Positions 1-64,000 of a DNA stretch of 64,000 bases are shown piece after piece; the first letter of the stretch is position 1; every line of letters begins with the position of its first letter. The notes below the pieces were generated by a model. It had not been told where the DNA came from. It saw nothing but the letters and a program-made list of their open reading frames with translations, and made no database searches. Made by a program: the position numbers and the translations under genes. Source of the stretch: Pseudonocardia benzenivorans CB1190 (GTDB lineage Bacteria; Actinomycetota; Actinomycetes; Mycobacteriales; Pseudonocardiaceae); the NCBI RefSeq assembly GCF_000196675.2, contig NC_015312.1:4216001-4280000 (forward strand). The letters run 5' to 3'.

Positions 1-1
1 G

Positions 2-331
2 CACAGCCGGCCGGACGCCCTCGCGCCGGGCGTGCGCGTCGTCGGGTGGTGTGCGCTGCGACTCGCCGCCGGCGAGCTGGGTTTCGACGTGCCCGCCGAG
101 GCGCTGCCCGGTGAGCCCGGACCGGTGCCGGACGCGGCGACCCTGCACCGCCGCGCGGCGGTCACCGTGCCACCCGACCCCGCCCCGGTCGAGCAGGCCG
201 AGATGCTCGCGACCTGCATCGACGCGACGACCCTGCGCTGGGTGGCCTCGGCGCTCGCGGCCACCCCGGTCGTCCGGCCGGTCGCGCCGTCGCCGCGGCC
301 ACGGCACCGTTCGCAGGTCGGCGGGGTCTGA
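2..331 (+). CDS. C-terminal part of an unknown protein (5' end outside window)
   Basis: The reading frame is open from the left edge and ends at TGA 329-331, so this is the tail of a gene that starts upstream. About 110 residues are visible, including a GWCALRL segment and a proline/arginine-rich end. I do not recognise the family. It ends 17 bases before the GTG of the downstream polymerase gene, so the two may be co-transcribed. A GTG at 32 is an in-frame start, but the frame continues upstream of it without a stop, so a partial gene is the simpler reading. Confidence 0.5.
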   Translation, partial: HSRPDALAPGVRVVGWCALRLAAGELGFDVPAEALPGEPGPVPDAATLHRRAAVTVPPDPAPVEQAEMLATCIDATTLRWVASALAATPVVRPVAPSPRPRHRSQVGGV

Positions 332-348
332 CCGGCCACACTGGTCGG

Positions 349-1392
349 GTGTCGCCGACCCGCTGGGTGCTGCACGTCGACCTCGACCAGTTCATCGCCG
401 CGGTCGAGGTGCGGCGCCGTCCGGAGCTCGCCGGGCGGCCCGTCGTCGTCGGGGGCAACGGGGACCCCTCGGAACGGGCGGTCGTCGCCACCGCGTCCTA
501 CGAGGCGCGCGAGTTCGGGGTGCGTTCGGGGATGCCCCTGCGGGTCGCGGCCCGGCGGTGTCCCGACGCCGTCTTCCTGCCCTCGGACGGCCCCGCCTAC
601 GAGGAGGCGTCCGAGCGGGTCATGGCCGTGCTGCGCTCGTTCCCCGTCGTCGTCGAGGTGCTGGGATGGGACGAGGCGTTCCTCGGCGCCGTCACCGACG
701 ACCCCGAGGCGCTCGCCCACGACGTGCAGCGGGCCGTCACCGAGCGGACCGGACTCTCCTGCACCGTCGGGATCGGGGACAACACCCTGCGCGCCAAGAT
801 CGCCACGGAGTTCGGCAAGCCGGCGGGGACGTTCCGGCTGACCCGCTTCAACTGGTTCGCGACGATGGGCGACCGGCCGACGACCGCGCTGTGGGGCATC
901 GGCACCCGCACCGCGCGCCGGCTCACCGAGCTCGGGTACACGACCGTCACCGAGCTGGCCGAGGCCCGCCCCTCCGACCTCGCCGAGCGTATCGGTCCCG
1001 CGATGGGGCCGTACTACGTACAGCTGGCCCGTGGCATCGGTCGCGAGGAGGTGTCCGACGCGCCGCACGTCGCGCGCTCGCGCAGCCGGGAGACGACGTT
1101 CCAGCAGAACCTCGAGAGCTGGGCGGCCGTGCGCGAGGAGGTCGCGGCGCTCGCGCTGCGGGTCGCCGACGACGTCCGGGCCGAGGGCAGGCCTGCGCTG
1201 CGGGTGGGGGTCAAGGTGCGGTTCGCGCCGTTCACGACGCGGGGCCGGAGCGCGACGTTGCCGGCCCCGACCTCCGACCCTGACGACCTCGTCGCCGCCG
1301 CGCTCGCCGTGCTCGACCTGTTCGAGGAGCGGAACCGGCAGCGTCCGGTGCGGCTGCTCGGGGTGCGCGCGGAGTTCGGCCCGCCTCCCTGA
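349..1392 (+). CDS. dinB: Y-family DNA polymerase IV, DinB2-like
   Basis: Translesion DNA polymerase of 347 residues. The catalytic carboxylates are visible: D11 in VDLDQF and the D108-E109 pair in GWDEAFL. A palm/fingers stretch with ASYEAREFGVRSGMPL follows the first motif. A helix-hairpin-helix thumb segment (WGIGTRTARRLTELG) and a little-finger domain follow. The wording of the motifs (VLHVDLDQF, CPDA-FLPSD, GWDEA) is that of mycobacterial DinB2 rather than DinB1. The steric-gate position, five residues after the first catalytic Asp, is Ile16 where most Y-family enzymes have Phe or Tyr; Mycobacterium smegmatis DinB2 has Leu there. The start is GTG 349. The C-terminus ends in GPP with no obvious clamp-binding motif. 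Confidence 0.9.
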   Translation: MSPTRWVLHVDLDQFIAAVEVRRRPELAGRPVVVGGNGDPSERAVVATASYEAREFGVRSGMPLRVAARRCPDAVFLPSDGPAYEEASERVMAVLRSFPVVVEVLGWDEAFLGAVTDDPEALAHDVQRAVTERTGLSCTVGIGDNTLRAKIATEFGKPAGTFRLTRFNWFATMGDRPTTALWGIGTRTARRLTELGYTTVTELAEARPSDLAERIGPAMGPYYVQLARGIGREEVSDAPHVARSRSRETTFQQNLESWAAVREEVAALALRVADDVRAEGRPALRVGVKVRFAPFTTRGRSATLPAPTSDPDDLVAAALAVLDLFEERNRQRPVRLLGVRAEFGPPP

Positions 1393-1400
1393 CCCGCAGC

Positions 1401-1446
1401 GCCGCCGGTCAGGACGGCCGCCGGTCAGGACGGCCGCCGGTCAGGA
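1401..1446. repeat. Three tandem copies of a 16-bp unit at the 3' end of nurA
   Basis: The unit CGGCCGCCGGTCAGGA occurs about three times in a row between the polymerase stop and the end of the leftward nurA gene. The last copy contains the nurA stop codon (TCA on this strand at 1441-1443), so each copy offers an equivalent stop position. Confidence 0.75.
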
Positions 1447-2436
1447 GACGGGGCGCCAGGCCGCGCGGCGCAGCGCCCGGTACACGACGCCCGCGTCGCC
1501 GAGCCGACGGCGCAGCAGCCGCTCCAGCCCGCCGATCGGGTAGAGGTTCTGCGGCGCGCGGGAGTCCTTGTAGCCGTGGGAGGCATAGCGCGCCAACGTC
1601 GCCTGGCTCAGCGCCGCCATCGCGGCGGCCTCTCCCGCGGCCAGGGCGGCACTGCACTCCAGCCGCACCACACCGGCCCACGGCGACCCTGGCGCGGTGG
1701 GCAGCCGCAGGTACCAGGTGTGGCGCCGCCACGACGTGCCCAGCAGGAACACCGGGGTCCGCTCGCCCGGCGCCAGCGCCGCGACGACCGGGTCCAGCGC
1801 GGGCGGCAGGTACCGCGTGCGGTGGGTCTTGATGTAGCCCAGCGCCCGGGGCAGGTGCTGGCGGCCGCGCAGCGGACCGTCGACGACGAGCAGGTCGTCC
1901 TCGGGGAGACCACCCGCCTCACGGGCCCGGGTGGCCGCCTCGACCTCGATCTCGCCGAGGCGGTGCTGCAGGGCCAGCCCGAGGGTCTGCGCGGGCGCCA
2001 GGTCGGCCCGCGGCGGCACGACGACCGCGTCGTAGCGCCCGGCCGGGGTCTCGACGTCGACCGCCTCCGGCGCCGTGGTCAGCAGCGAGCGCGCCACCCT
2101 GACGGCCGTCGGCTCCGCCCGCTCCCCCGCGCAGCAGACGACACCGGCCGCGTACGACGCGCAGAGCGCCGCCGCGGTCCCGTCACCCGACTCGACCCAG
2201 GCCTGCGCGTCGATGCGGCGCACGCCGTCGACGAACAGCGTGGCGGCGGGCGGGCGCACCGCGGGGTCGGGCGGGACGGGCGCCCAGCGGTCGGGGGCGA
2301 GCTCCACCGTCGCGTCGACCGTCGCCTCCGAGACGGCGCCCTCGTCGCCGGACTCCGCGTCGAGCCCGGTGCCGTACGACGGGTCCCAGGGATCGACGGT
2401 GAAGCGCATCCGCGTCGCGGTCACCGTGTCGGGCAC
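1441..2436 (-). CDS. nurA: NurA-type nuclease domain protein
   Basis: Predicted DNA-end-resection nuclease of 331 residues, the usual partner of a HerA ATPase. Visible NurA-like landmarks, in order: an Asp in LFVDGVRR near the N-terminus, DDLLVVDGPLRGR in the middle, YIKTHR, a WYLRLP strand, and the C-terminal APQNLYPIGGLERLLRR, which corresponds to the YP-x-L-x-x-AH type end of the family. The start is taken as GTG 2436 because GGAGA lies six bases upstream; the frame is open further upstream but that part is arginine-rich and unlike a domain. It lies downstream of sbcC in the same direction with a VOC gene on the opposite strand between them. HerA is encoded about 14 kb upstream. The NurA assignment is by motif pattern; the exact catalytic residues need an alignment. 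Confidence 0.7.
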   Translation of the reverse strand: MPDTVTATRMRFTVDPWDPSYGTGLDAESGDEGAVSEATVDATVELAPDRWAPVPPDPAVRPPAATLFVDGVRRIDAQAWVESGDGTAAALCASYAAGVVCCAGERAEPTAVRVARSLLTTAPEAVDVETPAGRYDAVVVPPRADLAPAQTLGLALQHRLGEIEVEAATRAREAGGLPEDDLLVVDGPLRGRQHLPRALGYIKTHRTRYLPPALDPVVAALAPGERTPVFLLGTSWRRHTWYLRLPTAPGSPWAGVVRLECSAALAAGEAAAMAALSQATLARYASHGYKDSRAPQNLYPIGGLERLLRRRLGDAGVVYRALRRAAWRPVS

Positions 2437-2644
2437 GCGTGTCTCCGTCCGTCGGGGGCTGCGGCGATCGTCGCGGATCCGCGTGCCGCGGCGGTGCACC
2501 ACCCCCGGTTCGGCGCGTCGCGTCTGCCGCACGGGCCCGCCACCCGCCGTTCACCGATCCGCGGGCGCGAACTGTCGGTGGGGGGTGCCAGGCTCGGCCA
2601 CACCGCAACAGCCCGACCGGGCCCGACACTCACGGAGGTGTGAG

Positions 2645-3415
2645 ATGGCCACTCACGAGGGGCAGTGGAAAGCCGGCACGCCGTGCTGGGTCGACCTCAA
2701 CGTTCCCGACGTCCCCACTGCCACCGCGTTCTACTCCGCGGTGCTGGGATGGTCGTTCGTCGACACGGGCGCCGAGTTCGGCAACTACCAGATCGCGCAG
2801 GTCGACGGCAGGGCCGCGGCCGGCATCGGGCCGATCATGCAGGAGGGCCAGCCGTCGTTCTGGACGCTGTACCTGGCCAGCGACGATGCCGACGCGACCG
2901 CCAAGCTCGTCACCGACAACGGCGGGAGCCTCATCGCCGGCCCGATGGACATCCCGGGCAGCGGCCGGATGGTGATCGCCACCGACACCGCCGGCGCGGT
3001 GTTCGGGGTGTGGCAGACGCTGGGCATGAACGGTGCCGAGGTCGTCAACGAACCGGGCGGGCTGGTGTGGGAGGACGCCCGGCTCACCGACCCGGAGACG
3101 GCGCGCGCGTTCTACGCGGCGGTGTTCGGCTACACCTACGACGCCGTCGACGGCGCTCCGGAGGACTACACGACGTTCGCGCTCGACGGTGAGATCAAGG
3201 GCGGCATGGGCGGGCTGATGGGTGCGCCCGACGGCACGCCCAGTCACTGGATCGCCTACTTCGGCGCCGCCGACGTCGACGCGGCGGTCGCGCAGGTCCA
3301 GGCGAACGGCGGTTCGGTGATGATGGCTCCGCAGAACACACCGTTCGGCCGCATGGGGATCGTCGCCGACCCGTTCGGCGCCCCGTTCTGCCTGCACGGG
3401 GAGGTCACCGGGTGA
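2645..3415 (+). CDS. VOC (glyoxalase/bleomycin-resistance fold) family protein
   Basis: A 256-residue protein made of two VOC modules. The first starts with GTPCWVDLNVPDVPTATAFY and the second with GGLVWEDARLTDPETARAFY. Both show the DxxxAxxFY pattern after the first strand, and the second ends in DPFGAPFCL. The start ATG 2645 has GGAGG a few bases upstream. Family members include glyoxalases, dioxygenases and resistance proteins; the substrate cannot be read from the sequence. The gene is on the opposite strand between sbcC and nurA, converging with sbcC with only 30 bases between stops, so it is probably a later insertion into the repair locus. Confidence 0.85.
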   Translation: MATHEGQWKAGTPCWVDLNVPDVPTATAFYSAVLGWSFVDTGAEFGNYQIAQVDGRAAAGIGPIMQEGQPSFWTLYLASDDADATAKLVTDNGGSLIAGPMDIPGSGRMVIATDTAGAVFGVWQTLGMNGAEVVNEPGGLVWEDARLTDPETARAFYAAVFGYTYDAVDGAPEDYTTFALDGEIKGGMGGLMGAPDGTPSHWIAYFGAADVDAAVAQVQANGGSVMMAPQNTPFGRMGIVADPFGAPFCLHGEVTG

Positions 3416-3445
3416 GCGCCGCGGGGGCCCCGGCCCGGCACCGGG

Positions 3446-6400
3446 TCAGGGGCCCTCGCGCACGACCGTCGCGCTGCGCTGGTCGCGGCTGACCTGGAAC
3501 CGGACCGGCACCCGTTCGGCCAGCGCCGCGACGTGCGTGATCACCCCGACCATCCGGTCGCCGCGTCCCGCGAGGTTCTCCAGCGTGCTCGCGACGATCT
3601 CGAGGTTCGCCTCGTCGAGCGTGCCGAAGCCCTCGTCGAGGAAGATCGAGTCGAGCCGCGCGGCGCCGTCGGCGGCGAGCGAGGACATCTGCGCCGACAA
3701 CGCCAGCGCAAGCGCAAGGCTGGCCTGGAACGTCTCGCCGCCGGAGAGGGTCTTCACCGGGCGGTGCGCGTCGGCGTCGGCATGGTCGACGACGACGAAC
3801 TCGCCGTGGTCGTGGGTCAGCTCGAACTGGCCCCCGGACAGCTCCGCGAGGCTCTCGGAGGCGTCGGCGACGAGGACGTCGAGCGCGGAGGCGACCAGCC
3901 AGCGCGGGAACTGATCCGAGCGCAGCAGCTGCCCGAGCATGCGGGCGACCTGCTGGTTCTCCTCGGCCGCGGCACGGTCGGCACGCAGCCTGGCCGCCTC
4001 CGCGACGCGTTCGGCGAGCCGGTCGCGTGCCGCCTGCGCCTTGGCGTGCTCGGTGGCGACGACGGAGACCGCCCGCTGCACCAACCGGTCGGTCTCGTCG
4101 GCGGCGGAGCCGGTGCCCCGGGGCGGGGCGAGCTCGTGGCGCCCGAGGTCGTCGAGCAGGTCCGCGGTCAGCTGGTCGCGGCGGGCCCGTGCGGCGGTGA
4201 CCGCGTCACGTTCGGCCACGAGCCGGGCGTCGCGCTCGCGTGCGGCGGTGGCGGCCCAGCCGGCCAGCGTCTCCCACGCGGCGACGAGGTCGTCCCCCGC
4301 GACCGCCGGCGCCCCGAGCACGACGAGCGGGTCGCGTGCGGCGCGCAGCTCGTCCCACGCCACAGCGGCGGAACGGTCGGCCGCGGTCGCCGCCGCGGTC
4401 GCCTCGGCCGCCGCGGCGTGGGCGGCGCGCAGGGCGTCCGCGGCGGCACGGGCGTCGGCGTCGAGGGTGTCGAGCCGGTCGAGGAGGCGGGCGATCTCGT
4501 CGGGCGGCGGGGCGTCGGCCAGCGCCGCGACGAGCCCCTCGATCCGGCCGTCGAGCGCGGCCAGCGCCGAGCGGGCCGCCTGCTCGGCGCGGGCGGCGGC
4601 CGTCTCCCGGACGCGGGCCGCCGCGAGCGCCGCCTCGGCGGCGACGAACGTGGTGCTCGCGCGCTCGGCGGCGGCCGACGCCGCGGCCCGTTCGGCGCGC
4701 GCGGGCGCGGCCGCCGCATCCCGATCGGCCGCGGCGGCGCGGGCCCACGCGGCCAGTTCCGCCCAGGCGCCGGGCAGGTCCTCGTCGTCGACGGTGGGCG
4801 CGCCGAGCGCCACGAGCGGGTCCCTGGCGGCCCGCAGACCCGCCGCGGCCCGGCCCACCTCGGCACGCACCGCCTCGACGGCGCCGGCGGCCGCGTCGCG
4901 GCCGGACCTGGCACGGCGCAGCGCGTCGTCGGCCCGGGTCAGTTCGGCCTCGACGTCGTCGAGACGGCGCAGGTCGGCCCGCAGGGTCGCCGGATCGGCG
5001 ACGCCGCCCACCGCGCCGCGCAGTGCGGCGATCTCGGTATCGAGCCGGGCGAGGTCGGCGGCGGCACGGTCGGCGGCCGAGGCCGCGGCCGCGTCGCGGC
5101 CGCGCGCCCGGTCGAGCTCCGCGTCGGCCGCGGCGACCCCGGCCTCCGCGGCGGTGAGCGCGGTGGCGTCGACGGTCGGCGGCAACGTCGCGACGGTCTG
5201 CTCGCACACCGGGCACGGATCCCCGACGTGCAGCGCGGGGCGCAGCGCGGCGGCCCGGTCGGCCTGGGCGGCGGCGTCGCGCGCCGCACGGGCGCGGACG
5301 AGGGCCTCGCGGGCCGCGTCGAGAGCCGTCGCGGCGGCGGAGCGCTCGGCGGTGGCCGCCTCGAGCCGGGCCGCCAGCTCCGTGCGGCGCCCGGCTGCGG
5401 CGTCGAGCGCGTCGTGGTCGGCCAGTGCCTTCTCCAGGACGGTCCGGGCGGGCGTCGCGGCCCTGGCCTCGCGGGCGGCCGCGTCGGCCGCCTCCGCCTC
5501 GTCCAGCGCCTTGACCGCTGCGGCGAGATCGTCGTCGGCGGCCCGTCGTCGCCCGTCGAGCCGGTCGAGCCCGTCGGGGACGCGCAGCGAGCCGAGCCGC
5601 GCGCGTTCCGCGTCGAGCCGGGCGAGCTCCTGCTCGGCGGCGGCGAGCCCGGCCGCGGCGGCGTCGCGGTCCGCGCGGGCGGCCTCCAGCGCCCGGGCGG
5701 CCTCGACCACCGCCGCGGACGCGGCCGTCTCCTCGGCGGCGGCGTCGTCGAGCCGGCCGGCCGCGGCGGGCCGCTCGGCGCGGGCGGCCGCGAGATCGGC
5801 ATGGTCGCGGCGCGCCCGCTCCAACGGCCCGCGCGCCGGCGCGGCGTCGCGGGCGGTGCGCGCCGCGGTGTCGGCGGCGACGGCGTCGGCGACCACCCGT
5901 GCGGCCGCCGCAGCCGCGTCGGCCGCGCTCCGACGGCGGGCGTCGACATCGGCCGCACCGGCCGGGACCGTGATCCCGGCGAGCACCGCGCGCTCCCGCT
6001 CGGTGGCCGCCACCGCCGCCTCGGCCGAGGCGACCGCGCGCGCGGCCGCGGCGAGCTCCTCGGTGGCGTCCCCGACCCGGCCGACGAGTGCGTCCAGCGC
6101 CTCGACCCGCGCGGTCGCGGCGGCCACGGCGTCGTCGCTCGCGTCGTCGTAGGAGGACAGCTGGCCGGCCAGGACGTCGGCCCGCTCGCCGGACGCCGCG
6201 GCCTCGCGGTTGGCCTCCTTCGCGATCGCGTCGTAGACGTCGAGGCCCAGCAGCCGCACGAGCATCCGCTGCCGGTCGGCCGGCTTGGCGTGCAGGAACT
6301 CCGCGAACGCACCCTGCGGCAGGACGACGCACTGGCAGAACTGGTCGAAGGGCAGCCCCAGCAGCCGCTCCACCTCGGGCGTGACGCCCGAGTCGGCCGC

Positions 6401-6769
6401 GAGCACCTGGGTGTCGCCCTCGGCGTCCCCGGCGTCGACGAGCCGTTCCAGCCGGGCGCTGCGCACCGACACCTTGTCCTGCGCCGAGCGCCGCAGCTCA
6501 CGGGCCGCGACGTAGCGTTCGCCGCCGACGTCGAACACGAGCCGCACGACGCCGCGACCGACGCTCGGCGCGAGCGCCAGCCGCACGGCGCGCCGGTCGT
6601 CCCAGCGCGGCACCGACCCGTAGAGCGCGAAGCACATCGCGTCGACGACCGTCGACTTCCCCGCACCCGTCGGCCCGACGAGCGCGAAGTAGTCGGCACC
6701 GGTGAAGTCGACGACCGCCGGCTCCCGGAACGCCGCGAACCCCTGCATCTCCAGCCGGACCGGCCTCAT
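3446..6769 (-). CDS. sbcC: SbcC, Rad50-like SMC ATPase of the SbcCD nuclease
   Basis: ATPase subunit (1107 residues) of the SbcCD/Mre11-Rad50 complex, which tethers DNA ends and gates the SbcD nuclease. The N-terminal ABC half has Walker A GPTGAGKST near residue 30. A very long alanine/arginine-rich coiled coil follows. The zinc hook CPVC lies near residue 518 at the apex. The second coiled coil leads to the signature LSGGETFQASLALA and Walker B SIFLDEGFGTLD. Start ATG 6769 overlaps the sbcD stop as ATGA, which indicates translational coupling. The frame stays open upstream of this ATG through sbcD by GC bias only. It reads toward nurA. Confidence 0.96.
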   Translation of the reverse strand: MRPVRLEMQGFAAFREPAVVDFTGADYFALVGPTGAGKSTVVDAMCFALYGSVPRWDDRRAVRLALAPSVGRGVVRLVFDVGGERYVAARELRRSAQDKVSVRSARLERLVDAGDAEGDTQVLAADSGVTPEVERLLGLPFDQFCQCVVLPQGAFAEFLHAKPADRQRMLVRLLGLDVYDAIAKEANREAAASGERADVLAGQLSSYDDASDDAVAAATARVEALDALVGRVGDATEELAAAARAVASAEAAVAATERERAVLAGITVPAGAADVDARRRSAADAAAAAARVVADAVAADTAARTARDAAPARGPLERARRDHADLAAARAERPAAAGRLDDAAAEETAASAAVVEAARALEAARADRDAAAAGLAAAEQELARLDAERARLGSLRVPDGLDRLDGRRRAADDDLAAAVKALDEAEAADAAAREARAATPARTVLEKALADHDALDAAAGRRTELAARLEAATAERSAAATALDAAREALVRARAARDAAAQADRAAALRPALHVGDPCPVCEQTVATLPPTVDATALTAAEAGVAAADAELDRARGRDAAAASAADRAAADLARLDTEIAALRGAVGGVADPATLRADLRRLDDVEAELTRADDALRRARSGRDAAAGAVEAVRAEVGRAAAGLRAARDPLVALGAPTVDDEDLPGAWAELAAWARAAAADRDAAAAPARAERAAASAAAERASTTFVAAEAALAAARVRETAAARAEQAARSALAALDGRIEGLVAALADAPPPDEIARLLDRLDTLDADARAAADALRAAHAAAAEATAAATAADRSAAVAWDELRAARDPLVVLGAPAVAGDDLVAAWETLAGWAATAARERDARLVAERDAVTAARARRDQLTADLLDDLGRHELAPPRGTGSAADETDRLVQRAVSVVATEHAKAQAARDRLAERVAEAARLRADRAAAEENQQVARMLGQLLRSDQFPRWLVASALDVLVADASESLAELSGGQFELTHDHGEFVVVDHADADAHRPVKTLSGGETFQASLALALALSAQMSSLAADGAARLDSIFLDEGFGTLDEANLEIVASTLENLAGRGDRMVGVITHVAALAERVPVRFQVSRDQRSATVVREGP

Positions 6770-7941
6770 CGCGCACCCCCGGTGTCGGAACTGGTGACCG
6801 CGTCGTGCAGCCGGGCGAACAACGCGTCGAGCCGCGGGTCGGCGACCGCCCGGTCGCGGCAGTACTCGCCGAACAGCTCCGACGGGCTGCGCTCGGCCCC
6901 CCGGCCCTCCGACGGCCGCGACCCGCGGACCGGCGCCGCGAACTCGGGGTCGATCCGCACCTCCAGCGCGTTCGGCAGCACGGCCGTGACGTCCTCGCGC
7001 AACCCCGCCCGCGCGGGTTCGCGCACGAAGACGCGCAGGTAGTCGTCGCCGACGGTGTCGCGCAACGCGGCCAGCTCGTCGACCGTGCCGTGCAGCGTGC
7101 GCAATCCGCGGCCGGCGGTGACGGGGATGTCGGTGACCCGGGCGGGCGTCGTCGCCGTGGCCTCGACCAGGCAGACGACGCTCGTGTTGGCCTGCTCGCC
7201 GAAGTCGACCGCGAGCGGCGAGCCCGAGTAGTGCACCGGCGCGGGCGCGGCGAGCATCTGCCTGCGGTGCAGGTGGCCCAGCGCCACGTAGTGGGTGTCG
7301 GCCGGGAAGATCGACGCGGGCACCGAGTACTCGAAGATCGACTGGGCGAGCCGCTCCCCTCCCCCGAACGTGCCGTTGAGGACGGTGAGGTGCGCCGCCA
7401 CCAGGTTCACCGAGTCGGTGCGGAAACCGTCGGTGAGCGAGCGCACGATCCCGCGCAGCTGCTCGTCGTAGGCCGCGTTGTGCTGGGCCGGGAGCTGCGC
7501 GACGAGCTCGGCCGCCCGCACCGCGTAGCGCTGCGACAGGAACGGCAGCACCGCGATGCTCGCCCGCTCCCCGCCGCGGGTGACCATGTCGACGACGCCG
7601 CCCTGCTCGGCCGTCCGGACCGTCCCGACCAGGGTGATCCCGGCCGCCGCGGCGAAGGGCCGGTACGCGTCGAGCGCCGCGCCGTGGTCGTGGTTGCCGC
7701 CGATGACGAGGACCTCCGCCCCCGTACCCGCCAGCGCGGTGAGAGCCTGCACGACGAGCTGCTGCGCGGCGGCGTTGGGCGCGGCGGTGTCGTACAGGTC
7801 GCCGGCCACGACGACCAGGTCGACCTCCTGCTCTCGGGCGATCGCGACGATCTCGCGCAGTACCTCGCGCTGCTCGTCGAGCCGGCTGTGGCCCTTCAAC
7901 GTCTTGCCGACGTGCCAGTCGGCCGTGTGCAGGATGCGCAT
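6766..7941 (-). CDS. sbcD: SbcD, Mre11-like nuclease subunit
   Basis: Mn-dependent metallophosphoesterase subunit (391 residues) that cuts hairpins and resects ends together with SbcC. Phosphodiesterase motifs are complete: D8 and H10 in HTADWHVGK, D48 in GDLYD, N83-H84-D85-H86 in GGNHDH, then a histidine in VAAHLTVLNG, and GHLHRRQ. ATG 7941 starts the gene and the stop overlaps the sbcC start by four bases. Upstream lies a long non-coding palindromic repeat array instead of the gene expected in an uninterrupted herA-sbcD unit. Confidence 0.96.
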   Translation of the reverse strand: MRILHTADWHVGKTLKGHSRLDEQREVLREIVAIAREQEVDLVVVAGDLYDTAAPNAAAQQLVVQALTALAGTGAEVLVIGGNHDHGAALDAYRPFAAAAGITLVGTVRTAEQGGVVDMVTRGGERASIAVLPFLSQRYAVRAAELVAQLPAQHNAAYDEQLRGIVRSLTDGFRTDSVNLVAAHLTVLNGTFGGGERLAQSIFEYSVPASIFPADTHYVALGHLHRRQMLAAPAPVHYSGSPLAVDFGEQANTSVVCLVEATATTPARVTDIPVTAGRGLRTLHGTVDELAALRDTVGDDYLRVFVREPARAGLREDVTAVLPNALEVRIDPEFAAPVRGSRPSEGRGAERSPSELFGEYCRDRAVADPRLDALFARLHDAVTSSDTGGAR

Positions 7942-8141
7942 CGCCGCGAACGGTATTCGCCACCCCCGACAGGACCGCCGCCGGGCGCCCGGCGCGTCCC
8001 GCGGCCCGCCGCCGGGCGGTGAAGATGGACGCGGCGCAGGTGACCCGCCGCCCCGGGTGGGGCCGCCGCTCAGGTTGCCGCTGCCCAGGACGAAGGGACG
8101 GACGCCGACAACGGCCGCCGCTTCGTCGAGCCGCTGACCTG

Positions 8142-8875
8142 GTGATCACTGATCGCGGGACGTGCGGTGCTCTGTTCGACCTCAGCGTCCCTGGATCGAC
8201 GATCAAGTGCGCTCCGCCGCGGACGCCACACGCGCACACAGGCGTCCTCCCGTGTCCTCGACCCACGAGGATCCCCAATCATGATCACGATCCGCGGGAC
8301 CTGAGCGCCGCCCATTGCGCCCATGTCCCGGCGATGGCGATCAACGAGGTCCGGGACCGTGGAACTCCCTAGCTGGACGGCCACAGACCGCAGCCTGTCC
8401 CCGGCCACGGCGAAGATCGCCATGCCCGGGACCTCAGCGCTGCGTATTGCGCTCATGTCCCCGCCACGGCGATCAACGGGGCGGCCCAGCCATCAAACCC
8501 GCCCGCCGCGGACAGTCGCCGACCACAGCTGTCCCCGACCACCGCGAAGATCACCATCCTCGGGACCTCAGCACCACCCACTGCGCCCATGTCCCGGCAA
8601 CGGCGATCAACAGGGTCCCTCGGCCATGAAACCCCCGAGCCGGACCGCCGCGCACGCAGCCTGCCCCCGATCACTGCAGCGCCGTCGGTTGCGCCGATGT
8701 GGGGTGCTCGAGACGACCTCGGCGTCCCTGGACCGACGATCAAGGTGTGCTCCCCCGCGGACGCCATACGCGCGCAAGGCTTCCCCGTATCCCCTACCCA
8801 CGAGGATCCCCAACATGATCACGATCCGCGGGACCTGAGCGCCGCCCGTTGCGCCGATGTCCCCGTCACGGCGAT
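8142..8875. repeat. Array of ~135-bp imperfect palindromic repeats, left part
   Basis: Non-coding stretch upstream of sbcD. The conserved core reads roughly GATCACCATCCCCGGGAC, then about 24 bases (CTCAGCGCC...GCGCCCAT), then GTCCCGGCAACGGCGATCAA. The two outer parts are imperfect inverted copies, so each unit can fold. Cores start near 8142, 8281, 8411, 8547, 8680 (decayed) and 8815, a spacing of 130-139 bases. A second, longer copy relation links 8178-8332 with 8717-8865. No convincing gene is present; the frames across it lack start/RBS pairs and vary between copies. The last unit is cut by the IS21 element at 8875. Confidence 0.85.
8870..8875. repeat. Left 6-bp target-site duplication GGCGAT of the IS21-family element
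   Basis: GGCGAT directly precedes the terminal TGACAG of the element and recurs directly after the other terminus at 14799-14804. Joining the flanks restores a normal array unit (CACGGCGATCAACGG). Confidence 0.85.
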
Positions 8876-8966
8876 TGACAGCGGCCAGTCCAAACTCCCC
8901 GTAGGCGGCCATTTACCGCCCCACTGATGGCCAGCGATCTCCCCGCTGGCGGCCAGATATCTCCCC
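8876..8966. repeat. Left terminal repeats of the IS21-family element
   Basis: Four degenerate copies of a GGCGGCCAG...CTCCCC unit lie at about 8881-8900, 8904-8922, 8926-8944 and 8948-8966. Such subrepeats are the usual IstA binding sites in IS21 elements. Confidence 0.8.
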
Positions 8967-9005
8967 GGTGATCAAGCATCCGATGCCGGTGGTGAGGGTC
9001 TGCCG

Positions 9006-10592
9006 GTGAAGCGAGACGAGGAGATCATGGAGATCCTGGAGGCGTTCGACCTCACGGGCAGTTACCGCGCCGCCGCGGAGTTGGCCGGTTGTGATCACCA
9101 CACCGTCGCCCGCTATGTGGCGCTGCGGGAGGCCGGTCAACCCCCGGTCGCTCGCGAGCACCGGGCACGACCGATCGATGAGTACCTGGACAAGATCGAA
9201 GAACTGGTGGTGCGCTCCGACGGGCGGGTGCGCGCCGACGTGGTGCACGAGCGGCTGCTCGCGATGGGCTTCACCGGCGGGGAGCGCACCACCCGCCGCA
9301 CCGTCGCGCAGGTGAAGGCCCGGCTGCGGGCCGGGCAGCGGCGGGTGTTTCGGCCGTGGGTGGTCGAGCCGGGGCTGTGGCTGCAGTGGGACTGGGGCGA
9401 GGGCCCCCGCGTTGCCGGGCGCCGCACGAATCTGTGGTGCGCGTGGCTGGCCTGGTCGCGGTTCCGGGTCGTGCTCGCGGTCTTCGACCGCACCCTGCCC
9501 ACGATCGTGGCCTGCATCGACACCACGCTGCGCCGGCTGGGCGGGGTGCCGACCTACGCGCTGACCGACAACGAACGCACCGTGTCGGTCGATCATGTCG
9601 CGGGGATCGCGGTGCGCCACCCGGAGATCGTCGCGGTCGGGCGGCACTACGGGATGACGATCCGCACCTGCGTGCCGGCGGACCCGCAGTCCAAGGGCGG
9701 GTCCGAAGCGACGGTGCGGATCTCCAAGGCCGACCTCGTCCCGACCGCGGCGAACCTGCTCGAGGAGTACCGCACCTTCGCTCAGCTTGAGACGGCGTGT
9801 CGAAGCTTCTGCGAGCAGGTCAACGCGCGGCCGCATCGGGAGACCCGCCGCCCGCCGGTCGAGGCGTTGGCCGAGGAACGCACCCGGCTGCATCCGTTGC
9901 CCGATCGGCCGTTCACCGTCGCGTTCGGCACGACCCGGCGGGTGAACTGGGACGCCACCGTCTCGGTCGACGGGGTGCGCTACTCGGTGCCGCATCAGCT
10001 GGTCGACACTCGAGTCTGGGTCCGGTTCCACGGCGACGACCTGGTCATCACCGCCGTCGATGCCCCGTTGGAGGGGCACGGACCCGGCAGCGGCCCCACA
10101 GAGGTCGCCCGCCATGCCCGCTCGACGCCGGGCACGCCCTCGATCCGCGACGAGCATTACCCGCCACCCACCACGGCCGCGAACGCCGCCGGAGAACGCA
10201 CCCCACGCGCGGGCAGTGCCGCGGAGGCCGAGTTCCTGGCGCTCGGCCCGGGCGCAGCGTCCTGGCTGGTCGAGGCGGCCGGGGCGGGTGCGCGCGGGGT
10301 GCGCCGGAAGATGGCCGAAGCGGTCGCGCTGGCGAAGCTGCACCCACCCGGCGAGGTCGACCGCGCGCTGGGCACGGCCGCGGTCGCGGGCCGGTTCGCC
10401 GAGAACGACGTCCTGCGCATCCTCGCCCACCAAGCCGGCCGCAACGTCAACAAGCCCACCATCCGCGCCAGCGAGGACCACAGCTTGCAACCCGGCACTT
10501 CCGCCTGGTCCGGCTTCGGCATCACCCCACCACCCGAAACCGACCCGTCAGGGCTCGACCCGGCAGGGCTCGACCCGGCAGGGCCGTCATGA
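9006..10592 (+). CDS. istA: IstA, IS21-family DDE transposase
   Basis: Transposase of 528 residues. An N-terminal helix-turn-helix (GSYRAAAELAGCDHHTVARYV) is followed by an RNase-H-like DDE core: first Asp in LQWDWGEGP, second in ALTDNERTV, and Glu in PADPQSKGGSEATVR. A C-terminal Mu-B-like strand region (VSVDGVRYSVPHQLV) is present. Start GTG 9006 follows the left terminal repeats. The stop overlaps the istB ATG (ATGA at 10589-10592), the standard coupled istA-istB arrangement. The last residues (SGLDPAGLDPAGPS) are encoded by a 15-bp tandem repeat. The enzyme looks intact. Confidence 0.95.
   Translation: MKRDEEIMEILEAFDLTGSYRAAAELAGCDHHTVARYVALREAGQPPVAREHRARPIDEYLDKIEELVVRSDGRVRADVVHERLLAMGFTGGERTTRRTVAQVKARLRAGQRRVFRPWVVEPGLWLQWDWGEGPRVAGRRTNLWCAWLAWSRFRVVLAVFDRTLPTIVACIDTTLRRLGGVPTYALTDNERTVSVDHVAGIAVRHPEIVAVGRHYGMTIRTCVPADPQSKGGSEATVRISKADLVPTAANLLEEYRTFAQLETACRSFCEQVNARPHRETRRPPVEALAEERTRLHPLPDRPFTVAFGTTRRVNWDATVSVDGVRYSVPHQLVDTRVWVRFHGDDLVITAVDAPLEGHGPGSGPTEVARHARSTPGTPSIRDEHYPPPTTAANAAGERTPRAGSAAEAEFLALGPGAASWLVEAAGAGARGVRRKMAEAVALAKLHPPGEVDRALGTAAVAGRFAENDVLRILAHQAGRNVNKPTIRASEDHSLQPGTSAWSGFGITPPPETDPSGLDPAGLDPAGPS
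10542..10586. repeat. Three tandem 15-bp units at the istA 3' end
   Basis: GACCCGTCAGGGCTC and two close variants follow each other (10542-10556, 10557-10571, 10572-10586), in frame, adding LDPAG repeats to the IstA C-terminus just before its stop. Confidence 0.8.
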
Positions 10593-11236
10593 ACGCGGCC
10601 ACCGGATCAGTGCCGGCATCGGGCGGGGACCCGCTCGCCGAGGCCGTCGCGCTGACGCGGCGGTTGAAGCTGCCCCACATCCGCCGCCACCTCGTCGAAC
10701 TCGTGCCCACCGCGCGAGCACAACGCTGGGACCATGCCGAGCTCGTCCGGGTGCTGCTGGCCGAGGAAGCCGCCGGCCGCGACGCGACGAACCTGCGCAC
10801 CCGCCGCCAACGAGCTGGGTTCCCCGCCGGCAAGACGTTGCACGACTGGGACGCGGGCGCGTCCTGCATCCCGCGCCCCACCCAAGACGCCCTCACCTCG
10901 CTGGAGTGGGTCAGCCGGCGGGAGAACCTCTGCGTCTGCGGGCCGTCCGGGACCGGGAAGTCCCACTTCTGCGAAGCCCTCGGTCAGGCCGCGGTCGAGA
11001 CGGGGATGACCGTGGCCTGGTTCACCATCGAAGACCTCGGCGCCCTCGTGCGTCGTCACCGCGCCGACGACTCGATCACCCGCGCACTCGCGAGACTGAT
11101 CCGCACGGACCTGATCATCGTCGACGACATCGGGCTCCTGCCGGTCAGCCCGGACGCCGCGGAAGGGTTCTACCGGCTCGTCGATGCCGCCTACGAACGC
11201 CGCTCCCTGGCCATCTCCAGCAACCTGCACCCGTCA
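10589..11236 (+). pseudogene. istB: istB, 5' fragment (split by nested element)
   Basis: AAA+ helper ATPase of the IS21 transposase. The first 216 codons are intact: Walker A GPSGTGKSH, Walker B LIIVDDIGLLP and the conserved SSNLHPS near the break. After 11236 the frame runs into unrelated sequence (KAHMFDRTC...) and stops at 11386. The missing end, starting GFDEIMPKTLATATVDRLLHH, is found at 14544-14687. Joining the pieces gives ...HPSGFDE... and a 263-residue protein, the normal IstB length. The insertion removes the sensor-2/C-terminal part, so function is probably lost. Confidence 0.9.
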
Positions 11237-11282
11237 AAAGCGCACATGTTCGACCGAACCTGTGTCAGGTCGCGCCGAAACA

Positions 11283-12929
11283 TCACGGGTTCGGCAGCCG
11301 GCCGGCGTCGACGTGGTCGGCCAGATAGATCAGTGGGGACTGCGGGTCCATCCCGAACGCGGCCGCGACGAGCTTGGGGTCCATGACGTTGACCAGGTCG
11401 ACCAGCCGGGTGCTGCGGATCATGCGGGGCGCGGCGCCGCAGGGGTCGAGGACGTGGCTGAGATAGGCCGTCGACGCCGCACGGCGCCCGGCTTTGGTGC
11501 CCTTGGTGACGATGACGTGCGGATTGTCGGTTCGCTGCTGCGCGCGGTGGGCAAGGCAGCGCTGCAGCACCGACCAGCTGGCCGGGTCGAGCGGGACCGG
11601 GTGCGGCCGCCGGCCCAGCCGCACTGCTCGGGCGTGTTCATCGACGTCATCGATCAGCATCAGGCGCATTTCCTGGCTGGACGCGCCATGCAACAGCGCG
11701 AGCATCCCGACCAGTGCCTCATGCGGATGCACCCCGTCGCCGGCGGCAGAATCCGCGCTGAGGTCGGTGGTCCACCGCCGAAACAGCGATCGTTGCTCGG
11801 CGAGGGTCAGGGTCGACCCGCGGAAAGCGCTGGGCTCGGAGGCCGACAGATCTCGGGCGGGATCGACGAGGATCAGCCGGCGCGCGCGGGCGAAGCGGAA
11901 GAACTGGCGCAGCACGACCAGCCGCCGCTTGCGCGAGGCCGGCATGCCGGCCAGGAACGCCTCGATGTCGCCGATGTCGACCAACTCCCACCCGTGCTTG
12001 CCACGCTGCTCGGTCAGGAACTGAGCGAGGTCGCCCACGATGGTCAGCGCCGTCTCGACGGTGTGGTCACTGCGCGCTCGGGTTCCGGCGCGACGCGCGC
12101 GTTCACGCGCATGCAGCATCTTCTCGCAGAACCCGGCCACCGCCGGCCGCAACGGTGCAGGGACCCGGTCGACACGGCGCCGCCGCCGCCCGGCGGCGAG
12201 CTGTTCGGGATGGTCGGTGGCCAGGGCGAGCTGGTGGTCGGTGAAGAAATCCTCGAGCACCCGCGCGAGCGGGCCCATGGAGCGTCCTGGGCGGCGGGCT
12301 CGGTCCAGCACCGCCGCCGGCAGATTGGAGTGCTCATCGGCCAGCAGTCGCCCCAGCTCGGTGATCAGCATGCAGGCCCGGCTGGGGCAGTAGCGCGAGG
12401 CAACGTGAGCGGTGAACGACTCGAGCCAGTCGGGCGGGCTCGCCAGCCGCTCGGCCAACGCCTCGGCGCGGATGAACGGCCGAGCGGGGTGTCGCTGCCA
12501 ACACGCCGAGCACAGCCCGAGACCGGCATGGCGGCGCACCCGACCGCAGCCAGCGCAGGGGCGCGGCGGCTGGGGCCCTGGCTGCGGGCGTGAGCAGTGG
12601 CCACACCATCCCGTCGCCGCGCGCAAGTGGCCGAGCCTGGCGCAGCGCGGGCAGATCTGCATCGCGGCCGCCCGCTGATCGGTGCGCCGGCAGGTCTTGC
12701 ACAACGTCTCGGTGGCCGAACGGCGCGGCCTGTCGCAGCGTCGGCAGCGGCGTGAGCACAACACGCACCGGCCAGTGTCTGCCTGCAGGACACGCTGGTT
12801 CCCGCAGGCCGGACAGGGCTCCTTAGCTGCATTCTCACGAACCCGCCGGGAACAACGACAGCATCGTGGCTGATCCAGCAGCCCGACGGGCGCGCCGCAG
12901 TCGGCGCAGTCACGCTGCTTCTTACCCAC
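11283..12929 (-). CDS. Zinc-finger, tyrosine-recombinase-like protein with degenerate active site
   Basis: 548 residues in two halves. Residues 1-145 carry ten CxxC pairs (8/11, 23/26, 39/42, 55/58, 62/65, 77/80, 93/96, 109/112, 125/128, 140/143), a string of zinc ribbons. The second half has a SAM-like core-binding region (DLAQFLTEQ...VLRQFFRFARARRLI) and a recombinase-like fold. Canonical residues are only partly kept: the first catalytic Arg position reads GASSQEMRLM, the H-x-x-R box reads IRSTRLVDL, and the final Tyr could be that in LIYLADHVD. Start GTG 12929 has GAGG upstream. It is probably an accessory DNA-binding partner of the catalytic recombinase; activity of its own is uncertain. 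Confidence 0.75.
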   Translation of the reverse strand: MGKKQRDCADCGAPVGLLDQPRCCRCSRRVRENAAKEPCPACGNQRVLQADTGRCVLCSRRCRRCDRPRRSATETLCKTCRRTDQRAAAMQICPRCARLGHLRAATGWCGHCSRPQPGPQPPRPCAGCGRVRRHAGLGLCSACWQRHPARPFIRAEALAERLASPPDWLESFTAHVASRYCPSRACMLITELGRLLADEHSNLPAAVLDRARRPGRSMGPLARVLEDFFTDHQLALATDHPEQLAAGRRRRRVDRVPAPLRPAVAGFCEKMLHARERARRAGTRARSDHTVETALTIVGDLAQFLTEQRGKHGWELVDIGDIEAFLAGMPASRKRRLVVLRQFFRFARARRLILVDPARDLSASEPSAFRGSTLTLAEQRSLFRRWTTDLSADSAAGDGVHPHEALVGMLALLHGASSQEMRLMLIDDVDEHARAVRLGRRPHPVPLDPASWSVLQRCLAHRAQQRTDNPHVIVTKGTKAGRRAASTAYLSHVLDPCGAAPRMIRSTRLVDLVNVMDPKLVAAAFGMDPQSPLIYLADHVDAGRLPNP

Positions 12930-12995
12930 GACCTCGCCAACCTGGTCGATCGTGTCGGGCTCGCCGTCGTCCCCGCAGTCGTTCTCGTGGTCCGG

Positions 12996-13313
12996 TCACA
13001 TCGGCGGCAGGGATCGACCACCGGTCCCGGATGCTCGAGGACCGTCGAGGGCTGTCGGACGAGTCGGCGCGACCGGTCGCTCGACCGGAGTGGTGTCGAT
13101 CTCGAACAGGTCGTCGGGAGTGCACTGCAGAGCAGTGCACAGCGCGATCAGCGTCGAGAGCTTGATCTGGCTGGGTTCCTTGGTGAACAACGCCGACACC
13201 GACGCCGCGGACATCTCCACGCCAGCCCGCTCCCCGAGCAGCCGACGCAGTTGCGTCCCGGTCCAGACCTCGCGCTGCGCCGCGGCCATCCGCAGCCGCC
13301 ACCGAATCCTCAT
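12996..13313 (-). CDS. Xre/Cro-type helix-turn-helix regulator of the nested element
   Basis: 105 residues. A Cro/C1-type HTH spans about residues 18-70: LRRLLGERAGVEMSAASVSALF with the recognition region, then IKLSTLIALCTALQCTPDDLF. The tail is proline/arginine-rich without recognisable structure. ATG 13313 overlaps the stop of the upstream recombinase by four bases (ATGA), so expression is coupled. A role as repressor or excision-direction factor of the element is inferred from position. A near-palindrome before the operon (14426-14441) is a candidate site for it. Confidence 0.85.
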   Translation of the reverse strand: MRIRWRLRMAAAQREVWTGTQLRRLLGERAGVEMSAASVSALFTKEPSQIKLSTLIALCTALQCTPDDLFEIDTTPVERPVAPTRPTALDGPRASGTGGRSLPPM

Positions 13314-14404
13314 CGCCGTTCATCCTCACCGGCGCGCTCGACAGGCTCGTCGGGCCCGCCGAGCTCGGACAGCGTGGTGGACACCGCGCGTCGATATGCA
13401 TCCTCGATGAACGTCGCCGAGGGGCGGACATACCGCATCGTCGAGCTGACCGTCCAATGCCCGAGCAGCTGCTGAATCGCGACCAGGTCCACGCCGCGCT
13501 CATAGTTGTGGGTTGCGCACGCTCGCCGCAGCGCATGCGGGCTGAACCACTCCCCGGCCGCGCGGCCTTCCAGCTCCATCAACCGGCGCAGCCGGTTGCG
13601 GATCGTCCCCCGATGCAGGCTGCCGCCGGACTCGTCGGCGAACAGCACCGGTGAGTCGGGGAACTTGCCGCGCACGTCGTTGAGGAACCACCGCAGCACC
13701 AGGTCCAGGCCATCGAGCATCGGGACCCACCGCGGCCGCGGACCTGATGTCCTCGCTGCCTTGCCGAACCGGACATGCAGCTTCCCGAACGGCCCGCGGT
13801 TGAAGTGCACATCCGCCACATCGAGCAGCGAGGCCTCCTCCGAGCGCAAGCCAGCGTGATAGAGCGTCCGGAACAACGCGTAGTCCCGCGCGGCCGGCGC
13901 ATACTTGCGGGCGGTCGCGATCCGGCCCTTCAGGAACTCGAAGAACTGCCCGACCCGTTCCGGGGTCGGCGGCGGCATCGAGTCCGGCGAGTCGTCCCCG
14001 ACATGGCGGGATGCGTTGAACTCATCCACCGGGCAGACCAGCGAGACACCGAACCAGGCCTGGATCTCGGCGGCCTTGCGCACCTGCAGGAACCGGTGGA
14101 AGCCCTTGAAGATCTGCACATAGTCACGGCGGGTCGACGCCTTCCGACCCGCAATGGCCAGATCGCCCACGACCCGATCGACGTCCTCAGGCGTCACCTC
14201 CCACGCCGGGCGGCCCAACGCCGTCAGCGTCCGCTCCAGCAACCCGAAGTCGTTCTCGATCGTCACCGGGCTGAACCCACGCGCCCGCCACGACGCCACG
14301 AACGCCTCGACGCACTCGCCCTGGAACTCCCACGGATCCGTCGTCGCCGGCGCCGCTACCGACGCAGCACCCGCGATCACTGTCAGCCGCCGCGTCACCC
14401 GCAC
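13310..14404 (-). CDS. Tyrosine recombinase/integrase of the nested element
   Basis: Site-specific recombinase of 364 residues with an N-terminal SAM-like core-binding domain (about 27-115) and a full catalytic domain. Catalytic residues are visible: R187 in HAGLRSEEASLL, H290 and R293 in SPHALRRACATH, H316 in LLGHWTVSSTM and the nucleophile Y325 in MRYVR. GTG 14404 is the first start; GTG 14398 has better spacing from AGAGG and may be the real one. It is first in a three-gene leftward unit and is the likely enzyme that put the element into istB. Confidence 0.92.
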   Translation of the reverse strand: MRVTRRLTVIAGAASVAAPATTDPWEFQGECVEAFVASWRARGFSPVTIENDFGLLERTLTALGRPAWEVTPEDVDRVVGDLAIAGRKASTRRDYVQIFKGFHRFLQVRKAAEIQAWFGVSLVCPVDEFNASRHVGDDSPDSMPPPTPERVGQFFEFLKGRIATARKYAPAARDYALFRTLYHAGLRSEEASLLDVADVHFNRGPFGKLHVRFGKAARTSGPRPRWVPMLDGLDLVLRWFLNDVRGKFPDSPVLFADESGGSLHRGTIRNRLRRLMELEGRAAGEWFSPHALRRACATHNYERGVDLVAIQQLLGHWTVSSTMRYVRPSATFIEDAYRRAVSTTLSELGGPDEPVERAGEDERR

Positions 14405-14425
14405 ACCCTCTTCGCACCTGAATGA

Positions 14426-14441
14426 TTAAGGCAGCGCCTAA
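14426..14441. promoter_or_regulatory. Near-palindrome upstream of the recombinase operon
   Basis: TTAAGGCAGCGCCTAA is a near-perfect dyad 22 bases upstream of the first recombinase start, in a locally AT-richer patch. It is a candidate operator for the Xre-type protein of the same unit or a recombinase core site; neither is shown. Confidence 0.4.
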
Positions 14442-14543
14442 CATAGCGATCTCCCACCTGGAAGATCCACAGGGCCCATCCAGGGCGCATCGGTGCAGGC
14501 ACGAGCACAGATCCGGCTACACGAACAAGTGCCAGCCCCAGAT

Positions 14544-14687
14544 GGATTCGACGAGATCATGCCCAAGACCCTGGCCACCGCCACGGTCGACCGGCTCCTG
14601 CACCACGCCCACATCGTCGTCACCGACGGTGACAGCTACCGGCTCGCACAAGCCACCGCCGGCAAGGGGGTGAGCCCGTTGAGCTGA
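14544..14687 (+). pseudogene. istB: istB, 3' fragment
   Basis: Encodes the missing IstB C-terminus (GFDEIMPKTLATATVDRLLHH ... GKGVSPLS) up to TGA 14685-14687, in a different frame from the 5' fragment because the insert is not a multiple of three. Apart from the insert both parts look undamaged. Confidence 0.88.
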
Positions 14688-14703
14688 CCACGCACGACCG
14701 AGG

Positions 14704-14798
14704 CGGGGAAATATCTGGCCGCCGTCGGGGAGAAGTATCTGGCCACCAGTGGGGAGAACTACTGGCCGCCAGCGGGGAGATCAAGCTGGCCGTTGACA
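14704..14798. repeat. Right terminal repeats of the IS21-family element
   Basis: Four inverted copies of the left-end subrepeat (GGGGAAATATCTGGCCGCC and variants) lead to the terminal GTTGACA. The reverse complement begins TGTCAACGGCCAG, matching the left terminus. Confidence 0.8.
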
Positions 14799-14804
14799 GG
14801 CGAT
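14799..14804. repeat. Right 6-bp target-site duplication GGCGAT
   Basis: Second copy of the GGCGAT that flanks the left end, followed by CAACGG, the normal continuation of an array unit. Confidence 0.85.
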
Positions 14805-15783
14805 CAACGGAGCGGCCCAGCCATCAAACCCGCCCGCCCCGGACAGTCACCGACCACAGCTGTCCCCGACCACCGCGAAGATCACCATCCCCGGGACCTC
14901 AGCACCACCCACTGCGCCCATGTCCCGGCAACGGCGATCAACAGGGTCCCTCGGCCACGGAACTCCCGAGCCGGACAGCCACGGAACTCCTGAGCCCGAC
15001 GGCCACGAACGCAGCTTGTTCCCCGACTGCCGCAAAGATCACCATGCCCGGGACCTCAGCGCCGCTCAGCGCGCTCATGTCCCCGTCACGGCGATCAACG
15101 GGGCGACCCAGTCCTCAAACCGGCCCGACCCGGATGGCCGCGGACCGCAGCCTGTCCCCCAGCATCGCGAAGATCACCATGCCCGGGACCTCAGCGCCGC
15201 TCAGCGCGCCCATGTCCCCGCCACGGCGATCAACGGGGCGGCCCAGCCGTCAAACCCGCCCGCCCCGGACAGTCACCGACCACAGCTGTCCCCGACCACC
15301 GCGAAGATCACCATCCCCGGGACCTCAGCGCCACCCCCGCGCGCCCATGTCCCCGTCACGGCGATCAACAGGGCAGTCAGCCTCGATGCACCGAGCCGGA
15401 CGGCCACGGACCCCGGCGTGTCCCGACCGCCGCGATGATCACCGTCCCCGAGACCTCAGCGCCATCCACCGCGCGTGTGTCCCGGTACCGATGATCACCC
15501 CGCGAGCCGACCAGGGGCCTGGGCCGAGGGGCCCAGGGCCACGCGACCGCGCGCTCCGCCGCCCCGAGCCCCGCACACCCACGCGGCCACACCAGCCGCA
15601 CTGGATCACCGCCCTCGGACCCCAGCGCCTGTGCCCGGCAACGATGATCACCGTGTCGGTCGGCCAGGAGTCCTCCCGACACACCACCACATGCACAGCC
15701 ATGGACCAGCGACTTCGGCGCTACCCGATGCCCACCATCCCCGGTCCCGGCCTCCACGCACGACGCCGTCCCGCCGGCGTCGA
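14805..15783. repeat. Array of ~135-bp imperfect palindromic repeats, right part, and flank
   Basis: Continuation of the array beyond the IS. Cores start at 14878, 15035, 15170, 15304, 15435 and 15601 (degenerate). Subtracting the IS and its duplication puts 14878 at 134 bases from the last left core (8815), so both parts were one array. Copies near 14810-14960 are almost identical to 8481-8630, showing recent internal duplication. From about 15650 to 15783 nothing recognisable remains. No gene is supported here. Confidence 0.85.
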
Positions 15784-16185
15784 TCATCCGGCGGTCGCGG
15801 CAGCCGTCAGGCGGCGCAGGGCGCCCGTCAGCGCCTCCACGGCACCACCCGACTCCGTGAGCCCGTGCCGGGCCGCGATCCAGGACGGCTCGTTCCAACC
15901 CAGCCACACCGTGCCGGCTTCGTCCTCCCAGGCGAGTGCCTTGAGGGGCAGGTCGATGCCCGCGGTCTGGTGCTCCTGCATGAGCGGCGTCCCACCCTGC
16001 GGACGCCCGAACAGGAGCAGCACGGTCGGCCGCAGCGGGAGGCCTGCACTCGCGGCCGCGGCGGCGTGGTCGATCCGGGCGAGGACGGTCAGGCCGGCGG
16101 CCTCGACGGCGGCGGCCAGCCGGTCGACCGTCTCCGCGACGGGGTACGGGGACGGCACGGCCGTGAGGCCGTCGATCTGGGTCAC
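15784..16185 (-). CDS. DUF302 family protein
   Basis: 133 residues, the usual size of a single DUF302 domain. Typical features are SPYPVAETVDRLAAAVEAAGLTV, an IDHAAAA segment, LRPTVLLLFGRPQGGTPLM and LPLKALAWEDEAGTVWL. The biochemical role of the family is unknown. Start GTG 16185 has GGAG about ten bases upstream. It begins 34 bases after the herA stop in the same direction, so it is probably in the herA transcript. It is the last gene before the palindromic array. Confidence 0.85.
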   Translation of the reverse strand: MTQIDGLTAVPSPYPVAETVDRLAAAVEAAGLTVLARIDHAAAAASAGLPLRPTVLLLFGRPQGGTPLMQEHQTAGIDLPLKALAWEDEAGTVWLGWNEPSWIAARHGLTESGGAVEALTGALRRLTAAATAG

Positions 16186-16219
16186 GTCGGGCTCCAGGGA
16201 CTCGGACTGGCTGCGCGGC

Positions 16220-18004
16220 TCAGAAGGGCGGCGGGTCGTCGGCGCCCGGGAGCCCGGCGAAGGGGTCGCGGCGGCGCCCGCCGTTGGTCCCCGCGGCGCC
16301 CGGCGCCGTCCCGGCCGGGGCGGCAGCCGGCTCGACCGCCTCCGACTCCCGCGTCGCCCACGCCGGGAACGGGAACTCGACGGCCAGCGGCACCGGGATC
16401 TCGGGCTGGGAGACGAACATCGTCCCGGGCTTGGCCAGCACGGCGCGGGCGCGCTGCGTCGGGGGCAGGAACCCGTACTCGGGACGTCCGGCCTCGGCCG
16501 GATCGAGCCGTCCGACGATCTTGACCGACGAGTTGGACACGATCCGCCGCTCGACCTCGCTGGCCGTCTGCTGGGCGCCGACCAGGATGATCCCCAGCGA
16601 CCGGCCGCGTTCGGCGATGTCGAGCAGGACCTCCTTGATCGGGCTGGACCCCTCGCGCGGCGCGTACTTGTTGAGCTCGTCGATCATCGTGAACAGCAGC
16701 CCGCCGGGCCCGGCCTGCTCCTTGCGCGCGGTCTCGGCGGCGAGCGTGACGCCGACGACGAACCGCTGCGCCCGCTCCGGCAGGTTGTGCAGGTCGACGA
16801 CGGTGACCTGGGTGTGCTCGGTCGTCACCCGGCGGCCGGGGGTGTCGGGCAGGTCGCCGCGGACGATGCCGCGCAACGGCTTCAGGCTCGACCGCAGCCG
16901 CCGCAGGAACGCGTTGACCGTGCCGACGCCGGTGACGGGGCCGGCCCAGTCGCGCCGGGCGTCCTCGTCGGTGAGCCGGTCGGAGACGAACTCGACGAGG
17001 TCGTCGTAGGTGCGCAGGACCTGGCCCTCGATCATCACGGCACCCGAGTCGCCCACGGCCGACACCTCGCGCTTGAGCCGGGACGCGACCTGGTGGATGA
17101 CCATCGTGTACTGGTTGCGCTCGTCCTCGGCGTCGGCGAAGACGTAGGGCAGCAGCTCGCGCGAGCAGAACTCGCCGAGCGTCCACCAGAACGCCGCGAT
17201 CCCGTGCGTGCGGCCGACGACGTGCGGGCGCCCCGAGGGGTCGTCGGGCATCGGCGGGGCGAAGAAGCCCACCGAACCGAAGGGCGCGGCGACGAGGTCG
17301 AGGCGGGCGTAGTCGGCGCGCAGGTCGTCGTCGAGGTGCACGTTGGGCCGGTCCAGGAACAGCAGGTCCTCGCCCTTGACGCTGAACACGAGCGCCTTGG
17401 AGTTGAGTGCCCGGCGGCCGAGCGCGCCGCCGGTGAACAGCGAGTAGAGCAGGAACAGCGCGAAGCTCGTCTTCGTCGCGACGCCGGAGATGCCGCTGAT
17501 CGAGACATGGCCGCCGCGGGTGCCGTCGAGGAACTCGAGGTTGAGGTAGACCGGTTCCCCGTCGCGGCCGAGTCCGGCGGCGACGCGCTTGTCCATCCGG
17601 TCGAAGTACAGCGCCTGCGCCCGCTCGGCGCCCGTGGCGCGACGGACGAGCTCCCCTGGCCGCGGCGGTACGTAGCACTCGGGCTCGACCCGCGTCGTCA
17701 TGATCTCGGCGATCTCCTGCACCTGCGCGGGCAGCACGCCGTCGGAGATCAGGAAGACGTCGGAGCCGAACGTCGCGCCCTCGTGCCGGGCGCGGACCTC
17801 GGTGACGACCCCGCTGGTGACGACGACGCCGACGCCCGGGACCTCGCGCTCGGTGGCGACGACGTCGTCGAGCTGCAGGTAGGCGCCCGGGGCGAGCGCG
17901 ACGGCGAACTCCAGGGGCGTGGAGTCCTCGGTGCCGACGACGCGCCCGACCGACGCGGCGACGGCGTCCTCCGGCGACCCCGAGAGGTCTGACAAGCCGG
18001 CCAC
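16220..18004 (-). CDS. herA: HerA-like hexameric DNA-translocating ATPase
   Basis: 594-residue member of the HerA/FtsK-type ATPases that feed DNA ends to NurA. An N-terminal beta-rich HAS-barrel-like part (SVGRVVGTEDSTPLEFAV) precedes the P-loop region GISGVATKTSF near residue 168. That P-loop is atypical, with Thr in place of the usual Gly before the Lys. Walker B is FTMIDELNKYAP near residue 440. LGIILVGAQQTASEVERRIVSN matches the HerA segment that follows. GTG 18004 has GAGGAGG upstream. In archaea herA, mre11, rad50 and nurA form one unit; the same order appears here with the array and IS element between herA/DUF302 and sbcD. Confidence 0.85.
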   Translation of the reverse strand: MAGLSDLSGSPEDAVAASVGRVVGTEDSTPLEFAVALAPGAYLQLDDVVATEREVPGVGVVVTSGVVTEVRARHEGATFGSDVFLISDGVLPAQVQEIAEIMTTRVEPECYVPPRPGELVRRATGAERAQALYFDRMDKRVAAGLGRDGEPVYLNLEFLDGTRGGHVSISGISGVATKTSFALFLLYSLFTGGALGRRALNSKALVFSVKGEDLLFLDRPNVHLDDDLRADYARLDLVAAPFGSVGFFAPPMPDDPSGRPHVVGRTHGIAAFWWTLGEFCSRELLPYVFADAEDERNQYTMVIHQVASRLKREVSAVGDSGAVMIEGQVLRTYDDLVEFVSDRLTDEDARRDWAGPVTGVGTVNAFLRRLRSSLKPLRGIVRGDLPDTPGRRVTTEHTQVTVVDLHNLPERAQRFVVGVTLAAETARKEQAGPGGLLFTMIDELNKYAPREGSSPIKEVLLDIAERGRSLGIILVGAQQTASEVERRIVSNSSVKIVGRLDPAEAGRPEYGFLPPTQRARAVLAKPGTMFVSQPEIPVPLAVEFPFPAWATRESEAVEPAAAPAGTAPGAAGTNGGRRRDPFAGLPGADDPPPF

Positions 18005-18080
18005 GGTCCTCCTCAGGTACGGGTCCGCACGACCCTATCGACGAGCCCCGACAGTCCCGCGGGCCCGCGGGGAGGAGGGA

Positions 18081-18536
18081 TCAGCGCCGCAGCGCGATCC
18101 GCGCCCACGTCGCGGCCAGCACGACGATCGCGAGCAGCGCCAGCACGAGCCCGATCGAGGGGCCGACCCCGCCCTGCGGGACGGAGATCTGCCGCGACCA
18201 GACCGCCCAGACGCCGTTGATCGTCGAGATTCCGCAGCCCGCGGCGCACACCCACGCGAGCGCCCAGTAGCGCAGCCCCAGCGCGAGGGCCGAGCCGACG
18301 ACGCCGAACAGCAGCGCGGTGATCGTGAACAGCCGCGGGAGGATGCCGAACCACTCGCCGCCGACGAGGATCCTCCAGCCGGCGACGTCGCCGATCCACG
18401 GCAGCAGGAACGCCCCGATCAGGACGAGCACGGCGATCGACACGACCATGGCGGTGGCGCCGGGGTCGATCCGCCGTTCGACGCGTCGCGCGACGTCGCG
18501 CAGCTCGCGGTCGAGCTCGCTGAGCCCGTCGGTCAT
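18081..18536 (-). CDS. Conserved membrane protein, Rv2732c-like
   Basis: 151 residues. A charged N-terminus (LSELDRELRDVARRVERRIDPG) precedes four predicted membrane segments: AMVVSIAVLVLIGAFLLPWI, LPRLFTITALLFGVVGSAL, YWALAWVCAAGCGISTI and VGPSIGLVLALLAIVVLAA. Start ATG 18536 was chosen for the GGAG upstream. Its position directly downstream of miaB matches Rv2732c next to Rv2733c in M. tuberculosis. Function unknown. Confidence 0.8.
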   Translation of the reverse strand: MTDGLSELDRELRDVARRVERRIDPGATAMVVSIAVLVLIGAFLLPWIGDVAGWRILVGGEWFGILPRLFTITALLFGVVGSALALGLRYWALAWVCAAGCGISTINGVWAVWSRQISVPQGGVGPSIGLVLALLAIVVLAATWARIALRR

Positions 18537-18647
18537 GCCCTGCTCCTCACGTCCGTCGCGGCCAGGCTCGTCGCCTGCCATCACGCACCGCCCGCCATCA
18601 CGCACCGCCCGCCATCACGCACCGCCCGCACTCATGGCCGGCCGCCT

Positions 18648-20120
18648 TCACGCCCCGGCCGTCGAGCACGCCGCGACGGCGGGGGCCGGCGGGGGCGCTC
18701 CGAACCCCGGAAGTCCCAGGCCCGTCGGGGCGCCACCGGGACGGGTACCCGCCTCGAACGCGTCGCCTGCGCGGGTGCGCCGGTGCGACAGCAGCCCGTC
18801 GTCGGCGACGAGGTGGTGCGGCGCGCCGTACCCGACGCGCACGGTCACGACGTCGCCCGGGCGCACCGGCGCCGCGCCGGGGGCGAAGTGCACCAGCCGG
18901 CCGTCGCGGGCGCGGCCGGACAGCCGCCGGGTGGCCGAGTCCTTGCGGCCCTCCCCCGTCGAGACCAGCACCTCGACCACGCGACCCTCGAGCGCCCGGT
19001 TCTGCTCCCAGGAGATCCGTTCCTGCAGCTCCACGAGGCGCTCGTAGCGCTCCTGGACGACGGCCTTGGGCAGCTGGTCGGGCAGCGTCGCGGCGGGGGT
19101 GCCGGGCCGCGGCGAGTACTGGAAGGTGAAGGCCTGCGCGAAGCGGGCGCGTTCCACGACGTCGAGCGTGGCGCGGAAGTCCTCCTCGGTCTCACCGGGG
19201 AAGCCGACGATGATGTCGGTGCTGATCGCGGCGTCGGGGATCGACCCGCGCACCTCGTCGAGGATCGCGAGGAACCGCGAGGACCGGTAGGAGCGGCGCA
19301 TCTCGCGCAGCACCCGGTCCGACCCCGACTGCAGCGGCATGTGCAGCTGGGGGCACACGTTGGGCGTCTCGGCCATCGCGGCGATGACGTCGGAGGAGAA
19401 CTCGCGCGGGTGCGGCGAGGTGAACCGGACGCGCTCCAGCCCCTCGACGTCGCCGCAGGCGCGCAACAGCTTCGAGAACGCCTCGCGGTCGCCGAACTCG
19501 ACGCCGTACGCGTTGACGTTCTGGCCCAGCAGGGTCACCTCGAGCACGCCGTCGGCGGCGAGCGCCGACACCTCGGCGAGGACGTCGCCGGGGCGGCGGT
19601 CGCGCTCCTTGCCGCGCAACGACGGCACGATGCAGAACGTGCATGTGTTGTTGCAGCCCACCGAGATCGACACCCAGCCGGCGTAGGCCGACTCGCGCCG
19701 CGCCGGCAGCGTCGACGGGAAGACCTCCAGCGACTCGCGGATCTCGACCTCGGCGCGCTCGTTGTGCCTCGCCCGTTCCAGCAGCGTGGGCAGCGCCCCG
19801 ACGTTGTGGGTGCCGAAGACGACGTCGACCCACGGGGCCTTCGCGACGATCGTGTCGCGGTCCTTCTGCGCCAGGCAGCCGCCGACGGCGATCTGCATGC
19901 CCGGCCTGGCGGCCTTGCGCGGCGCCAGGTGCCCCAGGTTGCCGTAGAGCTTGTTGTCGGCGTTCTCGCGCACCGCGCACGTGTTGAGGACGACGACGTC
20001 GGCGTCGTCGGTCGCCTCGGCGCGGACGTAGCCTGCCGACTCGAGCAGACCCGCCATCCGCTCGGAGTCGTGCACGTTCATCTGGCACCCGTAGGTGCGG
20101 ATGGTGTAGCTGCGGGTCAC
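18648..20120 (-). CDS. miaB: MiaB, tRNA-2-methylthio-N6-dimethylallyladenosine synthase
   Basis: Radical-SAM methylthiotransferase acting on A37 of tRNAs (490 residues). The N-terminal auxiliary cluster cysteines C12 (YGCQMN), C48 (NTCAVR) and C82 (GGCLAQ) are present. The radical-SAM motif C156-x3-C160-x2-C163 sits in [16 protein letters not shown] domain follows (residues about 375-445, with RLVHFAPG). The last 45 residues are a proline/glycine-rich extension. Start GTG 20120 gives the standard [11 protein letters not shown] beginning. The gene for the preceding MiaA step is not in the window. Confidence 0.96.
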
Positions 20121-20213
20121 GCGCCCGAGGGTAGGCCGTCGCCACCAGGCGCGGTGCACCGGTGCCGGGCACGGGGGTCGACCCCGCACGGGCGCTCGGG
20201 GGAGGATGCGGCC

Positions 20214-21215
20214 GTGGCGCACGCGGCGGGTGGGCCGACGGTGACGCGCACCCTCGGCAGGCGAGGGTTCCTGCGTGCGGCCGCCGCGGGAGGGCTCGCC
20301 ACGGCCGCGCTGCCGCTGCTGGGCGCGTGCTCGTCGAGCTTCGCCGGGGTGCGGCTCGCGATCGCGACCGGCGCGACGCAGGGCGTGTACTACACCCTCG
20401 GCCGCGTGCTGGCCGACGTCTGGCAGGAGCACCTTCGGCTGCCCGCCCGGCCCGAGGTGATCACCACCGCGGGCTCGGTGCAGAACCTGGCCCTCGTCGC
20501 GTCCGGCGGCGCCGACGTCGCGTTCAGCCAGGTCGACACCGGTGCCGACGCGCTGCCGGGCATCCCGCTGGACGACCCGCGCTCGCTGCGCGCGCTGGCG
20601 CGGATCTACGACGACGCGACGCAGGTCGTGGTCCGCGCCGACTCCTCCTACCGGGCACTCGCCGACCTGCGCGGCGCCCGGGTGTCGATCGGGGCCGCGA
20701 ACTCCGGTGTCACGCCGATCGCGCAGCGGCTGCTGCGGGGAGCGGGCCTGGACCCCGACCGTGACATCCGGCCGGCGGCGCTGGGCATCAACGACTCCGT
20801 CGCCGCGATGCAGGCCGGCACGATCGACGCGTTCTTCTGGTCCGGCGGGCTGCCGACCGTCGGCGTCGCGACCCTGGCCGCGGCGGTGCCGGTGCGGCTG
20901 CTGGACCTGCAGGACGTGCTGCCCAGGGTCCGTGCGGCCTACCCCGTCTACTCCACGGGCACCGTGCCCGCGCAGACGTACGGGATCCCCGAGCCGGTGA
21001 CCACACTGATGGTGCGCAACGTGCTCGTCGTCCCGGCCGCGATGGCCGACGACGTCGCCGGTGCGCTGGTCGACGCCCTGTTCGCCGAGCAGCCGCGGCT
21101 GTCGGCGGCCAACGCGGCCGCGCTGACGATCGACGCCCGCGCCGCCATCGGCACCCAGCCGATCCCGCTGCACCCCGGCGCGGAACGGTTCTACCGTTCG
21201 ACGAAGGCGCTCTGA
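20214..21215 (+). CDS. TAXI-family TRAP transporter solute-binding lipoprotein
   Basis: Periplasmic-type binding protein (333 residues). The export signal is unusual in combining twin arginines (GRRGFLR, 16-17) with a lipobox LLGAC (Cys39). The mature part has the TAXI hallmarks [21 protein letters not shown] and [23 protein letters not shown] 20214 has GGGGGAGG upstream; GTG 20241 is an alternative. TAXI proteins normally work with a fused TRAP permease, and none is encoded nearby. Its stop overlaps the end of the converging sigma-factor gene by 25 bases. Confidence 0.9.
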
Positions 21216-22495
21216 CCGGTCTCGTCCGGCCCCGTCTCGTCCAGCCGTCGCCGGAGGAAGCGCCGCTCGGCCGGGTTGGTGGCGAGTGCGAGCGCCCGCG
21301 CGTAGGCCTCGCGGGCCTCGGCGACACGGCCGGTGCGGCGCAACAGGTCCGCCCGCGACGAGTGCAGCAGCCGATGGCCGTCGAGAGAGTCGATCCGGTC
21401 CAGCAGGGCGAGCCCGGTCGCGGGCCCGTCGACCATCGCCACCGCGACCGCGTGGTTGAGCGCGACGACCGGCGACGGGTCGAGCCGCGACAGCGCGACG
21501 TAGAGGGCCGCGATCTCCGACCAGTCGGTGGCCTCGGCGTCCGGGGCCGCCGCGTGCACCGCGGCGATGGCGGCCTGCAGCTGGTAGCGACCCGGCCGCC
21601 GGCGCCGCAGTGCGTTCTCGACCAACGCGAGACCTTCGGCGATCCGGACGCCGTCCCAACGGCTGCGGTCCTGGTCGGCGAGCAGGACGAGGTCGCCGGC
21701 GGCGTCGGTGCGGGCGGCGCGGCGGGCGTCGGTGAGCAGCATGAGCGCGAGCAGGCCGAGGACCTCGGGCTCGTCGGGCATGAGCCGGGCGAGCAGCCCG
21801 CCCAGCCGGATGGCCTCGTCGCACAGCTGCGGGCGCAGCAGGTCCTCCCCCGCCGTCGCGACGTAGCCCTCCGTGAAGACCAGGTGCACCACGGCGAGCG
21901 CCGCGGTGAGCCGGGCGGGCAGGGCCGCGTCGGTGGGCACCGTGAACCGGATGCCGGCGTCGCGGATCTTGCGCTTCGCCCGGACCAGCCGCTGCGCCAT
22001 CGTCGCCTCGGGGACGAGGAACGCCCGCGCGATCTGGCCGGCCGTGAGCCCGCCGACGGCCTGCAGGGTCAACGCCACCTGCGCCGGGACGGCCAGCGCC
22101 GGGTGGCAGCAGGTGAAGACGAGCCCGAGTCGGTCGTCGCCGACCCGCAGCAGCTCGGCGTCGGGTCCCAGCGGGTCGGCCACGTCCGGCCCGGCCGTGC
22201 CCGGCTCCCCGGTGCTCGTCGGGTCCCGGGCCAGCTGGGCGTGCTTGCGCGCCCCGACGCCCGCGCGGCGCAACCGGTCGAGCGCCGTGCGGCGGGCGAC
22301 CGTCAGCAGCCACGCCGCGGGCGCGTCCGGTACGCCGTCGACCGGCCAGCGCACCAGCGCGACGGCCGCGGCGTCGGACAGCACGTCCTCGGCGAGCTCG
22401 ACGTCGCCGAGGCGGCGGGCGAGGGCCGCGAGCAGCCGGGCCCGGTCGTCGCGCCAGGTGCGGGCGAGGACCTCCGCGGGGTCGCCGCCGGTCAC
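21191..22495 (-). CDS. ECF42-type RNA polymerase sigma factor with TPR-like extension
   Basis: 434 residues, much longer than a plain ECF factor. Region 2 is [20 protein letters not shown] with [17 protein letters not shown], and region 4 is [20 protein letters not shown] with [19 protein letters not shown]. The remaining 230 residues form the helical DUF6596/TPR-like extension of this group ([43 protein letters not shown]). GTG 22495 overlaps the stop of the DGPF gene by four bases. A coupled DGPF/YCII partner is the hallmark of ECF42. No anti-sigma gene is seen, consistent with control through the extension. Confidence 0.92.
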
Positions 22496-22884
22496 GCGCC
22501 CGGTCGCTCCGCGAGCGCGACCGGGACGGTGCTGCCGTCGGGCATCAGGTCGCGGATCGGTCGCACCTCGATGCACCCGCGCTCGGCCAGCGGGCAGCGG
22601 GCGGCGAGCTCGAGGGCCTGGTCGAGGTCACGGCACTCGAGCACGAAGTAGCCGCCCAACGCCTCGACCGACTCGGCGAACGGACCGTCGGTGACGAGCA
22701 CGTCGCCGTCGCGGACGCGCACCGTCGTCGCGGTCTCGATGGGGTGCAACGGGTCCGCGGCCAGGAACACGCCCTGTTCGCGCAGCTCGCGGGTGTACTC
22801 GCCGATCCGGACGAGGGTGTCCTCGTACCCCGGCGTACCCGGCTCGTACCGCTCGCACCCGTAGATCAACAGCATGTAGCGCAT
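22492..22884 (-). CDS. YCII-related DGPF-domain protein
   Basis: 130 residues. It starts MRYMLLIYG and contains the group motif VTDGPFAES (D66-G67-P68-F69) plus the C-terminal [22 protein letters not shown] 22884 is preceded by GAGGGGGAGC. It is the first gene of the two-gene unit with the ECF42 sigma factor and is presumably transcribed by that factor from the promoter at 22949-22974. DGPF proteins are the standard targets of ECF42 factors; their biochemical role is not established. Confidence 0.92.
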
Positions 22885-22943
22885 GGCTGCTCCCCCTCGT
22901 CGCTCCCCAGCCGGACCGTAGCCCGCTCCTGACGCCTCCGACA

Positions 22944-23034
22944 GGGAGACGAACGCGCCGGCGGCGACTCGACACCGCGGCCCGGGCGAATCTGCGCGAC
23001 GGGTGTCGAGAGGCGCCGCGGCCGTTCGTCTCCC
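22944..23034. promoter_or_regulatory. Mirror-image pair of ECF42-type promoters
   Basis: Two 33-bp inverted arms (22944-22976 and 23002-23034) share a perfect 12-bp outer block GGGAGACGAACG and a perfect 9-bp inner block CTCGACACC. Read outward, each arm gives TGTCGA-N17-CGTC. Rightward: TGTCGA 23004-23009 and CGTC 23027-23030. Leftward: the complements at 22969-22974 and 22949-22952. TGTCGA with CGTC/CGAC is, as I recall, the reported ECF42 promoter signature. The leftward copy would drive the DGPF-sigma operon and the rightward copy the gene at 23093. Confidence 0.75.
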
Positions 23035-23092
23035 CCGTGAAGAACCACCGGAGAACCACCCACCGGGACGACCACCGACGAGGAGCCCTGCC

Positions 23093-23698
23093 ATGACCAC
23101 CACCGCCCGGCCCGCCGCCGTGCTCGACGAGTACGCCCGTGCCCTCGACGGCTTCGACGACGCCCTCGCCCGCGTCCCCGCCGAGGCGCTCGACGGGCCG
23201 TCGGCCTGCTCCGAGTGGACGATCCGCGACGTCGTGGGGCACGTCGTCTGGGGCCAGGACCTGCTCGCCGCGCTCGCGCAGGGCCGCCCGCACCACGACC
23301 GGACCGGGGCGCCGGGCGCACCCGCGCCGGGGGTCCTCGTCGCGGGCGACGCCGTCACCGGCTGGCGCCGGGCGCGGGCCCGGGCCGACACGACGCTCGA
23401 CGAGCCGACGCTCGGCCGCGTCGTCACGGTCCCGCCGTTCGGGGAGATCCCGCTCGCGGGCTTCGTCACGCTGCTCGTGACCGACCTGCTCGCCCACAGC
23501 TGGGACGTCGCCCACGGCGCGGGCGTCGGCATCCGGCTCGACCCGACGCTGCTCGACGGGGCTCTCGGCTGGTCACGCGGCCACATCCGGCGCGGGCCCG
23601 GCGCGATCGGACCCGAGGTTCCCGTGCCCGCCGACGCCGACCTGCAGGCCCGGTTCCTGGGGTTCCTGGGTCGCGACGCCGCTCGCCCCGTGCGCTGA
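23093..23698 (+). CDS. TIGR03086/DinB-like (mycothiol-dependent) family protein
   Basis: 201 residues of the four-helix DinB/maleylpyruvate-isomerase-like family. Typical features are SACSEWTIRDVVGHVVWGQDLL (the first metal-type histidine) and LLVTDLLAHSWDVAHG (later histidines). ATG 23093 follows GGAG. The substrate is unknown; relatives use mycothiol or act on small electrophiles. The rightward ECF42-type promoter 60-90 bases upstream suggests it belongs to the sigma factor's regulon. Confidence 0.85.
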   Translation: MTTTARPAAVLDEYARALDGFDDALARVPAEALDGPSACSEWTIRDVVGHVVWGQDLLAALAQGRPHHDRTGAPGAPAPGVLVAGDAVTGWRRARARADTTLDEPTLGRVVTVPPFGEIPLAGFVTLLVTDLLAHSWDVAHGAGVGIRLDPTLLDGALGWSRGHIRRGPGAIGPEVPVPADADLQARFLGFLGRDAARPVR

Positions 23699-23709
23699 GC
23701 GGCCGGACC

Positions 23710-25089
23710 TCATTCGGCGGCGGGCAGCCGGGCGACCACCCGCAGCCCGCCGCCGGGCGGGGTCTCCAGCCGCAGTGCGCCGCCCGCGAGCTCGGCGGTG
23801 CGGGCGGCGATGGCCAGCCCGAGCCCGGAGCCGTCGACGTTGCTCTGGTCGGGCGCACGCCAGAACCGGTCGGTGGCCCGGTCGAGGTCCTCGGGCGCGA
23901 TGCCGGGCCCGGTGTCACGGACGCCGATCTCGACCGCGCCGTCGACGGCGCACACGGCGACGTCGATCGTGCCGCCGTGGGGGGTGAACTTGACGGCGTT
24001 GTCGAGGAGGGCGTCGAGGACGGTCTCGATGCCCCCCGCCGGTGCGCGCGCGGCGAGGCCACGGGACCCGATGCGGCGCAAGGTGAGCCCGGTGTGCTCG
24101 GCGAGCGGCCGCCAGGCGTCGATCCGGTCGTCGACGGCCGTGTCGACGTCGACGGTCTCGGTCACGGCCACCCGCTCGGCGCGGGCCAGCGCGAGCAGCC
24201 CGTCGAGGACCGCCGAGAGACGCTCGGCCTCCTCGAGCGCGGCGACGTGGTCCTCGGCGGCCGGCCGGGCGACGTGTCCGTCGAGGTTCGACAGCCGCAG
24301 CCGCAGGGCCGTCAGCGGGTTGCGCAGCTGGTGGCTGGCGTCGGCGACGAAGGCCCGCTGCGCCGCGAGCGCCTGGGTGACGGTCTCGGCCATCTCGTCG
24401 AACGAGGCCGAGAGCCGCCGCAGCTCGGGCGGTCCGGACCCGTCGGACACCGGTTCGGCGGGGCCGCCCGCGAGCACCGCGCCCGCCACGCGGTGCGTGC
24501 CCTCGTCGAGCCGGCGGACCGGGCGCAGGATCCAGCGCACGACCGGCAGCGCCACCACCGTCCCGACGGCCAGTGCCAGCAGGAACGCCCCGAGCACGAT
24601 CGACCACACGCGGACCTCCTGGACCCGCAGCGCGTCGGTGGGCGACACCGTGACCGCGACGCCTCGCACCTCCCCGTCGACGAGCACGGGCTCGGCGAGC
24701 ACCACGGGCCGGTCGTCCCACGGCATCAGCAGCGGGTAGGGATCGGAGCGCCGGTTGGCCAGCGCGAGCCGGACGCGTTCCTGGCCGTCGGCGTCGAGCA
24801 CCGGCGGTACCGGCTCCGACGCGGCGACCAGCTGCTGCGACCGGTCGAGCACCGCGACCTGGACGCCGTAGACCTCCTGGTAGCGAGCCAGCTCGGCGGC
24901 CAGGCCGGACGCGTCGGCCTCGGTGATCGGGCGTTGCGCGATCGACGCGAAGAAGATCGTGTCGGTCAGCCGGTCCGTGAACAGCTCCTGCTGGGCCGAG
25001 CGCGTGTCGGCCAGCGCCAGCGGCACGCCGAGCCCGACGGCGAGCAGTCCCATCAGGACGAGCACCGTCACCAGCAGACGGCTGCGCAC
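23710..25089 (-). CDS. gluK: GluK-like sensor histidine kinase
   Basis: 459 residues. N-terminal membrane segment (LLVTVLVLMGLLAVGLGVPLAL), an extracytoplasmic sensor loop (about 30-160), a second membrane segment (VLGAFLLALAVGTVVALPVV) and HAMP follow in order. The dimerisation helix has H253 in DASHQLRNPLTALRL. The ATPase domain has N in LDALLDNAVKF and G boxes DTGPGIAPEDLD and GSGLGLAIA. GTG 25089 lies six bases after the regulator's stop. Its place beside gluABCD matches the GluR-GluK system of Streptomyces, which senses extracellular glutamate; that role here is inferred. Confidence 0.88.
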   Translation of the reverse strand: MRSRLLVTVLVLMGLLAVGLGVPLALADTRSAQQELFTDRLTDTIFFASIAQRPITEADASGLAAELARYQEVYGVQVAVLDRSQQLVAASEPVPPVLDADGQERVRLALANRRSDPYPLLMPWDDRPVVLAEPVLVDGEVRGVAVTVSPTDALRVQEVRVWSIVLGAFLLALAVGTVVALPVVRWILRPVRRLDEGTHRVAGAVLAGGPAEPVSDGSGPPELRRLSASFDEMAETVTQALAAQRAFVADASHQLRNPLTALRLRLSNLDGHVARPAAEDHVAALEEAERLSAVLDGLLALARAERVAVTETVDVDTAVDDRIDAWRPLAEHTGLTLRRIGSRGLAARAPAGGIETVLDALLDNAVKFTPHGGTIDVAVCAVDGAVEIGVRDTGPGIAPEDLDRATDRFWRAPDQSNVDGSGLGLAIAARTAELAGGALRLETPPGGGLRVVARLPAAE

Positions 25090-25095
25090 CTCGCG

Positions 25096-25839
25096 CTACC
25101 CGGCGGCCGGGCCGTCGGCGCGGGCCGCGCCGTCCACGACGTCGGCGCCGGGCGCGCCGGCCGCGGGCTCCGTGGGGACGCCGAGCCGGTATCCGACGCC
25201 GCGCACGGTCTGCACCAGGTCGGCCCGGCCGAGCTTCGTGCGCAGCGTCGCGACGTGGACGTCGAGCGTCCGGTTGGCCCCCGGCCAGCTGCGGCCCCAC
25301 ACCTCGGCGACGATCCGGCTGCGGGTGCACACCGTCCCCCGCGCGGCCGCCAGCAGCGCGAGGACCTGGAACTCCTTGCGGGTCAACGAGACCTCGGCGC
25401 CGTCGACGGTGACGATGTGCCGGTCGAGGTCGACCCGCACGCCGTCCACGGCGACCTCTCCCCCGGGAGCGGCCGCACCGGACGGGGTGCCGCGGCGCCG
25501 GCACACCGCGTGCACCCGCGCCACCAGCTCGCCGATGTCGTAGGGCTTGACGATGTAGTCGTCGGCACCGGAGTGCAGGCCGAGGATGCGGTCGTCGACC
25601 TCGCCGCGCGCCGACACCACGATCACCGGGACGTCGGAGACCTGCCGGATCGCCCGGCACACGTCGACGCCGTCGACGTCGGGCAGGCCGAGGTCGAGCA
25701 GCACGACGTCGACGCCGGACAGGTGGTCGACCGCCCCGCGGCCCTGGGCGAGCCGGGTGGTCGTCATGCCGTGCCGGTGCAGCGCGGGGCGCAGCGCCGC
25801 GGCGACCCGGTCGTCGTCCTCCACGAGCAGGATGTGCAC
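25096..25839 (-). CDS. gluR: GluR-like OmpR-family response regulator
   Basis: 247 residues. Receiver domain with acidic pocket EDDD (7-10), phosphoacceptor D49 in VVLLDLGLPDVDG, VVSARGE and the invariant Lys in IVKPYD. A winged-helix output domain follows (LTRKEFQVLALLAAARGTVCTR and TLDVHVATLRTKLG ... VRGVGYRL). The tail is Ala/Gly-rich. Start GTG 25839. It is divergent from gluA with a 146-base shared promoter region that holds an inverted repeat. The likely role is control of the glutamate importer. Confidence 0.9.
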   Translation of the reverse strand: MHILLVEDDDRVAAALRPALHRHGMTTTRLAQGRGAVDHLSGVDVVLLDLGLPDVDGVDVCRAIRQVSDVPVIVVSARGEVDDRILGLHSGADDYIVKPYDIGELVARVHAVCRRRGTPSGAAAPGGEVAVDGVRVDLDRHIVTVDGAEVSLTRKEFQVLALLAAARGTVCTRSRIVAEVWGRSWPGANRTLDVHVATLRTKLGRADLVQTVRGVGYRLGVPTEPAAGAPGADVVDGAARADGPAAG

Positions 25840-25905
25840 CCGGCGAGCCTCTCAGGCGACGGCGCACCGGACGCGACGCATCGCGCGAATTCCCACGTCG
25901 TGCCG

Positions 25906-25942
25906 GGGCAACGTTATGAGCCTGCAACCCTAAAGGTTGCCC
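25906..25942. promoter_or_regulatory. Inverted repeats in the gluR-gluA divergent region
   Basis: GCAACC-N5-GGTTGC (25924-25940) is a perfect 6-bp dyad with spacer CTAAA. GGGCAAC at 25906-25912 also pairs with GTTGCCC at 25936-25942, so there are three GCAAC-type half-sites in 37 bases. The patch is AT-rich for this genome. It is the best candidate GluR operator. Confidence 0.5.
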
Positions 25943-25985
25943 AAGGGGATGGACGCCACTGTCGGATCCGCCCTAGCGTCCCGCC

Positions 25986-26750
25986 ATGCCCGAAGCCTCA
26001 TCAGTGAGCGATAGCACACCGATGGTCCGGATGTCGGCCGTCGAGAAGCACTTCGGCGACCTGCACGTTCTGCGCACCATCAACCTGGAGGTCGCGTCGG
26101 GTCAGGTCGTCGTCGTGCTGGGGCCGTCGGGCTCGGGCAAGTCCACCCTGTGCCGCACGATCAACCGCCTCGAGCCCATCGACAGCGGCGTCATCGAGGT
26201 CGACGGGAAGGTCCTGCCCGCCGAGGGCAGAGAGCTCGCGCGGCTGCGGGCCGACGTCGGCATGGTCTTCCAGAGCTTCAACCTGTTCGCGCACAAGACG
26301 ATCCTGGAGAACGTGGCGCTGGCGCCGATCAAGGTGCGCAAGACGCCGAAGGCGGAGGCCGAGAAGCGCGGCATGGAGCTGCTCGAGCGCGTCGGCATCG
26401 CCAACCAGCGCGACAAGTACCCCGCGCAGCTGTCGGGCGGCCAGCAGCAGCGTGCCGCGATCGCGCGCGCACTGGCCATGCGGCCCAAGGTGATGTTGTT
26501 CGACGAGCCCACGTCGGCGCTGGACCCGGAGATGGTCAACGAGGTCCTCGACGTCATGACCGGGCTGGCGAAGGAGGGGATGACGATGCTCGTCGTCACC
26601 CACGAGATGGGCTTCGCCCGCCGCGCCGCACACCGGGTGATCTTCATGTCCGACGGCGAGATCGTCGAGGACTCGACGCCCGACTCCTTCTTCACCGCGC
26701 CGAAGTCGGACCGCGCCAAGGACTTCCTCGGCAAGATCCTCACCCACTGA
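25986..26750 (+). CDS. gluA: GluA, glutamate ABC importer ATPase
   Basis: ATP-binding subunit (254 residues) of a polar amino-acid importer. Walker A is GPSGSGKST, the Q-loop [12 protein letters not shown], the signature [15 protein letters not shown], Walker [14 protein letters not shown] and the switch histidine is in VVTHEMGF. Start ATG 25986 has no strong Shine-Dalgarno, so a leaderless or short-leader transcript is possible; GTG 26007 is an alternative. It leads the gluABCD unit. Confidence 0.94.
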
Positions 26751-26808
26751 CAGGGCCGACCAGGCAGAACACCACCGTCCACGTCCAGACAGCAGAGACG
26801 GAGATCCG

Positions 26809-27696
26809 ATGAAGTTGCGTACCCTGGTGGTCGGCCTCGTAGCCGGCGCACTGGCACTGAGCGCGTGTGGGAAAGAGGGGTCCCCCGGCAGCGAGGGCTC
26901 GGGCGTCTCGCAGCAGGTCGCCGCGGGCGTCCAGGTCACGGGTTCGCCGACCTTCGACGCGATCCAGCAGCGCGGCCGCGTCGTCATCGGCGTGAAGGAC
27001 GACCAGCCCGGCCTGGGCTTCAAGGACGCCACGACCGGCCAGTTCTCCGGGTTCGACATCGAGATCGCCCGGCTCGTCGCGGCCCAGCTCGGTTACGGCG
27101 CCGACAAGATCGACTACAAGACGGTGCCGTCGGCGGCCCGCGAGGACACGATCTCCCGCGGTGAGGTCGACTACTACGTCGGCACCTACACGATCAACGA
27201 CAACCGCAAGCAGCGCGTCTCGTTCGCGGGTCCGTACTTCATCGCCGGCCAGGGCCTGCTGGTCCGCTCCGACGAGACGGCGATCACGGGCAAGGACACG
27301 CTCAAGGGCAAGAAGGTCTGCTCGGTGACCGGCTCGACGCCGATCCAGCGGGTCCGTGACCAGGGCCTGACCGAGCCCGGCAACATCGTCGAGTTCCAGA
27401 CCTACACCCAGTGCGTCGACCAGCTGCTCGCCAAGCAGGTCGACGTCGTCACCACCGACGACGCGATCCTCAAGGGCTACGCCTCGCAGCAGCCCGACAA
27501 GCTGAAGGTCGTCGGCGAGACGTTCTCGACCGAGCCCTACGGCATCGGCCTGAACAAGGACGACGCGGCGCTGCGCGCCAAGATCAACGACATCCTGCAG
27601 AAGGCCTACGACGACGGCACGTGGCAGAAGATCTACGACTCCACCCTCGGCAAGTCCGGCTCCGCCGGATCGCCGCCGCCGCTGCAGCGCTACTGA
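26809..27696 (+). CDS. gluB: GluB, glutamate-binding lipoprotein
   Basis: Solute-binding protein of the importer (295 residues). Signal peptide MKLRTLVVGLVAGALALSAC with lipobox Cys20, then a Ser/Gly linker. A family-3 binding domain follows (GRVVIGVKDDQPGLGFKD, SGFDIEIARLVAAQLG, REDTISRGEVDYYVGTYT, VCSVTGSTPIQRV). The specificity is inferred from the operon and from the resemblance to GluB. ATG 26809 has GGAGA upstream. A strong hairpin follows the stop. Confidence 0.94.
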   Translation: MKLRTLVVGLVAGALALSACGKEGSPGSEGSGVSQQVAAGVQVTGSPTFDAIQQRGRVVIGVKDDQPGLGFKDATTGQFSGFDIEIARLVAAQLGYGADKIDYKTVPSAAREDTISRGEVDYYVGTYTINDNRKQRVSFAGPYFIAGQGLLVRSDETAITGKDTLKGKKVCSVTGSTPIQRVRDQGLTEPGNIVEFQTYTQCVDQLLAKQVDVVTTDDAILKGYASQQPDKLKVVGETFSTEPYGIGLNKDDAALRAKINDILQKAYDDGTWQKIYDSTLGKSGSAGSPPPLQRY

Positions 27697-27705
27697 CCGG
27701 ATTCC

Positions 27706-27739
27706 GGCGGGGCGGGTCGCACGCGCGGCCCGCCCCGCC
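27706..27739 (+). terminator. Hairpin between gluB and gluC
   Basis: GGCGGGGCGGG (27706-27716) and CCCGCCCCGCC (27729-27739) form a perfect 11-bp GC stem with a 12-base loop, 10 bases after the gluB stop and 18 before gluC. No U-tract follows, so it is more likely an attenuator or mRNA-stabilising hairpin that keeps binding-protein output above permease output. Confidence 0.6.
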
Positions 27740-27756
27740 GTCGGCATGAGGAGCCG

Positions 27757-28410
27757 ATGTCGATGAACGTCCTGCTCGACAACCTGGACCTCTACGGTCG
27801 TGCCTTCCTCGGCACGATCGAGCTGTTCCTGGTCGCCGCCGTGGGGTCGCTGGTCCTGGGTGCGATCGTCGCGGCCATGCGGGTCAGCCCGGTGCCGATC
27901 CTGCGCACGTTCGGCATGCTCTACGTGAACCTGATCCGCAACACCCCGCTCACGCTGGTGTTGTTCTTCTTCGCGTTCGCCTACCCACGGCTCGAGATCG
28001 TCGACCTCTCGTTCTTCACCCGGGCCTGCATCGGGCTGATCCTCTACACGGCGGCGTTCGTGTGCGAGGTGCTCCGGTCGGGCATCAACACCGTCCCGGT
28101 GGGTCAGGCCGAGGCCTCCCGGGCGCTCGGCTTCGGGTTCAACCAGACCCTGACGACGATCGTCATGCCGCAGGCGGTCCGCGCCGTCGTCCCGCCGCTG
28201 ACCAACGTCCAGATCGCCCTGCTCAAGAACACCACGATCGCCTCGGGCTTCTCGGTGTTCCAGGCGGGCGGCATCTACCAGGAGCTGTCGGAGAACGGCT
28301 ACAACGTCCTCGTCGGGCTCCTGTGGATCGCGCTGGGCTTCCTGATCCTCGTCGTGCCGCTGACACTGCTACAGCGCAACCTCGACCGCCGCTGGAGCGT
28401 GGCGACATGA
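27757..28410 (+). CDS. gluC: GluC, glutamate ABC importer permease
   Basis: Inner-membrane permease (217 residues) of the His/Glu/Gln class. Membrane segments include FLGTIELFLVAAVGSLVLGAI and LTLVLFFFAFAYP. The EAA loop is AEASRALGFGFNQTLTTIVMPQAVRA. Its stop overlaps the gluD ATG by four bases (ATGA). Confidence 0.93.
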   Translation: MSMNVLLDNLDLYGRAFLGTIELFLVAAVGSLVLGAIVAAMRVSPVPILRTFGMLYVNLIRNTPLTLVLFFFAFAYPRLEIVDLSFFTRACIGLILYTAAFVCEVLRSGINTVPVGQAEASRALGFGFNQTLTTIVMPQAVRAVVPPLTNVQIALLKNTTIASGFSVFQAGGIYQELSENGYNVLVGLLWIALGFLILVVPLTLLQRNLDRRWSVAT

Positions 28411-29306
28411 CCTCGGTCCTCTACGACGTCCCCGGTCCGCGCGCGCGGGTCCGCAACGGCCTGATCGGCGTGATCGGCACGCTCGTCGTGCTCGGCATCA
28501 TCGGGTTCGTCGTGTACCGGCTGGCCGCGACCGGGCAGTTCGAACCACGGCTGTGGGAATGGCTGCAGTTCCGGGCCATCCAGCTACTGATCGTCGATGC
28601 GCTGCTCAACACGCTCAGCGCGTTCGGCGTCGCGGCCGTGCTCTCGCTGGTGTTCGGCGCGATCTTCGCGGCCGGCCGGATGTCCGACCACGCCTGGCTG
28701 CGCGGGCCGTCGACGGCGATCGTGGAGTTCTTCCGCGCGGTCCCGCTGCTGATCCTGATCTTCATCCTGTACTTCGGCGTGTCCCAGACCCTCGGGCTCA
28801 ACCTGTCGACGTACTGGTCGCTCGTGCTGGGCCTGATGCTCTACAACGGCTCCGTGCTCGCCGAGGTCTTCCGGGCCGGCGTGCGGGCGCTGCCCCGCGG
28901 GCAGAGCGAGGCGGCCTACGCGCTCGGCCTGCGCAAGACCCAGGTCATGACGAACGTCCTGCTGCCGCAGTCGTTGCGCGCCATGCTGCCGACGATCGTC
29001 AGCCAGCTCGTGGTGGTGCTCAAGGACACCGCGCTCGGGTTCATCATCCTGTACCCCGAGCTGCTCTACCAGGCCCGTTACCTGGGCAGCCAGGGTCAGC
29101 TGGGCGCACCGATCCTGCAGGTCGCCATCGTCATCGCCGTGCTGTACATCCTGATGTGCCTGCTGCTGTCCGGCCTGGCACAGCTGCTCGAGAAGCGCAG
29201 CCGCCGCCGGCGGCCGGGCGGGGCCGACCCCACCGAGATCGTCCGCGAGGAGGAGAAGGTCGCCGCCGCACAGGCCCAGGGCGGTGGCGCCCAGGTCGGG
29301 GGCTGA
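28407..29306 (+). CDS. gluD: GluD, glutamate ABC importer permease
   Basis: Second permease (299 residues), longer than GluC because of an N-terminal cytoplasmic/membrane extension and a charged C-terminal tail (EKRSRRRRPGG...EEEKVAAAQAQ). The EAA loop is SEAAYALGLRKTQVMTNVLLPQSLRA. ATG 28407 is translationally coupled to gluC. It is the last gene of the operon; the LysE-family gene that follows is on the other strand. Confidence 0.93.
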   Translation: MTSVLYDVPGPRARVRNGLIGVIGTLVVLGIIGFVVYRLAATGQFEPRLWEWLQFRAIQLLIVDALLNTLSAFGVAAVLSLVFGAIFAAGRMSDHAWLRGPSTAIVEFFRAVPLLILIFILYFGVSQTLGLNLSTYWSLVLGLMLYNGSVLAEVFRAGVRALPRGQSEAAYALGLRKTQVMTNVLLPQSLRAMLPTIVSQLVVVLKDTALGFIILYPELLYQARYLGSQGQLGAPILQVAIVIAVLYILMCLLLSGLAQLLEKRSRRRRPGGADPTEIVREEEKVAAAQAQGGGAQVGG

Positions 29307-29354
29307 GCGTCGGCGGCCAAGGGGCTGTCTGCGGGATCGCCGTCCGCCCCCTAC

Positions 29355-30011
29355 CTAGTCCTTGCGGCCGCTGATCGCGAGCCCGGCGCCCATCAGGATC
29401 ATCAGGACCCCGCCCGTGCCACCGAGGCGGCGCATCCGCGTGGGTGAGGTCGCGAGCCAGCTGCGGGCGGCGCCCGCGACGAGGCCCCACACGCTGTCGC
29501 ACACCGCGGCCAGCGCGACGAACGTCATGCCGAGCACCAGCATCTGCGTGGCCGCGCTGCCCGCGGCGGGGTCGGTGAACTGCGGAAGCACGGCGGCGAG
29601 CAGCACGATCGCCTTCGGGTTGGTGATCCCGACGAGCCCGCCCTGCAGGAACACGCGCCGCCGCGCGGCCCTGCCGTCCTCGCCGACGTCCGCGCCGGTG
29701 CCGGTCACCGCGGCCAGCACGTCGCCGCGCGCGAGCCACGTCCGCACGCCCAGGTAGATCAGGTACGCCGCGCCCGCGAGCTTGAGGGCGGTGTAGGCGA
29801 TCACGGACCGCTCGGCGATCTCGCCGGCCCCGAACGCGACGGCGACGACGAGCACCGCGACCCCGGTGGCGTTGCCCGCCACGGACAGCAGCGCGACGCG
29901 GCGGCCGTGCGCGAGGGCGCGGCCGACGATGAACAGCACGCTCGGCCCCGGTATCACGACCAGGACGAGCGCGCCCAGCATGAACGCGAGGGAGTTCCCC
30001 AGGGTCGGCAC
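29355..30011 (-). CDS. LysE/RhtB-family amino-acid exporter
   Basis: 218 residues with six predicted membrane segments. Family hallmarks are FMLGALVLVVIPGPSVLFIVGRAL at the N-terminus, GNATGVAVLVVAVAFG, LKLAGAAYLIYLGVRTWL and FLQGGLVGITNPKAIVLLAAVLPQF. Start GTG 30011 places PTLGNSLAFML at the N-terminus. It is tail-to-tail with gluD. The substrate is not readable, though a link to amino-acid homeostasis is plausible beside a glutamate importer. Confidence 0.88.
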   Translation of the reverse strand: MPTLGNSLAFMLGALVLVVIPGPSVLFIVGRALAHGRRVALLSVAGNATGVAVLVVAVAFGAGEIAERSVIAYTALKLAGAAYLIYLGVRTWLARGDVLAAVTGTGADVGEDGRAARRRVFLQGGLVGITNPKAIVLLAAVLPQFTDPAAGSAATQMLVLGMTFVALAAVCDSVWGLVAGAARSWLATSPTRMRRLGGTGGVLMILMGAGLAISGRKD

Positions 30012-30108
30012 GGGCGGACGGTAACCCGGCTCCGACGTCCGGCGCGAGGGAGTTGCCGCTGGGCGCGACGTCCGCTTCGGGTGATCGGTCCCGCTTATGC
30101 TTCGCCGC

Positions 30109-31269
30109 GTGTTCGGGATCCTCCGGCCCTGCCGGCACACGCTCCCCGGCGGGTTGAAGGCCGACTGGACGGGCCATCTCTGCGGGCTCTGCCTGGCGTT
30201 GCGCGACGAGCACGGCCAGCTGGCGCGGACCGTCACCAACTACGACGGGCTCGTCGTCTCGGTGCTGGTCGACGCCCAGACCCCCGCCGAGCCGCGGCGG
30301 CGCCGCGCGGGGCCCTGCCCGCTGCGCGGGTTCCGCACCGCGGGCGTGGCCACCGGGGAGGGTGCCCGGCTCGCGGCCGCGGTGTCGCTGGTGCTGGCGT
30401 CGGCCAAGCTCGCCGACCACGCCGCCGACGGCGACGGCGCGATGTCGCGGCGTCCCGTCGCCGCGGCCGCACAGGCACTGTCGCGACGGTGGGCGGGCCA
30501 GGCGCGCAGCGGGTCCGCGGCGCTGGGGTTCGACGCGGGCGTCCTGCTCGACGCGGTCGCCCGTCAGCCCGCGGCCGAGCTGTCGGCCGGCAGCGGTGTC
30601 GCAGGTCTGCTGGCCGCGACCGAGCCGACCGAGACCGCGACCGCCGCCGCGTTCGCCCACACGGCCGTGCTCGCCGGGCGCCCCGGGAACGTCGCGCCGC
30701 TCGCCGAGGCGGGCCGGCTCTTCGGCCGCCTCGCGCACCTGCTCGACGCCGTCGCCGACCGGCGCGCCGACGACGTGGCGGGCGCCTGGAACCCGTTGAC
30801 GGCCACCGGGACCGATCTCGTCACCGCCCGCCGGCTCGCCGACGACGCGACGCTGGGCGTGCGGCTCGCGCTGGCCGACGTCGACTGGGAGCGTCCGCGG
30901 CTGGCGCACCGGCTGCTGGTGCACGAGCTGGAGCGCGCCGTCGGCCACGCCTTCGCGCACGCGGGTGGGCCCGGGAAGACCGACCCGGAGACGGACCCGG
31001 AGAAGGTCGACCTGACGAAGCACCGTGACCCGGCCGGCGACACGGCCGGCGGCCGCTTCGGCAACCGCCGCGGGCTCCTCGGCGGTTGTGCCGCGGCGAT
31101 CGGGCTGTGCTGCACCTGCCAGCTCTGCTGCGCCGACGAGTTCCCGGGACCGTGGAGCGGGCAGCGACGCCAAGGCCTGTGCGCCAACAACGACTGCGGG
31201 TTCTGCGACGGGTGCACCGACTGCTGCGACTGTTGCGACGGCTGCGACTGCTGCGACTGCAACTGCTGA
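30109..31269 (+). CDS. DUF5685 family protein with cysteine-rich C-terminus
   Basis: 386 residues from GTG 30109, chosen because the family begins MFGxxRPCRH; ATG 30097 is four codons upstream and equally possible. An N-terminal motif RPCRHTLPGGLKADWTGHLC with CGLC follows the start. The middle is a helical, alanine-rich domain containing FGRLAHLLDAVADRRADDVAG. The last 62 residues hold 19 cysteines, mostly as CC, CxC and CDCC clusters ending in DCNC. Function is unknown; metal binding or disulfide chemistry is suggested only by composition. The gene stands alone between convergent and divergent neighbours. Confidence 0.85.
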   Translation: MFGILRPCRHTLPGGLKADWTGHLCGLCLALRDEHGQLARTVTNYDGLVVSVLVDAQTPAEPRRRRAGPCPLRGFRTAGVATGEGARLAAAVSLVLASAKLADHAADGDGAMSRRPVAAAAQALSRRWAGQARSGSAALGFDAGVLLDAVARQPAAELSAGSGVAGLLAATEPTETATAAAFAHTAVLAGRPGNVAPLAEAGRLFGRLAHLLDAVADRRADDVAGAWNPLTATGTDLVTARRLADDATLGVRLALADVDWERPRLAHRLLVHELERAVGHAFAHAGGPGKTDPETDPEKVDLTKHRDPAGDTAGGRFGNRRGLLGGCAAAIGLCCTCQLCCADEFPGPWSGQRRQGLCANNDCGFCDGCTDCCDCCDGCDCCDCNC

Positions 31270-31281
31270 CCGTCGCCGCGC

Positions 31282-34200
31282 TCAGCCGCCGTAGAAGACC
31301 CGCTCGACGACCGCCCGGGACCGCCGCGTGGTGCGTCGGTAGTCGTCGAGGAACACGCCCGGGTCGCCACCCGGCGGGTAGCCGAGCGCGCTCGCGACGG
31401 CCGCGAGCTCACGTCCGGACCGCGGCAGCTGGTCGCCCGGCTTGCCCTTCACCAGCATGACGGCGTTGCGGGCCCGCGTGGCGATCGTCCATCCCGCGGT
31501 GAGCGCCGCGACGTCGTCGTCGGTGAGCAGCCCGGCGTGCGCGGCCTCGCGCAGCGCCTCGAGCGTCGACGTCGTGCGCAGCTCGGGCAGGTCGCCCGCG
31601 TGCTGCAGCTGCAGCAGCTGCGCGGTCCACTCGACGTCGGCGAGCCCGCCGAGACCGAGCTTGGTGTGGGTGCTGCGATCGGCGCCGCGCGGCAGCCGCT
31701 CGACGTCGACCCGGGCCTTGATCCGCCGGATTTCGGTGACCGACGCCGCGGGCAGCCCGTCGGCCGGGTACCGGATGGGGTCGACGAGCTCCACGAACCG
31801 CTTCCCGAGGTCGGCGTCACCGGCGATCGGCCGGGCCCGCAGCAGCGCCTGGGCCTCCCACACCTCGGCCCAGCGGGCGTAGTACTCGCGATAGGACCGC
31901 AGTGTGCGCACGAGCGGGCCCTGCCGGCCCTCCGGTCGCAGGTCCGCGTCGACGACGAGCGCCGGGTCCGGGCTGGGCGAGCCGAGACCCCGGCGCACCG
32001 ACTCGACGACCTGCGTCGCCCACCGCACGGCGGCGGAGTCGTCGACCCCCTCGACCGGGTCGCACACGAACAGCACGTCGGCGTCGCTGCCGTAGCCCAG
32101 CTCCGCCCCGCCGAGCCGGCCCATGCCGATGACGGCCAGCCGCGCGGGCGCCGGGCCCTCGGCCGACCGTTCCTTGACCGCGGCGTCGAGGGTCGCGGCC
32201 AGCACCGCGCACCACACCGACGACAGTGCCTCGCACACCGCCTCGACCGACAGCAGCCCGAGCAGGTCGGCGCACGCCACCCGCAGCAGCTCGTGGCGGC
32301 GCAGCGAGCGCGCGGTGCCGACGGCCGAGGTCATCCCCAGCTGGCGCCCGACGGTGGTGCGCAGCGACGCGGCGACGTCGGCCGGGTCGCGGGTGAGCTC
32401 GTCGGGCCGGCCCGCGGTGGGGCTCGCCAACAGCCGCAGCACCTCCGGGGCCCGGACCAGCAGGTCCGGGACCAGCAACGACGTACCCAGCAGCCGCATG
32501 AGCCGCTGGGCGACCGCGCCCTCGTCGCGCAGCAGTCGCAGGTACCACGGCGTCTGCGCGAGCGCCTCGGAGACCTTCCGGTACGACAGCAGCCCGCGGT
32601 CGGGATCGGGGCTGTCGGCGAGGTCCTCCAGCAGCACCGGCAGCAGCGTGTGCTGGATCTGCGCGGCCCGCGACACCCCGCTGGTCAAGGCGCGCAGGTG
32701 GTTCAGCGCCCCTTCGGGCGACGCCCAGCCCAGCGCGGCGAGCCGGGCCGTGGCCGCCTCGGCGGACATCCGGACCGCGTCGGCGGGCAGCCGCGACACC
32801 GACTCCAGCAGTGGCCGGTAGAACAGCTTCTCGTGCAGCCGCCGCACCCGGCGCGCGTTGCGATGCCACTCGTCGAGCAGCACACCGACGACGTCGCGAC
32901 GGCCGTCGTGGCGCAGCCGGGCCGCCCGGGCGAGCCAGCGCAGCGCCTCGACGTCGTCCTCGGCGGGCAGCAGGTGGGTGCGCCGCATCCGCTGCAGCTG
33001 CAGCCGGTGCTCGAGCAGCCGCAGGAACCGGTACGACGCGGCGAGGTTCGCGCCGTCGTCACGGCCGATGTAGCCACGCCGGGCGAGCGCCTCCAGCGCC
33101 GTCAGCGTCGACGGCGAGCGGATCTCCTCGTCGGTGCGGCCGTGGACGAGCTGCAGCAGCTGCACCGCGAACTCGACGTCGCGCAGCCCGCCGCGGCCCA
33201 GCTTCAGCTCCCGCTCGGCGTGGTCGGGGCGGACGTGCTCCTCGACCCGGCGGCGCATCGCCTGCACGTCGGGGACGAAGTCGTCGCGCTCGGCGGCCTT
33301 CCACACCATGGGCGAGACCGTGTCGAGGTAGGCCTGCCCCAGCTGCGGGTCGCCGGCCGCGGGCCGGGCCTTGAGCAGCGCCTGGAACTCCCACGTCTTG
33401 GCCCAGCGCCGGTAGTAGGACTCGTGACCCTCCAGCGTGCGCACGAGCGCGCCCTGACGGCCCTCGGGGCGCAGGTTGGCGTCGACCTCGAAGCAGGCCT
33501 CACCGGCGACACGCATCATCCGGCTCGCGATGCGCGTGGCGGTCTGGTCGGCGGGCTCGGCGACGAACACGACGTCGACGTCGGAGACGTAGTTGAGCTC
33601 GCAGCCGCCGGTCTTACCCATCGCGATGACGGTGAACCGGGCGTCCGGGCCGGGGTCGAACTCGGCGACGGCGACGGCGAGACAGGCCCGCAGCGCCGCG
33701 AGCGCGAGGTCGGCGAGCTGGCAGGCGACGTCGTCGACCTCCATCACCGGCAGCGACGCGTCGCCGACCGCGGCGAGGTCGGCCGCGGCGAGGCCGAGCA
33801 GCTCGTCGCGGTAGGCCGTCCGCAGCGCGGCGACGGCCTCGGCGCCCGTCAGCGTCGCGACCGAGCCGCCCGGCGCGCCCGCGAGGGGCGCATCCGGGTC
33901 GGCACCGACCGCGCGCAACAGGTTGGCGGTGCGCCGCGCGAGGTCCGGCGGCGGGTCGTTGCGGTCGGGACCGTCGGCCAGCAGGGCCCAGCGGTCCGGA
34001 TGGGTGACGAGATGGTCGCCCAGAGCCGTGGACGACCCCGTCAGCGCGAACAGCCGCGCACGCAGGCCGATGTCGGCGCGCAGCTCGGTGTCGATCGTCG
34101 ACCACTGCGGCGCGGCGTCGGCGAGGCGTTCGACGGTGCGCAGCGCGAGGTGCGGGTCGGGGCTGCGGGCCAGCGCCCACATGATCTCCTCGGCGCCGGG

Positions 34201-34314
34201 CGCGGGGTTCTCGTCCGCCCACCAGCCGAGCTTCTCGAGCGTCGGTTCCGCCCACGGCTCGACGAGCCCGAGCCTCGCCAGCGACGTGCCACCGCTGCGA
34301 TCCACCACGGTCAC
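31282..34314 (-). CDS. glnE: GlnE, glutamine synthetase adenylyltransferase/adenylyl-removing enzyme
   Basis: Two-domain enzyme of 1010 residues that adds and removes AMP on glutamine synthetase. The N-terminal nucleotidyltransferase core reads VIAMGKTGGCELNYVSDVDVVF and the C-terminal one VIGMGRLGGAELGYGSDADVLF; each is followed by a helical regulatory part (GRGGLRDVEFAVQLLQL and GLGGLADVEWTAQLLQL). Start GTG 34314. Downstream in the same direction as glnA2 and the GNAT gene, matching Rv2221c beside glnA2 in M. tuberculosis. The adjacent synthetase lacks the modified tyrosine, so the real substrate, a GlnA1, lies elsewhere. Confidence 0.95.
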   Translation of the reverse strand: MTVVDRSGGTSLARLGLVEPWAEPTLEKLGWWADENPAPGAEEIMWALARSPDPHLALRTVERLADAAPQWSTIDTELRADIGLRARLFALTGSSTALGDHLVTHPDRWALLADGPDRNDPPPDLARRTANLLRAVGADPDAPLAGAPGGSVATLTGAEAVAALRTAYRDELLGLAAADLAAVGDASLPVMEVDDVACQLADLALAALRACLAVAVAEFDPGPDARFTVIAMGKTGGCELNYVSDVDVVFVAEPADQTATRIASRMMRVAGEACFEVDANLRPEGRQGALVRTLEGHESYYRRWAKTWEFQALLKARPAAGDPQLGQAYLDTVSPMVWKAAERDDFVPDVQAMRRRVEEHVRPDHAERELKLGRGGLRDVEFAVQLLQLVHGRTDEEIRSPSTLTALEALARRGYIGRDDGANLAASYRFLRLLEHRLQLQRMRRTHLLPAEDDVEALRWLARAARLRHDGRRDVVGVLLDEWHRNARRVRRLHEKLFYRPLLESVSRLPADAVRMSAEAATARLAALGWASPEGALNHLRALTSGVSRAAQIQHTLLPVLLEDLADSPDPDRGLLSYRKVSEALAQTPWYLRLLRDEGAVAQRLMRLLGTSLLVPDLLVRAPEVLRLLASPTAGRPDELTRDPADVAASLRTTVGRQLGMTSAVGTARSLRRHELLRVACADLLGLLSVEAVCEALSSVWCAVLAATLDAAVKERSAEGPAPARLAVIGMGRLGGAELGYGSDADVLFVCDPVEGVDDSAAVRWATQVVESVRRGLGSPSPDPALVVDADLRPEGRQGPLVRTLRSYREYYARWAEVWEAQALLRARPIAGDADLGKRFVELVDPIRYPADGLPAASVTEIRRIKARVDVERLPRGADRSTHTKLGLGGLADVEWTAQLLQLQHAGDLPELRTTSTLEALREAAHAGLLTDDDVAALTAGWTIATRARNAVMLVKGKPGDQLPRSGRELAAVASALGYPPGGDPGVFLDDYRRTTRRSRAVVERVFYGG

Positions 34315-34324
34315 CGATCCTGCC

Positions 34325-35422
34325 CTATCCGCGTCCGGTCGTGGTGGGTGCGGCGTGTGGCGTGCGGTCCGGGGCCGGCTCGAAGCGGACCTCCCGGTGC
34401 AGTCCGCCCGGGACGAACCCGATGCGCGCGTAGATGCGGTTGGGGACGTCGGCGGCGACGTCGGTGAACAGCACGACCTCGCGCGCCCCCGCGGCGAGGG
34501 CCCGCCGCACGCAGGCGGCCGTGACCGCCGGGGCGTAGCCGTGGTTGCGGTGCTCGGGCGGGGTGTAGACGGGGCCGATCCGCGCGACCCCGGCCGCGGG
34601 GAGCCTCGTCACGCCGAACGCGACGGGTGTCCCGTCGACCTCCCAGACGACCGGGTCGCGCCCGGCGGCCCGCTCGTCGGCGACGAACCGGGCGGGATCG
34701 GGACCGCCGTCCCCCGGCCCGGGTGCGGACCCGCCACGGTCGTGGCCGGGGGCGGTGCCGGGGTCCGGGCCGGGGTCGGGAACCGTGCCGGGGGCGTGCC
34801 CCGGGGCGGCGCGGTCCTGGCCGGGGTCGTCGGGCCCGGCGGTGTCGGGGCCGTCGGGACCCGGGACGGGGACGGGGACGGGGACCGGCCGGCCCGGGTG
34901 GTCGGTCGCGACGTCGGCGACGAAACCGCGGAACCACCGCGCCAGCAGCGGTCCGTCGGCGTCGGTCGCCGCCCTTGCCGTCCCGGCGACACCCCTCGGG
35001 ACGACGAGCGTCCCCAGGGTCCACAGCCGCATCTCGATGTCGGTCACCGGGATCTCGCCCGTACCCCCGACCCGCGCCCGCACCAGCGCCGCCACCCGCT
35101 CGACGGGTCCGAATGCGCCGCGCCGCCACAGGGGCTCGTCGCCCGCCAGCTCGGCCGCGAGGGCGTCCGCGGCGCCCGCGGGCAGCGCGGAGACCTGGAG
35201 GCCGTGGCCGGCGAACCGCAGCGCCGCCGCGACCGTCGCGCCGCCGTCGTCGTGCACCGTGGCGAGTGTCGCGGGCGCCGGCCCGGCACCGGACCGGGCG
35301 CGCTCGGCCAGTGCCGTCAGCGCGAACGTGTTGACGACCGGGTCGGCCGCGAGCACGGGCAGTGCGAGCTCGTGCCACGCGGCGAGCCCGGCCGGGTCGG
35401 TGTCGTAGCGCCTCACGTCCAC
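34325..35422 (-). CDS. GNAT-family acetyltransferase with low-complexity insert
   Basis: 365 residues. An N-terminal half (1-175) resembles the N-lobe of FR47-type tandem GNATs, with a second half (244-350) having the acetyl-CoA site RIGPVYTPPEHRNHGYAPAV and the C-terminal NRIYARIGFVPGG. Between them residues 177-243 are almost only Pro, Gly, Asp and Ala (PVPVPVPGPDGPD...), a disordered linker encoded by GGGxCC-type repeats. Start GTG 35422. It lies between glnA2 and glnE in the same direction. The substrate is unknown. Confidence 0.8.
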   Translation of the reverse strand: MDVRRYDTDPAGLAAWHELALPVLAADPVVNTFALTALAERARSGAGPAPATLATVHDDGGATVAAALRFAGHGLQVSALPAGAADALAAELAGDEPLWRRGAFGPVERVAALVRARVGGTGEIPVTDIEMRLWTLGTLVVPRGVAGTARAATDADGPLLARWFRGFVADVATDHPGRPVPVPVPVPGPDGPDTAGPDDPGQDRAAPGHAPGTVPDPGPDPGTAPGHDRGGSAPGPGDGGPDPARFVADERAAGRDPVVWEVDGTPVAFGVTRLPAAGVARIGPVYTPPEHRNHGYAPAVTAACVRRALAAGAREVVLFTDVAADVPNRIYARIGFVPGGLHREVRFEPAPDRTPHAAPTTTGRG

Positions 35423-35461
35423 CGCCCCACCCTGTCCGGGCGGGGCGGCCGACGCCAGCGA

Positions 35462-36805
35462 TTAGAGGATCGGCAGGTAGGTCGCCAGCTCGTAGGGCGT
35501 GACCTGGCGGCGGTAGCCGTCCCACTCCTGACGCTTGTTGCGCAGGAAGAAGTCGAAGACGTGCTCCCCGAGCACCTCCGCGACCAGCTCCGAGTGCTCC
35601 ATCGCCGACAGCGCCTCCGTGAGGTTCTGCGGCAGCGTCTCGTAGCCCATGGCACGACGCTCGGTCTCGGTCAGCGACCAGACGTCGTCCTCGGTGGCTG
35701 CCTGCAGCTCGTAGCCCTTCTGCACACCCCGCAACCCGGCGCCGAGTATCACCGCGAACGCCAGGTACGGGTTGCAGGCGCTGTCGAGGGTGCGGATCTC
35801 CACCCGCCGCGTGGACTGCTTGCCCGGGGAGTACATCGGCACCCGGACCAGCGCCGACCGGTTCGCGTGCCCCCACGACACCGCCGTCGGGGCCTCGCCG
35901 CCGGTGATGAGCCGCTTGTAGGAGTTGACGAACTGGTTGGTCACCGCGCTCATCTCGCGGGCGTGCCGCAGCACCCCGGCGACGAACGCCTTGCCCGTCT
36001 CGGACAGCTCGTAGGGGTCGTCCGGGTCGTGGAACGCGTTGCGGTCGCCCTCGAACAGCGAGAAGTGGGTGTGCATCGCCGAGCCCGGGTGGTCCGAGAA
36101 CGGCTTGGGCATGAACGAGGCCCGCACGCCCTGCGTGATCGCGACCTCCTTCACGACGTAGCGGAACGTCATGATGTTGTCGGCCATCGTCAACGCGTCG
36201 GCGTAGCGCAGGTCGATCTCCTGCTGGCCGGGACCGCCCTCGTGGTGGCTGAACTCGACGGAGATGCCCATCGACTCCAGCGTCTCGATCGCGTTGCGCC
36301 GGAAGTGCGGCGCGACGTCGTGGCTGGCCTGGTCGAAGTAGCCGCCGTTGTCGGCCGCGGTGGGCGGCGAGCCGTCGGCCGGCAGGTCGCGCAGCAGGTA
36401 GAACTCGATCTCGGGATGGACGTAGCAGGTGAAGCCGGCCTCGCCCGCCTTCGACAGCGCACGGCGCAGCACGTGCCGCGGGTCCGCCCACGACGGCGAG
36501 CCGTCGGGCATCGCGATGTCGCAGAACATCCGCGCCGAGTAGTGCTCGCCGCCCGGGGTCTCCCACGGCAGCACCTGGAACGTCGAGGGATCGGGCCGGG
36601 CCACCATGTCCGACTCGTAGATCCGGGCGAAGCCCTCGATCGCGGAGCCGTCGAAACCGATGCCCTCGGCGAACGCGCCCTCCAGCTCCGCCGGAGCCAC
36701 GGCCACCGACTTGAGGTAGCCGAGCACGTCGGTGAACCACAGCCGCACGAAGCGGATGTCGCGTTCCTCGAGCGTTCGGAGCACGAACTCCTGCTGACGA
36801 TCCAT
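35462..36805 (-). CDS. glnA2: GlnA2-type glutamine synthetase, type I
   Basis: 447 residues, one more than M. tuberculosis GlnA2, and starting MDRQQEFVLRTLEERDIRFV like it; hence ATG 36805 rather than GTG 36811. Beta-grasp domain, then the catalytic barrel with HPEIEFYLL, FSHHEGGPGQQEIDLRY, SGMHTHF-type AMHTHFSLF and RSALVRVP. The region that carries the adenylylated Tyr of GlnA1 (NLYxLPPEE) reads DDVWSLTETERRAMGY, so the Tyr is absent. In mycobacteria GlnA2 is dispensable for growth and its physiological substrate is debated. It is followed by the GNAT gene and glnE. Confidence 0.93.
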   Translation of the reverse strand: MDRQQEFVLRTLEERDIRFVRLWFTDVLGYLKSVAVAPAELEGAFAEGIGFDGSAIEGFARIYESDMVARPDPSTFQVLPWETPGGEHYSARMFCDIAMPDGSPSWADPRHVLRRALSKAGEAGFTCYVHPEIEFYLLRDLPADGSPPTAADNGGYFDQASHDVAPHFRRNAIETLESMGISVEFSHHEGGPGQQEIDLRYADALTMADNIMTFRYVVKEVAITQGVRASFMPKPFSDHPGSAMHTHFSLFEGDRNAFHDPDDPYELSETGKAFVAGVLRHAREMSAVTNQFVNSYKRLITGGEAPTAVSWGHANRSALVRVPMYSPGKQSTRRVEIRTLDSACNPYLAFAVILGAGLRGVQKGYELQAATEDDVWSLTETERRAMGYETLPQNLTEALSAMEHSELVAEVLGEHVFDFFLRNKRQEWDGYRRQVTPYELATYLPIL

Positions 36806-36893
36806 GGTCACCGAGCCTAGGAATGGGCTGTTACGGGAATGTTTCGTCGCCGGTCGCTCCCGACGACATCACGCAGCCGTGGTGGCTGCGCGG

Positions 36894-38495
36894 TCACGAC
36901 AGCCTGCACTCGAGGCCGTCCGGGGGCAACGTCAGGTCGGTCAGGTAGGCCGCGACCGCACCGTCGACGCACGCGTTGCCCTGCAGCGACGCCGTGTGCT
37001 GGTTGCCGTCGACCTTGATCAGCCGCCCGCCGAGGGCCTTCGCGAGGTCGACGCCCGCCTCGTACGGTGTGGCCGGGTCGCCCGTGACCGAGACGACGAC
37101 GGTCGGCGGCAGCCCGCTCACGTGCGGCACGTGCGGCTGGCTCGTCGGCTTGACCGGCCAGAACGCACACGGGTCCAGCGCGTCGACCGGGCCGAGGCCG
37201 GTGCTGCGGAACGGGGCGACCTCGTCGACGCGGCGGTTCTGCTCGTCGATCTGCGCGCGGTCGGTGATCTGCTGCTCGTCGACGCAGCTGATCGCGGTGA
37301 AGGCCTCGAGCATGTTCGAGTAGTGCCCGGACGCGTCGCGGTCGTAGTACAGGTCTGCGAGCCTGAGCAGGATCGAGCCGCTGCCCAGCGCGAGCTCGGC
37401 GATCCCACGCGCCAGGATCGGGTAGGCGGCGGAGATGTAGAGCGCCTGTGACACTCCGGTCTGGGCGTCGTTCCAGCCGAGCACCCGCCCGCCGCCCGCG
37501 GGCACCGGCTTGTCGATCAGGGGCCGCACCAGCTTCTGGAACGCCGCGGTGGCCTGCGCCGGGTCCTCGCCGAGCGGGCACGGCGTCGGCTGCGCGGCGC
37601 ACCACCGGGCGAACGCGTCGAACGCGTCCTGGAAACCTTCGTTCTGGTCGACGGTGCGGTCGATGGTCGTCTGCTCCGGGTCGAGCGCGCCGTCGAGCAC
37701 CAGTGCCCTGACGTTCTGCGGGAACGCCTCGGCGTAGGTCGAGCCGATCCGGGTGCCGTAGGAGAAGCCCGCGTAGGTGAGCTTGTCGTCGCCCAGCACC
37801 GCGCGCAGCACGTCCATGTCCTTGACGACGTCACGCGTCCCCACGTTCGCCAGCACGTCGACCCCGGTCTTCGAGACGCAGCCCTGCACGAACGCCTTGT
37901 TCTCGGCCTCGGTGCGCGCGACGCCCGCGGGCGAGGGGTCGGTGTCGTCGTCCGCGCGCTCGGCGTCGTTCTGCTTGTCGTCGAGGCAGTCGATCGCGGG
38001 GGTGCTCGCACCGACGCCGCGCGGGTCGAACCCGACGAGGTCGAACCGCGACAGGATCGCCCTGGGCGTGCCGGCGCCGCCGGCGAGGGTGGCCGCGAAG
38101 CTGATGCCCGAGCCGCCGGGCCCGCCGGGGTTGACCAGCAGCGAGCCGATCCGGGCGGCCTGGTCGGTGGCGCGGTGCCGCAGGACGGCGATCTCGGCGG
38201 TCCGCCCGCCGGGCTGCGCGTAGTCCAACGGCACCTGCAGCCGCGCGCAGTCCAGGTCCGGGGCCGCGAAGGCCTTGCGGTCGGCGTCGGACTCCGCGAA
38301 CGGGGCGCAGGGCCCCCACGAGAGCGTCTGGTCGTAGTACTTGGCGAGCGCGGGATCGCTGCCCGCCGCCGCGCCCTGCGCCGCGCCGGTGCCGCTCGCC
38401 GTCGTCGTGCAGGCCGTCGTCAGCGCCGCGGTGAGCAGCGCCGCGAGGACGACGAGTGTCGTGCGGAGCGCCCGGGACGGCGCGGGGAACGTCAC
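36894..38495 (-). CDS. TAP-like alpha/beta-hydrolase lipoprotein (CaeA/Hip1-related)
   Basis: Secreted serine peptidase/esterase of 533 residues. Signal peptide with lipobox LTTAC (Cys29). Alpha/beta-hydrolase core with oxyanion segment [16 protein letters not shown], nucleophile Ser in [11 protein letters not shown], Asp in [13 protein letters not shown] and His in [10 protein letters not shown]; the C-terminal part is the TAP-C domain. Start GTG 38495. The position next to glnA2 and divergent from panB corresponds to Rv2223c/Rv2224c, of which Rv2224c (Hip1/CaeA) processes cell-envelope proteins. Confidence 0.9.
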
Positions 38496-38715
38496 GGCGC
38501 CAGCATGCCAGCGGCCCACCTCGCCCGCCGCGCCGCACCGCCGCTCCATCGGGTGGCCGCGTGCCGCGGCGCCGTCCGGCGGGCGGGGCGCAGGTCACCG
38601 TGTGAGCTGGGTCGCCGTCGGCTGCGCCGGAACCGTCCTCGGTGTCACGCTTCGGTCCTCAGCCCCTGACGACCCGGGGACCCGCACAGCGGGCCTCGAG
38701 GGAGGACGGACGACG

Positions 38716-39594
38716 ATGTCTGCTGCCGCGCACACCCCTGCCGAGAACACCCCCGGCCCCCGCGCCGAGGAGCACGCGCCCTACCGCACCACGGCCCGCC
38801 CCAAGCGCACGCGGATCCACCACCTCGCGGAGATGAAGCAGCGCGGCGAGCGCTGGCCGATGCTCACCGCCTACGACCGCTATGCCGCCGAGATCTTCGA
38901 CGAGGCGGGCATCCCGGTCCTGCTGGTCGGCGACTCGGCCGGCAACAACGTCTTCGGCTACGACAACACCATCCCGGTGACCGTCGACGAGCTGATGCCG
39001 CTGGTCAAGGCCGTCGTGGGCGGGGCGCCGAACGCGCTCGTCGTCGCCGACCTGCCGTTCGGCAGCTACCAGGTCTCCCCCGCCCAGGGCCTGGAGACCG
39101 GCATCCGCTTCATGAAGGAGGGCGGGGCGCACGCCGTCAAGCTCGAGGGCGGTGCCCGGTTCGCCCCGCACGTCGAGGCGCTGGCCGGATCGGGCATCCC
39201 CGTCATGGCGCACATCGGGTTCACCCCACAGCACGAGCACGCCCTCGGCGGCTTCCGCATCCAGGGCCGCGGCGACGCGGGCGACCGGCTGATCGAGGAC
39301 GCGCTGGCGCTGCAGGAGGCCGGGGCGTTCGCGGTCGTGCTGGAGATGGTCCCGGCCGACGTCGCGAAGCGGGTGACGGGCGAGCTGCGGATCCCGACCG
39401 TCGGCATCGGGGCGGGCCCCGACTGCGACGCGCAGGTCCTGGTCTGGTCGGACATGGCGGGCATGAACCGCGGCCGCAAGCCGCGCTTCGTCAAGCCCTA
39501 CGCGGACCTGGGCTCGATCCTGCTCGACGCGGCCAAGGCCTACGCGGCCGACGTCCGCGGCGGCGAGTACCCCGACGCCGAGCACTCCTACTGA
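38716..39594 (+). CDS. panB: PanB, 3-methyl-2-oxobutanoate hydroxymethyltransferase
   Basis: First committed enzyme of pantothenate synthesis (292 residues), transferring a hydroxymethyl group to alpha-ketoisovalerate. Metal-binding and active-site segments [45 protein letters not shown] and [18 protein letters not shown] are present. The N-terminal 30 residues are a poorly conserved extension typical of actinobacteria. ATG 38716 has GGAGGACGG upstream. The stop codon is directly followed by a long hairpin. Confidence 0.97.
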
Positions 39595-39598
39595 CGCC

Positions 39599-39638
39599 GT
39601 GAGCGGCGATGGTCGCCGGAGCGACCATCGCCGCTCAC
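39599..39638. terminator. 18-bp-stem hairpin after panB, dispersed element copy 1
   Basis: GTGAGCGGCGATGGTCGC (39599-39616) is followed by loop CGGA and a perfect inverted copy (39621-39638). It lies four bases after the panB stop and 17 before the end of the converging ligase gene. An inverted copy with the same flanks is at 46456-46495. It can act as a bidirectional terminator. Confidence 0.8.
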
Positions 39639-39654
39639 GACCCGTCGTGGGGAC

Positions 39655-40809
39655 TCAGCAGCGCTGCGCGACCGGTGCGCGCAGCCCCGCGACCGGCTCG
39701 CCGGCGGCGAAGCGGGCCAGCATCCCGACGGCGGGACACTCCCCCGCCGCGGCCCGCTCCGCCAGCCGGTCGACCCGCGCGAGGTCGGCGTCGCGACCCA
39801 CGAGCGCGGCCCGTGCCGCGGCGAGCAGCGCGGCCGTCCCCTCCGCGACCCAGGGGTCCGCGAGCCCGCCCACCGCGCTGCGCCGGTGGGCGTCGGGGTC
39901 GGGCACGAGGGCGCGGCCCTCGAGCGTCGTGTCCAGCACCAGCCCGGTGAGCAGGCTCAGCAGTTCGCCGTAGAGGCCCGGGTCGGGGCAGGCGTCGAAG
40001 GCCTTGAACTCGATGCGCCCCACCTCGGCGGGCAGCCGCGCCGGCTGGGTGAGCGACGGGTCGGTGTCGAGCAGCCGGCCCGCGCCGTCGAGGAACACCA
40101 TCGCGGCGGGCCGCGCCCCGGTCCGGACGGCCGTCCGTGCCGAGAGCCCGCCCCACGCGACGCCGTCGCGGAACGGCGAGGAGAACGACAGCGGCACGAG
40201 CCACGGGCTGTAGTGGGTGAGCTTGGCACCGACGTCGATCAGCTCGTCCTCGCCCATCCCCGAGCAGGACAGGTTGAGGTCGGGCCCGTAGGTGACCATG
40301 TGCAGGTGCGCGGTGCGCTCCTCGGGCGAGCCGGTGCGGTGCCGGACCTCCCACGCGTTGTAGGGCGGCTCGACCGGGTACGACGAGCGCAGCGGGTTGA
40401 ACCCGACGGCGATCGTCGAGAAGCCCGCGGCGGCCGCGACGGTGTCGAGCGCGGCCTGGTCGGCGCGCAGTGCCTCGACGGCGGCGTCGACCGAGTCGTG
40501 GATGCGGGTGCGGATCTCGATGCCCTTGGGGTCGCAGCGGACGAGGCCGCCGACGTCGTCGAAGCGCTCGAAACCCTCGACGTACCAGCGCTTGCGCTTG
40601 ATCCCGAGGTCCCCGACCCGCAGGTCGGCGAGGTCCGCGGGGTCCTCGGGGAGGGCGTCGACGAGCGCCTGGGCCTCGTCGAAGGCGAGATCGGTGAAGT
40701 CGGCGAGCGTGCCGTCGATGCGCAGCAGTGCGCACTCGTGCTCGATCCCGTAGCGGAACGACCGCACGGACGGGGAAAGGGCCACCCGGAACTCCTCGAC
40801 GACAGCCAC
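39655..40809 (-). CDS. GCS2-family glutamate-cysteine-ligase-like protein
   Basis: 384 residues. It begins SVRSFRYGIEHECALLR, the glutamate-binding start of the carboxylate-amine ligase family, and has RTAHLHMVTYGPDLNLSCSG, TGARPAAMVFLDG and GRIEFKAFDACPDP, which fit the GCS2 fold. GTG 40809 is used; GTG 40815 is an alternative. Relatives include EgtA and uncharacterised ligases; a specific substrate cannot be assigned. It converges with panB across the hairpin at 39599. Confidence 0.8.
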   Translation of the reverse strand: MAVVEEFRVALSPSVRSFRYGIEHECALLRIDGTLADFTDLAFDEAQALVDALPEDPADLADLRVGDLGIKRKRWYVEGFERFDDVGGLVRCDPKGIEIRTRIHDSVDAAVEALRADQAALDTVAAAAGFSTIAVGFNPLRSSYPVEPPYNAWEVRHRTGSPEERTAHLHMVTYGPDLNLSCSGMGEDELIDVGAKLTHYSPWLVPLSFSSPFRDGVAWGGLSARTAVRTGARPAAMVFLDGAGRLLDTDPSLTQPARLPAEVGRIEFKAFDACPDPGLYGELLSLLTGLVLDTTLEGRALVPDPDAHRRSAVGGLADPWVAEGTAALLAAARAALVGRDADLARVDRLAERAAAGECPAVGMLARFAAGEPVAGLRAPVAQRC

Positions 40810-40912
40810 CGGCACGTGTGACCGGTGGGACCAATGGGGCTGTTGGGACGAAAGTGATGACACTCCGTGCTCGGCCGACGACCATGCGCAGGAGTGACGC
40901 GGAAACCGCCGG

Positions 40913-40931
40913 ATAAGGGTAGCCTTACGGT
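40913..40931. promoter_or_regulatory. Candidate IdeR/DtxR iron box
   Basis: TAAGGGTAGCCTTACGG shares the core pattern TnAGGnTAGnCTnAC with the IdeR/DtxR consensus and is itself dyad-like. It lies 196 bases before the nitroreductase start, upstream of the ligase gene on the other strand. IdeR is encoded at 56231. The match is imperfect on the right half. The rest of 40810-41126 shows no other gene or site I can support. Confidence 0.4.
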
Positions 40932-41126
40932 CATCGACGGGGACCCGCGCTACTCCCGGACCACCAGTCCGGACGCCGGAGCAGCCACGATGCCGACGAC
41001 CCCGGGCATCGCGCGTCGCCCCCGCCGGTGGAGCGGCCGTCGTACGCCACCGACGGCGCACCCGCCACACCCACTGCGGCACAGGACGATCACGACATTT
41101 CCGCCGACGCACCCGGAGCACACGAC

Positions 41127-41744
41127 GTGACGAGAGCCGACATCCGCGAGAGCCGCGCCGCCGGGCCGCGCGCGACGCTCGCCCGCGACGCCAGCGACGT
41201 GCTGGCGGCGCTGCGGGAGCGTCGCTCCTGCCCCGGCCTCACCCTGCCCGGCCCCGACCACGACGAGCTGCGCGCGATGCTGGAGGCCGCGGTCTCCGCG
41301 CCCGACCACGGGCGACTGCGGCCGTGGCGGTTCATCGTCGTCGACGCGGCCGCCCGCACCGCACTCGGCGACGCGCTGGCGGACGCGCACGCCGAACGCG
41401 ACCCGGCGGCCACCCCGGAGGAGCTCGACCGGGTGCGCGCCAAGGCACACCGCGCGCCGACGATCGTGGTGGTCGTCGCGGCGCCGCAACCGCACCCGAA
41501 GGTCCCGGCGTGGGAGCAGCGTGCCTCCGCGGTCTGCGTGGCGCACGGCGTCGTGCTCGCGGCGGACGCGCTCGGCTACGGCGCGATCTGGCGCACCGGC
41601 TGGTTCGGCGAGGCCCCCAAGGTGCGGGCGCACCTCGGCCTCGCCGCGCACGAGGACGTCACCGGCTGGATCTACCTCGGGACGCCGGTGCGGCAGCAGG
41701 CGCCGCGCACCCCGACCGAGCCCGCGATCACCTGGCTCACCTGA
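41127..41744 (+). CDS. Nitroreductase family protein, YdjA-like
   Basis: FMN-dependent oxidoreductase fold, 205 residues. Family segments are LRERRSCPGLTLPGPDHDEL, AAVSAPDHGRLRPWRFIVV (FMN phosphate site), APTIVVVVAAPQPHPKVPAWEQ and the glycine-containing ADALGYGAIWRTGWF near the flavin. Start GTG 41127 follows CCGGAGCAC. The frame is open further upstream but that part is low-complexity. A candidate iron box lies upstream. Confidence 0.87.
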   Translation: MTRADIRESRAAGPRATLARDASDVLAALRERRSCPGLTLPGPDHDELRAMLEAAVSAPDHGRLRPWRFIVVDAAARTALGDALADAHAERDPAATPEELDRVRAKAHRAPTIVVVVAAPQPHPKVPAWEQRASAVCVAHGVVLAADALGYGAIWRTGWFGEAPKVRAHLGLAAHEDVTGWIYLGTPVRQQAPRTPTEPAITWLT

Positions 41745-41748
41745 CGGA

Positions 41749-43173
41749 TCACCCCACGGCGAACTCGACCGTCCCGGTCGCCGGGTCGGCCACCGCGACC
41801 CTGGCCAGTACCCGGTCTCCGGCGGAGAGCGGACCGCGGCACCGGGCGAGCACCGGCGGCTGCGGCAGGTAGACCTCCCCCGGCTCGTCGCGCAGGACGA
41901 TCACCTCGACCTCCTGCCCGATCCGGTCGGCGAACAGCACCGCCTCGGTGCGGTCGACGCAGGCCCGGTCGACCTTGCCCGCCACCGTGTCCGACGCGGC
42001 CATCAGCGACGGCAGCGTCGGCAGCGCCTCGCGGACCCAGTCGGCAGGGTCCTCCCCCGCCGCGACCGCGAGGCAGATCTCGGTGCCGAAGCGGTCGACG
42101 AGCCGGCGCAGCGGCGCGGTCACGTGCGCGTAGGGGGCCCCGATGCCGCCGTGGCCGGGGTCGACGGGCGGCGGTGCGGCAGGTCCGTCGAACACGGCGT
42201 AGCCGGCGCCGCGCAACAGAGACGTCGCCGCCCGGCACAGCGCCAGCGCGCGCGGGGTGTCCAGCGGCAGGCCGGCGAGGAACCGGGCGGGGGTGACGTC
42301 GGCGGGCCAGCCGACGCCCAGCGCCGCGGCCAGCGCCCGCAGCCGGGCGACCGCGTCGGGGTCGGGCGCGGGCAGCGTGCGCAGCACACCCACCCCCGCG
42401 CCCAGCATCAATGTGGCGGCCGACGTGCCCGTCAGCAGCGAGATCTCGGCGTTCCAGCCGTCGAGGTCGACGCGCTGGCGGGCCCGCACGGTCCAGCCAC
42501 CCGCGCCGTCGGGCACGACCTCCTGCTCGGGCAGCTCCAGCTCGACGGCCCCGCGGGCGACCGCGAGCTCGCGGCGCAACCTGCCGACCGCGGGCAGCAG
42601 CGCGATCGCGTCGGGCAACGGACGACCGGCGTCGAGGTCGGCCTGCACGCCCCCGTAGTCGAGCCGGCCCCGCGAACGGACGAGCGCACGCTCGACGGAG
42701 ATGTCCACCGTCTCGCCCGCGTCGTCGAGGTCGATGGTCCACAGCACCGCGGGGCGCGGGCCGTCGGGCAGCAGGCTGGCCGCGCCCTCCGAGAGCACCG
42801 GAGGGTGCAACGGCACCGAGCCGTCGGGCAGGTACATCGTTTGGCCGCGGCGGCGGACCTCGACGTCGAGCGGACCACCGGGGACGACGACGGCGGCGAG
42901 GTCGGCGATCGCGTAGTGCACCCGGTAGCCGCCGCGGCGGGCGCGGATGCCGACCGCCTGGTCCAGGTCCTTCGAGCCGGGTGGGTCGATCGTCACCAGG
43001 TCGACGTCGGTCGCGTCGCGACGCCCGCCGGTCCGGGCCGTCGCGGCCACCGCGGCGGCGCGCGCGGCCTCGGCGAGCACGTCGGCGGGGAACTCGGCCG
43101 GCAGCGCGAACTCGGCACGCACGGCGTCGAAGTCGGGAACCGTCGCGGGGCGGCTCGGGCCGTCGTCGGGCAC
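41749..43173 (-). CDS. RNB-domain (RNase II/R family) ribonuclease
   Basis: 474 residues consisting essentially of the RNB catalytic domain, without the cold-shock and S1 domains of full RNase R. The metal-binding core is TIDPPGSKDLDQAVGI, followed by YRVHYAIADLAAVV and MYLPDGSVPLHPPVLSE. The late motif GAPYAHVTAPLRRLVDRF is complete. This compact form is common in actinobacteria. Start GTG 43173. The stop is four bases from that of the nitroreductase. Confidence 0.9.
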   Translation of the reverse strand: MPDDGPSRPATVPDFDAVRAEFALPAEFPADVLAEAARAAAVAATARTGGRRDATDVDLVTIDPPGSKDLDQAVGIRARRGGYRVHYAIADLAAVVVPGGPLDVEVRRRGQTMYLPDGSVPLHPPVLSEGAASLLPDGPRPAVLWTIDLDDAGETVDISVERALVRSRGRLDYGGVQADLDAGRPLPDAIALLPAVGRLRRELAVARGAVELELPEQEVVPDGAGGWTVRARQRVDLDGWNAEISLLTGTSAATLMLGAGVGVLRTLPAPDPDAVARLRALAAALGVGWPADVTPARFLAGLPLDTPRALALCRAATSLLRGAGYAVFDGPAAPPPVDPGHGGIGAPYAHVTAPLRRLVDRFGTEICLAVAAGEDPADWVREALPTLPSLMAASDTVAGKVDRACVDRTEAVLFADRIGQEVEVIVLRDEPGEVYLPQPPVLARCRGPLSAGDRVLARVAVADPATGTVEFAVG

Positions 43174-43548
43174 GGCGCGAGCGTGTCACGACCCACCCCG
43201 GCGTGGTGCGCGGGGGCCCGTCCCGGCGTGTCGCTGATCACCCGGCGGTGCCGCAGCGGTGGACGTCGCGAACGTCATGGCGGGGCCGCGACGGCGCGCC
43301 CCCGGCCCGGCGGAGGGCCGCCGATGGCGGCTCGCCCTGCGGCGCAACGGCGACGAGATCATCATCGACCCTTGCTCGGCGTCCAGGTCCGGACGCACCC
43401 GCGCGCGGCCGCCCCCGCGACGAAAGGTTCCCAGGTGGGCGCCCTGTCCGGGCCCGCCGGAACCCGTCGCCGTCCCGACTGGACAAGCGGCCGCCACGGG
43501 TCCAGATTGAGGTCACGAAGCAATATCGTTCTGGTCTCAGGAGGGAAC
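43174..43548. other. Intergenic region between the RNB gene and the small-protein pair
   Basis: 375 bases upstream of two divergent genes. Short frames cross it but none has a convincing start, ribosome site or domain. It probably holds both promoters; I see no clear -35/-10 pair. Confidence 0.5.
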
Positions 43549-43710
43549 ATGAAGCTGGGTCGCAAGCTGGCCGAAGGCGTCGCCGTCGACCTCGACGCCG
43601 AGCCGATGGCCACGCCCGAGCCGCGCACCGAGCCCGAGAACACCCGCGTCGAGGTGGCCGCGACCACCGAGGAGCGGGCCGAGGTGCGCGCCGAGCACGC
43701 CGGGGTCTGA
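43549..43710 (+). CDS. Small conserved-looking protein of unknown function
   Basis: 53 residues starting MKLGRKLAEGVAVDLDAEP, then an acidic Glu/Pro-rich tail (TEPENTRVEVAATTEERAEV). ATG 43549 has an ideal AGGAGGGAAC ribosome site, which makes translation likely despite the size. It is followed after five bases by a second unknown gene, so the two form a unit. No membrane segment or cysteine is present. I do not recognise a characterised family. Confidence 0.7.
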   Translation: MKLGRKLAEGVAVDLDAEPMATPEPRTEPENTRVEVAATTEERAEVRAEHAGV

Positions 43711-43715
43711 TCGGA

Positions 43716-44441
43716 ATGGTCTGGCCGGCCGCTCGCGTCCCGCGCGAACAGTCGGACAAGCCGCTCCCGGGGTTCAAGCTGGCCTACCCGATGCTGTCGG
43801 CAGACGGCTCGGCGACCGGCTTCAGCGGGGTGACGCTCGGCCGCGCGCACGTCTACCGCGCGATCGACGACGCCATCTGCGTCCACGGATCCCGGCACAG
43901 CTGCCCGTCCCGCTGGTGCGACTGCGGGTTCTACTGTTTCAACGACGCCGGCCCCGCACGCGACCTCGCGTGCGAGCCCGACTACCGGGGGGCCGTCCTG
44001 CTCGAGGTCGCGGTCTCGGGCCGGTACCGCCGGTACGAACGCGGCCTGCGCTACTCGCGCCAGCGGGTGCGCTCCGTCGAGCTCGGCCGGTGCGAGTGCG
44101 GTCGCTCGGCGTCGGTGCTCGCCGACTCCGGGACGGGGAGCCTGGGCTGGCGCAAGCTGGTCCCGGTGTGCGCGACGTGTGCCGGCGACCGTCCCGTCCT
44201 CACGGGGGACGGTTTCGGCAGGCTCAGCGGTGGCACGGTCACGGTCACGACCGAGGCCGCCGCGGCGGGTGTCTCACCGCTCGGGACGTTGGTCGGTTCC
44301 GAGTCGGCGGCGGGCGCCGTCGTCGTGCTGGGCGCGGAGCTCGCCCTCATGCAGGCCCGGCTCGACGAGATGCAGCGGCGGATCGACGAGCTGACCCGCG
44401 CGGGTGAGGACGAGCGACCGGGAGGTGGCGAGGCCGGCTGA
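43716..44441 (+). CDS. Cysteine-rich protein of unknown function with C-terminal coiled coil
   Basis: 241 residues from ATG 43716. Two cysteine clusters are visible: CVHGSRHSCPSRWCDCGFYC (about 48-70) and CECGRSASV...VPVCATCAG (about 127-165), suggesting two zinc sites. A short helical coiled coil ends the protein (ELALMQARLDEMQRRIDEL). It follows the 53-residue gene by five bases. A strong double hairpin follows the stop. Function unknown; the Cys spacing is not that of a family I can name. Confidence 0.75.
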   Translation: MVWPAARVPREQSDKPLPGFKLAYPMLSADGSATGFSGVTLGRAHVYRAIDDAICVHGSRHSCPSRWCDCGFYCFNDAGPARDLACEPDYRGAVLLEVAVSGRYRRYERGLRYSRQRVRSVELGRCECGRSASVLADSGTGSLGWRKLVPVCATCAGDRPVLTGDGFGRLSGGTVTVTTEAAAAGVSPLGTLVGSESAAGAVVVLGAELALMQARLDEMQRRIDELTRAGEDERPGGGEAG

Positions 44442-44445
44442 GCTC

Positions 44446-44502
44446 ACGACGACGGCCCGTCGTGGCCCCGACGCCGTCGGGGTCGCGGCGGGCCGTCGTC
44501 GT
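44446..44502. terminator. Double-stem bidirectional terminator
   Basis: Outer stem ACGACGACGGCCCG (44446-44459) pairs perfectly with 44489-44502. Inside it GGCCCCGACGCC/GTCGGGGTC forms a second hairpin. It starts four bases after one stop and precedes the converging stop at 44592. Confidence 0.75.
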
Positions 44503-44591
44503 TCCCGCCGACGCCCCGGGGCCGACCTTCCCGGGCGTGCACGGCCCGCGCCCGTCCCCCCGGGGGCGCCACGGCGCGCCGGGCCGGCCGG

Positions 44592-45314
44592 CTAGCGCCA
44601 GGCCGGCAGCTGCGGCGGCCGGGAGCCGTCGCCCGTGCGCACCCGGCGGCTGCAGCCGCGGCCGCACAGCCAGGACACGAGCTCGGTGACCGGGCCGTGC
44701 ACCTCGACGACCTCACCGGACCCGTCACCGACCGTCCACTCGCGAGCGTCGTCGTCGGCGACCAGCCGCATCGACGGCACGCCCGGGCGGCCGGCCATGT
44801 CACGGACCAGCCGGTCGAGCAGTTCGACGGCCATCGGCAGCGGCATGTCGGCGAACGAGGCCCCGGCGTCGAGGTCGACGGCATGCACCCACATCTCCGT
44901 GGCGCGCATCCAGAGCACCTCCGCCGCCGGGATGGCGACGCCCTGCCGGTTGCGGACCGTCGCCGACCAGGCCTGCGCCGGCATCGCCTTGGCGACCTTC
45001 GCCAGCCGGTCCGAGGTCTCCTCGACGTCGGCCCGGATCTCGGCGGGGGTACGCCGGGCGCCCGCCTCGATGTCGGCCGCGCGCTGCGCGTCGTCGGCGT
45101 AGGCCGGGGTCTCGACGCCGGTCCGCGCCCACGTCAGCAGGTTGATCATCGCGTCGGCGTTGCGCGCCACGTGGGTCAGGACGTGCGCGCGGGTCCAGCC
45201 GGGGAGCGCGGACGGGGCGGCGAACGCGTCGTCGCCGAGCCGGGTCATCAGGCCACGCAGGTGCGCGGCCCCGTCGGCGGCCCAGGCGCGGGACACCTCG
45301 ACCGGCGGGGTCAC
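44592..45314 (-). CDS. Maleylpyruvate isomerase family protein, mycothiol-dependent type
   Basis: 240 residues. N-terminal DinB-like helices with PSALPGWTRAHVLTHVARNADAM (metal-type His) and EVLWMRATEMWVHAVDLDAG, plus an MDMPI C-terminal domain (MRLVADDDAREWTVG ... VTELVSWLCGRG). GTG 45314 overlaps the stop of the FAH gene by four bases. Together the pair fits the gentisate route, maleylpyruvate to fumarylpyruvate to fumarate and pyruvate. No gentisate dioxygenase is seen in the window. Confidence 0.87.
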   Translation of the reverse strand: MTPPVEVSRAWAADGAAHLRGLMTRLGDDAFAAPSALPGWTRAHVLTHVARNADAMINLLTWARTGVETPAYADDAQRAADIEAGARRTPAEIRADVEETSDRLAKVAKAMPAQAWSATVRNRQGVAIPAAEVLWMRATEMWVHAVDLDAGASFADMPLPMAVELLDRLVRDMAGRPGVPSMRLVADDDAREWTVGDGSGEVVEVHGPVTELVSWLCGRGCSRRVRTGDGSRPPQLPAWR

Positions 45315-46144
45315 GACGGGATCGTCTCCTTGCGGCAGACGTTGCGCAGCCGGCCGACACCCTCGACCGTGGTGACCATGACGGTGCCGTCGGCGAGCCA
45401 GCGCTGCGGGGTGCGGGCGGCGCCGACCCCTCCCGGGGTGCCCGTCGCGATGATGTCGCCCGGGTTCAGGGTGATGATCGCGGAGAGATAGCGCACCAGG
45501 TCGACGGCGCCGAACACGAGCTGGTCGGTGGTCGACGACTGGACGGTCTCGCCGTCGAGCTCGGTCGTGATCCGCCAGCCGCCCGCCGGCAGCTCGTCGG
45601 GCGTGACGAGCCACGGGCCGAGCGGCGTGCTCTTCTCGAACGTCTTGCCCTGCAGGAACTCCGGGGTGCGGCGCTGGTAGTCGCGGACGCTGACGTCGTT
45701 CATCACGGTGTAGCCGGCGATGGCCGCCGCGGCCTGCGCGTCGTCGGCGTGGCGGACCGGCGAGCCGATGACGACGGTGAGCTCGCACTCCCAGTCGACC
45801 TGCTCGGACACCGCGGGCAGCACGACGTCGTCGTACGCGCCGACGAGTGCCGGGGCGTACTTCGCGAACAGCGTCGGGTACTCGGGCAGCTCGTTGCCCA
45901 TCTCGAGGACGTGGTCGCGGTAGTTCAGACCGGCACAGATGATCTTCTCGGGGCTCGGCACCAGCGGCGCGTAGTCGAGCTCCGCGAGCGGGTGGGACGG
46001 ACCGGCCGCCGCGGCGGCGCGCTGCGCCCAGTCCGGGTGCTCCAGCAGGGCGCGCACGTCGGCGTCCCCGGTCTCCACCGCAACGCTGTCGTCGACGCGG
46101 ACCGCGCGGGTCCCCGTCGCGGTGCGGATGGTGGCCAGTCTCAT
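45311..46144 (-). CDS. FAH-family hydrolase (fumarylpyruvate hydrolase-like)
   Basis: 277 residues. The catalytic domain has KIICAGLNYRDHVLEM, YPTLFAKYAPALVG, a metal site WECELTVVIG, GYTVMNDVSVRDYQRR, the FEKSTPLGPWLV segment and PGDIIATGTPGGVG. ATG 46144 is preceded by AGGAGGAACG. It is coupled to the maleylpyruvate isomerase gene, which points to ring-cleavage product hydrolysis; related enzymes act on other acyl-pyruvates, so specificity is inferred. Confidence 0.9.
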   Translation of the reverse strand: MRLATIRTATGTRAVRVDDSVAVETGDADVRALLEHPDWAQRAAAAAGPSHPLAELDYAPLVPSPEKIICAGLNYRDHVLEMGNELPEYPTLFAKYAPALVGAYDDVVLPAVSEQVDWECELTVVIGSPVRHADDAQAAAAIAGYTVMNDVSVRDYQRRTPEFLQGKTFEKSTPLGPWLVTPDELPAGGWRITTELDGETVQSSTTDQLVFGAVDLVRYLSAIITLNPGDIIATGTPGGVGAARTPQRWLADGTVMVTTVEGVGRLRNVCRKETIPS

Positions 46145-46455
46145 CGTTCCTCCTCGGTGCGGGACGCCCGGCAGTCTCCCCCGCCGCGGGCCGCGCCGCC
46201 GAGGAGGGGTGCACGCCGTCGATCACGGTTGGGGCCCTCGACAGGGCCCGGCCGCGTGGCCCGATGGGTGAATGCGGCACCGATGTCCAGGTACACCGCC
46301 CGCGCGGGGCCCGGCAGGGACGCCCGCCCCTCCCGGACGACGCGACTGTGATTCCCGCCGCTGTATCGACCAAGACGACCCGGTTCGACGCCGCTTCGAC
46401 GCCGCGCTCGCGTGGGCCCGGGAGCACGAGCGGCGCGCCAGGGCGGTCCCGGGTC
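46145..46455. other. Intergenic region upstream of the FAH gene
   Basis: About 310 bases between the FAH start and the hairpin after the CoxL-like gene. Only short arginine/proline-rich frames cross it, none with a credible start. It presumably holds the promoter of the two-gene unit. Confidence 0.5.
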
Positions 46456-46495
46456 GTGAGCGGCGATGGTCGCCATGGCGACCATCGCCGCTCAC
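46456..46495. terminator. 18-bp-stem hairpin after the CoxL-like gene, dispersed element copy 2
   Basis: Same stem as 39599-39638 with loop CATG instead of CGGA. Read in the direction of the gene it follows, the flanks are also shared: TGACGCC, then the hairpin, then GACCCG. It starts four bases after the stop codon, exactly as behind panB. Confidence 0.8.
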
Positions 46496-46499
46496 GGCG

Positions 46500-48881
46500 T
46501 CAGATCGCCTCGGTGTCGGCGGAGGCCCCGCCGCCGCGGACGGGCAGGTCCGCGAACACCGCGGGCGGCTCGCGCCACGGGTCGGCGGGCCGCCCCGCGC
46601 TCGCCTCCTGCACCGCCCGCCAGACCCGCTGCGGCGTGCACGGCAGGTCGATGTGGCGGATGCCGAGGTGGCTGAGCGCATCGACGACCGCGTTCTGCAC
46701 CGCCGGTGTCGAGCCGACCGTCGCCGACTCGCCGATGCCCTTGGCGCCCAACACGTTCATCGGGGTAGGGGTCTCGGTCGTGACGGCCTCGTAGCCGATC
46801 AGATCGGCCGCCGACGGGATGTGGTAGTCGGCGAGCGTGCCGGTCAGCGGGTTGCCGGCCTCGTCGTAGAGGATCTCCTCGTACAACGCCTGGGCGATGC
46901 CCTGGGCGAGCCCGCCGTGCTGCTGGCCCTCGACCAGCAGCGGGTTGAGCACCCGGCCGCAGTCGTCGACCGCGATGTGGCGCAGCAGCGTCACGTGCCC
47001 GGTCTCGGTGTCGACCTCGACGACCGACACGTGCGCACCGAAGGGGAACGTGGCGCCCGCCTGCCGGGCGTCGAGGCCCGCGAACAGCTCCTCCCCCGCC
47101 TCGGCGGCCGCGCCCGCGACCTGGCTCCAGCTGACGGTGGCCGTCGGCACCCCGGCCACACCGAAGGCGGACTCACCGTTCCCGCCGTCGACGAGGTCGA
47201 CGTCGTCGGGCGAGGCCTCCAGCAGCTCCGCGGCACGCCGCCGGGCCTGGCCGAGCACGTCGTCGGCCGCCGCGGAGACGGCCGAGCCGCCCATCTGCAG
47301 CGACCGCGACCCGCCGGTCCCCCCGCCGCGCGGCACGAGCGCGGTGTCGGACTGGACGAACGTGATGCGCCCCATGGGAATGCCGAGCGTGTCGGAGGCG
47401 ATCATGGCGAAGGCCGTCGCGTGGCCCTGGCCGTGCCCCGACGTGCCGGCCGAGACCGTCGCGCTGCCGTCGGAGTGGATGCGCACCGAGCCGAACTCGC
47501 TGCCGCCGCCACCCGCGGTGATCTCGACGTAGACACTCATCCCGATGCCGAGCTGGCGGACCTCGCCGTCCTCTCGGCGCCGGGCCTGCTCGGCGCGCAG
47601 CTTGTCGTAGTCGGCCAGCTGCAACGCCTCGCGCAGCGGCAGGTCGTAGTCACCGACGTCGTAGTTCGCGCCCACGACCGTCGTCAGCGGGAACGCGGCC
47701 GGGTCGTGGAAGTTGCGACGGCGCAGCTCGGCCGGGTCCATCCCCAGCTCGGCGGCGGCGATGTCGACGATGCGCTCGAGGTGCGCGGCCGCCTCCGGAC
47801 GGCCGGCACCGCGGAACGCGCCCATCGGCGTCGTGTTCGTCATGGCGACGACCGAGTCGTAGGACACCGTCGGGATGTCGTAGACGCCCGGCGCCATGAT
47901 GTAGGTCATGTTCATCGGCAGCGCACCGCCGAACCACGCGTAGGCACCGCCGTTGCCGATCACCCGCGCCTTGAGCCCGGTGATCTTCCCGTCGCGGGTC
48001 AGGCCCAGCTCGTAGTAGCCGATCTGGTCGCGCCCGTGCGGCATCGAGAGCAGGTTCTCCGAGCGCGTCTCGACCCAGGACAGCGGACGGCCCAGTGCCC
48101 GCGCGGCGCCGATCGTCGCGGTGTGCTCGGCGATCAGCCCGGCCTTGCCCCCGAAGCCGCCGCCGACGTGCGGCGCGATGACCCGCACCCGCGACTTGTC
48201 GAGGTCGAAGATCCCGGCCAGCTGCGCCTGGAACCCGTGCGGCATCTGGGTCGACACGTGGACGACGAGATCGTGGTCGCCGTCGCCCGCCGGGTCGACG
48301 ACGATCGCGTTGCCCTCCATGGGCACGACGGCCAGCCGCTGGTTGACCATGCGCGCCCTGACGACGACGTCCGCACCCTCGAACGGGTCCGCGCCGTCGG
48401 CGCCGCGCAGCCCGGCCGACATGTTGGACCCACGTTCCGGGAACTGCAGCGGCGCACCGTCGGCGAGCGCAGCCTCCGGGTCGACGACCACGTCGAGCGG
48501 GTCGTAGTCGACCTCGACGAGCTCGGCGGCGTCGACGGCGGCGGCCTTGGACTCGGCGACGACCATGGCGACACACTCGCCGACGAAGCGCACCCGGTCG
48601 GACGCGAGCGGCGGGCGGGGGATCTCGGGGTTGAGCGGCATGAGCCCGTGATGGGCCGGGAGGTCGAGGTCGGCAGCCGTGTAGACGGCGACGACGCCCT
48701 CCGCGTCCGCGGCCGCGGAGGTGTCGATGCCCGTCACGATCGCGTGCGCGAGGGGGGAACGGACGAATGCGACATGCAGCAGACCCTCCTTGCGGAGGTT
48801 GCCGACGTATGTTGAGGCACCGGTGAGGAGTTCGGGGTCCTCGACCCTCCGGACCGCTGTACCCAGCAGGGATCCAACCAT
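46500..48881 (-). CDS. Molybdopterin-dependent dehydrogenase large subunit (CoxL form-II-like)
   Basis: 793 residues of the xanthine oxidase/CO dehydrogenase large-subunit family. It has RVEDPELLTGASTYVGN at the N-terminus, PHVGGGFGGKAG (molybdopterin contact), the active-site loop MGAFRGAGRPEA, AGTSGHGQGHATAF and GAKGIGESATVGSTPA with the catalytic Glu. The loop resembles AYRGAGR of form II (not the AYxCSFR of true CO dehydrogenases), so CO oxidation is unlikely. ATG 48881 is used; GTG 48890 is possible. The usual iron-sulfur and FAD subunits are not adjacent. Confidence 0.9.
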   Translation of the reverse strand: MVGSLLGTAVRRVEDPELLTGASTYVGNLRKEGLLHVAFVRSPLAHAIVTGIDTSAAADAEGVVAVYTAADLDLPAHHGLMPLNPEIPRPPLASDRVRFVGECVAMVVAESKAAAVDAAELVEVDYDPLDVVVDPEAALADGAPLQFPERGSNMSAGLRGADGADPFEGADVVVRARMVNQRLAVVPMEGNAIVVDPAGDGDHDLVVHVSTQMPHGFQAQLAGIFDLDKSRVRVIAPHVGGGFGGKAGLIAEHTATIGAARALGRPLSWVETRSENLLSMPHGRDQIGYYELGLTRDGKITGLKARVIGNGGAYAWFGGALPMNMTYIMAPGVYDIPTVSYDSVVAMTNTTPMGAFRGAGRPEAAAHLERIVDIAAAELGMDPAELRRRNFHDPAAFPLTTVVGANYDVGDYDLPLREALQLADYDKLRAEQARRREDGEVRQLGIGMSVYVEITAGGGGSEFGSVRIHSDGSATVSAGTSGHGQGHATAFAMIASDTLGIPMGRITFVQSDTALVPRGGGTGGSRSLQMGGSAVSAAADDVLGQARRRAAELLEASPDDVDLVDGGNGESAFGVAGVPTATVSWSQVAGAAAEAGEELFAGLDARQAGATFPFGAHVSVVEVDTETGHVTLLRHIAVDDCGRVLNPLLVEGQQHGGLAQGIAQALYEEILYDEAGNPLTGTLADYHIPSAADLIGYEAVTTETPTPMNVLGAKGIGESATVGSTPAVQNAVVDALSHLGIRHIDLPCTPQRVWRAVQEASAGRPADPWREPPAVFADLPVRGGGASADTEAI

Positions 48882-49098
48882 GTGTCGCACATTACGACCG
48901 GATCCGCGTCACGGCTGCGTCGGACTCGCCACATCCGGCGGTTGACGACTCGGGCCAGGTCAGGGAGGGTGGCACGAGATCCGACAGCCACATGCCCCGC
49001 GGCACCGGCCCACCCCGGTCGCCGCGTCCCCCGGGAGGTCGGACCGGTCGGGGGCCGGTTCGACCTCCCGCCCATCACGTGGTGAGTACGGTCCTCTC

Positions 49099-50754
49099 AT
49101 GCCCGAGTTCCACCACATCGACGTGCTCCCGCTCGGCCCGGACGACACCGAGTACCGCCGTCTCGACCTCGAGCCCGGCACCGTCGTCGAGTCCCCCCAG
49201 CTCGGCCGGACCTTCCTGCAGGTCGACCCCGCCACGATCACCGCGCTGGTCAAGCAGGCGGTCACCGACATCCAGCACCAGCTGCGGCCCTCGCACCTGG
49301 CCCAGCTGCGCGCCATCGTCGACGACCCGGAGGCCTCGGCCAACGACCGGTTCGTCGCGACGGACCTGCTGCGCAACGCCTGCGTCTCCGCCGGCGGGGT
49401 GCTGCCGATGTGCCAGGACACCGGCACGGCGATCGTCGTCGGCAAGCGGACCGAGACCGTACTGACCGGCGGGGACGACGAACGCGCCATCTCCCGCGGC
49501 ATCTACGAGGCCTACGACGAGCTCAACCTGCGCTACTCGCAGATGGCGCCGACGTCGTTCTGGGACGAGAAGAACACGGGCACCAACCTGCCCGCACAGG
49601 TCGAGCTGTACTCCGCGCCGGGCGAGCAGCCCAAGTACGAGTTCCTGGTGATGGCCAAGGGCGGCGGCTCGGCCAACAAGACCTTCCTCTACCAGGAGAC
49701 CAAGGCGCTGCTGAACCCGGCGAAACTGGCGCGGTTCCTCGACGAGAAGCTCCGCTCGCTCGGCACCGCGGCCTGCCCGCCCTACCACCTCGCGATCGTC
49801 GTCGGCGGGATGTCGGCGGAGTACACGCTGAAGGTCGCGAAGCTGGCGTCCGCGCGCTACCTGGACACGCTGCCCGCCACGGGCTCCGGCGACGGCTCGG
49901 CCTACCGCGACCGCGACCTCGAGCAGCAGGTCCTCGAGCTGACCCGCAACTTCGGGATCGGCGCCCAGTTCGGCGGCAAGTACTTCTGCCACGACGTCCG
50001 GGTGATCCGGCTGCCCCGGCACGGCGCGTCGCTGCCCGTCGGCATCGCCGTCTCGTGCTCGGCCGACCGCCAGGCCAAGGCGAAGATCACCGCCGACGGC
50101 GTGTTCCTCGAGCAGCTCGAGCGCGACCCCGCCCGCTTCCTGCCCGACACCGAGAGCGAGGACCTGTCCGACGAGGTCGTGCGTATCGACCTGACCCGCC
50201 CGATGGACGAGATCCGCGCGCAGCTCTCGCAGCTGCCGGTCAAGACCCGGGTGTCGCTGACGGGCCCGCTCGTCGTCGCGCGCGACATCGCGCACGCCAA
50301 GATCGCCGAGCGCCTGGAGGCCGGCGAGCCGATGCCGCAGTACATGCGCGACCACCCGGTCTACTACGCCGGGCCGGCGAAGACCCCCGACGGCTACGCC
50401 TCGGGCTCGTTCGGCCCGACGACGGCCGGCCGGATGGACTCCTACGTCGCGCAGTTCCAGGCGGCGGGCGGGTCGCTCGTCATGCTGGCCAAGGGCAACC
50501 GCTCGCAGCAGGTCACCGACGCCTGCGCCGCGCACGGCGGGTTCTACCTCGGCTCGATCGGCGGCCCCGCCGCGCGGCTCGCGCAGGACTGCATCCGCAA
50601 GGTCGACGTCCTCGAGTACCCGGAGCTGGGCATGGAGGCCGTCTGGAAGATCGAGGTCGAGGACTTCCCCGCGTTCGTCGTGGTGGACGACAAGGGCAAC
50701 GACTTCTTCGCCTCGACCTCGCAGCCGACCCTGCAGGTGGGTTTCCGGCGCTGA
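49099..50754 (+). CDS. Fumarate hydratase, class I (iron-sulfur)
   Basis: 551 residues, the full two-domain class I enzyme. Cluster cysteines are visible: C105 in [10 protein letters not shown], one in [13 protein letters not shown] SCHD-like context (GKYFCHD) and one in [10 protein letters not shown]. Other segments are [50 protein letters not shown] and [16 protein letters not shown] 49099. It converts fumarate to malate in the TCA cycle. Divergent from the CoxL-like gene. Confidence 0.96.
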
Positions 50755-50783
50755 CGCCCGGCACACCCGGGCGCCCCGTCTGT

Positions 50784-50831
50784 CACGAACGGCCCGTTCG
50801 TGCAGTCCTGTTGCACGAACGAGCCGTTCGT
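50784..50831. terminator. Two consecutive hairpins after the fumarase gene
   Basis: CACGAACGGCCCGTTCGTG (50784-50802) and ACGAACGAGCCGTTCGT (50815-50831) are two near-identical dyads 12 bases apart. They lie between converging genes and can serve both as terminators. Confidence 0.7.
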
Positions 50832-50842
50832 TCCCCGCGGGG

Positions 50843-50887
50843 GCGGCGGGTCAGGGGGCGGCGGGTCAGGGTGCGGCGGGTCAGGGT
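50843..50887. repeat. Three tandem 15-bp units at the 3' end of the serine-hydrolase gene
   Basis: GCGGCGGGTCAGGGT and close copies (50843-50857, 50858-50872, 50873-50887). The gene's stop (TCA, 50881-50883) lies in the last copy, and each copy contains the same TCA. Confidence 0.8.
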
Positions 50888-51852
50888 GCGGCACTGCCGG
50901 TGAGCGCCGCCGTGGCGGCGGCCGTGGCCCGCGTGACGAGGGTCCGCGCCGCCGCCGAGCCCGACGACGCCGCGTTCTTGCTGAAGATCGCGATCACGTA
51001 CCGGTCGCCGGGGAGCACTCCCGTGGTGTGCAGGTAGAACTGCGTCCCGATCCACATCCAGCCCTGCTTCGCCGCGACACCCCGGGCGCGGGGCGGGGCG
51101 AGCAGTCCGAAGGCCTGGTCGAAGCCGTCGGCACCCGTGTCCTGGGCACTCGTCAGGGCGTTCATGATCATGTCGCGGCTGCTCGGGGCCATCGAGGTCA
51201 GCACGTAGTCGTAGAGGGTGACGACGTCACGCGCCGAGATCAGCGCCTCGCCCCACTGCGAGGGGTCGGTCGGTGGGGCGGAGTCGGTGAGCCCCGCCAG
51301 CGCGATCGCCTGGCTCACGGTGGCCGGACCGCCGAACTTCTCCCACAGCGCGTCCATGGCCTGGTCGTCGCTGAGGCTCAGCGCCCGCTGGATGTCGGTG
51401 GTGTCGGCGGCGGAGAGCGTGACCTCGCCCGTCTCGACGCGGTGCAGGATCGCGACGACCGTGTACAGCTTCACGACCGACGCCGAGTAGAACTGCTCGC
51501 TCCCCCGCGCGCCGACGGCCTGCTGGCCGGTGTCGCGGTCGAGCACCGCGACGCCGAGGTCGCTCGGCGAGGCCGCGTCCACCGCGTCCACGGCCCGGAC
51601 CGCGGCGGTCACCGCGGCCGCCGACGCCGCCGACGCCTTCTGCGTCGCGGTGTCGGGTGTCGCGTCGGCCACGGGCGTCGTCGCCGGGGTCGACGGCGGC
51701 GCTGCCGCGGGCGCGTCCGCCGTGGCGGCCGCGGCGGACGCCTGGCCCCCGCCCCAGTCCCCACCGAAGCCGACCAGTGCCAGGGCCGCCAGCGCGACCG
51801 CCGTCACGGCCGCCGAGGCCGTCAGCCTGCGCAGCGTGCGCCGTCCGTTCAC
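50881..51852 (-). CDS. Secreted serine hydrolase, class A beta-lactamase-like
   Basis: 323 residues. Signal peptide (about 1-41), then an Ala/Pro/Thr-rich linker to residue 80. The beta-lactamase-like domain has the S-x-x-K pair S125/K128 in FYSASVVKLYTV, and RALSLSDDQAMDALWEKFGG occupies the SDN-loop region. The KTG-like triad is not obvious (AAKQGWMWIG). Lack of the usual E166 omega-loop pattern suggests a peptidase-like or inactive relative instead of a resistance enzyme. Start GTG 51852. Confidence 0.8.
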   Translation of the reverse strand: MNGRRTLRRLTASAAVTAVALAALALVGFGGDWGGGQASAAAATADAPAAAPPSTPATTPVADATPDTATQKASAASAAAVTAAVRAVDAVDAASPSDLGVAVLDRDTGQQAVGARGSEQFYSASVVKLYTVVAILHRVETGEVTLSAADTTDIQRALSLSDDQAMDALWEKFGGPATVSQAIALAGLTDSAPPTDPSQWGEALISARDVVTLYDYVLTSMAPSSRDMIMNALTSAQDTGADGFDQAFGLLAPPRARGVAAKQGWMWIGTQFYLHTTGVLPGDRYVIAIFSKNAASSGSAAARTLVTRATAAATAALTGSAAP

Positions 51853-52045
51853 ACCTCGATGACGGCTCGGCGACGCAGATCGTTGCCATTGGGCAACTAT
51901 CCATAGCGGACCGACAGGTTCGGGCCGGGTTCACAGCATCTGCCCAGGTCGACGATCTTGCCCAGCCGACCCGGGTGCGGTAGCGCCGGCCCGGGTGCGA
52001 TGGCGTGCCGGCCCGGGGGTGGGGGCGCGCCCCCGGCCGCGCCCG

Positions 52046-54901
52046 TCAGCTCAGCCGGCGGGGACCTCCCCCGTCGTCGCGGGTCGGCGGCGGGCCGAGC
52101 ACCATCCGCGCCCCCGTCACCACGGCCCCGTCGGGCGAGGCGACGACCGGGTCGAGGACGACCGACCGCACCTCCGGCAGCTGCTCGGCCAACGTTCCGA
52201 GGCGCAGCACCAGGTCTTCCAGTGCCCCCAGCTTCGCGGGCGGGTCCCCGCGGTACCCGGCGAGCAGCGGGGCGGCCCGCGGGGCCCGGATGAGGGCGGC
52301 GGCATCGGTCGTCGAGACCGGCAGGACCCGGAACGCGCGATCGCCGAGGAGCTCCGTCGCGAGCCCGGAGAGCCCGAACGACAACAGGGAGCCGAACGAC
52401 GGGTCGTCGACGATCTCGAGCACGCACGACATCCCGCGCGGTGCCATGACCTGCACGTACACCTCGTCCCCGCCGGTCTCGGCCGCGAGCGCCGCGTACC
52501 CGGCGGCGACGGCGTCGGCACCGGTGAGGTCGAGCCGGACACCGACGAGGTCGGAGCGGTGCCGCCAGCGCGGCGCGGTGGCCTTGAGCGCCACCGGGTA
52601 CCCCAGCTCGGCCGCGGCGGCGACGGCCTCCTCGGCCGACCCGACGAGCCGGAAGGGCGCCACCTCGATGCCGTAGCAGCCGAGGACGGCCGTCGTCTGG
52701 TCGTCGTCGAGCACGAGCGTGCGCGGCGCCGGGTCGTCCGGTGCCGGCTCGGCGAACAACCGCGCGACGAGGTCACGGGCCTCGTCGGTGCGGGTGCCCT
52801 CGGGAACGATGAACTCGCCGAGCGGAGTCGCCCGCCAGCGCGCGTACCGCACCACCCGGCTCAGCGCGGCCACCGCCCGCTCCGGGCTGGGGTAGCTGGG
52901 CACCGACCCGGGCCCGGGCCCCCGGCCGTCGGCCCGCGGCTCGGCCAGCTCGGCCGGGACGCCCTCGGCGGCAAGGAACGTCGTCACGACTGGCTTGCCC
53001 GAACCCGCGACCGCCTCGCGCAGCGCCCGCGCGTAGGGCGCGCCGTGGGTCGCGACCGGCGGGACGAACACCGCGACGAGCGCGTCGACGTCGTCGGCGG
53101 CGACGGCCTCGCGCACCGCCGCGGCGAACGTGGCCGGGCTCGCGGCCGCGCCCACGTCGACCGGGTCGCCGACCAGCTCGAGCTCCTCGTCGAGCAGGCC
53201 GTCGGCGACGAGGACCCCCAGCGCCGTCGAGTTCCCGACGACCGCGACCCGCGGGCCCGACGGCAAGGGCTGCAGGGCCAGCAGGAGCGCGGTGTCGAAC
53301 AGCTGCGCGACGGTGGCGACCCGGATGACGCCGGACTGCTCGAAGAGCGCCTGGACGCTGGAGTCGTCGATCGGGACGGCTCGCGAGGACCGGGCCGGCA
53401 GCGGCACCCGGCGCCCGCTCTTGACCGCGACCACGGGCGTGGTGCGGGCCAGCCGGCGGGCGAGCCTGCCGAACTTGCGCGGGTTGCCGAAGGTCTCCAG
53501 GTAGAGCAGCACGACATCGGTGTCGGGGTCGCTCTGCCAGTACTGCAGCAGGTCGTTGCCCGAGACGTCGGCCCGGTTGCCCGCGGAGACGAACGTCGAC
53601 AGGCCGAGGCCGCGCTCGGTCGCCGCCTGCAGCAGCGCGATCCCCAGCGCTCCGGACTGGGAGAAGAACCCGACCCTCCCGGCACCCGGCAGCGCGGGGG
53701 CGAGCGTCGCGTTGAGCCGCACCCCCGCCGCCGTGTTGGCCACCCCGAGCGCGTTGGGGCCCACGACCCGCATGCCGTGCGCCCGTGCCGCCTCCACCAT
53801 CCGCCGCTCGGCCACGAGACCGTGCGAACCGGCGTCCGCGAAGCCCGAGCTGACGACGATCAGCGCCTTGACCCCCTTGGCCAGACAGGAGTCCATGACC
53901 TCGTCGATCCCCGCGGCGGGCACGGCGACGACGGCGAGGTCGACGTCGTCGGGGATCTCGGTGACCGAGGCGTAGGCACGCACCCCGCGGACCGACCGGG
54001 CGTCGGGGTTCACCGGGTAGACGGGGCCGGTGAAGTTGCCGCGCAACAGGTTCAGCAGGACGGCGTGCCCGATCTTCGACGGGTCGGTCGACGCGCCGAT
54101 GACGGCGACCGAGCGCGGGTGCAGCAGGTTGTGCACGCTGCGCGCCTCGGCGGCCTGCTCGCGGGCGTCGCGCACCGCGAGGGAGCGCTCGGTCGGGTCG
54201 ATGTCGAACTCGAGGTGCAGGACGCCGCCGTCGTAGGCGCGGCTGACCTGGTAGCCCGCGTCGCGGAAGACCCGGACCATCGCGTGGTTCTCGACCAGCA
54301 CCTCCGCCTCGAAGCGGCGCAGCCCGTTCTCCCGCGCGGCGGCCGCGAGGTGCTCGAGCAGGATCGAGCCGATCCCGCGGCCCTGGTGGTCGTCACGGAC
54401 GACGAACGCGACCTCCGCCGAGCCGCCGTCCTCCGGTGTGGGTCCCAGTCCCTCGTAGCGGCCGACGGCGACGATCTCGTCGCCCAGCACGCACACGAAC
54501 GCGACCCGGCGCCGGTGGTCGAGGGTGGTGAACCGCTCGAGGTCGCGGTCGGGGATGCGCGGGTAGGGACCGAAGTAGCGCAGGTAGCGGGTGCGCTCGG
54601 AGAGGCGGCCGTGGAACGCACGCAGCGCGTCGGCGTCGCTCGGGTCGATCGGGCGCAGGTGCAGGATGCCGCCGTCCGAGGCGACGACGTCGGCCTCCCA
54701 CTGCCGCGGATAGCCGGGCGCGCGGGCGGCGGGGCGCGTGGCGCCGTCGGCGACCGGGCCCTCGGACGGGGGGCTGTCCGAGGCGCGAGGGCTCCCGGAC
54801 GGGGTGGAGCTCTCCGGCGCAGCAGGGCTCTCCGGCGCAGCAGGGCTCTCCGGCGCAGCAGGGCTCTCCGGCGCAGCGGCGGGCGTGGTCGGTTCAGTCA
54901 C
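52046..54901 (-). CDS. GNAT acetyltransferase fused to ADP-forming acyl-CoA synthetase
   Basis: 951 residues. After a repetitive PAAPES-rich leader (1-60) comes a GNAT domain (about 75-240; VRDDHQGRGIGSILLEHL is the acetyl-CoA site). It is followed by CoA-binding (HPRSVAVIGASTDPSKIGH), ligase-CoA (VGFFSQSGALGIALLQ, with VVGNSTALGVLVADGL) and ATP-grasp domains (PVALKATAPRWRHRSDLVGV). This matches the Pat-type protein lysine acetyltransferases, although the synthetase half is often inactive. GTG 54901 overlaps the acuC stop by eight bases. Acetylation of acyl-CoA synthetases is the likely role. Confidence 0.9.
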   Translation of the reverse strand: MTEPTTPAAAPESPAAPESPAAPESPAAPESSTPSGSPRASDSPPSEGPVADGATRPAARAPGYPRQWEADVVASDGGILHLRPIDPSDADALRAFHGRLSERTRYLRYFGPYPRIPDRDLERFTTLDHRRRVAFVCVLGDEIVAVGRYEGLGPTPEDGGSAEVAFVVRDDHQGRGIGSILLEHLAAAARENGLRRFEAEVLVENHAMVRVFRDAGYQVSRAYDGGVLHLEFDIDPTERSLAVRDAREQAAEARSVHNLLHPRSVAVIGASTDPSKIGHAVLLNLLRGNFTGPVYPVNPDARSVRGVRAYASVTEIPDDVDLAVVAVPAAGIDEVMDSCLAKGVKALIVVSSGFADAGSHGLVAERRMVEAARAHGMRVVGPNALGVANTAAGVRLNATLAPALPGAGRVGFFSQSGALGIALLQAATERGLGLSTFVSAGNRADVSGNDLLQYWQSDPDTDVVLLYLETFGNPRKFGRLARRLARTTPVVAVKSGRRVPLPARSSRAVPIDDSSVQALFEQSGVIRVATVAQLFDTALLLALQPLPSGPRVAVVGNSTALGVLVADGLLDEELELVGDPVDVGAAASPATFAAAVREAVAADDVDALVAVFVPPVATHGAPYARALREAVAGSGKPVVTTFLAAEGVPAELAEPRADGRGPGPGSVPSYPSPERAVAALSRVVRYARWRATPLGEFIVPEGTRTDEARDLVARLFAEPAPDDPAPRTLVLDDDQTTAVLGCYGIEVAPFRLVGSAEEAVAAAAELGYPVALKATAPRWRHRSDLVGVRLDLTGADAVAAGYAALAAETGGDEVYVQVMAPRGMSCVLEIVDDPSFGSLLSFGLSGLATELLGDRAFRVLPVSTTDAAALIRAPRAAPLLAGYRGDPPAKLGALEDLVLRLGTLAEQLPEVRSVVLDPVVASPDGAVVTGARMVLGPPPTRDDGGGPRRLS
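54808..54879. repeat. Four tandem 18-bp units encoding PAAPES repeats
   Basis: GGCTCTCCGGCGCAGCAG is repeated about four times in frame within the start of the acetyltransferase gene, giving (PAAPES)n in its leader. Confidence 0.8.
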
Positions 54902-56060
54902 GGGGGTCGTCCGGGTCGAGGCCGTGCAGGGGGAAGACGGCGCGGCGCACCTCGACGATCGTGGGGTCGACGGCGGCGAAGTCGCCGCCCCACGGCTCGA
55001 AGGAGGGATCGGCGTCGTCGGACATGTGCGTCGGCAGCGGTCGACCGGTCAGCGTCGTCGCGTGCGCGATCCACTCGGCCGGCAGCGGGCGTCGGGGGTC
55101 GACGTCGCGGTCGAGGACGGTGGCGAGCAGGTGCGTCCACGACCGGGGGACGACCCGGAACAGCGAGTACCCGCCGCCGCCGAGCACGAGCCATTTGCCG
55201 CCGGCCGTGGTCTCGGCCAGATCGCGCATCCGCCGGTAGATCGCGCGCTGCCCGTCGACGGAGAGCTCGAGGTTGGCCAGCGGGTCGTCGGAGTGGGTGT
55301 CGGCGCCGCACTCGCTGACCAGCACCTGGGGGCGGAAGTTCGCGAGCAGCGACGGCACGATCGCCTCGAACGCCCGCAACCAGCCGGCGTCGCCGGTGCC
55401 GGGGGCGAGCGGGACGTTGACCGCGTAGCCGGCCCCGTCACCGACCCCGTACTCGGTCGCCCAGCCGGTCCCCGGCCACAACGTCAGCGGATGTTGGTGC
55501 ATCGAGACGGTGAGTACCCGCGGGTCGTCGTAGAACGCCGCCTGGACCCCGTCCCCGTGGTGCACGTCGACGTCGACGTAGGCGATGCGCTCGTAGCCCT
55601 GGTCGAGCAGCCAGGCGATGGCAACGGCGCAGTCGTTGTAGACGCAGAACCCGGCCGCGCGGTCGCGCATCGCGTGGTGCAGCCCGCCCGCGATGTTCAC
55701 CGCACGATCGGCCCCCGCGGCGATCTGGCGGGCCGCCAGCAGCGAGCCCCCCGCGATCAGCGCGCTCGACTCGTGCATGCCGAAGAAGATCGGGTTGTCG
55801 GCGGTGCCCAGCCCGTGGCCGACGCCGAACGGCATCTCCGGCGCCGAGCGCACCGCGGTCAGGTACGACGGCGCGTGCACCCGCTCGAGCTCCTCGTCGG
55901 TCGCCGGGTCCGGCTCGAGGAGCTCGACGTCGTCGAGGACGCCGAGGCCGCGGGCCAGCCGCATCGTGAGGTCGAGCCGCACCGGGTTGAGCGGATGGTC
56001 GTCGGAGAGCTGGTAGTCGAGGAACCCCGGGGTCCAGACGACGGCGGTACTGGCGCTCAT
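54894..56060 (-). CDS. acuC: AcuC-type class I histone-deacetylase-fold protein deacetylase
   Basis: 388 residues, the family length. Zinc site and active site: [32 protein letters not shown] (Asp and His ligands), [32 protein letters not shown] and LVLGGGGYS. It is predicted to remove acetyl groups from lysines, in AcuC from acetyl-CoA synthetase. ATG 56060. The downstream overlapping gene encodes the matching acetyltransferase, so writer and eraser are in one unit. Confidence 0.95.
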
Positions 56061-56230
56061 GGGACCCGACCGTAAGGCAGGTGCCGTGCCTCGGCTCGCT
56101 CCGAGCGCCGGACGGCGGATCGCCGACCCGGACGGACGGCGGCGCGACCCGACGCAACGGTCGGGACGGGTCGGGGCCCCTGATGACGTTGCACGGATAC
56201 TATGGTCAGCGGACACGAAGGGGCCGGCCC

Positions 56231-56953
56231 GTGAACGAGCTGATCGACACCACCGAGATGTACCTCCGGACGATCTACGAACTCGAGGAGGAGGGCGTCG
56301 TTCCGCTGCGCGCGCGGATCGCCGAGCGCCTCGGGCAGAGCGGCCCCACCGTCAGCCAGACCGTGGCGCGCATGGAGCGCGACGGTCTGGTCGTCGTCGC
56401 GGGCGACCGCCACCTCGAGCTGACCGAGGACGGCAGGGCCCGGGCGATCGCCGTCATGCGCAAGCACCGGCTCGCCGAGCGCCTGCTCACCGACGTCATC
56501 GGTCTGGAGTGGGAGCTGGTGCACGCCGAGGCGTGCCGCTGGGAGCACGTCATGAGCGACGCCGTCGAGCGCAAGCTCGTCGCGTTGCTCGACAACCCCA
56601 CGATCTCGCCCTACGGGAACCCGATCCCGGGCCTGGGCGAGCTCTCGGACCCGCCGGACCTGACCGGCCCGTCGAACGCCGCCGCGCCGCCGCCTCTCGA
56701 GGTCGGCCTGCAGCGGCTCGACGAGTTCGCCCGCCGTGGCGGCGGCAAGGTCGAGGTGCGCCGGATCGCCGAGCACGTGCAGGTCGACGCCGACCTGATG
56801 GGCGAGCTGAAGCTCTCGGGGATCGTGCCCGGCCGCGAGGTCGAGGTGCGGTCGATCTCCCGCTTCGGCGACGCGGTGCCCGTCGTGGCCGACGACGACG
56901 AGTCGGCCGTCGCGCCGCTGATCGCCCACGCGGTGCTGGTCCGCGCCCGCTGA
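56231..56953 (+). CDS. ideR: IdeR/DtxR-family iron-dependent regulator
   Basis: 240 residues. The N-terminal winged helix has [14 protein letters not shown] and [19 protein letters not shown]. Metal ligands fall exactly at the DtxR numbers: M10, C102, E105 and H106 for site 1, and H79, E83 and H98 for site 2. The C-terminal SH3-like FeoA domain ([17 protein letters not shown] region, 185-240) is present. The start GTG 56231 gives the standard [12 protein letters not shown]; no strong ribosome site is seen. It controls iron uptake and storage genes. galE follows, as next to dtxR in other actinobacteria. Confidence 0.95.
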
Positions 56954-57151
56954 GCGACAGCTCCACGCGGGCCGGCTCCTCGCGGGCCGGCGGGTCCGGA
57001 CCGGACCCACGGCCTGTTCAGCGCGGCGCGCGAACCCTCCGGGTCCCCCGCGGGGAACGCGCGCGGCGGGCGTGAGAACGTCTGGGCGCGCCGTCGCGGG
57101 CCGCCCGGCACGGACGGCGGCGCACTGGTGTCGCCGTTCGAGGAGGATCGT

Positions 57152-58111
57152 GTGAAGCTGCTCGTCACGGGTGGAGCCGGCTACGTGGGCAGCGTCTGCG
57201 CCGCCCATCTGCTGGAGGCCGGCAACGAGGTCGTGGTGCTCGACGACCTGTCGACCGGCCACCGTGACGCGGTGCCCGACGGCGCCCGGTTCGTCGAGGG
57301 CGACCTCGCCGAGGCCGCGGGCGACGTGCTGGCCGAGGGCTTCGACGGGGTCGTGCACTTCGCCGCCCGGTCGCTGGTCGGTGAGTCGGTGCAGCGCCCG
57401 GAGATCTACTGGGACGGCAACGTCGTGAAGTCGTTGCGGCTGCTCGAGGCGATCCGTACGCACGGCACGCCCCGGCTCGTGTTCTCCTCCACCGCCGCCA
57501 CCTACGGCGAGCCGGAACAGGTGCCGATCCGCGAGGACTCCCCCACCCGCCCGACCAACCCCTACGGCGCCAGCAAGCTCGCCATCGACCACATGATCAG
57601 CTCCTACGCGGCGGCGCACGGGCTGGCGGCGACGAGCCTGCGGTACTTCAACGTCGCGGGGGCCCACGGCCGTTACGGGGAGCGGCACACCGTCGAGACC
57701 CACCTGATCCCGATCGTCCTGCAGGTCGCGGCGGGGGCCCGGGAGTCGGTGCAGATGTTCGGCGACGACTGGGACACCCCCGACGGCACCTGCGTGCGCG
57801 ACTACATCCATGTCGACGACCTCGCCGACGCCCACCTGCGTGCGCTCGACCGCGCGGAGCCGGGCCAGCACGCGATCTACAACCTCGGTGTGGGCGAGGG
57901 CTTCTCGGTCCGCGAGGTCGTGGAGGCGTGCCGCACCGTGACGGGCCATCCGATCCCCGCGGTGGTGGCGCCACGGCGCGCGGGCGACCCCGCCGTGCTC
58001 ATCGCGTCGAGCGAGCGGGCCCGCGCGGAGTTGGGCTGGTCGCCGAGCCGGACGCTGCAGGACATGGTGGCCGACGCCTGGCGCTTCGCCCAGGGGCGCC
58101 TGCCCGCCTGA
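57152..58111 (+). CDS. galE: GalE, UDP-glucose 4-epimerase
   Basis: 319-residue extended SDR. NAD-binding GGAGYVGS, catalytic YxxxK in [23 protein letters not shown] with the Ser/Thr, and the sugar-binding end ([29 protein letters not shown]). Start GTG 57152 with AGGAGG seven bases before it. Supplies UDP-galactose for cell-envelope arabinogalactan in this group. Confidence 0.95.
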
Positions 58112-58137
58112 GGATCCGGCGACCCACCGGGGCCGCG

Positions 58138-59163
58138 TCACCACGGTGCGTCGGCCAGCCAGGCACGCACCTGGTCGGGGCCGAAGCCGTCGGCGAGCGC
58201 GGCGTCGAGCGCTGCGCCGAGGTGATGGCCCGGCCACGCGTCCTGCGCCCGTTCGAGCGCGATCCGGGCCAGTGCGCCGTCGCCGCGGCCGAGCGCGGCG
58301 ACCGCGAGCAGCGCCGCGGGCTCGGCCGCTTCCGGCCCCGGCGTCTCGCGGGCCAGCGCCGCCCACAGCTGCTCGGCCGCCGCGGCCCGCTCGCCCACGC
58401 ACTCACGCAGCGCCCGGTCGCGTACCGCCGGGACCTGGAGCGCGACGGCCATGTCCAGCACCAACTCGTCGTCGACCTGGAGCCGGCCGTCGGCCGCCGC
58501 GACGAGTGCCGAGTCGAGCGTGCGCAGGCAGGCGGCGAGATCGCGGGCGCGGGCGCGTTCGTCGAGCTCACGGTCGAGCAGCAGCCCGCGCCGCCGCAGC
58601 CGGTCGACGTCGGTGGGGCCGACCGAGCGGCGCAGCTCCTCGCGCGAGGACCGGACGACGGTGCCCGCGGCCACCGCGCGGGCCGCGAGCGGCGTCGACG
58701 ACGGGTCGGGCACGGTCCCGGCGCACCCGCACGGCGGGAAGCATCCCCACCGCGCGCCGGCCGCCGTCGACTCCGCCCACACGCACGTGCCGGCCTCGAC
58801 ACCGGCCGCCGCCAGCGCGGCCAGCACCGCGTCGACGACATCGGCTCGGGCCGGACCACCCGGGTCGACGACCACGACAGCGCCACCGAGGGGCCCGGGC
58901 GGCGCAGCCTCCACCAGGTGCCCCGCGGCCACCGCGGCCACGTCGGAGACGGCGGTGGGGTCCGCACCGAGCGGCGGCAGGTCGGCGCGCAGGGTGAGCC
59001 CGACCGAACGCAGCCGTGGGCCGTGCACGGCGATCAGCACCAGCGACCGCTCCGGGTGGAACCCGAGCAGCACCGGGACCGCGGCGACGAGCTCACCCGG
59101 CCCCTGCAGGGACGTGACGGTGTCGTCGAGGGAGCGCGGGCGGGACGAGCCTGGCGAGGTCAT
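58138..59163 (-). CDS. DUF4192 family protein
   Basis: 341 residues. It starts MTSPGSS and has the family segments LVAAVPVLLGFHPERSLVLI and RLRSVGLTLRADLP. The C-terminal half is helical with VAALGRGDGALARIALERA and LADGFGPDQVRAWL. No function is known for DUF4192. ATG 59163. It converges with galE. Confidence 0.87.
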   Translation of the reverse strand: MTSPGSSRPRSLDDTVTSLQGPGELVAAVPVLLGFHPERSLVLIAVHGPRLRSVGLTLRADLPPLGADPTAVSDVAAVAAGHLVEAAPPGPLGGAVVVVDPGGPARADVVDAVLAALAAAGVEAGTCVWAESTAAGARWGCFPPCGCAGTVPDPSSTPLAARAVAAGTVVRSSREELRRSVGPTDVDRLRRRGLLLDRELDERARARDLAACLRTLDSALVAAADGRLQVDDELVLDMAVALQVPAVRDRALRECVGERAAAAEQLWAALARETPGPEAAEPAALLAVAALGRGDGALARIALERAQDAWPGHHLGAALDAALADGFGPDQVRAWLADAPW

Positions 59164-59891
59164 GGCGCCATCGTGCGGGCGACCGCCGACGTGCGCGCCC
59201 GCTCGGCAGGACGCCTGTGGACATCCTGCCGCCGCGGGCCGCTGCGAACGCGAATGTGGACAACCCGCGGATGCCGCGCGCGCGGTGCCGGATTCTGTCG
59301 GGGTCGCGTGCACTCGCCCGAGTGGTTGCGACGCGCCGCCCCCGCCGGGGTCGACCGGCTCCGTGCCGTCGCAGCCGACCGGCAGGGCCGGAGGCGTCGC
59401 GACGAGCGCCGGAACGGCCCGCAGGTAGTAGGCGCGCCAGGTTCGGCAGGCGTGGGAGGCGACAGCTCAGGCGGTGGTCGACGAGCCGACCGGCAGGGCC
59501 CCGGCACACGAGCCGCAACGGAACACCACCGCCGACACCCGGTCGACCGGGCGGACGCCGTCGGCACCCGGCGGACAGGGTCGCGTCCACCCCGGCCGAG
59601 CGGCCGCGACGCGCCGACGCCGCCCGGATGACCGGCCCTCGGGCTGTCACCGCTGACCGACAGGGGCGCGGCACACCCTCCGCCGATCGTCCGGCCGAAC
59701 GCCGTCGACGCCCGGACAGATCAGGGTCGCGGGCCACGTCGGACCCGGGTCGACCGCGTCGCGGCGCGGCGTCGGTACGACGGTCCACGAAACCACGGTC
59801 CACGAAACCACGGCCCACGAAACCACGGCCCACGAAACCACGGCCCGTCGTCACGACCACGTCGATCGCGAGACGGGGCCGGGGTCCGGGA
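59164..59891. other. 728-base region without a supported gene
   Basis: Lies upstream of the DUF4192 start and downstream of the M23 peptidase stop. Frames cross it on both strands, but they are Arg/Pro/Gly-rich and lack domain signals. It contains GACCGGCAGGGCC twice and four tandem 15-bp units at 59781-59840. A diverged or lost gene is possible. Confidence 0.5.
59781..59840. repeat. Four tandem 15-bp units
   Basis: CGGTCCACGAAACCA twice, then CGGCCCACGAAACCA twice, followed by a partial copy. It lies about 50 bases after the M23 gene. Confidence 0.85.
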
Positions 59892-60785
59892 TCAGGTGTA
59901 GCGGAAGCCGTGCGAGTCGAGCCAGGGCTTCGGGTTGATCTTCTGCCCACCGGGCGTGACGACCTCGATGTGCAGGTGCGGACCGGTCGACTGACCCCGG
60001 TTGCCCACCTCGGCGATCTGCTGACCTGCGCTGACGTGCTGGCCGACCGACACGAGCGAGCGGTTGATGTGGCCGTAGACCGTGATCGTGCCGTCGTCGT
60101 GGCGCACCCGGACCCACAGCCCGAACCCGCTGGCCGGACCGGAGCTGATGACGACCCCGTCGAGGGGCACCCGGATCGGGGTGCCGATCGGCGCGGCGAT
60201 GTCGAGACCGGCGTGCATCGCGCCGCCGCGGGCACCGAACCCGGAGCTGACCCGGCCGGTGACGATCTGCACCGCCCGCGTGGCCTCCGCCGCCTTCGCG
60301 GCGGCCTCGGCCTGTGCCGCCGCCGCGGCCCGCTGCGCCTGCTCCTGGGCCTGCTGAACGGCGCGCTGCTGGGCCTGCTGGGCGGCGTCGAGCTGCTGCT
60401 GGGTCGTCGCGACGAGGTCCGCACCGCGCGCGGCGACGAGCTGCAGCACGTCGGCCGTCGGCGCCGGGGCGGCGGGATCGGCGAGGGCGGCGACGTCGGT
60501 GACGGGGGCACCCGCGACGCCGCCGGCGGCCGCGGGGGCGGTGGGCGCCGCGTCGGACGACATCATCGCCGTGAGGCCGGGGACGTCGAGAGCGCCGACG
60601 TGGACGGCCTGGGCCGTCGCGGCGACTGCGCCACCGGCGACGACGACCGCGACGATGCGCGTGACGGGGGTACCGGGCAGGGAGGTGGCGCGATGGGCAC
60701 CGCCGGTTCCCGTGCCCGCCGCGAGGGCGGGCAACGGGAACCCGTGGTGCGCGCGACGGCCACTGGGGGAGCGATGCCGTGACAC
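59892..60785 (-). CDS. M23-family (LytM-type) cell-wall metallopeptidase
   Basis: 297 residues. An N-terminal membrane/signal segment (VTRIVAVVVAGGAVAATAQAV, about 41-62) is followed by a Gln/Ala-rich coiled coil (TTQQQLDAAQQAQQRAVQQA ...) and the LytM domain from about 185. Zinc ligands are in GAMHAGLDIAAP and the HxH pair in GPHLHIEVV; VYGHINRSL holds a further His. The active site is complete, so it is a likely peptidoglycan endopeptidase. GTG 60785 has AAGGAAAG upstream. Confidence 0.92.
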   Translation of the reverse strand: MSRHRSPSGRRAHHGFPLPALAAGTGTGGAHRATSLPGTPVTRIVAVVVAGGAVAATAQAVHVGALDVPGLTAMMSSDAAPTAPAAAGGVAGAPVTDVAALADPAAPAPTADVLQLVAARGADLVATTQQQLDAAQQAQQRAVQQAQEQAQRAAAAAQAEAAAKAAEATRAVQIVTGRVSSGFGARGGAMHAGLDIAAPIGTPIRVPLDGVVISSGPASGFGLWVRVRHDDGTITVYGHINRSLVSVGQHVSAGQQIAEVGNRGQSTGPHLHIEVVTPGGQKINPKPWLDSHGFRYT

Positions 60786-61192
60786 GACTTTCCTTCCGGA
60801 TCCGGCGCGGCCGGACGTCCCGTGGGGGCGGGTGGATCGATCGGGGACTCGATCCGTGTCCGTTCCGTGACCGCGCCGTTATGCGATCCGAGGGAGACGC
60901 TAGCCCCGCCGAACCCGACGAGTTGCCGATCCGGGACGTTGCTGAGACAACTGGATCGAGTGACGCGGTGAGCGGCTTGCACGGCGTGTCGTCGCGACAC
61001 GCCGTGCGGCCTCACCCGCCGTTCGCCGCTCCCGGCGCACCGCCGCGGCGAATCACACCCACGCAGCGTGACGAGTCACCGACCCTCGGCGACCGCGCCG
61101 CGGCGGTGGTCACACCGCTCGACCGGTCGTCGGACGAGGACCGGTCAGGGCGCTGACCTGCGACTGATCAGGAACGAGCGCGGCGCGGCCCG
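60786..61192. other. Leader region upstream of the M23 gene
   Basis: 407 bases without a supported gene. GGATCGA (60834-60840) and TCGATCC (60849-60855) form a 7-bp hairpin about 50 bases before the M23 start. I looked for the c-di-AMP riboswitch that precedes many actinobacterial cell-wall hydrolase genes and did not find its conserved segments. Confidence 0.4.
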
Positions 61193-64000
61193 TCAAGTCG
61201 CCGATGGCGGAGTCGCCGATGGCGGAGTCGCCGAGAGCGGAGTCGCCGACAGCGGAGTCGCCGACAGCGGAGTCGCCGACAGCGGGTGTCCCAGCTCTGC
61301 CCGCCGCGCCCGGTACCGCTCGACGGCGGCGAGCTTCACGTCCTCGTAGCCGCGGACCAGGTCGGCCGACCGTGCCACCTCGACGGCCGTGGGGAGCGAG
61401 TCCGCGGTGAGGTCGCTGGCCAGGCCGCGCACGGTCGCCCGGTACTCGTCGCGCAGCGCCCGCTCGATGCGGCGCACGGCGGTCCGGCCGAAGGGATCGA
61501 GCGGCGTCGAGCGCAGCACCTTCCCGTGGGCGAGCGTCCGCAGCACCGGCCGCATCCACGGCCCGAACGCGATCTTCTTCGAGCGGCCCGCCGCCCGCAG
61601 GAGGGGCGGGTGCAGCCGGTAGCGCAACCCGGTGCCACCGGGGACCTCGGCGGCGAGCGCGGCCTCGAAGGCCGGGTCGGTGAGCAGCCGGGCGACCTCG
61701 TACTCGTCCTTGTAGGCGGTCAGCTTGTAGAGGCCGCGCGCGACGGCCTCGGCGAACTCGCCCGCTCCCCCGGCGGCACGTTCGGCGTCCCAGACCTCGC
61801 GCACGACGGCTGCGTAGTCGCGGGCCGTGCGCTCGGACTGGAACCCGACGAGCCGCGCGGCCCGGTCCTCGGCGACGTCGCGCACGGCGGCGGGAAGGAC
61901 CTCCAGCCCGAGCCCGGGCGGCGGCGTCCGGCGCGCCGGCGCCGCGGCGGGCGAGCCGACCGCCGCCGCGAACGCCGACGGGTCGGCCGCCGCCACCCGT
62001 CCCCAGCGGAACGCCGCGATGTTGGCCTCGACGGCGACGCCGTTGAGCCCGATCGCCCACTCGACCGACTCGGCGCCGACCGGCAGCGCCCCGGCCTGGC
62101 AGGCCGCGCCGAGCAGCAGCAGGTTGGCCGGCATCGCGTCGCCGAACAGCGCGACGGCGGCGCCGGCCGCGTCGAGCCGCACGACGTCGGCACACCGGCC
62201 GGCGATGCGGTCGACCAGCGCCTCGACGTCGGGCGCGGCGACGGTCGCGTCGCGCACCATGGCGCCCGTCGGCACCGACGACACCGACACGACGGCCGTC
62301 GTGTCGGTGGCCGAGGCGTAGCCGAGGTTGCGCGCGTCGGCACCGACGAGCGCGTCGAAGGCGAGGTAGCAGCGCGCCTGCGCGGGTCCGACGCGGTTCG
62401 CGGGGCCGAGCTCGGCCTCGGACGCGGCGACCCGCAGGTGCGAGACCACCGGCCCGGCCTTCTGCGACAGCCCGGTCTGGTCGACGCCGTGCACGGCCAG
62501 CCCCTCGTGCACGGCTGCCGACGCGAGCACCTGGTTGACCGTGACGATGCCGGTCCCGCCGATGCCGGCGAGGAACACGTCACCGGCCGGAGCGACCACC
62601 GCGGACGGCACGTCGGGCGGCTCGGGGCGGGTGCGAGCCGCGGGGCGCGCACCATCGGCGACGACGGTCACGAACGACGGGCAGTCCCCGTCGAGACAGG
62701 AGTAGTCGGTGTTGCAGGACGACTGGTCGATGCGGGTCTTGCGACCCAGCTCGGTGTCGACGGGCTGCACCGACAGGCAGTTGCTCTTCACCCCGCAGTC
62801 GCCGCAGCCCTCACACACCTCCTCGTTGATGACGACGCGGGTGGGCCGCACCGCGAGCGCCCCGCGCTTGCGCAGTCGTCGCGACTCCGCGGCGCAGCGC
62901 TGGTCGTAGATCAGGACGGTGACGCCCTCGGCCTCCCCCAGCACGCGCTGGGCCTCGTCGAACCGGTCGCGGTGCCACAGGTCGACCCCCCGCGGCAGCG
63001 GCGGCAGCGCCCGGTAGCGCGCCGGCTCGTCGGCACACACCAGCACCCGGGCGACGCCCTCGGCCAGCAGCTTCGCCGCGAGCGCCGGGACCTCGAGCCC
63101 GCCCTCGGCGTCCTGTCCGCCGGTCATGGCGACGGCCCGGTTGTAGAGGAGCTTGAACGTGATCGACACGCCGGCGGCGACGCAGGCCTGCACGGCGAGC
63201 TGGCCGGAGTGGGCGAACGTCCCGTCGCCCATGTTCTGGTACATGTGCCGGGCGTCGGTGAACGGCGCCTGCCCGATCCACTGCGCGCCCTCGCCGCCCA
63301 TCTGCGTGATCGACGAGACCTCGCTGGTGGGCCGATGGGTCAGCGCGACCATCGCGTGGCACCCGATCCCACCGCCCGCGACCGCACCCTCGGGGACGAC
63401 GGTCGAGCGGTTGTGCGGGCAGCCCGAGCAGAAGTAGGGGGTGCGGGCGACCGGCGACAACGACAGCGGCGCGGGCACCCGTACGGGCTCGGGCAGCGCG
63501 ACGCGCCCGGAGAGGACGCGGCGCAGCGGCCCGGCCAGCGCTCCGGCGGTCAGCTCCCCCGCGACGGGCACCAGCGGCCGGCCGTCGGCGTCGGCGGACC
63601 CGACGACCACGGGTGCGGACGCCAGACCGTACAGCGCGTCACGGACCCCGGTCTCGAGGAACGGCGTCTTCTCCTCGACGACGAGCACGGTGTCCAGGCC
63701 CTCGGCGAAGTCGCGCAGGAGGCCGCGCTGCACGGGCGCGACCATGCCCATCCGCAGCAGCCGGATCCCGGCTCTGCGGCAGCCGTCGTCGTCGAGACCG
63801 ACGTCGCGCAGTGCCTGCCGGACGTCGGTGAACGCCTTCCCGGCGGCGACGATCCCCAGCCAGGCACCCGGGGTGTCCAGCTCGACGGTGTTGACCGGGT
63901 TGGCCTCGAGGAAGGCGTCGACCATCGCCCGCCGCGGCCCGTAGAGCTGGGCCTCGGCCTCCAGCGACGACGGCGGCACGAGCATCGGGATCTGGCGGTA
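61193..64000 (-). CDS. Indolepyruvate ferredoxin oxidoreductase, fused form (N-terminus outside window)
   Basis: At least 935 residues; the frame is open to the right edge, so the N-terminal part is missing. Visible are a TPP-binding region (GIGCHAMVALTHRP, MGGEGAQWIGQAPF, YQNMGDGTFAHSG), ferredoxin-like cysteines (CEGCGDCGVKSNCLSVQ and SCNTDYSCLDGDCPSF) and a gamma-type domain (AGIGGTGIVTVNQVLA). It oxidises arylpyruvates to acyl-CoA with ferredoxin. The last 30 residues are (LSATP)n encoded by a tandem repeat, an odd low-complexity end. Confidence 0.93.
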   Translation of the reverse strand, partial: YRQIPMLVPPSSLEAEAQLYGPRRAMVDAFLEANPVNTVELDTPGAWLGIVAAGKAFTDVRQALRDVGLDDDGCRRAGIRLLRMGMVAPVQRGLLRDFAEGLDTVLVVEEKTPFLETGVRDALYGLASAPVVVGSADADGRPLVPVAGELTAGALAGPLRRVLSGRVALPEPVRVPAPLSLSPVARTPYFCSGCPHNRSTVVPEGAVAGGGIGCHAMVALTHRPTSEVSSITQMGGEGAQWIGQAPFTDARHMYQNMGDGTFAHSGQLAVQACVAAGVSITFKLLYNRAVAMTGGQDAEGGLEVPALAAKLLAEGVARVLVCADEPARYRALPPLPRGVDLWHRDRFDEAQRVLGEAEGVTVLIYDQRCAAESRRLRKRGALAVRPTRVVINEEVCEGCGDCGVKSNCLSVQPVDTELGRKTRIDQSSCNTDYSCLDGDCPSFVTVVADGARPAARTRPEPPDVPSAVVAPAGDVFLAGIGGTGIVTVNQVLASAAVHEGLAVHGVDQTGLSQKAGPVVSHLRVAASEAELGPANRVGPAQARCYLAFDALVGADARNLGYASATDTTAVVSVSSVPTGAMVRDATVAAPDVEALVDRIAGRCADVVRLDAAGAAVALFGDAMPANLLLLGAACQAGALPVGAESVEWAIGLNGVAVEANIAAFRWGRVAAADPSAFAAAVGSPAAAPARRTPPPGLGLEVLPAAVRDVAEDRAARLVGFQSERTARDYAAVVREVWDAERAAGGAGEFAEAVARGLYKLTAYKDEYEVARLLTDPAFEAALAAEVPGGTGLRYRLHPPLLRAAGRSKKIAFGPWMRPVLRTLAHGKVLRSTPLDPFGRTAVRRIERALRDEYRATVRGLASDLTADSLPTAVEVARSADLVRGYEDVKLAAVERYRARRAELGHPLSATPLSATPLSATPLSATPPSATPPSAT
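61198..61287. repeat. Six tandem 15-bp units at the 3' end of the oxidoreductase gene
   Basis: TCGCCGATGGCGGAG and variants repeat six times in frame (61198-61287), giving the (LSATP)n/(PSATP)n C-terminus. Confidence 0.85.

Follow-up and report, generated by a model that had tools for sequence, protein, structure and literature searches.

The window, a stretch of 64,000 nucleotides from Pseudonocardia benzenivorans CB1190, contains a tandem array of imperfect palindromes that lies between sbcD and herA and is interrupted by an IS21-family element. Covariance model (CM) searches scored 11 hairpin units of the array at E≤0.01 and a 12th unit is degenerate, confirming the roughly twelve palindromic repeats reported in the first-pass annotation; Tandem Repeats Finder gave an above-chance score of 574 at period 135. 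The features are as follows, with bit scores from models R1 and R2.

8143..8205, minus strand: hairpin unit 1, diverged (CM R1 23.4 bits, R2 35.2 bits)
8282..8343, minus strand: hairpin unit 2 (R1 82.2 bits)
8414..8475, minus strand: hairpin unit 3 (R1 83.8 bits)
8548..8609, minus strand: hairpin unit 4 (R1 84.0 bits)
8667..8744, minus strand: degenerate unit resembling unit 1 (by alignment; direct repeat D7, 84%; below CM reporting at E≤0.01)
8816..8877, minus strand: hairpin unit interrupted by the IS within its end tag, the final matched bases being IS sequence (R1 70.8 bits; sequence)
8876..14798, plus strand: IS21-family element (borders by eye; Pfam Mu-transpos_C_2, IstB_IS21, HTH_26 and Phage_integrase)
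14879..14940, minus strand: hairpin unit (R1 87.9 bits)
15036..15097, minus strand: hairpin unit (R1 88.3 bits)
15171..15232, minus strand: hairpin unit (R1 88.6 bits)
15305..15367, minus strand: hairpin unit (R1 81.4 bits)
15436..15497, minus strand: hairpin unit (R1 71.3 bits)
15603..15650, minus strand: terminal hairpin unit, shortened (R1 33.3 bits)

Start-to-start spacings of the units are 139, 132, 134, 268 (2×134), 157, 135, 134, 131 and 167, mostly within 131–139; the spacing of 157 holds a 24-bp tandem duplication and is 133 without it. The IS is flanked by a target duplication, GGCGAT, at 8870-8875 and 14799-14804 (borders by eye), and recomputing the spacing across the insertion with the IS and its duplication removed gave 6063−5929=134, the value first annotated. 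The istB gene of the element is itself split by a nested element carrying two tyrosine-recombinase-like ORFs and an HTH ORF; the second recombinase ORF has only a weak Phage_int_SAM_1 match, under the cut-off. The duplicated array unit measures about 134 bp, 62 of hairpin and about 72 of spacer, and 107-nt stretches across repeat and spacer are 61–97% alike. The array is the biggest of 24 palindrome clusters in the genome, enlarged by local tandem duplication.

The units also fold, as the annotation had proposed. As RNA, four of them gave minus-strand z scores of −3.8 to −7.2 and plus-strand scores of −2.9 to −4.2, with 0 or 1 of 200 shuffles folding equally well; the folding energies were −36 to −41 kcal/mol on the minus strand versus −22 to −32 on the plus strand. 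The whole 135-base unit folds less strikingly (z −2.0 minus, 0.0 plus). With DNA parameters, the minus strand of two units stands out (z −4.3 and −4.8, versus −0.9 and −1.5 for the plus strand). Rfam searches found no family at E≤1 within 7500-16500 of the window, and over 12 other hairpin loci the only matches were 8 to microRNA models, well under their cut-offs. The view that this is neither a known RNA nor a CRISPR array holds.

The palindromes are not confined to this locus. The unit is 62 bp long with sharp borders, TGATCGyCG-N5-GGGACATGrGCGC-N8 plus the mirror. We detected at least 67 sites at E≤0.01 with the covariance model in the 24 clusters of the source genome, a lower bound as 150 of 8939 candidates were scored; 58 sites lie outside the window array, in 23 clusters. 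Cluster size ranges from 1 to 6 for the palindromes, whose spacers are unrelated from cluster to cluster and duplicated inside a few. Palindrome matches were present in 36 of 60 genus genomes, the source genome included, so that repeats of this kind do recur elsewhere. A 24-base pattern searched across 84,980 species genomes hit 37 stretches, 34 in Pseudonocardia and 3 in entries named Pseudonocardiales bacterium. Genomes are numbered below with G000 as the source genome, G030 as P. sulfidoxydans and the other G numbers as comparison genomes. Hairpins with identical GATC ends, near-equal length (63–64) and different stems occur in the sister genus g11 and the distant G277, and the family is probably present in some other Actinomycetes as well as in Pseudonocardia. 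The palindrome pattern matched no plasmid. A viral origin was rejected: the exact form matched no stretch in viral sequences; a loose tag pattern hit at least 120 viral stretches, and among the 80 loci listed one stem had z<−3. Among the publications listed, titles and abstract openings do not name this repeat.

The most constant part of the palindrome is its end tag. GATC is paired and present at both ends (TGATC/GATCA), in 15 of 16 ends in the array, 95 of 100 in dispersed source-genome copies and 109 of 112 in other genomes; palindrome stems vary between species while the terminal GATC is nearly fixed. Tag constancy, and pairing in general, are somewhat favoured in these counts because the search models hold both the tag and the pairs and the loci from other genomes are top-scoring. 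A tag enrichment scan found 50 hairpins ending in GATC, and no other 4-base palindrome exceeded 14, 40 of the 50 being those used to choose the loci and the remaining 10 constituting weak evidence. Gbn, an actinobacterial GATC binder described as preferring GATCWT (PMC9239103), was considered as the tag reader and rejected: read inward from an end, GATCWT occurs in just 11 of 114 sites.

Compensatory changes, which the annotation had named as a check, were found between genomes but not within the source genome alone, where palindrome copies show no excess covariation. Between genomes, both partners vary in 22 of the 29 pairs across 40 of the 114 ungapped sites, taken from 11 genomes, a count inflated by related copies, with a covariation score of 0.340 versus 0.152 for shuffled (0 of 500) and at most 0.105 for slid alignments. 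Stems in P. sulfidoxydans differ with pairing kept, being of GGGAC, GGCGC, GGTGC and GGCGG types. The mid-stem N5 pairs below expectation in the source genome. The co-variation would look no different if a protein read the palindrome as a duplex dyad. Identity among 50 dispersed copies is 82% in the arms, 38% in the N5 spacers and 32% in the loop, where random sequence gives 26%; the N5 and loop being near random and the arms so alike, the copies are therefore old and their arms constrained.

The clusters lie mainly at gene ends. The 64 typed clusters fall into 33 convergent, 25 tandem and 6 divergent gene gaps; another 6 lie at the edge of a locus, and 3 fall within or across a called gene. 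Convergent gaps are not dominant among the source-genome clusters (9 convergent, 14 tandem, 1 divergent). In 5 clusters the hairpin TGA is the stop codon of a gene (our gene calls), and in other species the same gaps hold hairpins too. No empty site was found that would indicate movement of the copies. The 3′ flank of 50 copies is C-rich and then G-rich, with no T-run after the hairpin.

Position and strand bear on what the array itself might do. SbcCD cleaves hairpins and the array adjoins sbcD, and it had been suggested that SbcCD or HerA-NurA acts on the array or is regulated by it. We consider this hardly credible: within about 1.5 kb of sbcD the array is present at 0 of 29 other loci (10 show weak matches, 15–24 bits), 23 other clusters sit elsewhere in the source genome, and G027 has 10 hairpin sites and no SbcD match. 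P. sulfidoxydans keeps sbcD, DUF302 and herA around an insert that looks AbrB/PIN-like by eye, and in G021 and G040 herA directly abuts sbcD. The placement beside sbcCD is most likely a coincidence as far as tested. The better folding of the minus strand would also suit an array transcribed on that strand and working as a structured RNA, which is very improbable given the absence of Rfam matches and the origin of the asymmetry. The bias of G.T over A.C tracks replication direction, 92:44 in 50 dispersed sites and in 18 of the 22 clusters without a tie, counting the one in the window, with spacers equally skewed; one hairpin strand folds better because of this replication-strand skew. An early strand-asymmetry test gave p=0.005 with orientation picked by model score, and a second gave p=0.02 in the source genome and 0.10 in other genomes. 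In tandem clusters the better-folding strand showed no agreement with the coding strand (37:42 in 13 source-genome clusters, 12:10 elsewhere), and selection of an RNA strand was rejected as the source of the bias.

That independence from transcription would fit a 62-bp dyad read as duplex, rather than as a hairpin, by a nucleoid-associated or topology protein, much as E. coli BIMEs are described as being read by gyrase and IHF (PMC2267715). Clusters of 1–6, arms conserved in sequence and not in pairing only within the genome, and a position in convergent gaps, where supercoils should meet, agree with such binding sites; the differing, still paired stem types of P. sulfidoxydans are hard to reconcile with a reader of sequence, the rarity of inward GATCWT speaks against Gbn in this role, and we regard the proposal as unlikely. 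We give slightly less credence to a purely selfish miniature element, non-autonomous, spread by some transposase and kept only where harmless. Stems that differ by species beside a fixed tag are reminiscent of REP/RAYT pairs, divergent gaps are avoided, in G004, G029 and G011 the 62-mer sits at the apex of a longer foldback at 12 of 17 loci, and the hairpin-bearing G003, G027 and G029 carry Y1_Tnp (RAYT) genes. Such an element is at odds with the old copies and constrained arms, with the sharing of hairpin gaps by different species, and with the scarcity of Y1_Tnp, which is present in 5 of the 60 genus genomes, not in the source genome and not in the hairpin-rich G004, G005, G006, G030 and G031.

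We somewhat favour the explanation that the units belong to a dispersed REP-like family of 62-bp palindromes, whose copies are kept through their gene-end hairpin together with recognition of their tagged ends. Judged from sequence, the most likely role is that of a structured element at gene ends. A hairpin between convergent genes or just past a stop codon would form in either direction, and could halt RNA polymerase or shield RNA 3′ ends; some factor, in the source genome not a RAYT, may recognise the GATC-tagged ends and perhaps also once spread the copies. Copies would thus be kept because the hairpins act at gene ends and the factor recognises the tags. To our knowledge, transcription termination is less well understood in Actinomycetes, and GATC-tagged palindromes, if this explanation is true, would mark gene ends there. 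More tentatively, and with the odds against it, the palindromes may form a third REP-like superfamily with GATC at both paired ends in several Actinomycetes lineages (Pseudonocardia, g11 and G277), spread or maintained by an undescribed non-RAYT enzyme or binding protein. If true, a symmetric-tag, RAYT-less family in high-GC Actinomycetes would imply a second way to spread or read such palindromes.

Several known systems share parts of this design. By repeat/spacer pattern alone, the array differs from CRISPR in that its repeats are not near-identical and its spacers resemble each other. Intrinsic terminators are likewise GC-rich hairpins at gene 3′ ends, whereas the palindromes lack a T-run, carry a fixed tag and form a repeated family. 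MITEs and foldback elements share the inverted-repeat, multi-copy, non-coding character, and unlike MITEs the palindromes have no known partner transposase. attC sites and CALINs are, as here, clusters of imperfect hairpins about equally long and unpaired in a middle spacer; their end boxes are GTTRRRY/RYYYAAC rather than TGATC/GATCA. An integron integrase was rejected as partner, with 0 of 62 genomes above the TIGR02249 cut-off; weaker tyrosine-recombinase matches occur in 62 of 62. Stem-loop families have been named and counted in Mycobacterium and Corynebacterium (PMC2267715). The closest likeness is to REP elements and BIMEs, which as outlined in PMC3733652 are palindromes scattered through intergenic DNA whose tag is fixed and whose stem varies; they are clustered and lie mostly in convergent or tandem gaps, their tag sometimes provides a stop codon, and IS elements insert into them (also PMC1525189). 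That source describes two REP tag superfamilies (GTAG and CGTC), mainly in Proteobacteria, 20–40 bp long with an unpaired tag at one end; the Pseudonocardia palindrome is 62 bp, with GATC paired at both ends. REPs of the GTAG type go with a RAYT (Y1_Tnp); as mobiliser of the present family a RAYT was rejected, there being none in the source genome, though G003, G027 and G029 have Y1_Tnp. The hosts are Actinomycetes, unlike those of GTAG and CGTC REPs, and RepRanger, under a broader definition, counts REPs in three other Actinomycetota species (PMC12306157). The palindromes look to be a new lineage within the repetitive palindromes already known, set apart by a novel tag that is paired and stands at both ends.

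The gap between sbcD and a DUF302 gene was found to hold 11 hairpin units by covariance model and one further degenerate copy, in agreement with the roughly twelve repeats of the first-pass annotation. Units are mostly spaced 131-139 bases apart. In one of them an IS21-family element, flanked by a 6-base target duplication, has inserted into the terminal GATC tag (by eye; Pfam), and coordinate arithmetic gave the same 134-base spacing that had been annotated for the array with the element removed.

sbcD, start at 7941, minus strand, one flank of the array
8876-14798, IS21-family element, istA open and istB split, outer borders placed by eye
15784-16185, minus strand, DUF302 gene, other flank of the array

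Inside the IS21-family element lies a nested element (about 11237-14520) with a Cro-type HTH ORF and two tyrosine-recombinase-like ORFs, one of which matched weakly.

The array is one cluster among many. A blastn search of the own genome returned scattered matches to its repeat, and a covariance model built from the nine best cores detected at least 67 sites (E≤0.01, a lower bound), of which 58 belong to 23 clusters other than the array. Twenty-three own-genome regions were fetched, including one (L075) taken for a match above this threshold. The dispersed copies, 50 of them ungapped, have in common a 62-base dyad of arms, mid-stem N5 and loop, with sharp borders and unrelated flanks. Of 112 hairpin ends in other genomes, 109 carry GATC and 93 carry TGATC, which includes the outer T; for the dispersed own-genome copies the figures are 95 and 89 of 100, and for the array 15 and 10 of 16. 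Twelve of the 24 clusters fall within 4.9-6.05 Mb of the chromosome, about 1.1 Mb of the 7.1-Mb contig.

Searching one genome per species over 84,980 species with a 24-base pattern yielded 37 stretches, 34 in Pseudonocardia and three in a Pseudonocardiales bacterium taken as a genus member (G031); the pattern matches just 40 of 114 ungapped sites and is therefore informative for this stem type alone. The genome search with a covariance model that had been suggested did find the repeat elsewhere: model R1 (E≤0.01) matched 36 of 60 genus genomes. Model R2 matched 42 of 200 genomes in a family search (E≤0.001) and 27 of 118 in a class search, the own genome being counted in all three. Beyond the genus, most R2-matching genomes gave one to few hits of 22-34 bits, which are probably chance hairpins. 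The exceptions were a sister genus, four genomes of which have 2-5 sites apiece (maximum 50.9 bits), and G277, a distant Actinomycetes genome of another family, with seven sites (L268-L274; maximum 41.2 bits). Hairpins in both measure 63-64 bases and have GATC ends as in Pseudonocardia and different stems; the seven in G277 are 63 bases long and TGATC-tagged. The G277 assembly is fragmented, with 380 contigs and a contamination value of 4; it may therefore include foreign contigs, and its hairpins may be contamination.

The proposed tie between the array and SbcCD/HerA was not supported. SbcD was matched in 37 of 40 genus genomes at E≤0.001 (the own genome, 29 close relatives, one of them cut at a contig end, and seven weak matches of ~88 residues), and not in G027, G028 or G036. 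Among 30 sbcD loci taken with ~1.5 kb on each side, the array was near sbcD in the own genome only; ten other loci gave weak hits of 15-24 bits. Querying G030, G048 and G052 with the array plus DUF302 matched DUF302 and not the array. The corresponding gap of P. sulfidoxydans (G030; L201:2960-3960) holds a 9-base tandem repeat and, judged by eye, an AbrB/PIN-like pair of VapBC type instead of the array, and herA directly adjoins sbcD in G021 and G040. G027, without an SbcD match, has 10 hairpin sites.

Identity among the 50 dispersed copies was 82% in the arms, 38% in the inner N5 and 32% in the loop, against 26% for random sequence. Young copies would be expected to be equally alike throughout, so these are not young. 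Eight of 18 loci from four relatives align with an own-genome cluster locus (72 loci compared overall). Five locus pairs (L073/L257, L077/L251, L084/L058, L086/L259 and L092/L252) have hairpins in the same gap, two of them at the identical spot, including L084/L058, where little sequence likeness is left. L249 and L250 share a hairpin spot, both corresponding loosely to L091, and the hairpin of L258 lies one gap over. The identity profile and the same-gap hairpins therefore indicate that the arms are maintained, whether through selection or through a copying process acting on them.

Compensatory changes, which the first-pass annotation had raised, were seen across genomes and not within the own genome, where arm covariation did not exceed chance because the arms hardly vary. 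Of 31 column pairs in 56 ungapped sites from ten other genomes, 11 exceeded shuffled partners in pairing at z≥3 (maximum 9.0), and pair 6-57 fell below them (z -2.3). We chose 40 of the 114 ungapped sites, from 11 genomes, and aligned them: both sides change in 22 of 29 pairs and covariation was 0.340, versus 0.152 shuffled (0 of 500 shuffles) and ≤0.105 in slid controls; the cells are sequences rather than events, the count is inflated by related copies, and the sites were located with models that already hold the pairing. This signal could also come from a duplex dyad, and template-switch correction of palindromes could yield it too. A pure duplex reader is argued against by G030, a single genome in which four stem types occur and the partners mostly match.

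Of the two array strands, the minus strand has the better fold. An RNA or single-strand function, at first read from this asymmetry, was dropped, as the bias tracks the leading and not the coding strand. Replichores were set from dnaA, at main-contig position 226, on the assumption that the terminus lies opposite it. At dispersed sites the G.T bias then agrees with the leading strand in either replichore (32:14 and 60:30), as it does in 18 of the 22 clusters without a tie, the window's among them (p=0.004); no bias with the coding strand was found in tandem clusters (37:42). Spacers are skewed like the hairpins (GC 0.20, TA 0.25). We read the strand bias as a by-product of replication.

At 12 of 17 loci of G004, G029 and G011, the 62-mer forms the apex of a ~600 bp foldback whose arms span 184-237 bp and are 70-82% complementary; the two folded gave energies of -478 to -587 kcal/mol. 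The own-genome clusters yielded no masked inverted repeats of such a size.

L104:2274-2852, foldback element of ~600 bp, ends GTGGGCGCGCCGTTCCCGGC
L114:2204-2824, foldback element of ~600 bp, same ends

Beside foldback elements, at L113:2071-2205 and L104:2941-3000, lie additional hairpin types, 60-62 bases long and GATC-ended, whose stems are quite different.

By our own gene calls, 64 of 73 clusters in 63 loci could be typed as lying in convergent (33), tandem (25) or divergent (6) gaps, counts in which a few clusters are based on weak matches and related-genome copies are not independent; of the remaining nine, six sit at the edge of a locus and three fall inside or overlap a called gene. 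The own genome alone gave 9, 14 and 1. A circular chromosome has as many divergent gaps as convergent ones, so a ratio of 33:6 shows the clusters leaning strongly towards gene ends. In five cases the terminal TGA of the hairpin is the called stop codon. Location and constraint suggest a structured gene-end barrier as the likeliest role. REP elements, as described in PMC3733652 and PMC1525189, resemble this family in tag, variable stem, location at gene ends, stop-codon overlap and IS insertion within the repeat. The palindromes differ from REP elements in size and in tag, and this genome lacks a RAYT, the Y1_Tnp transposase linked with GTAG REP elements; we have filed the family as a variant of the REP kind.
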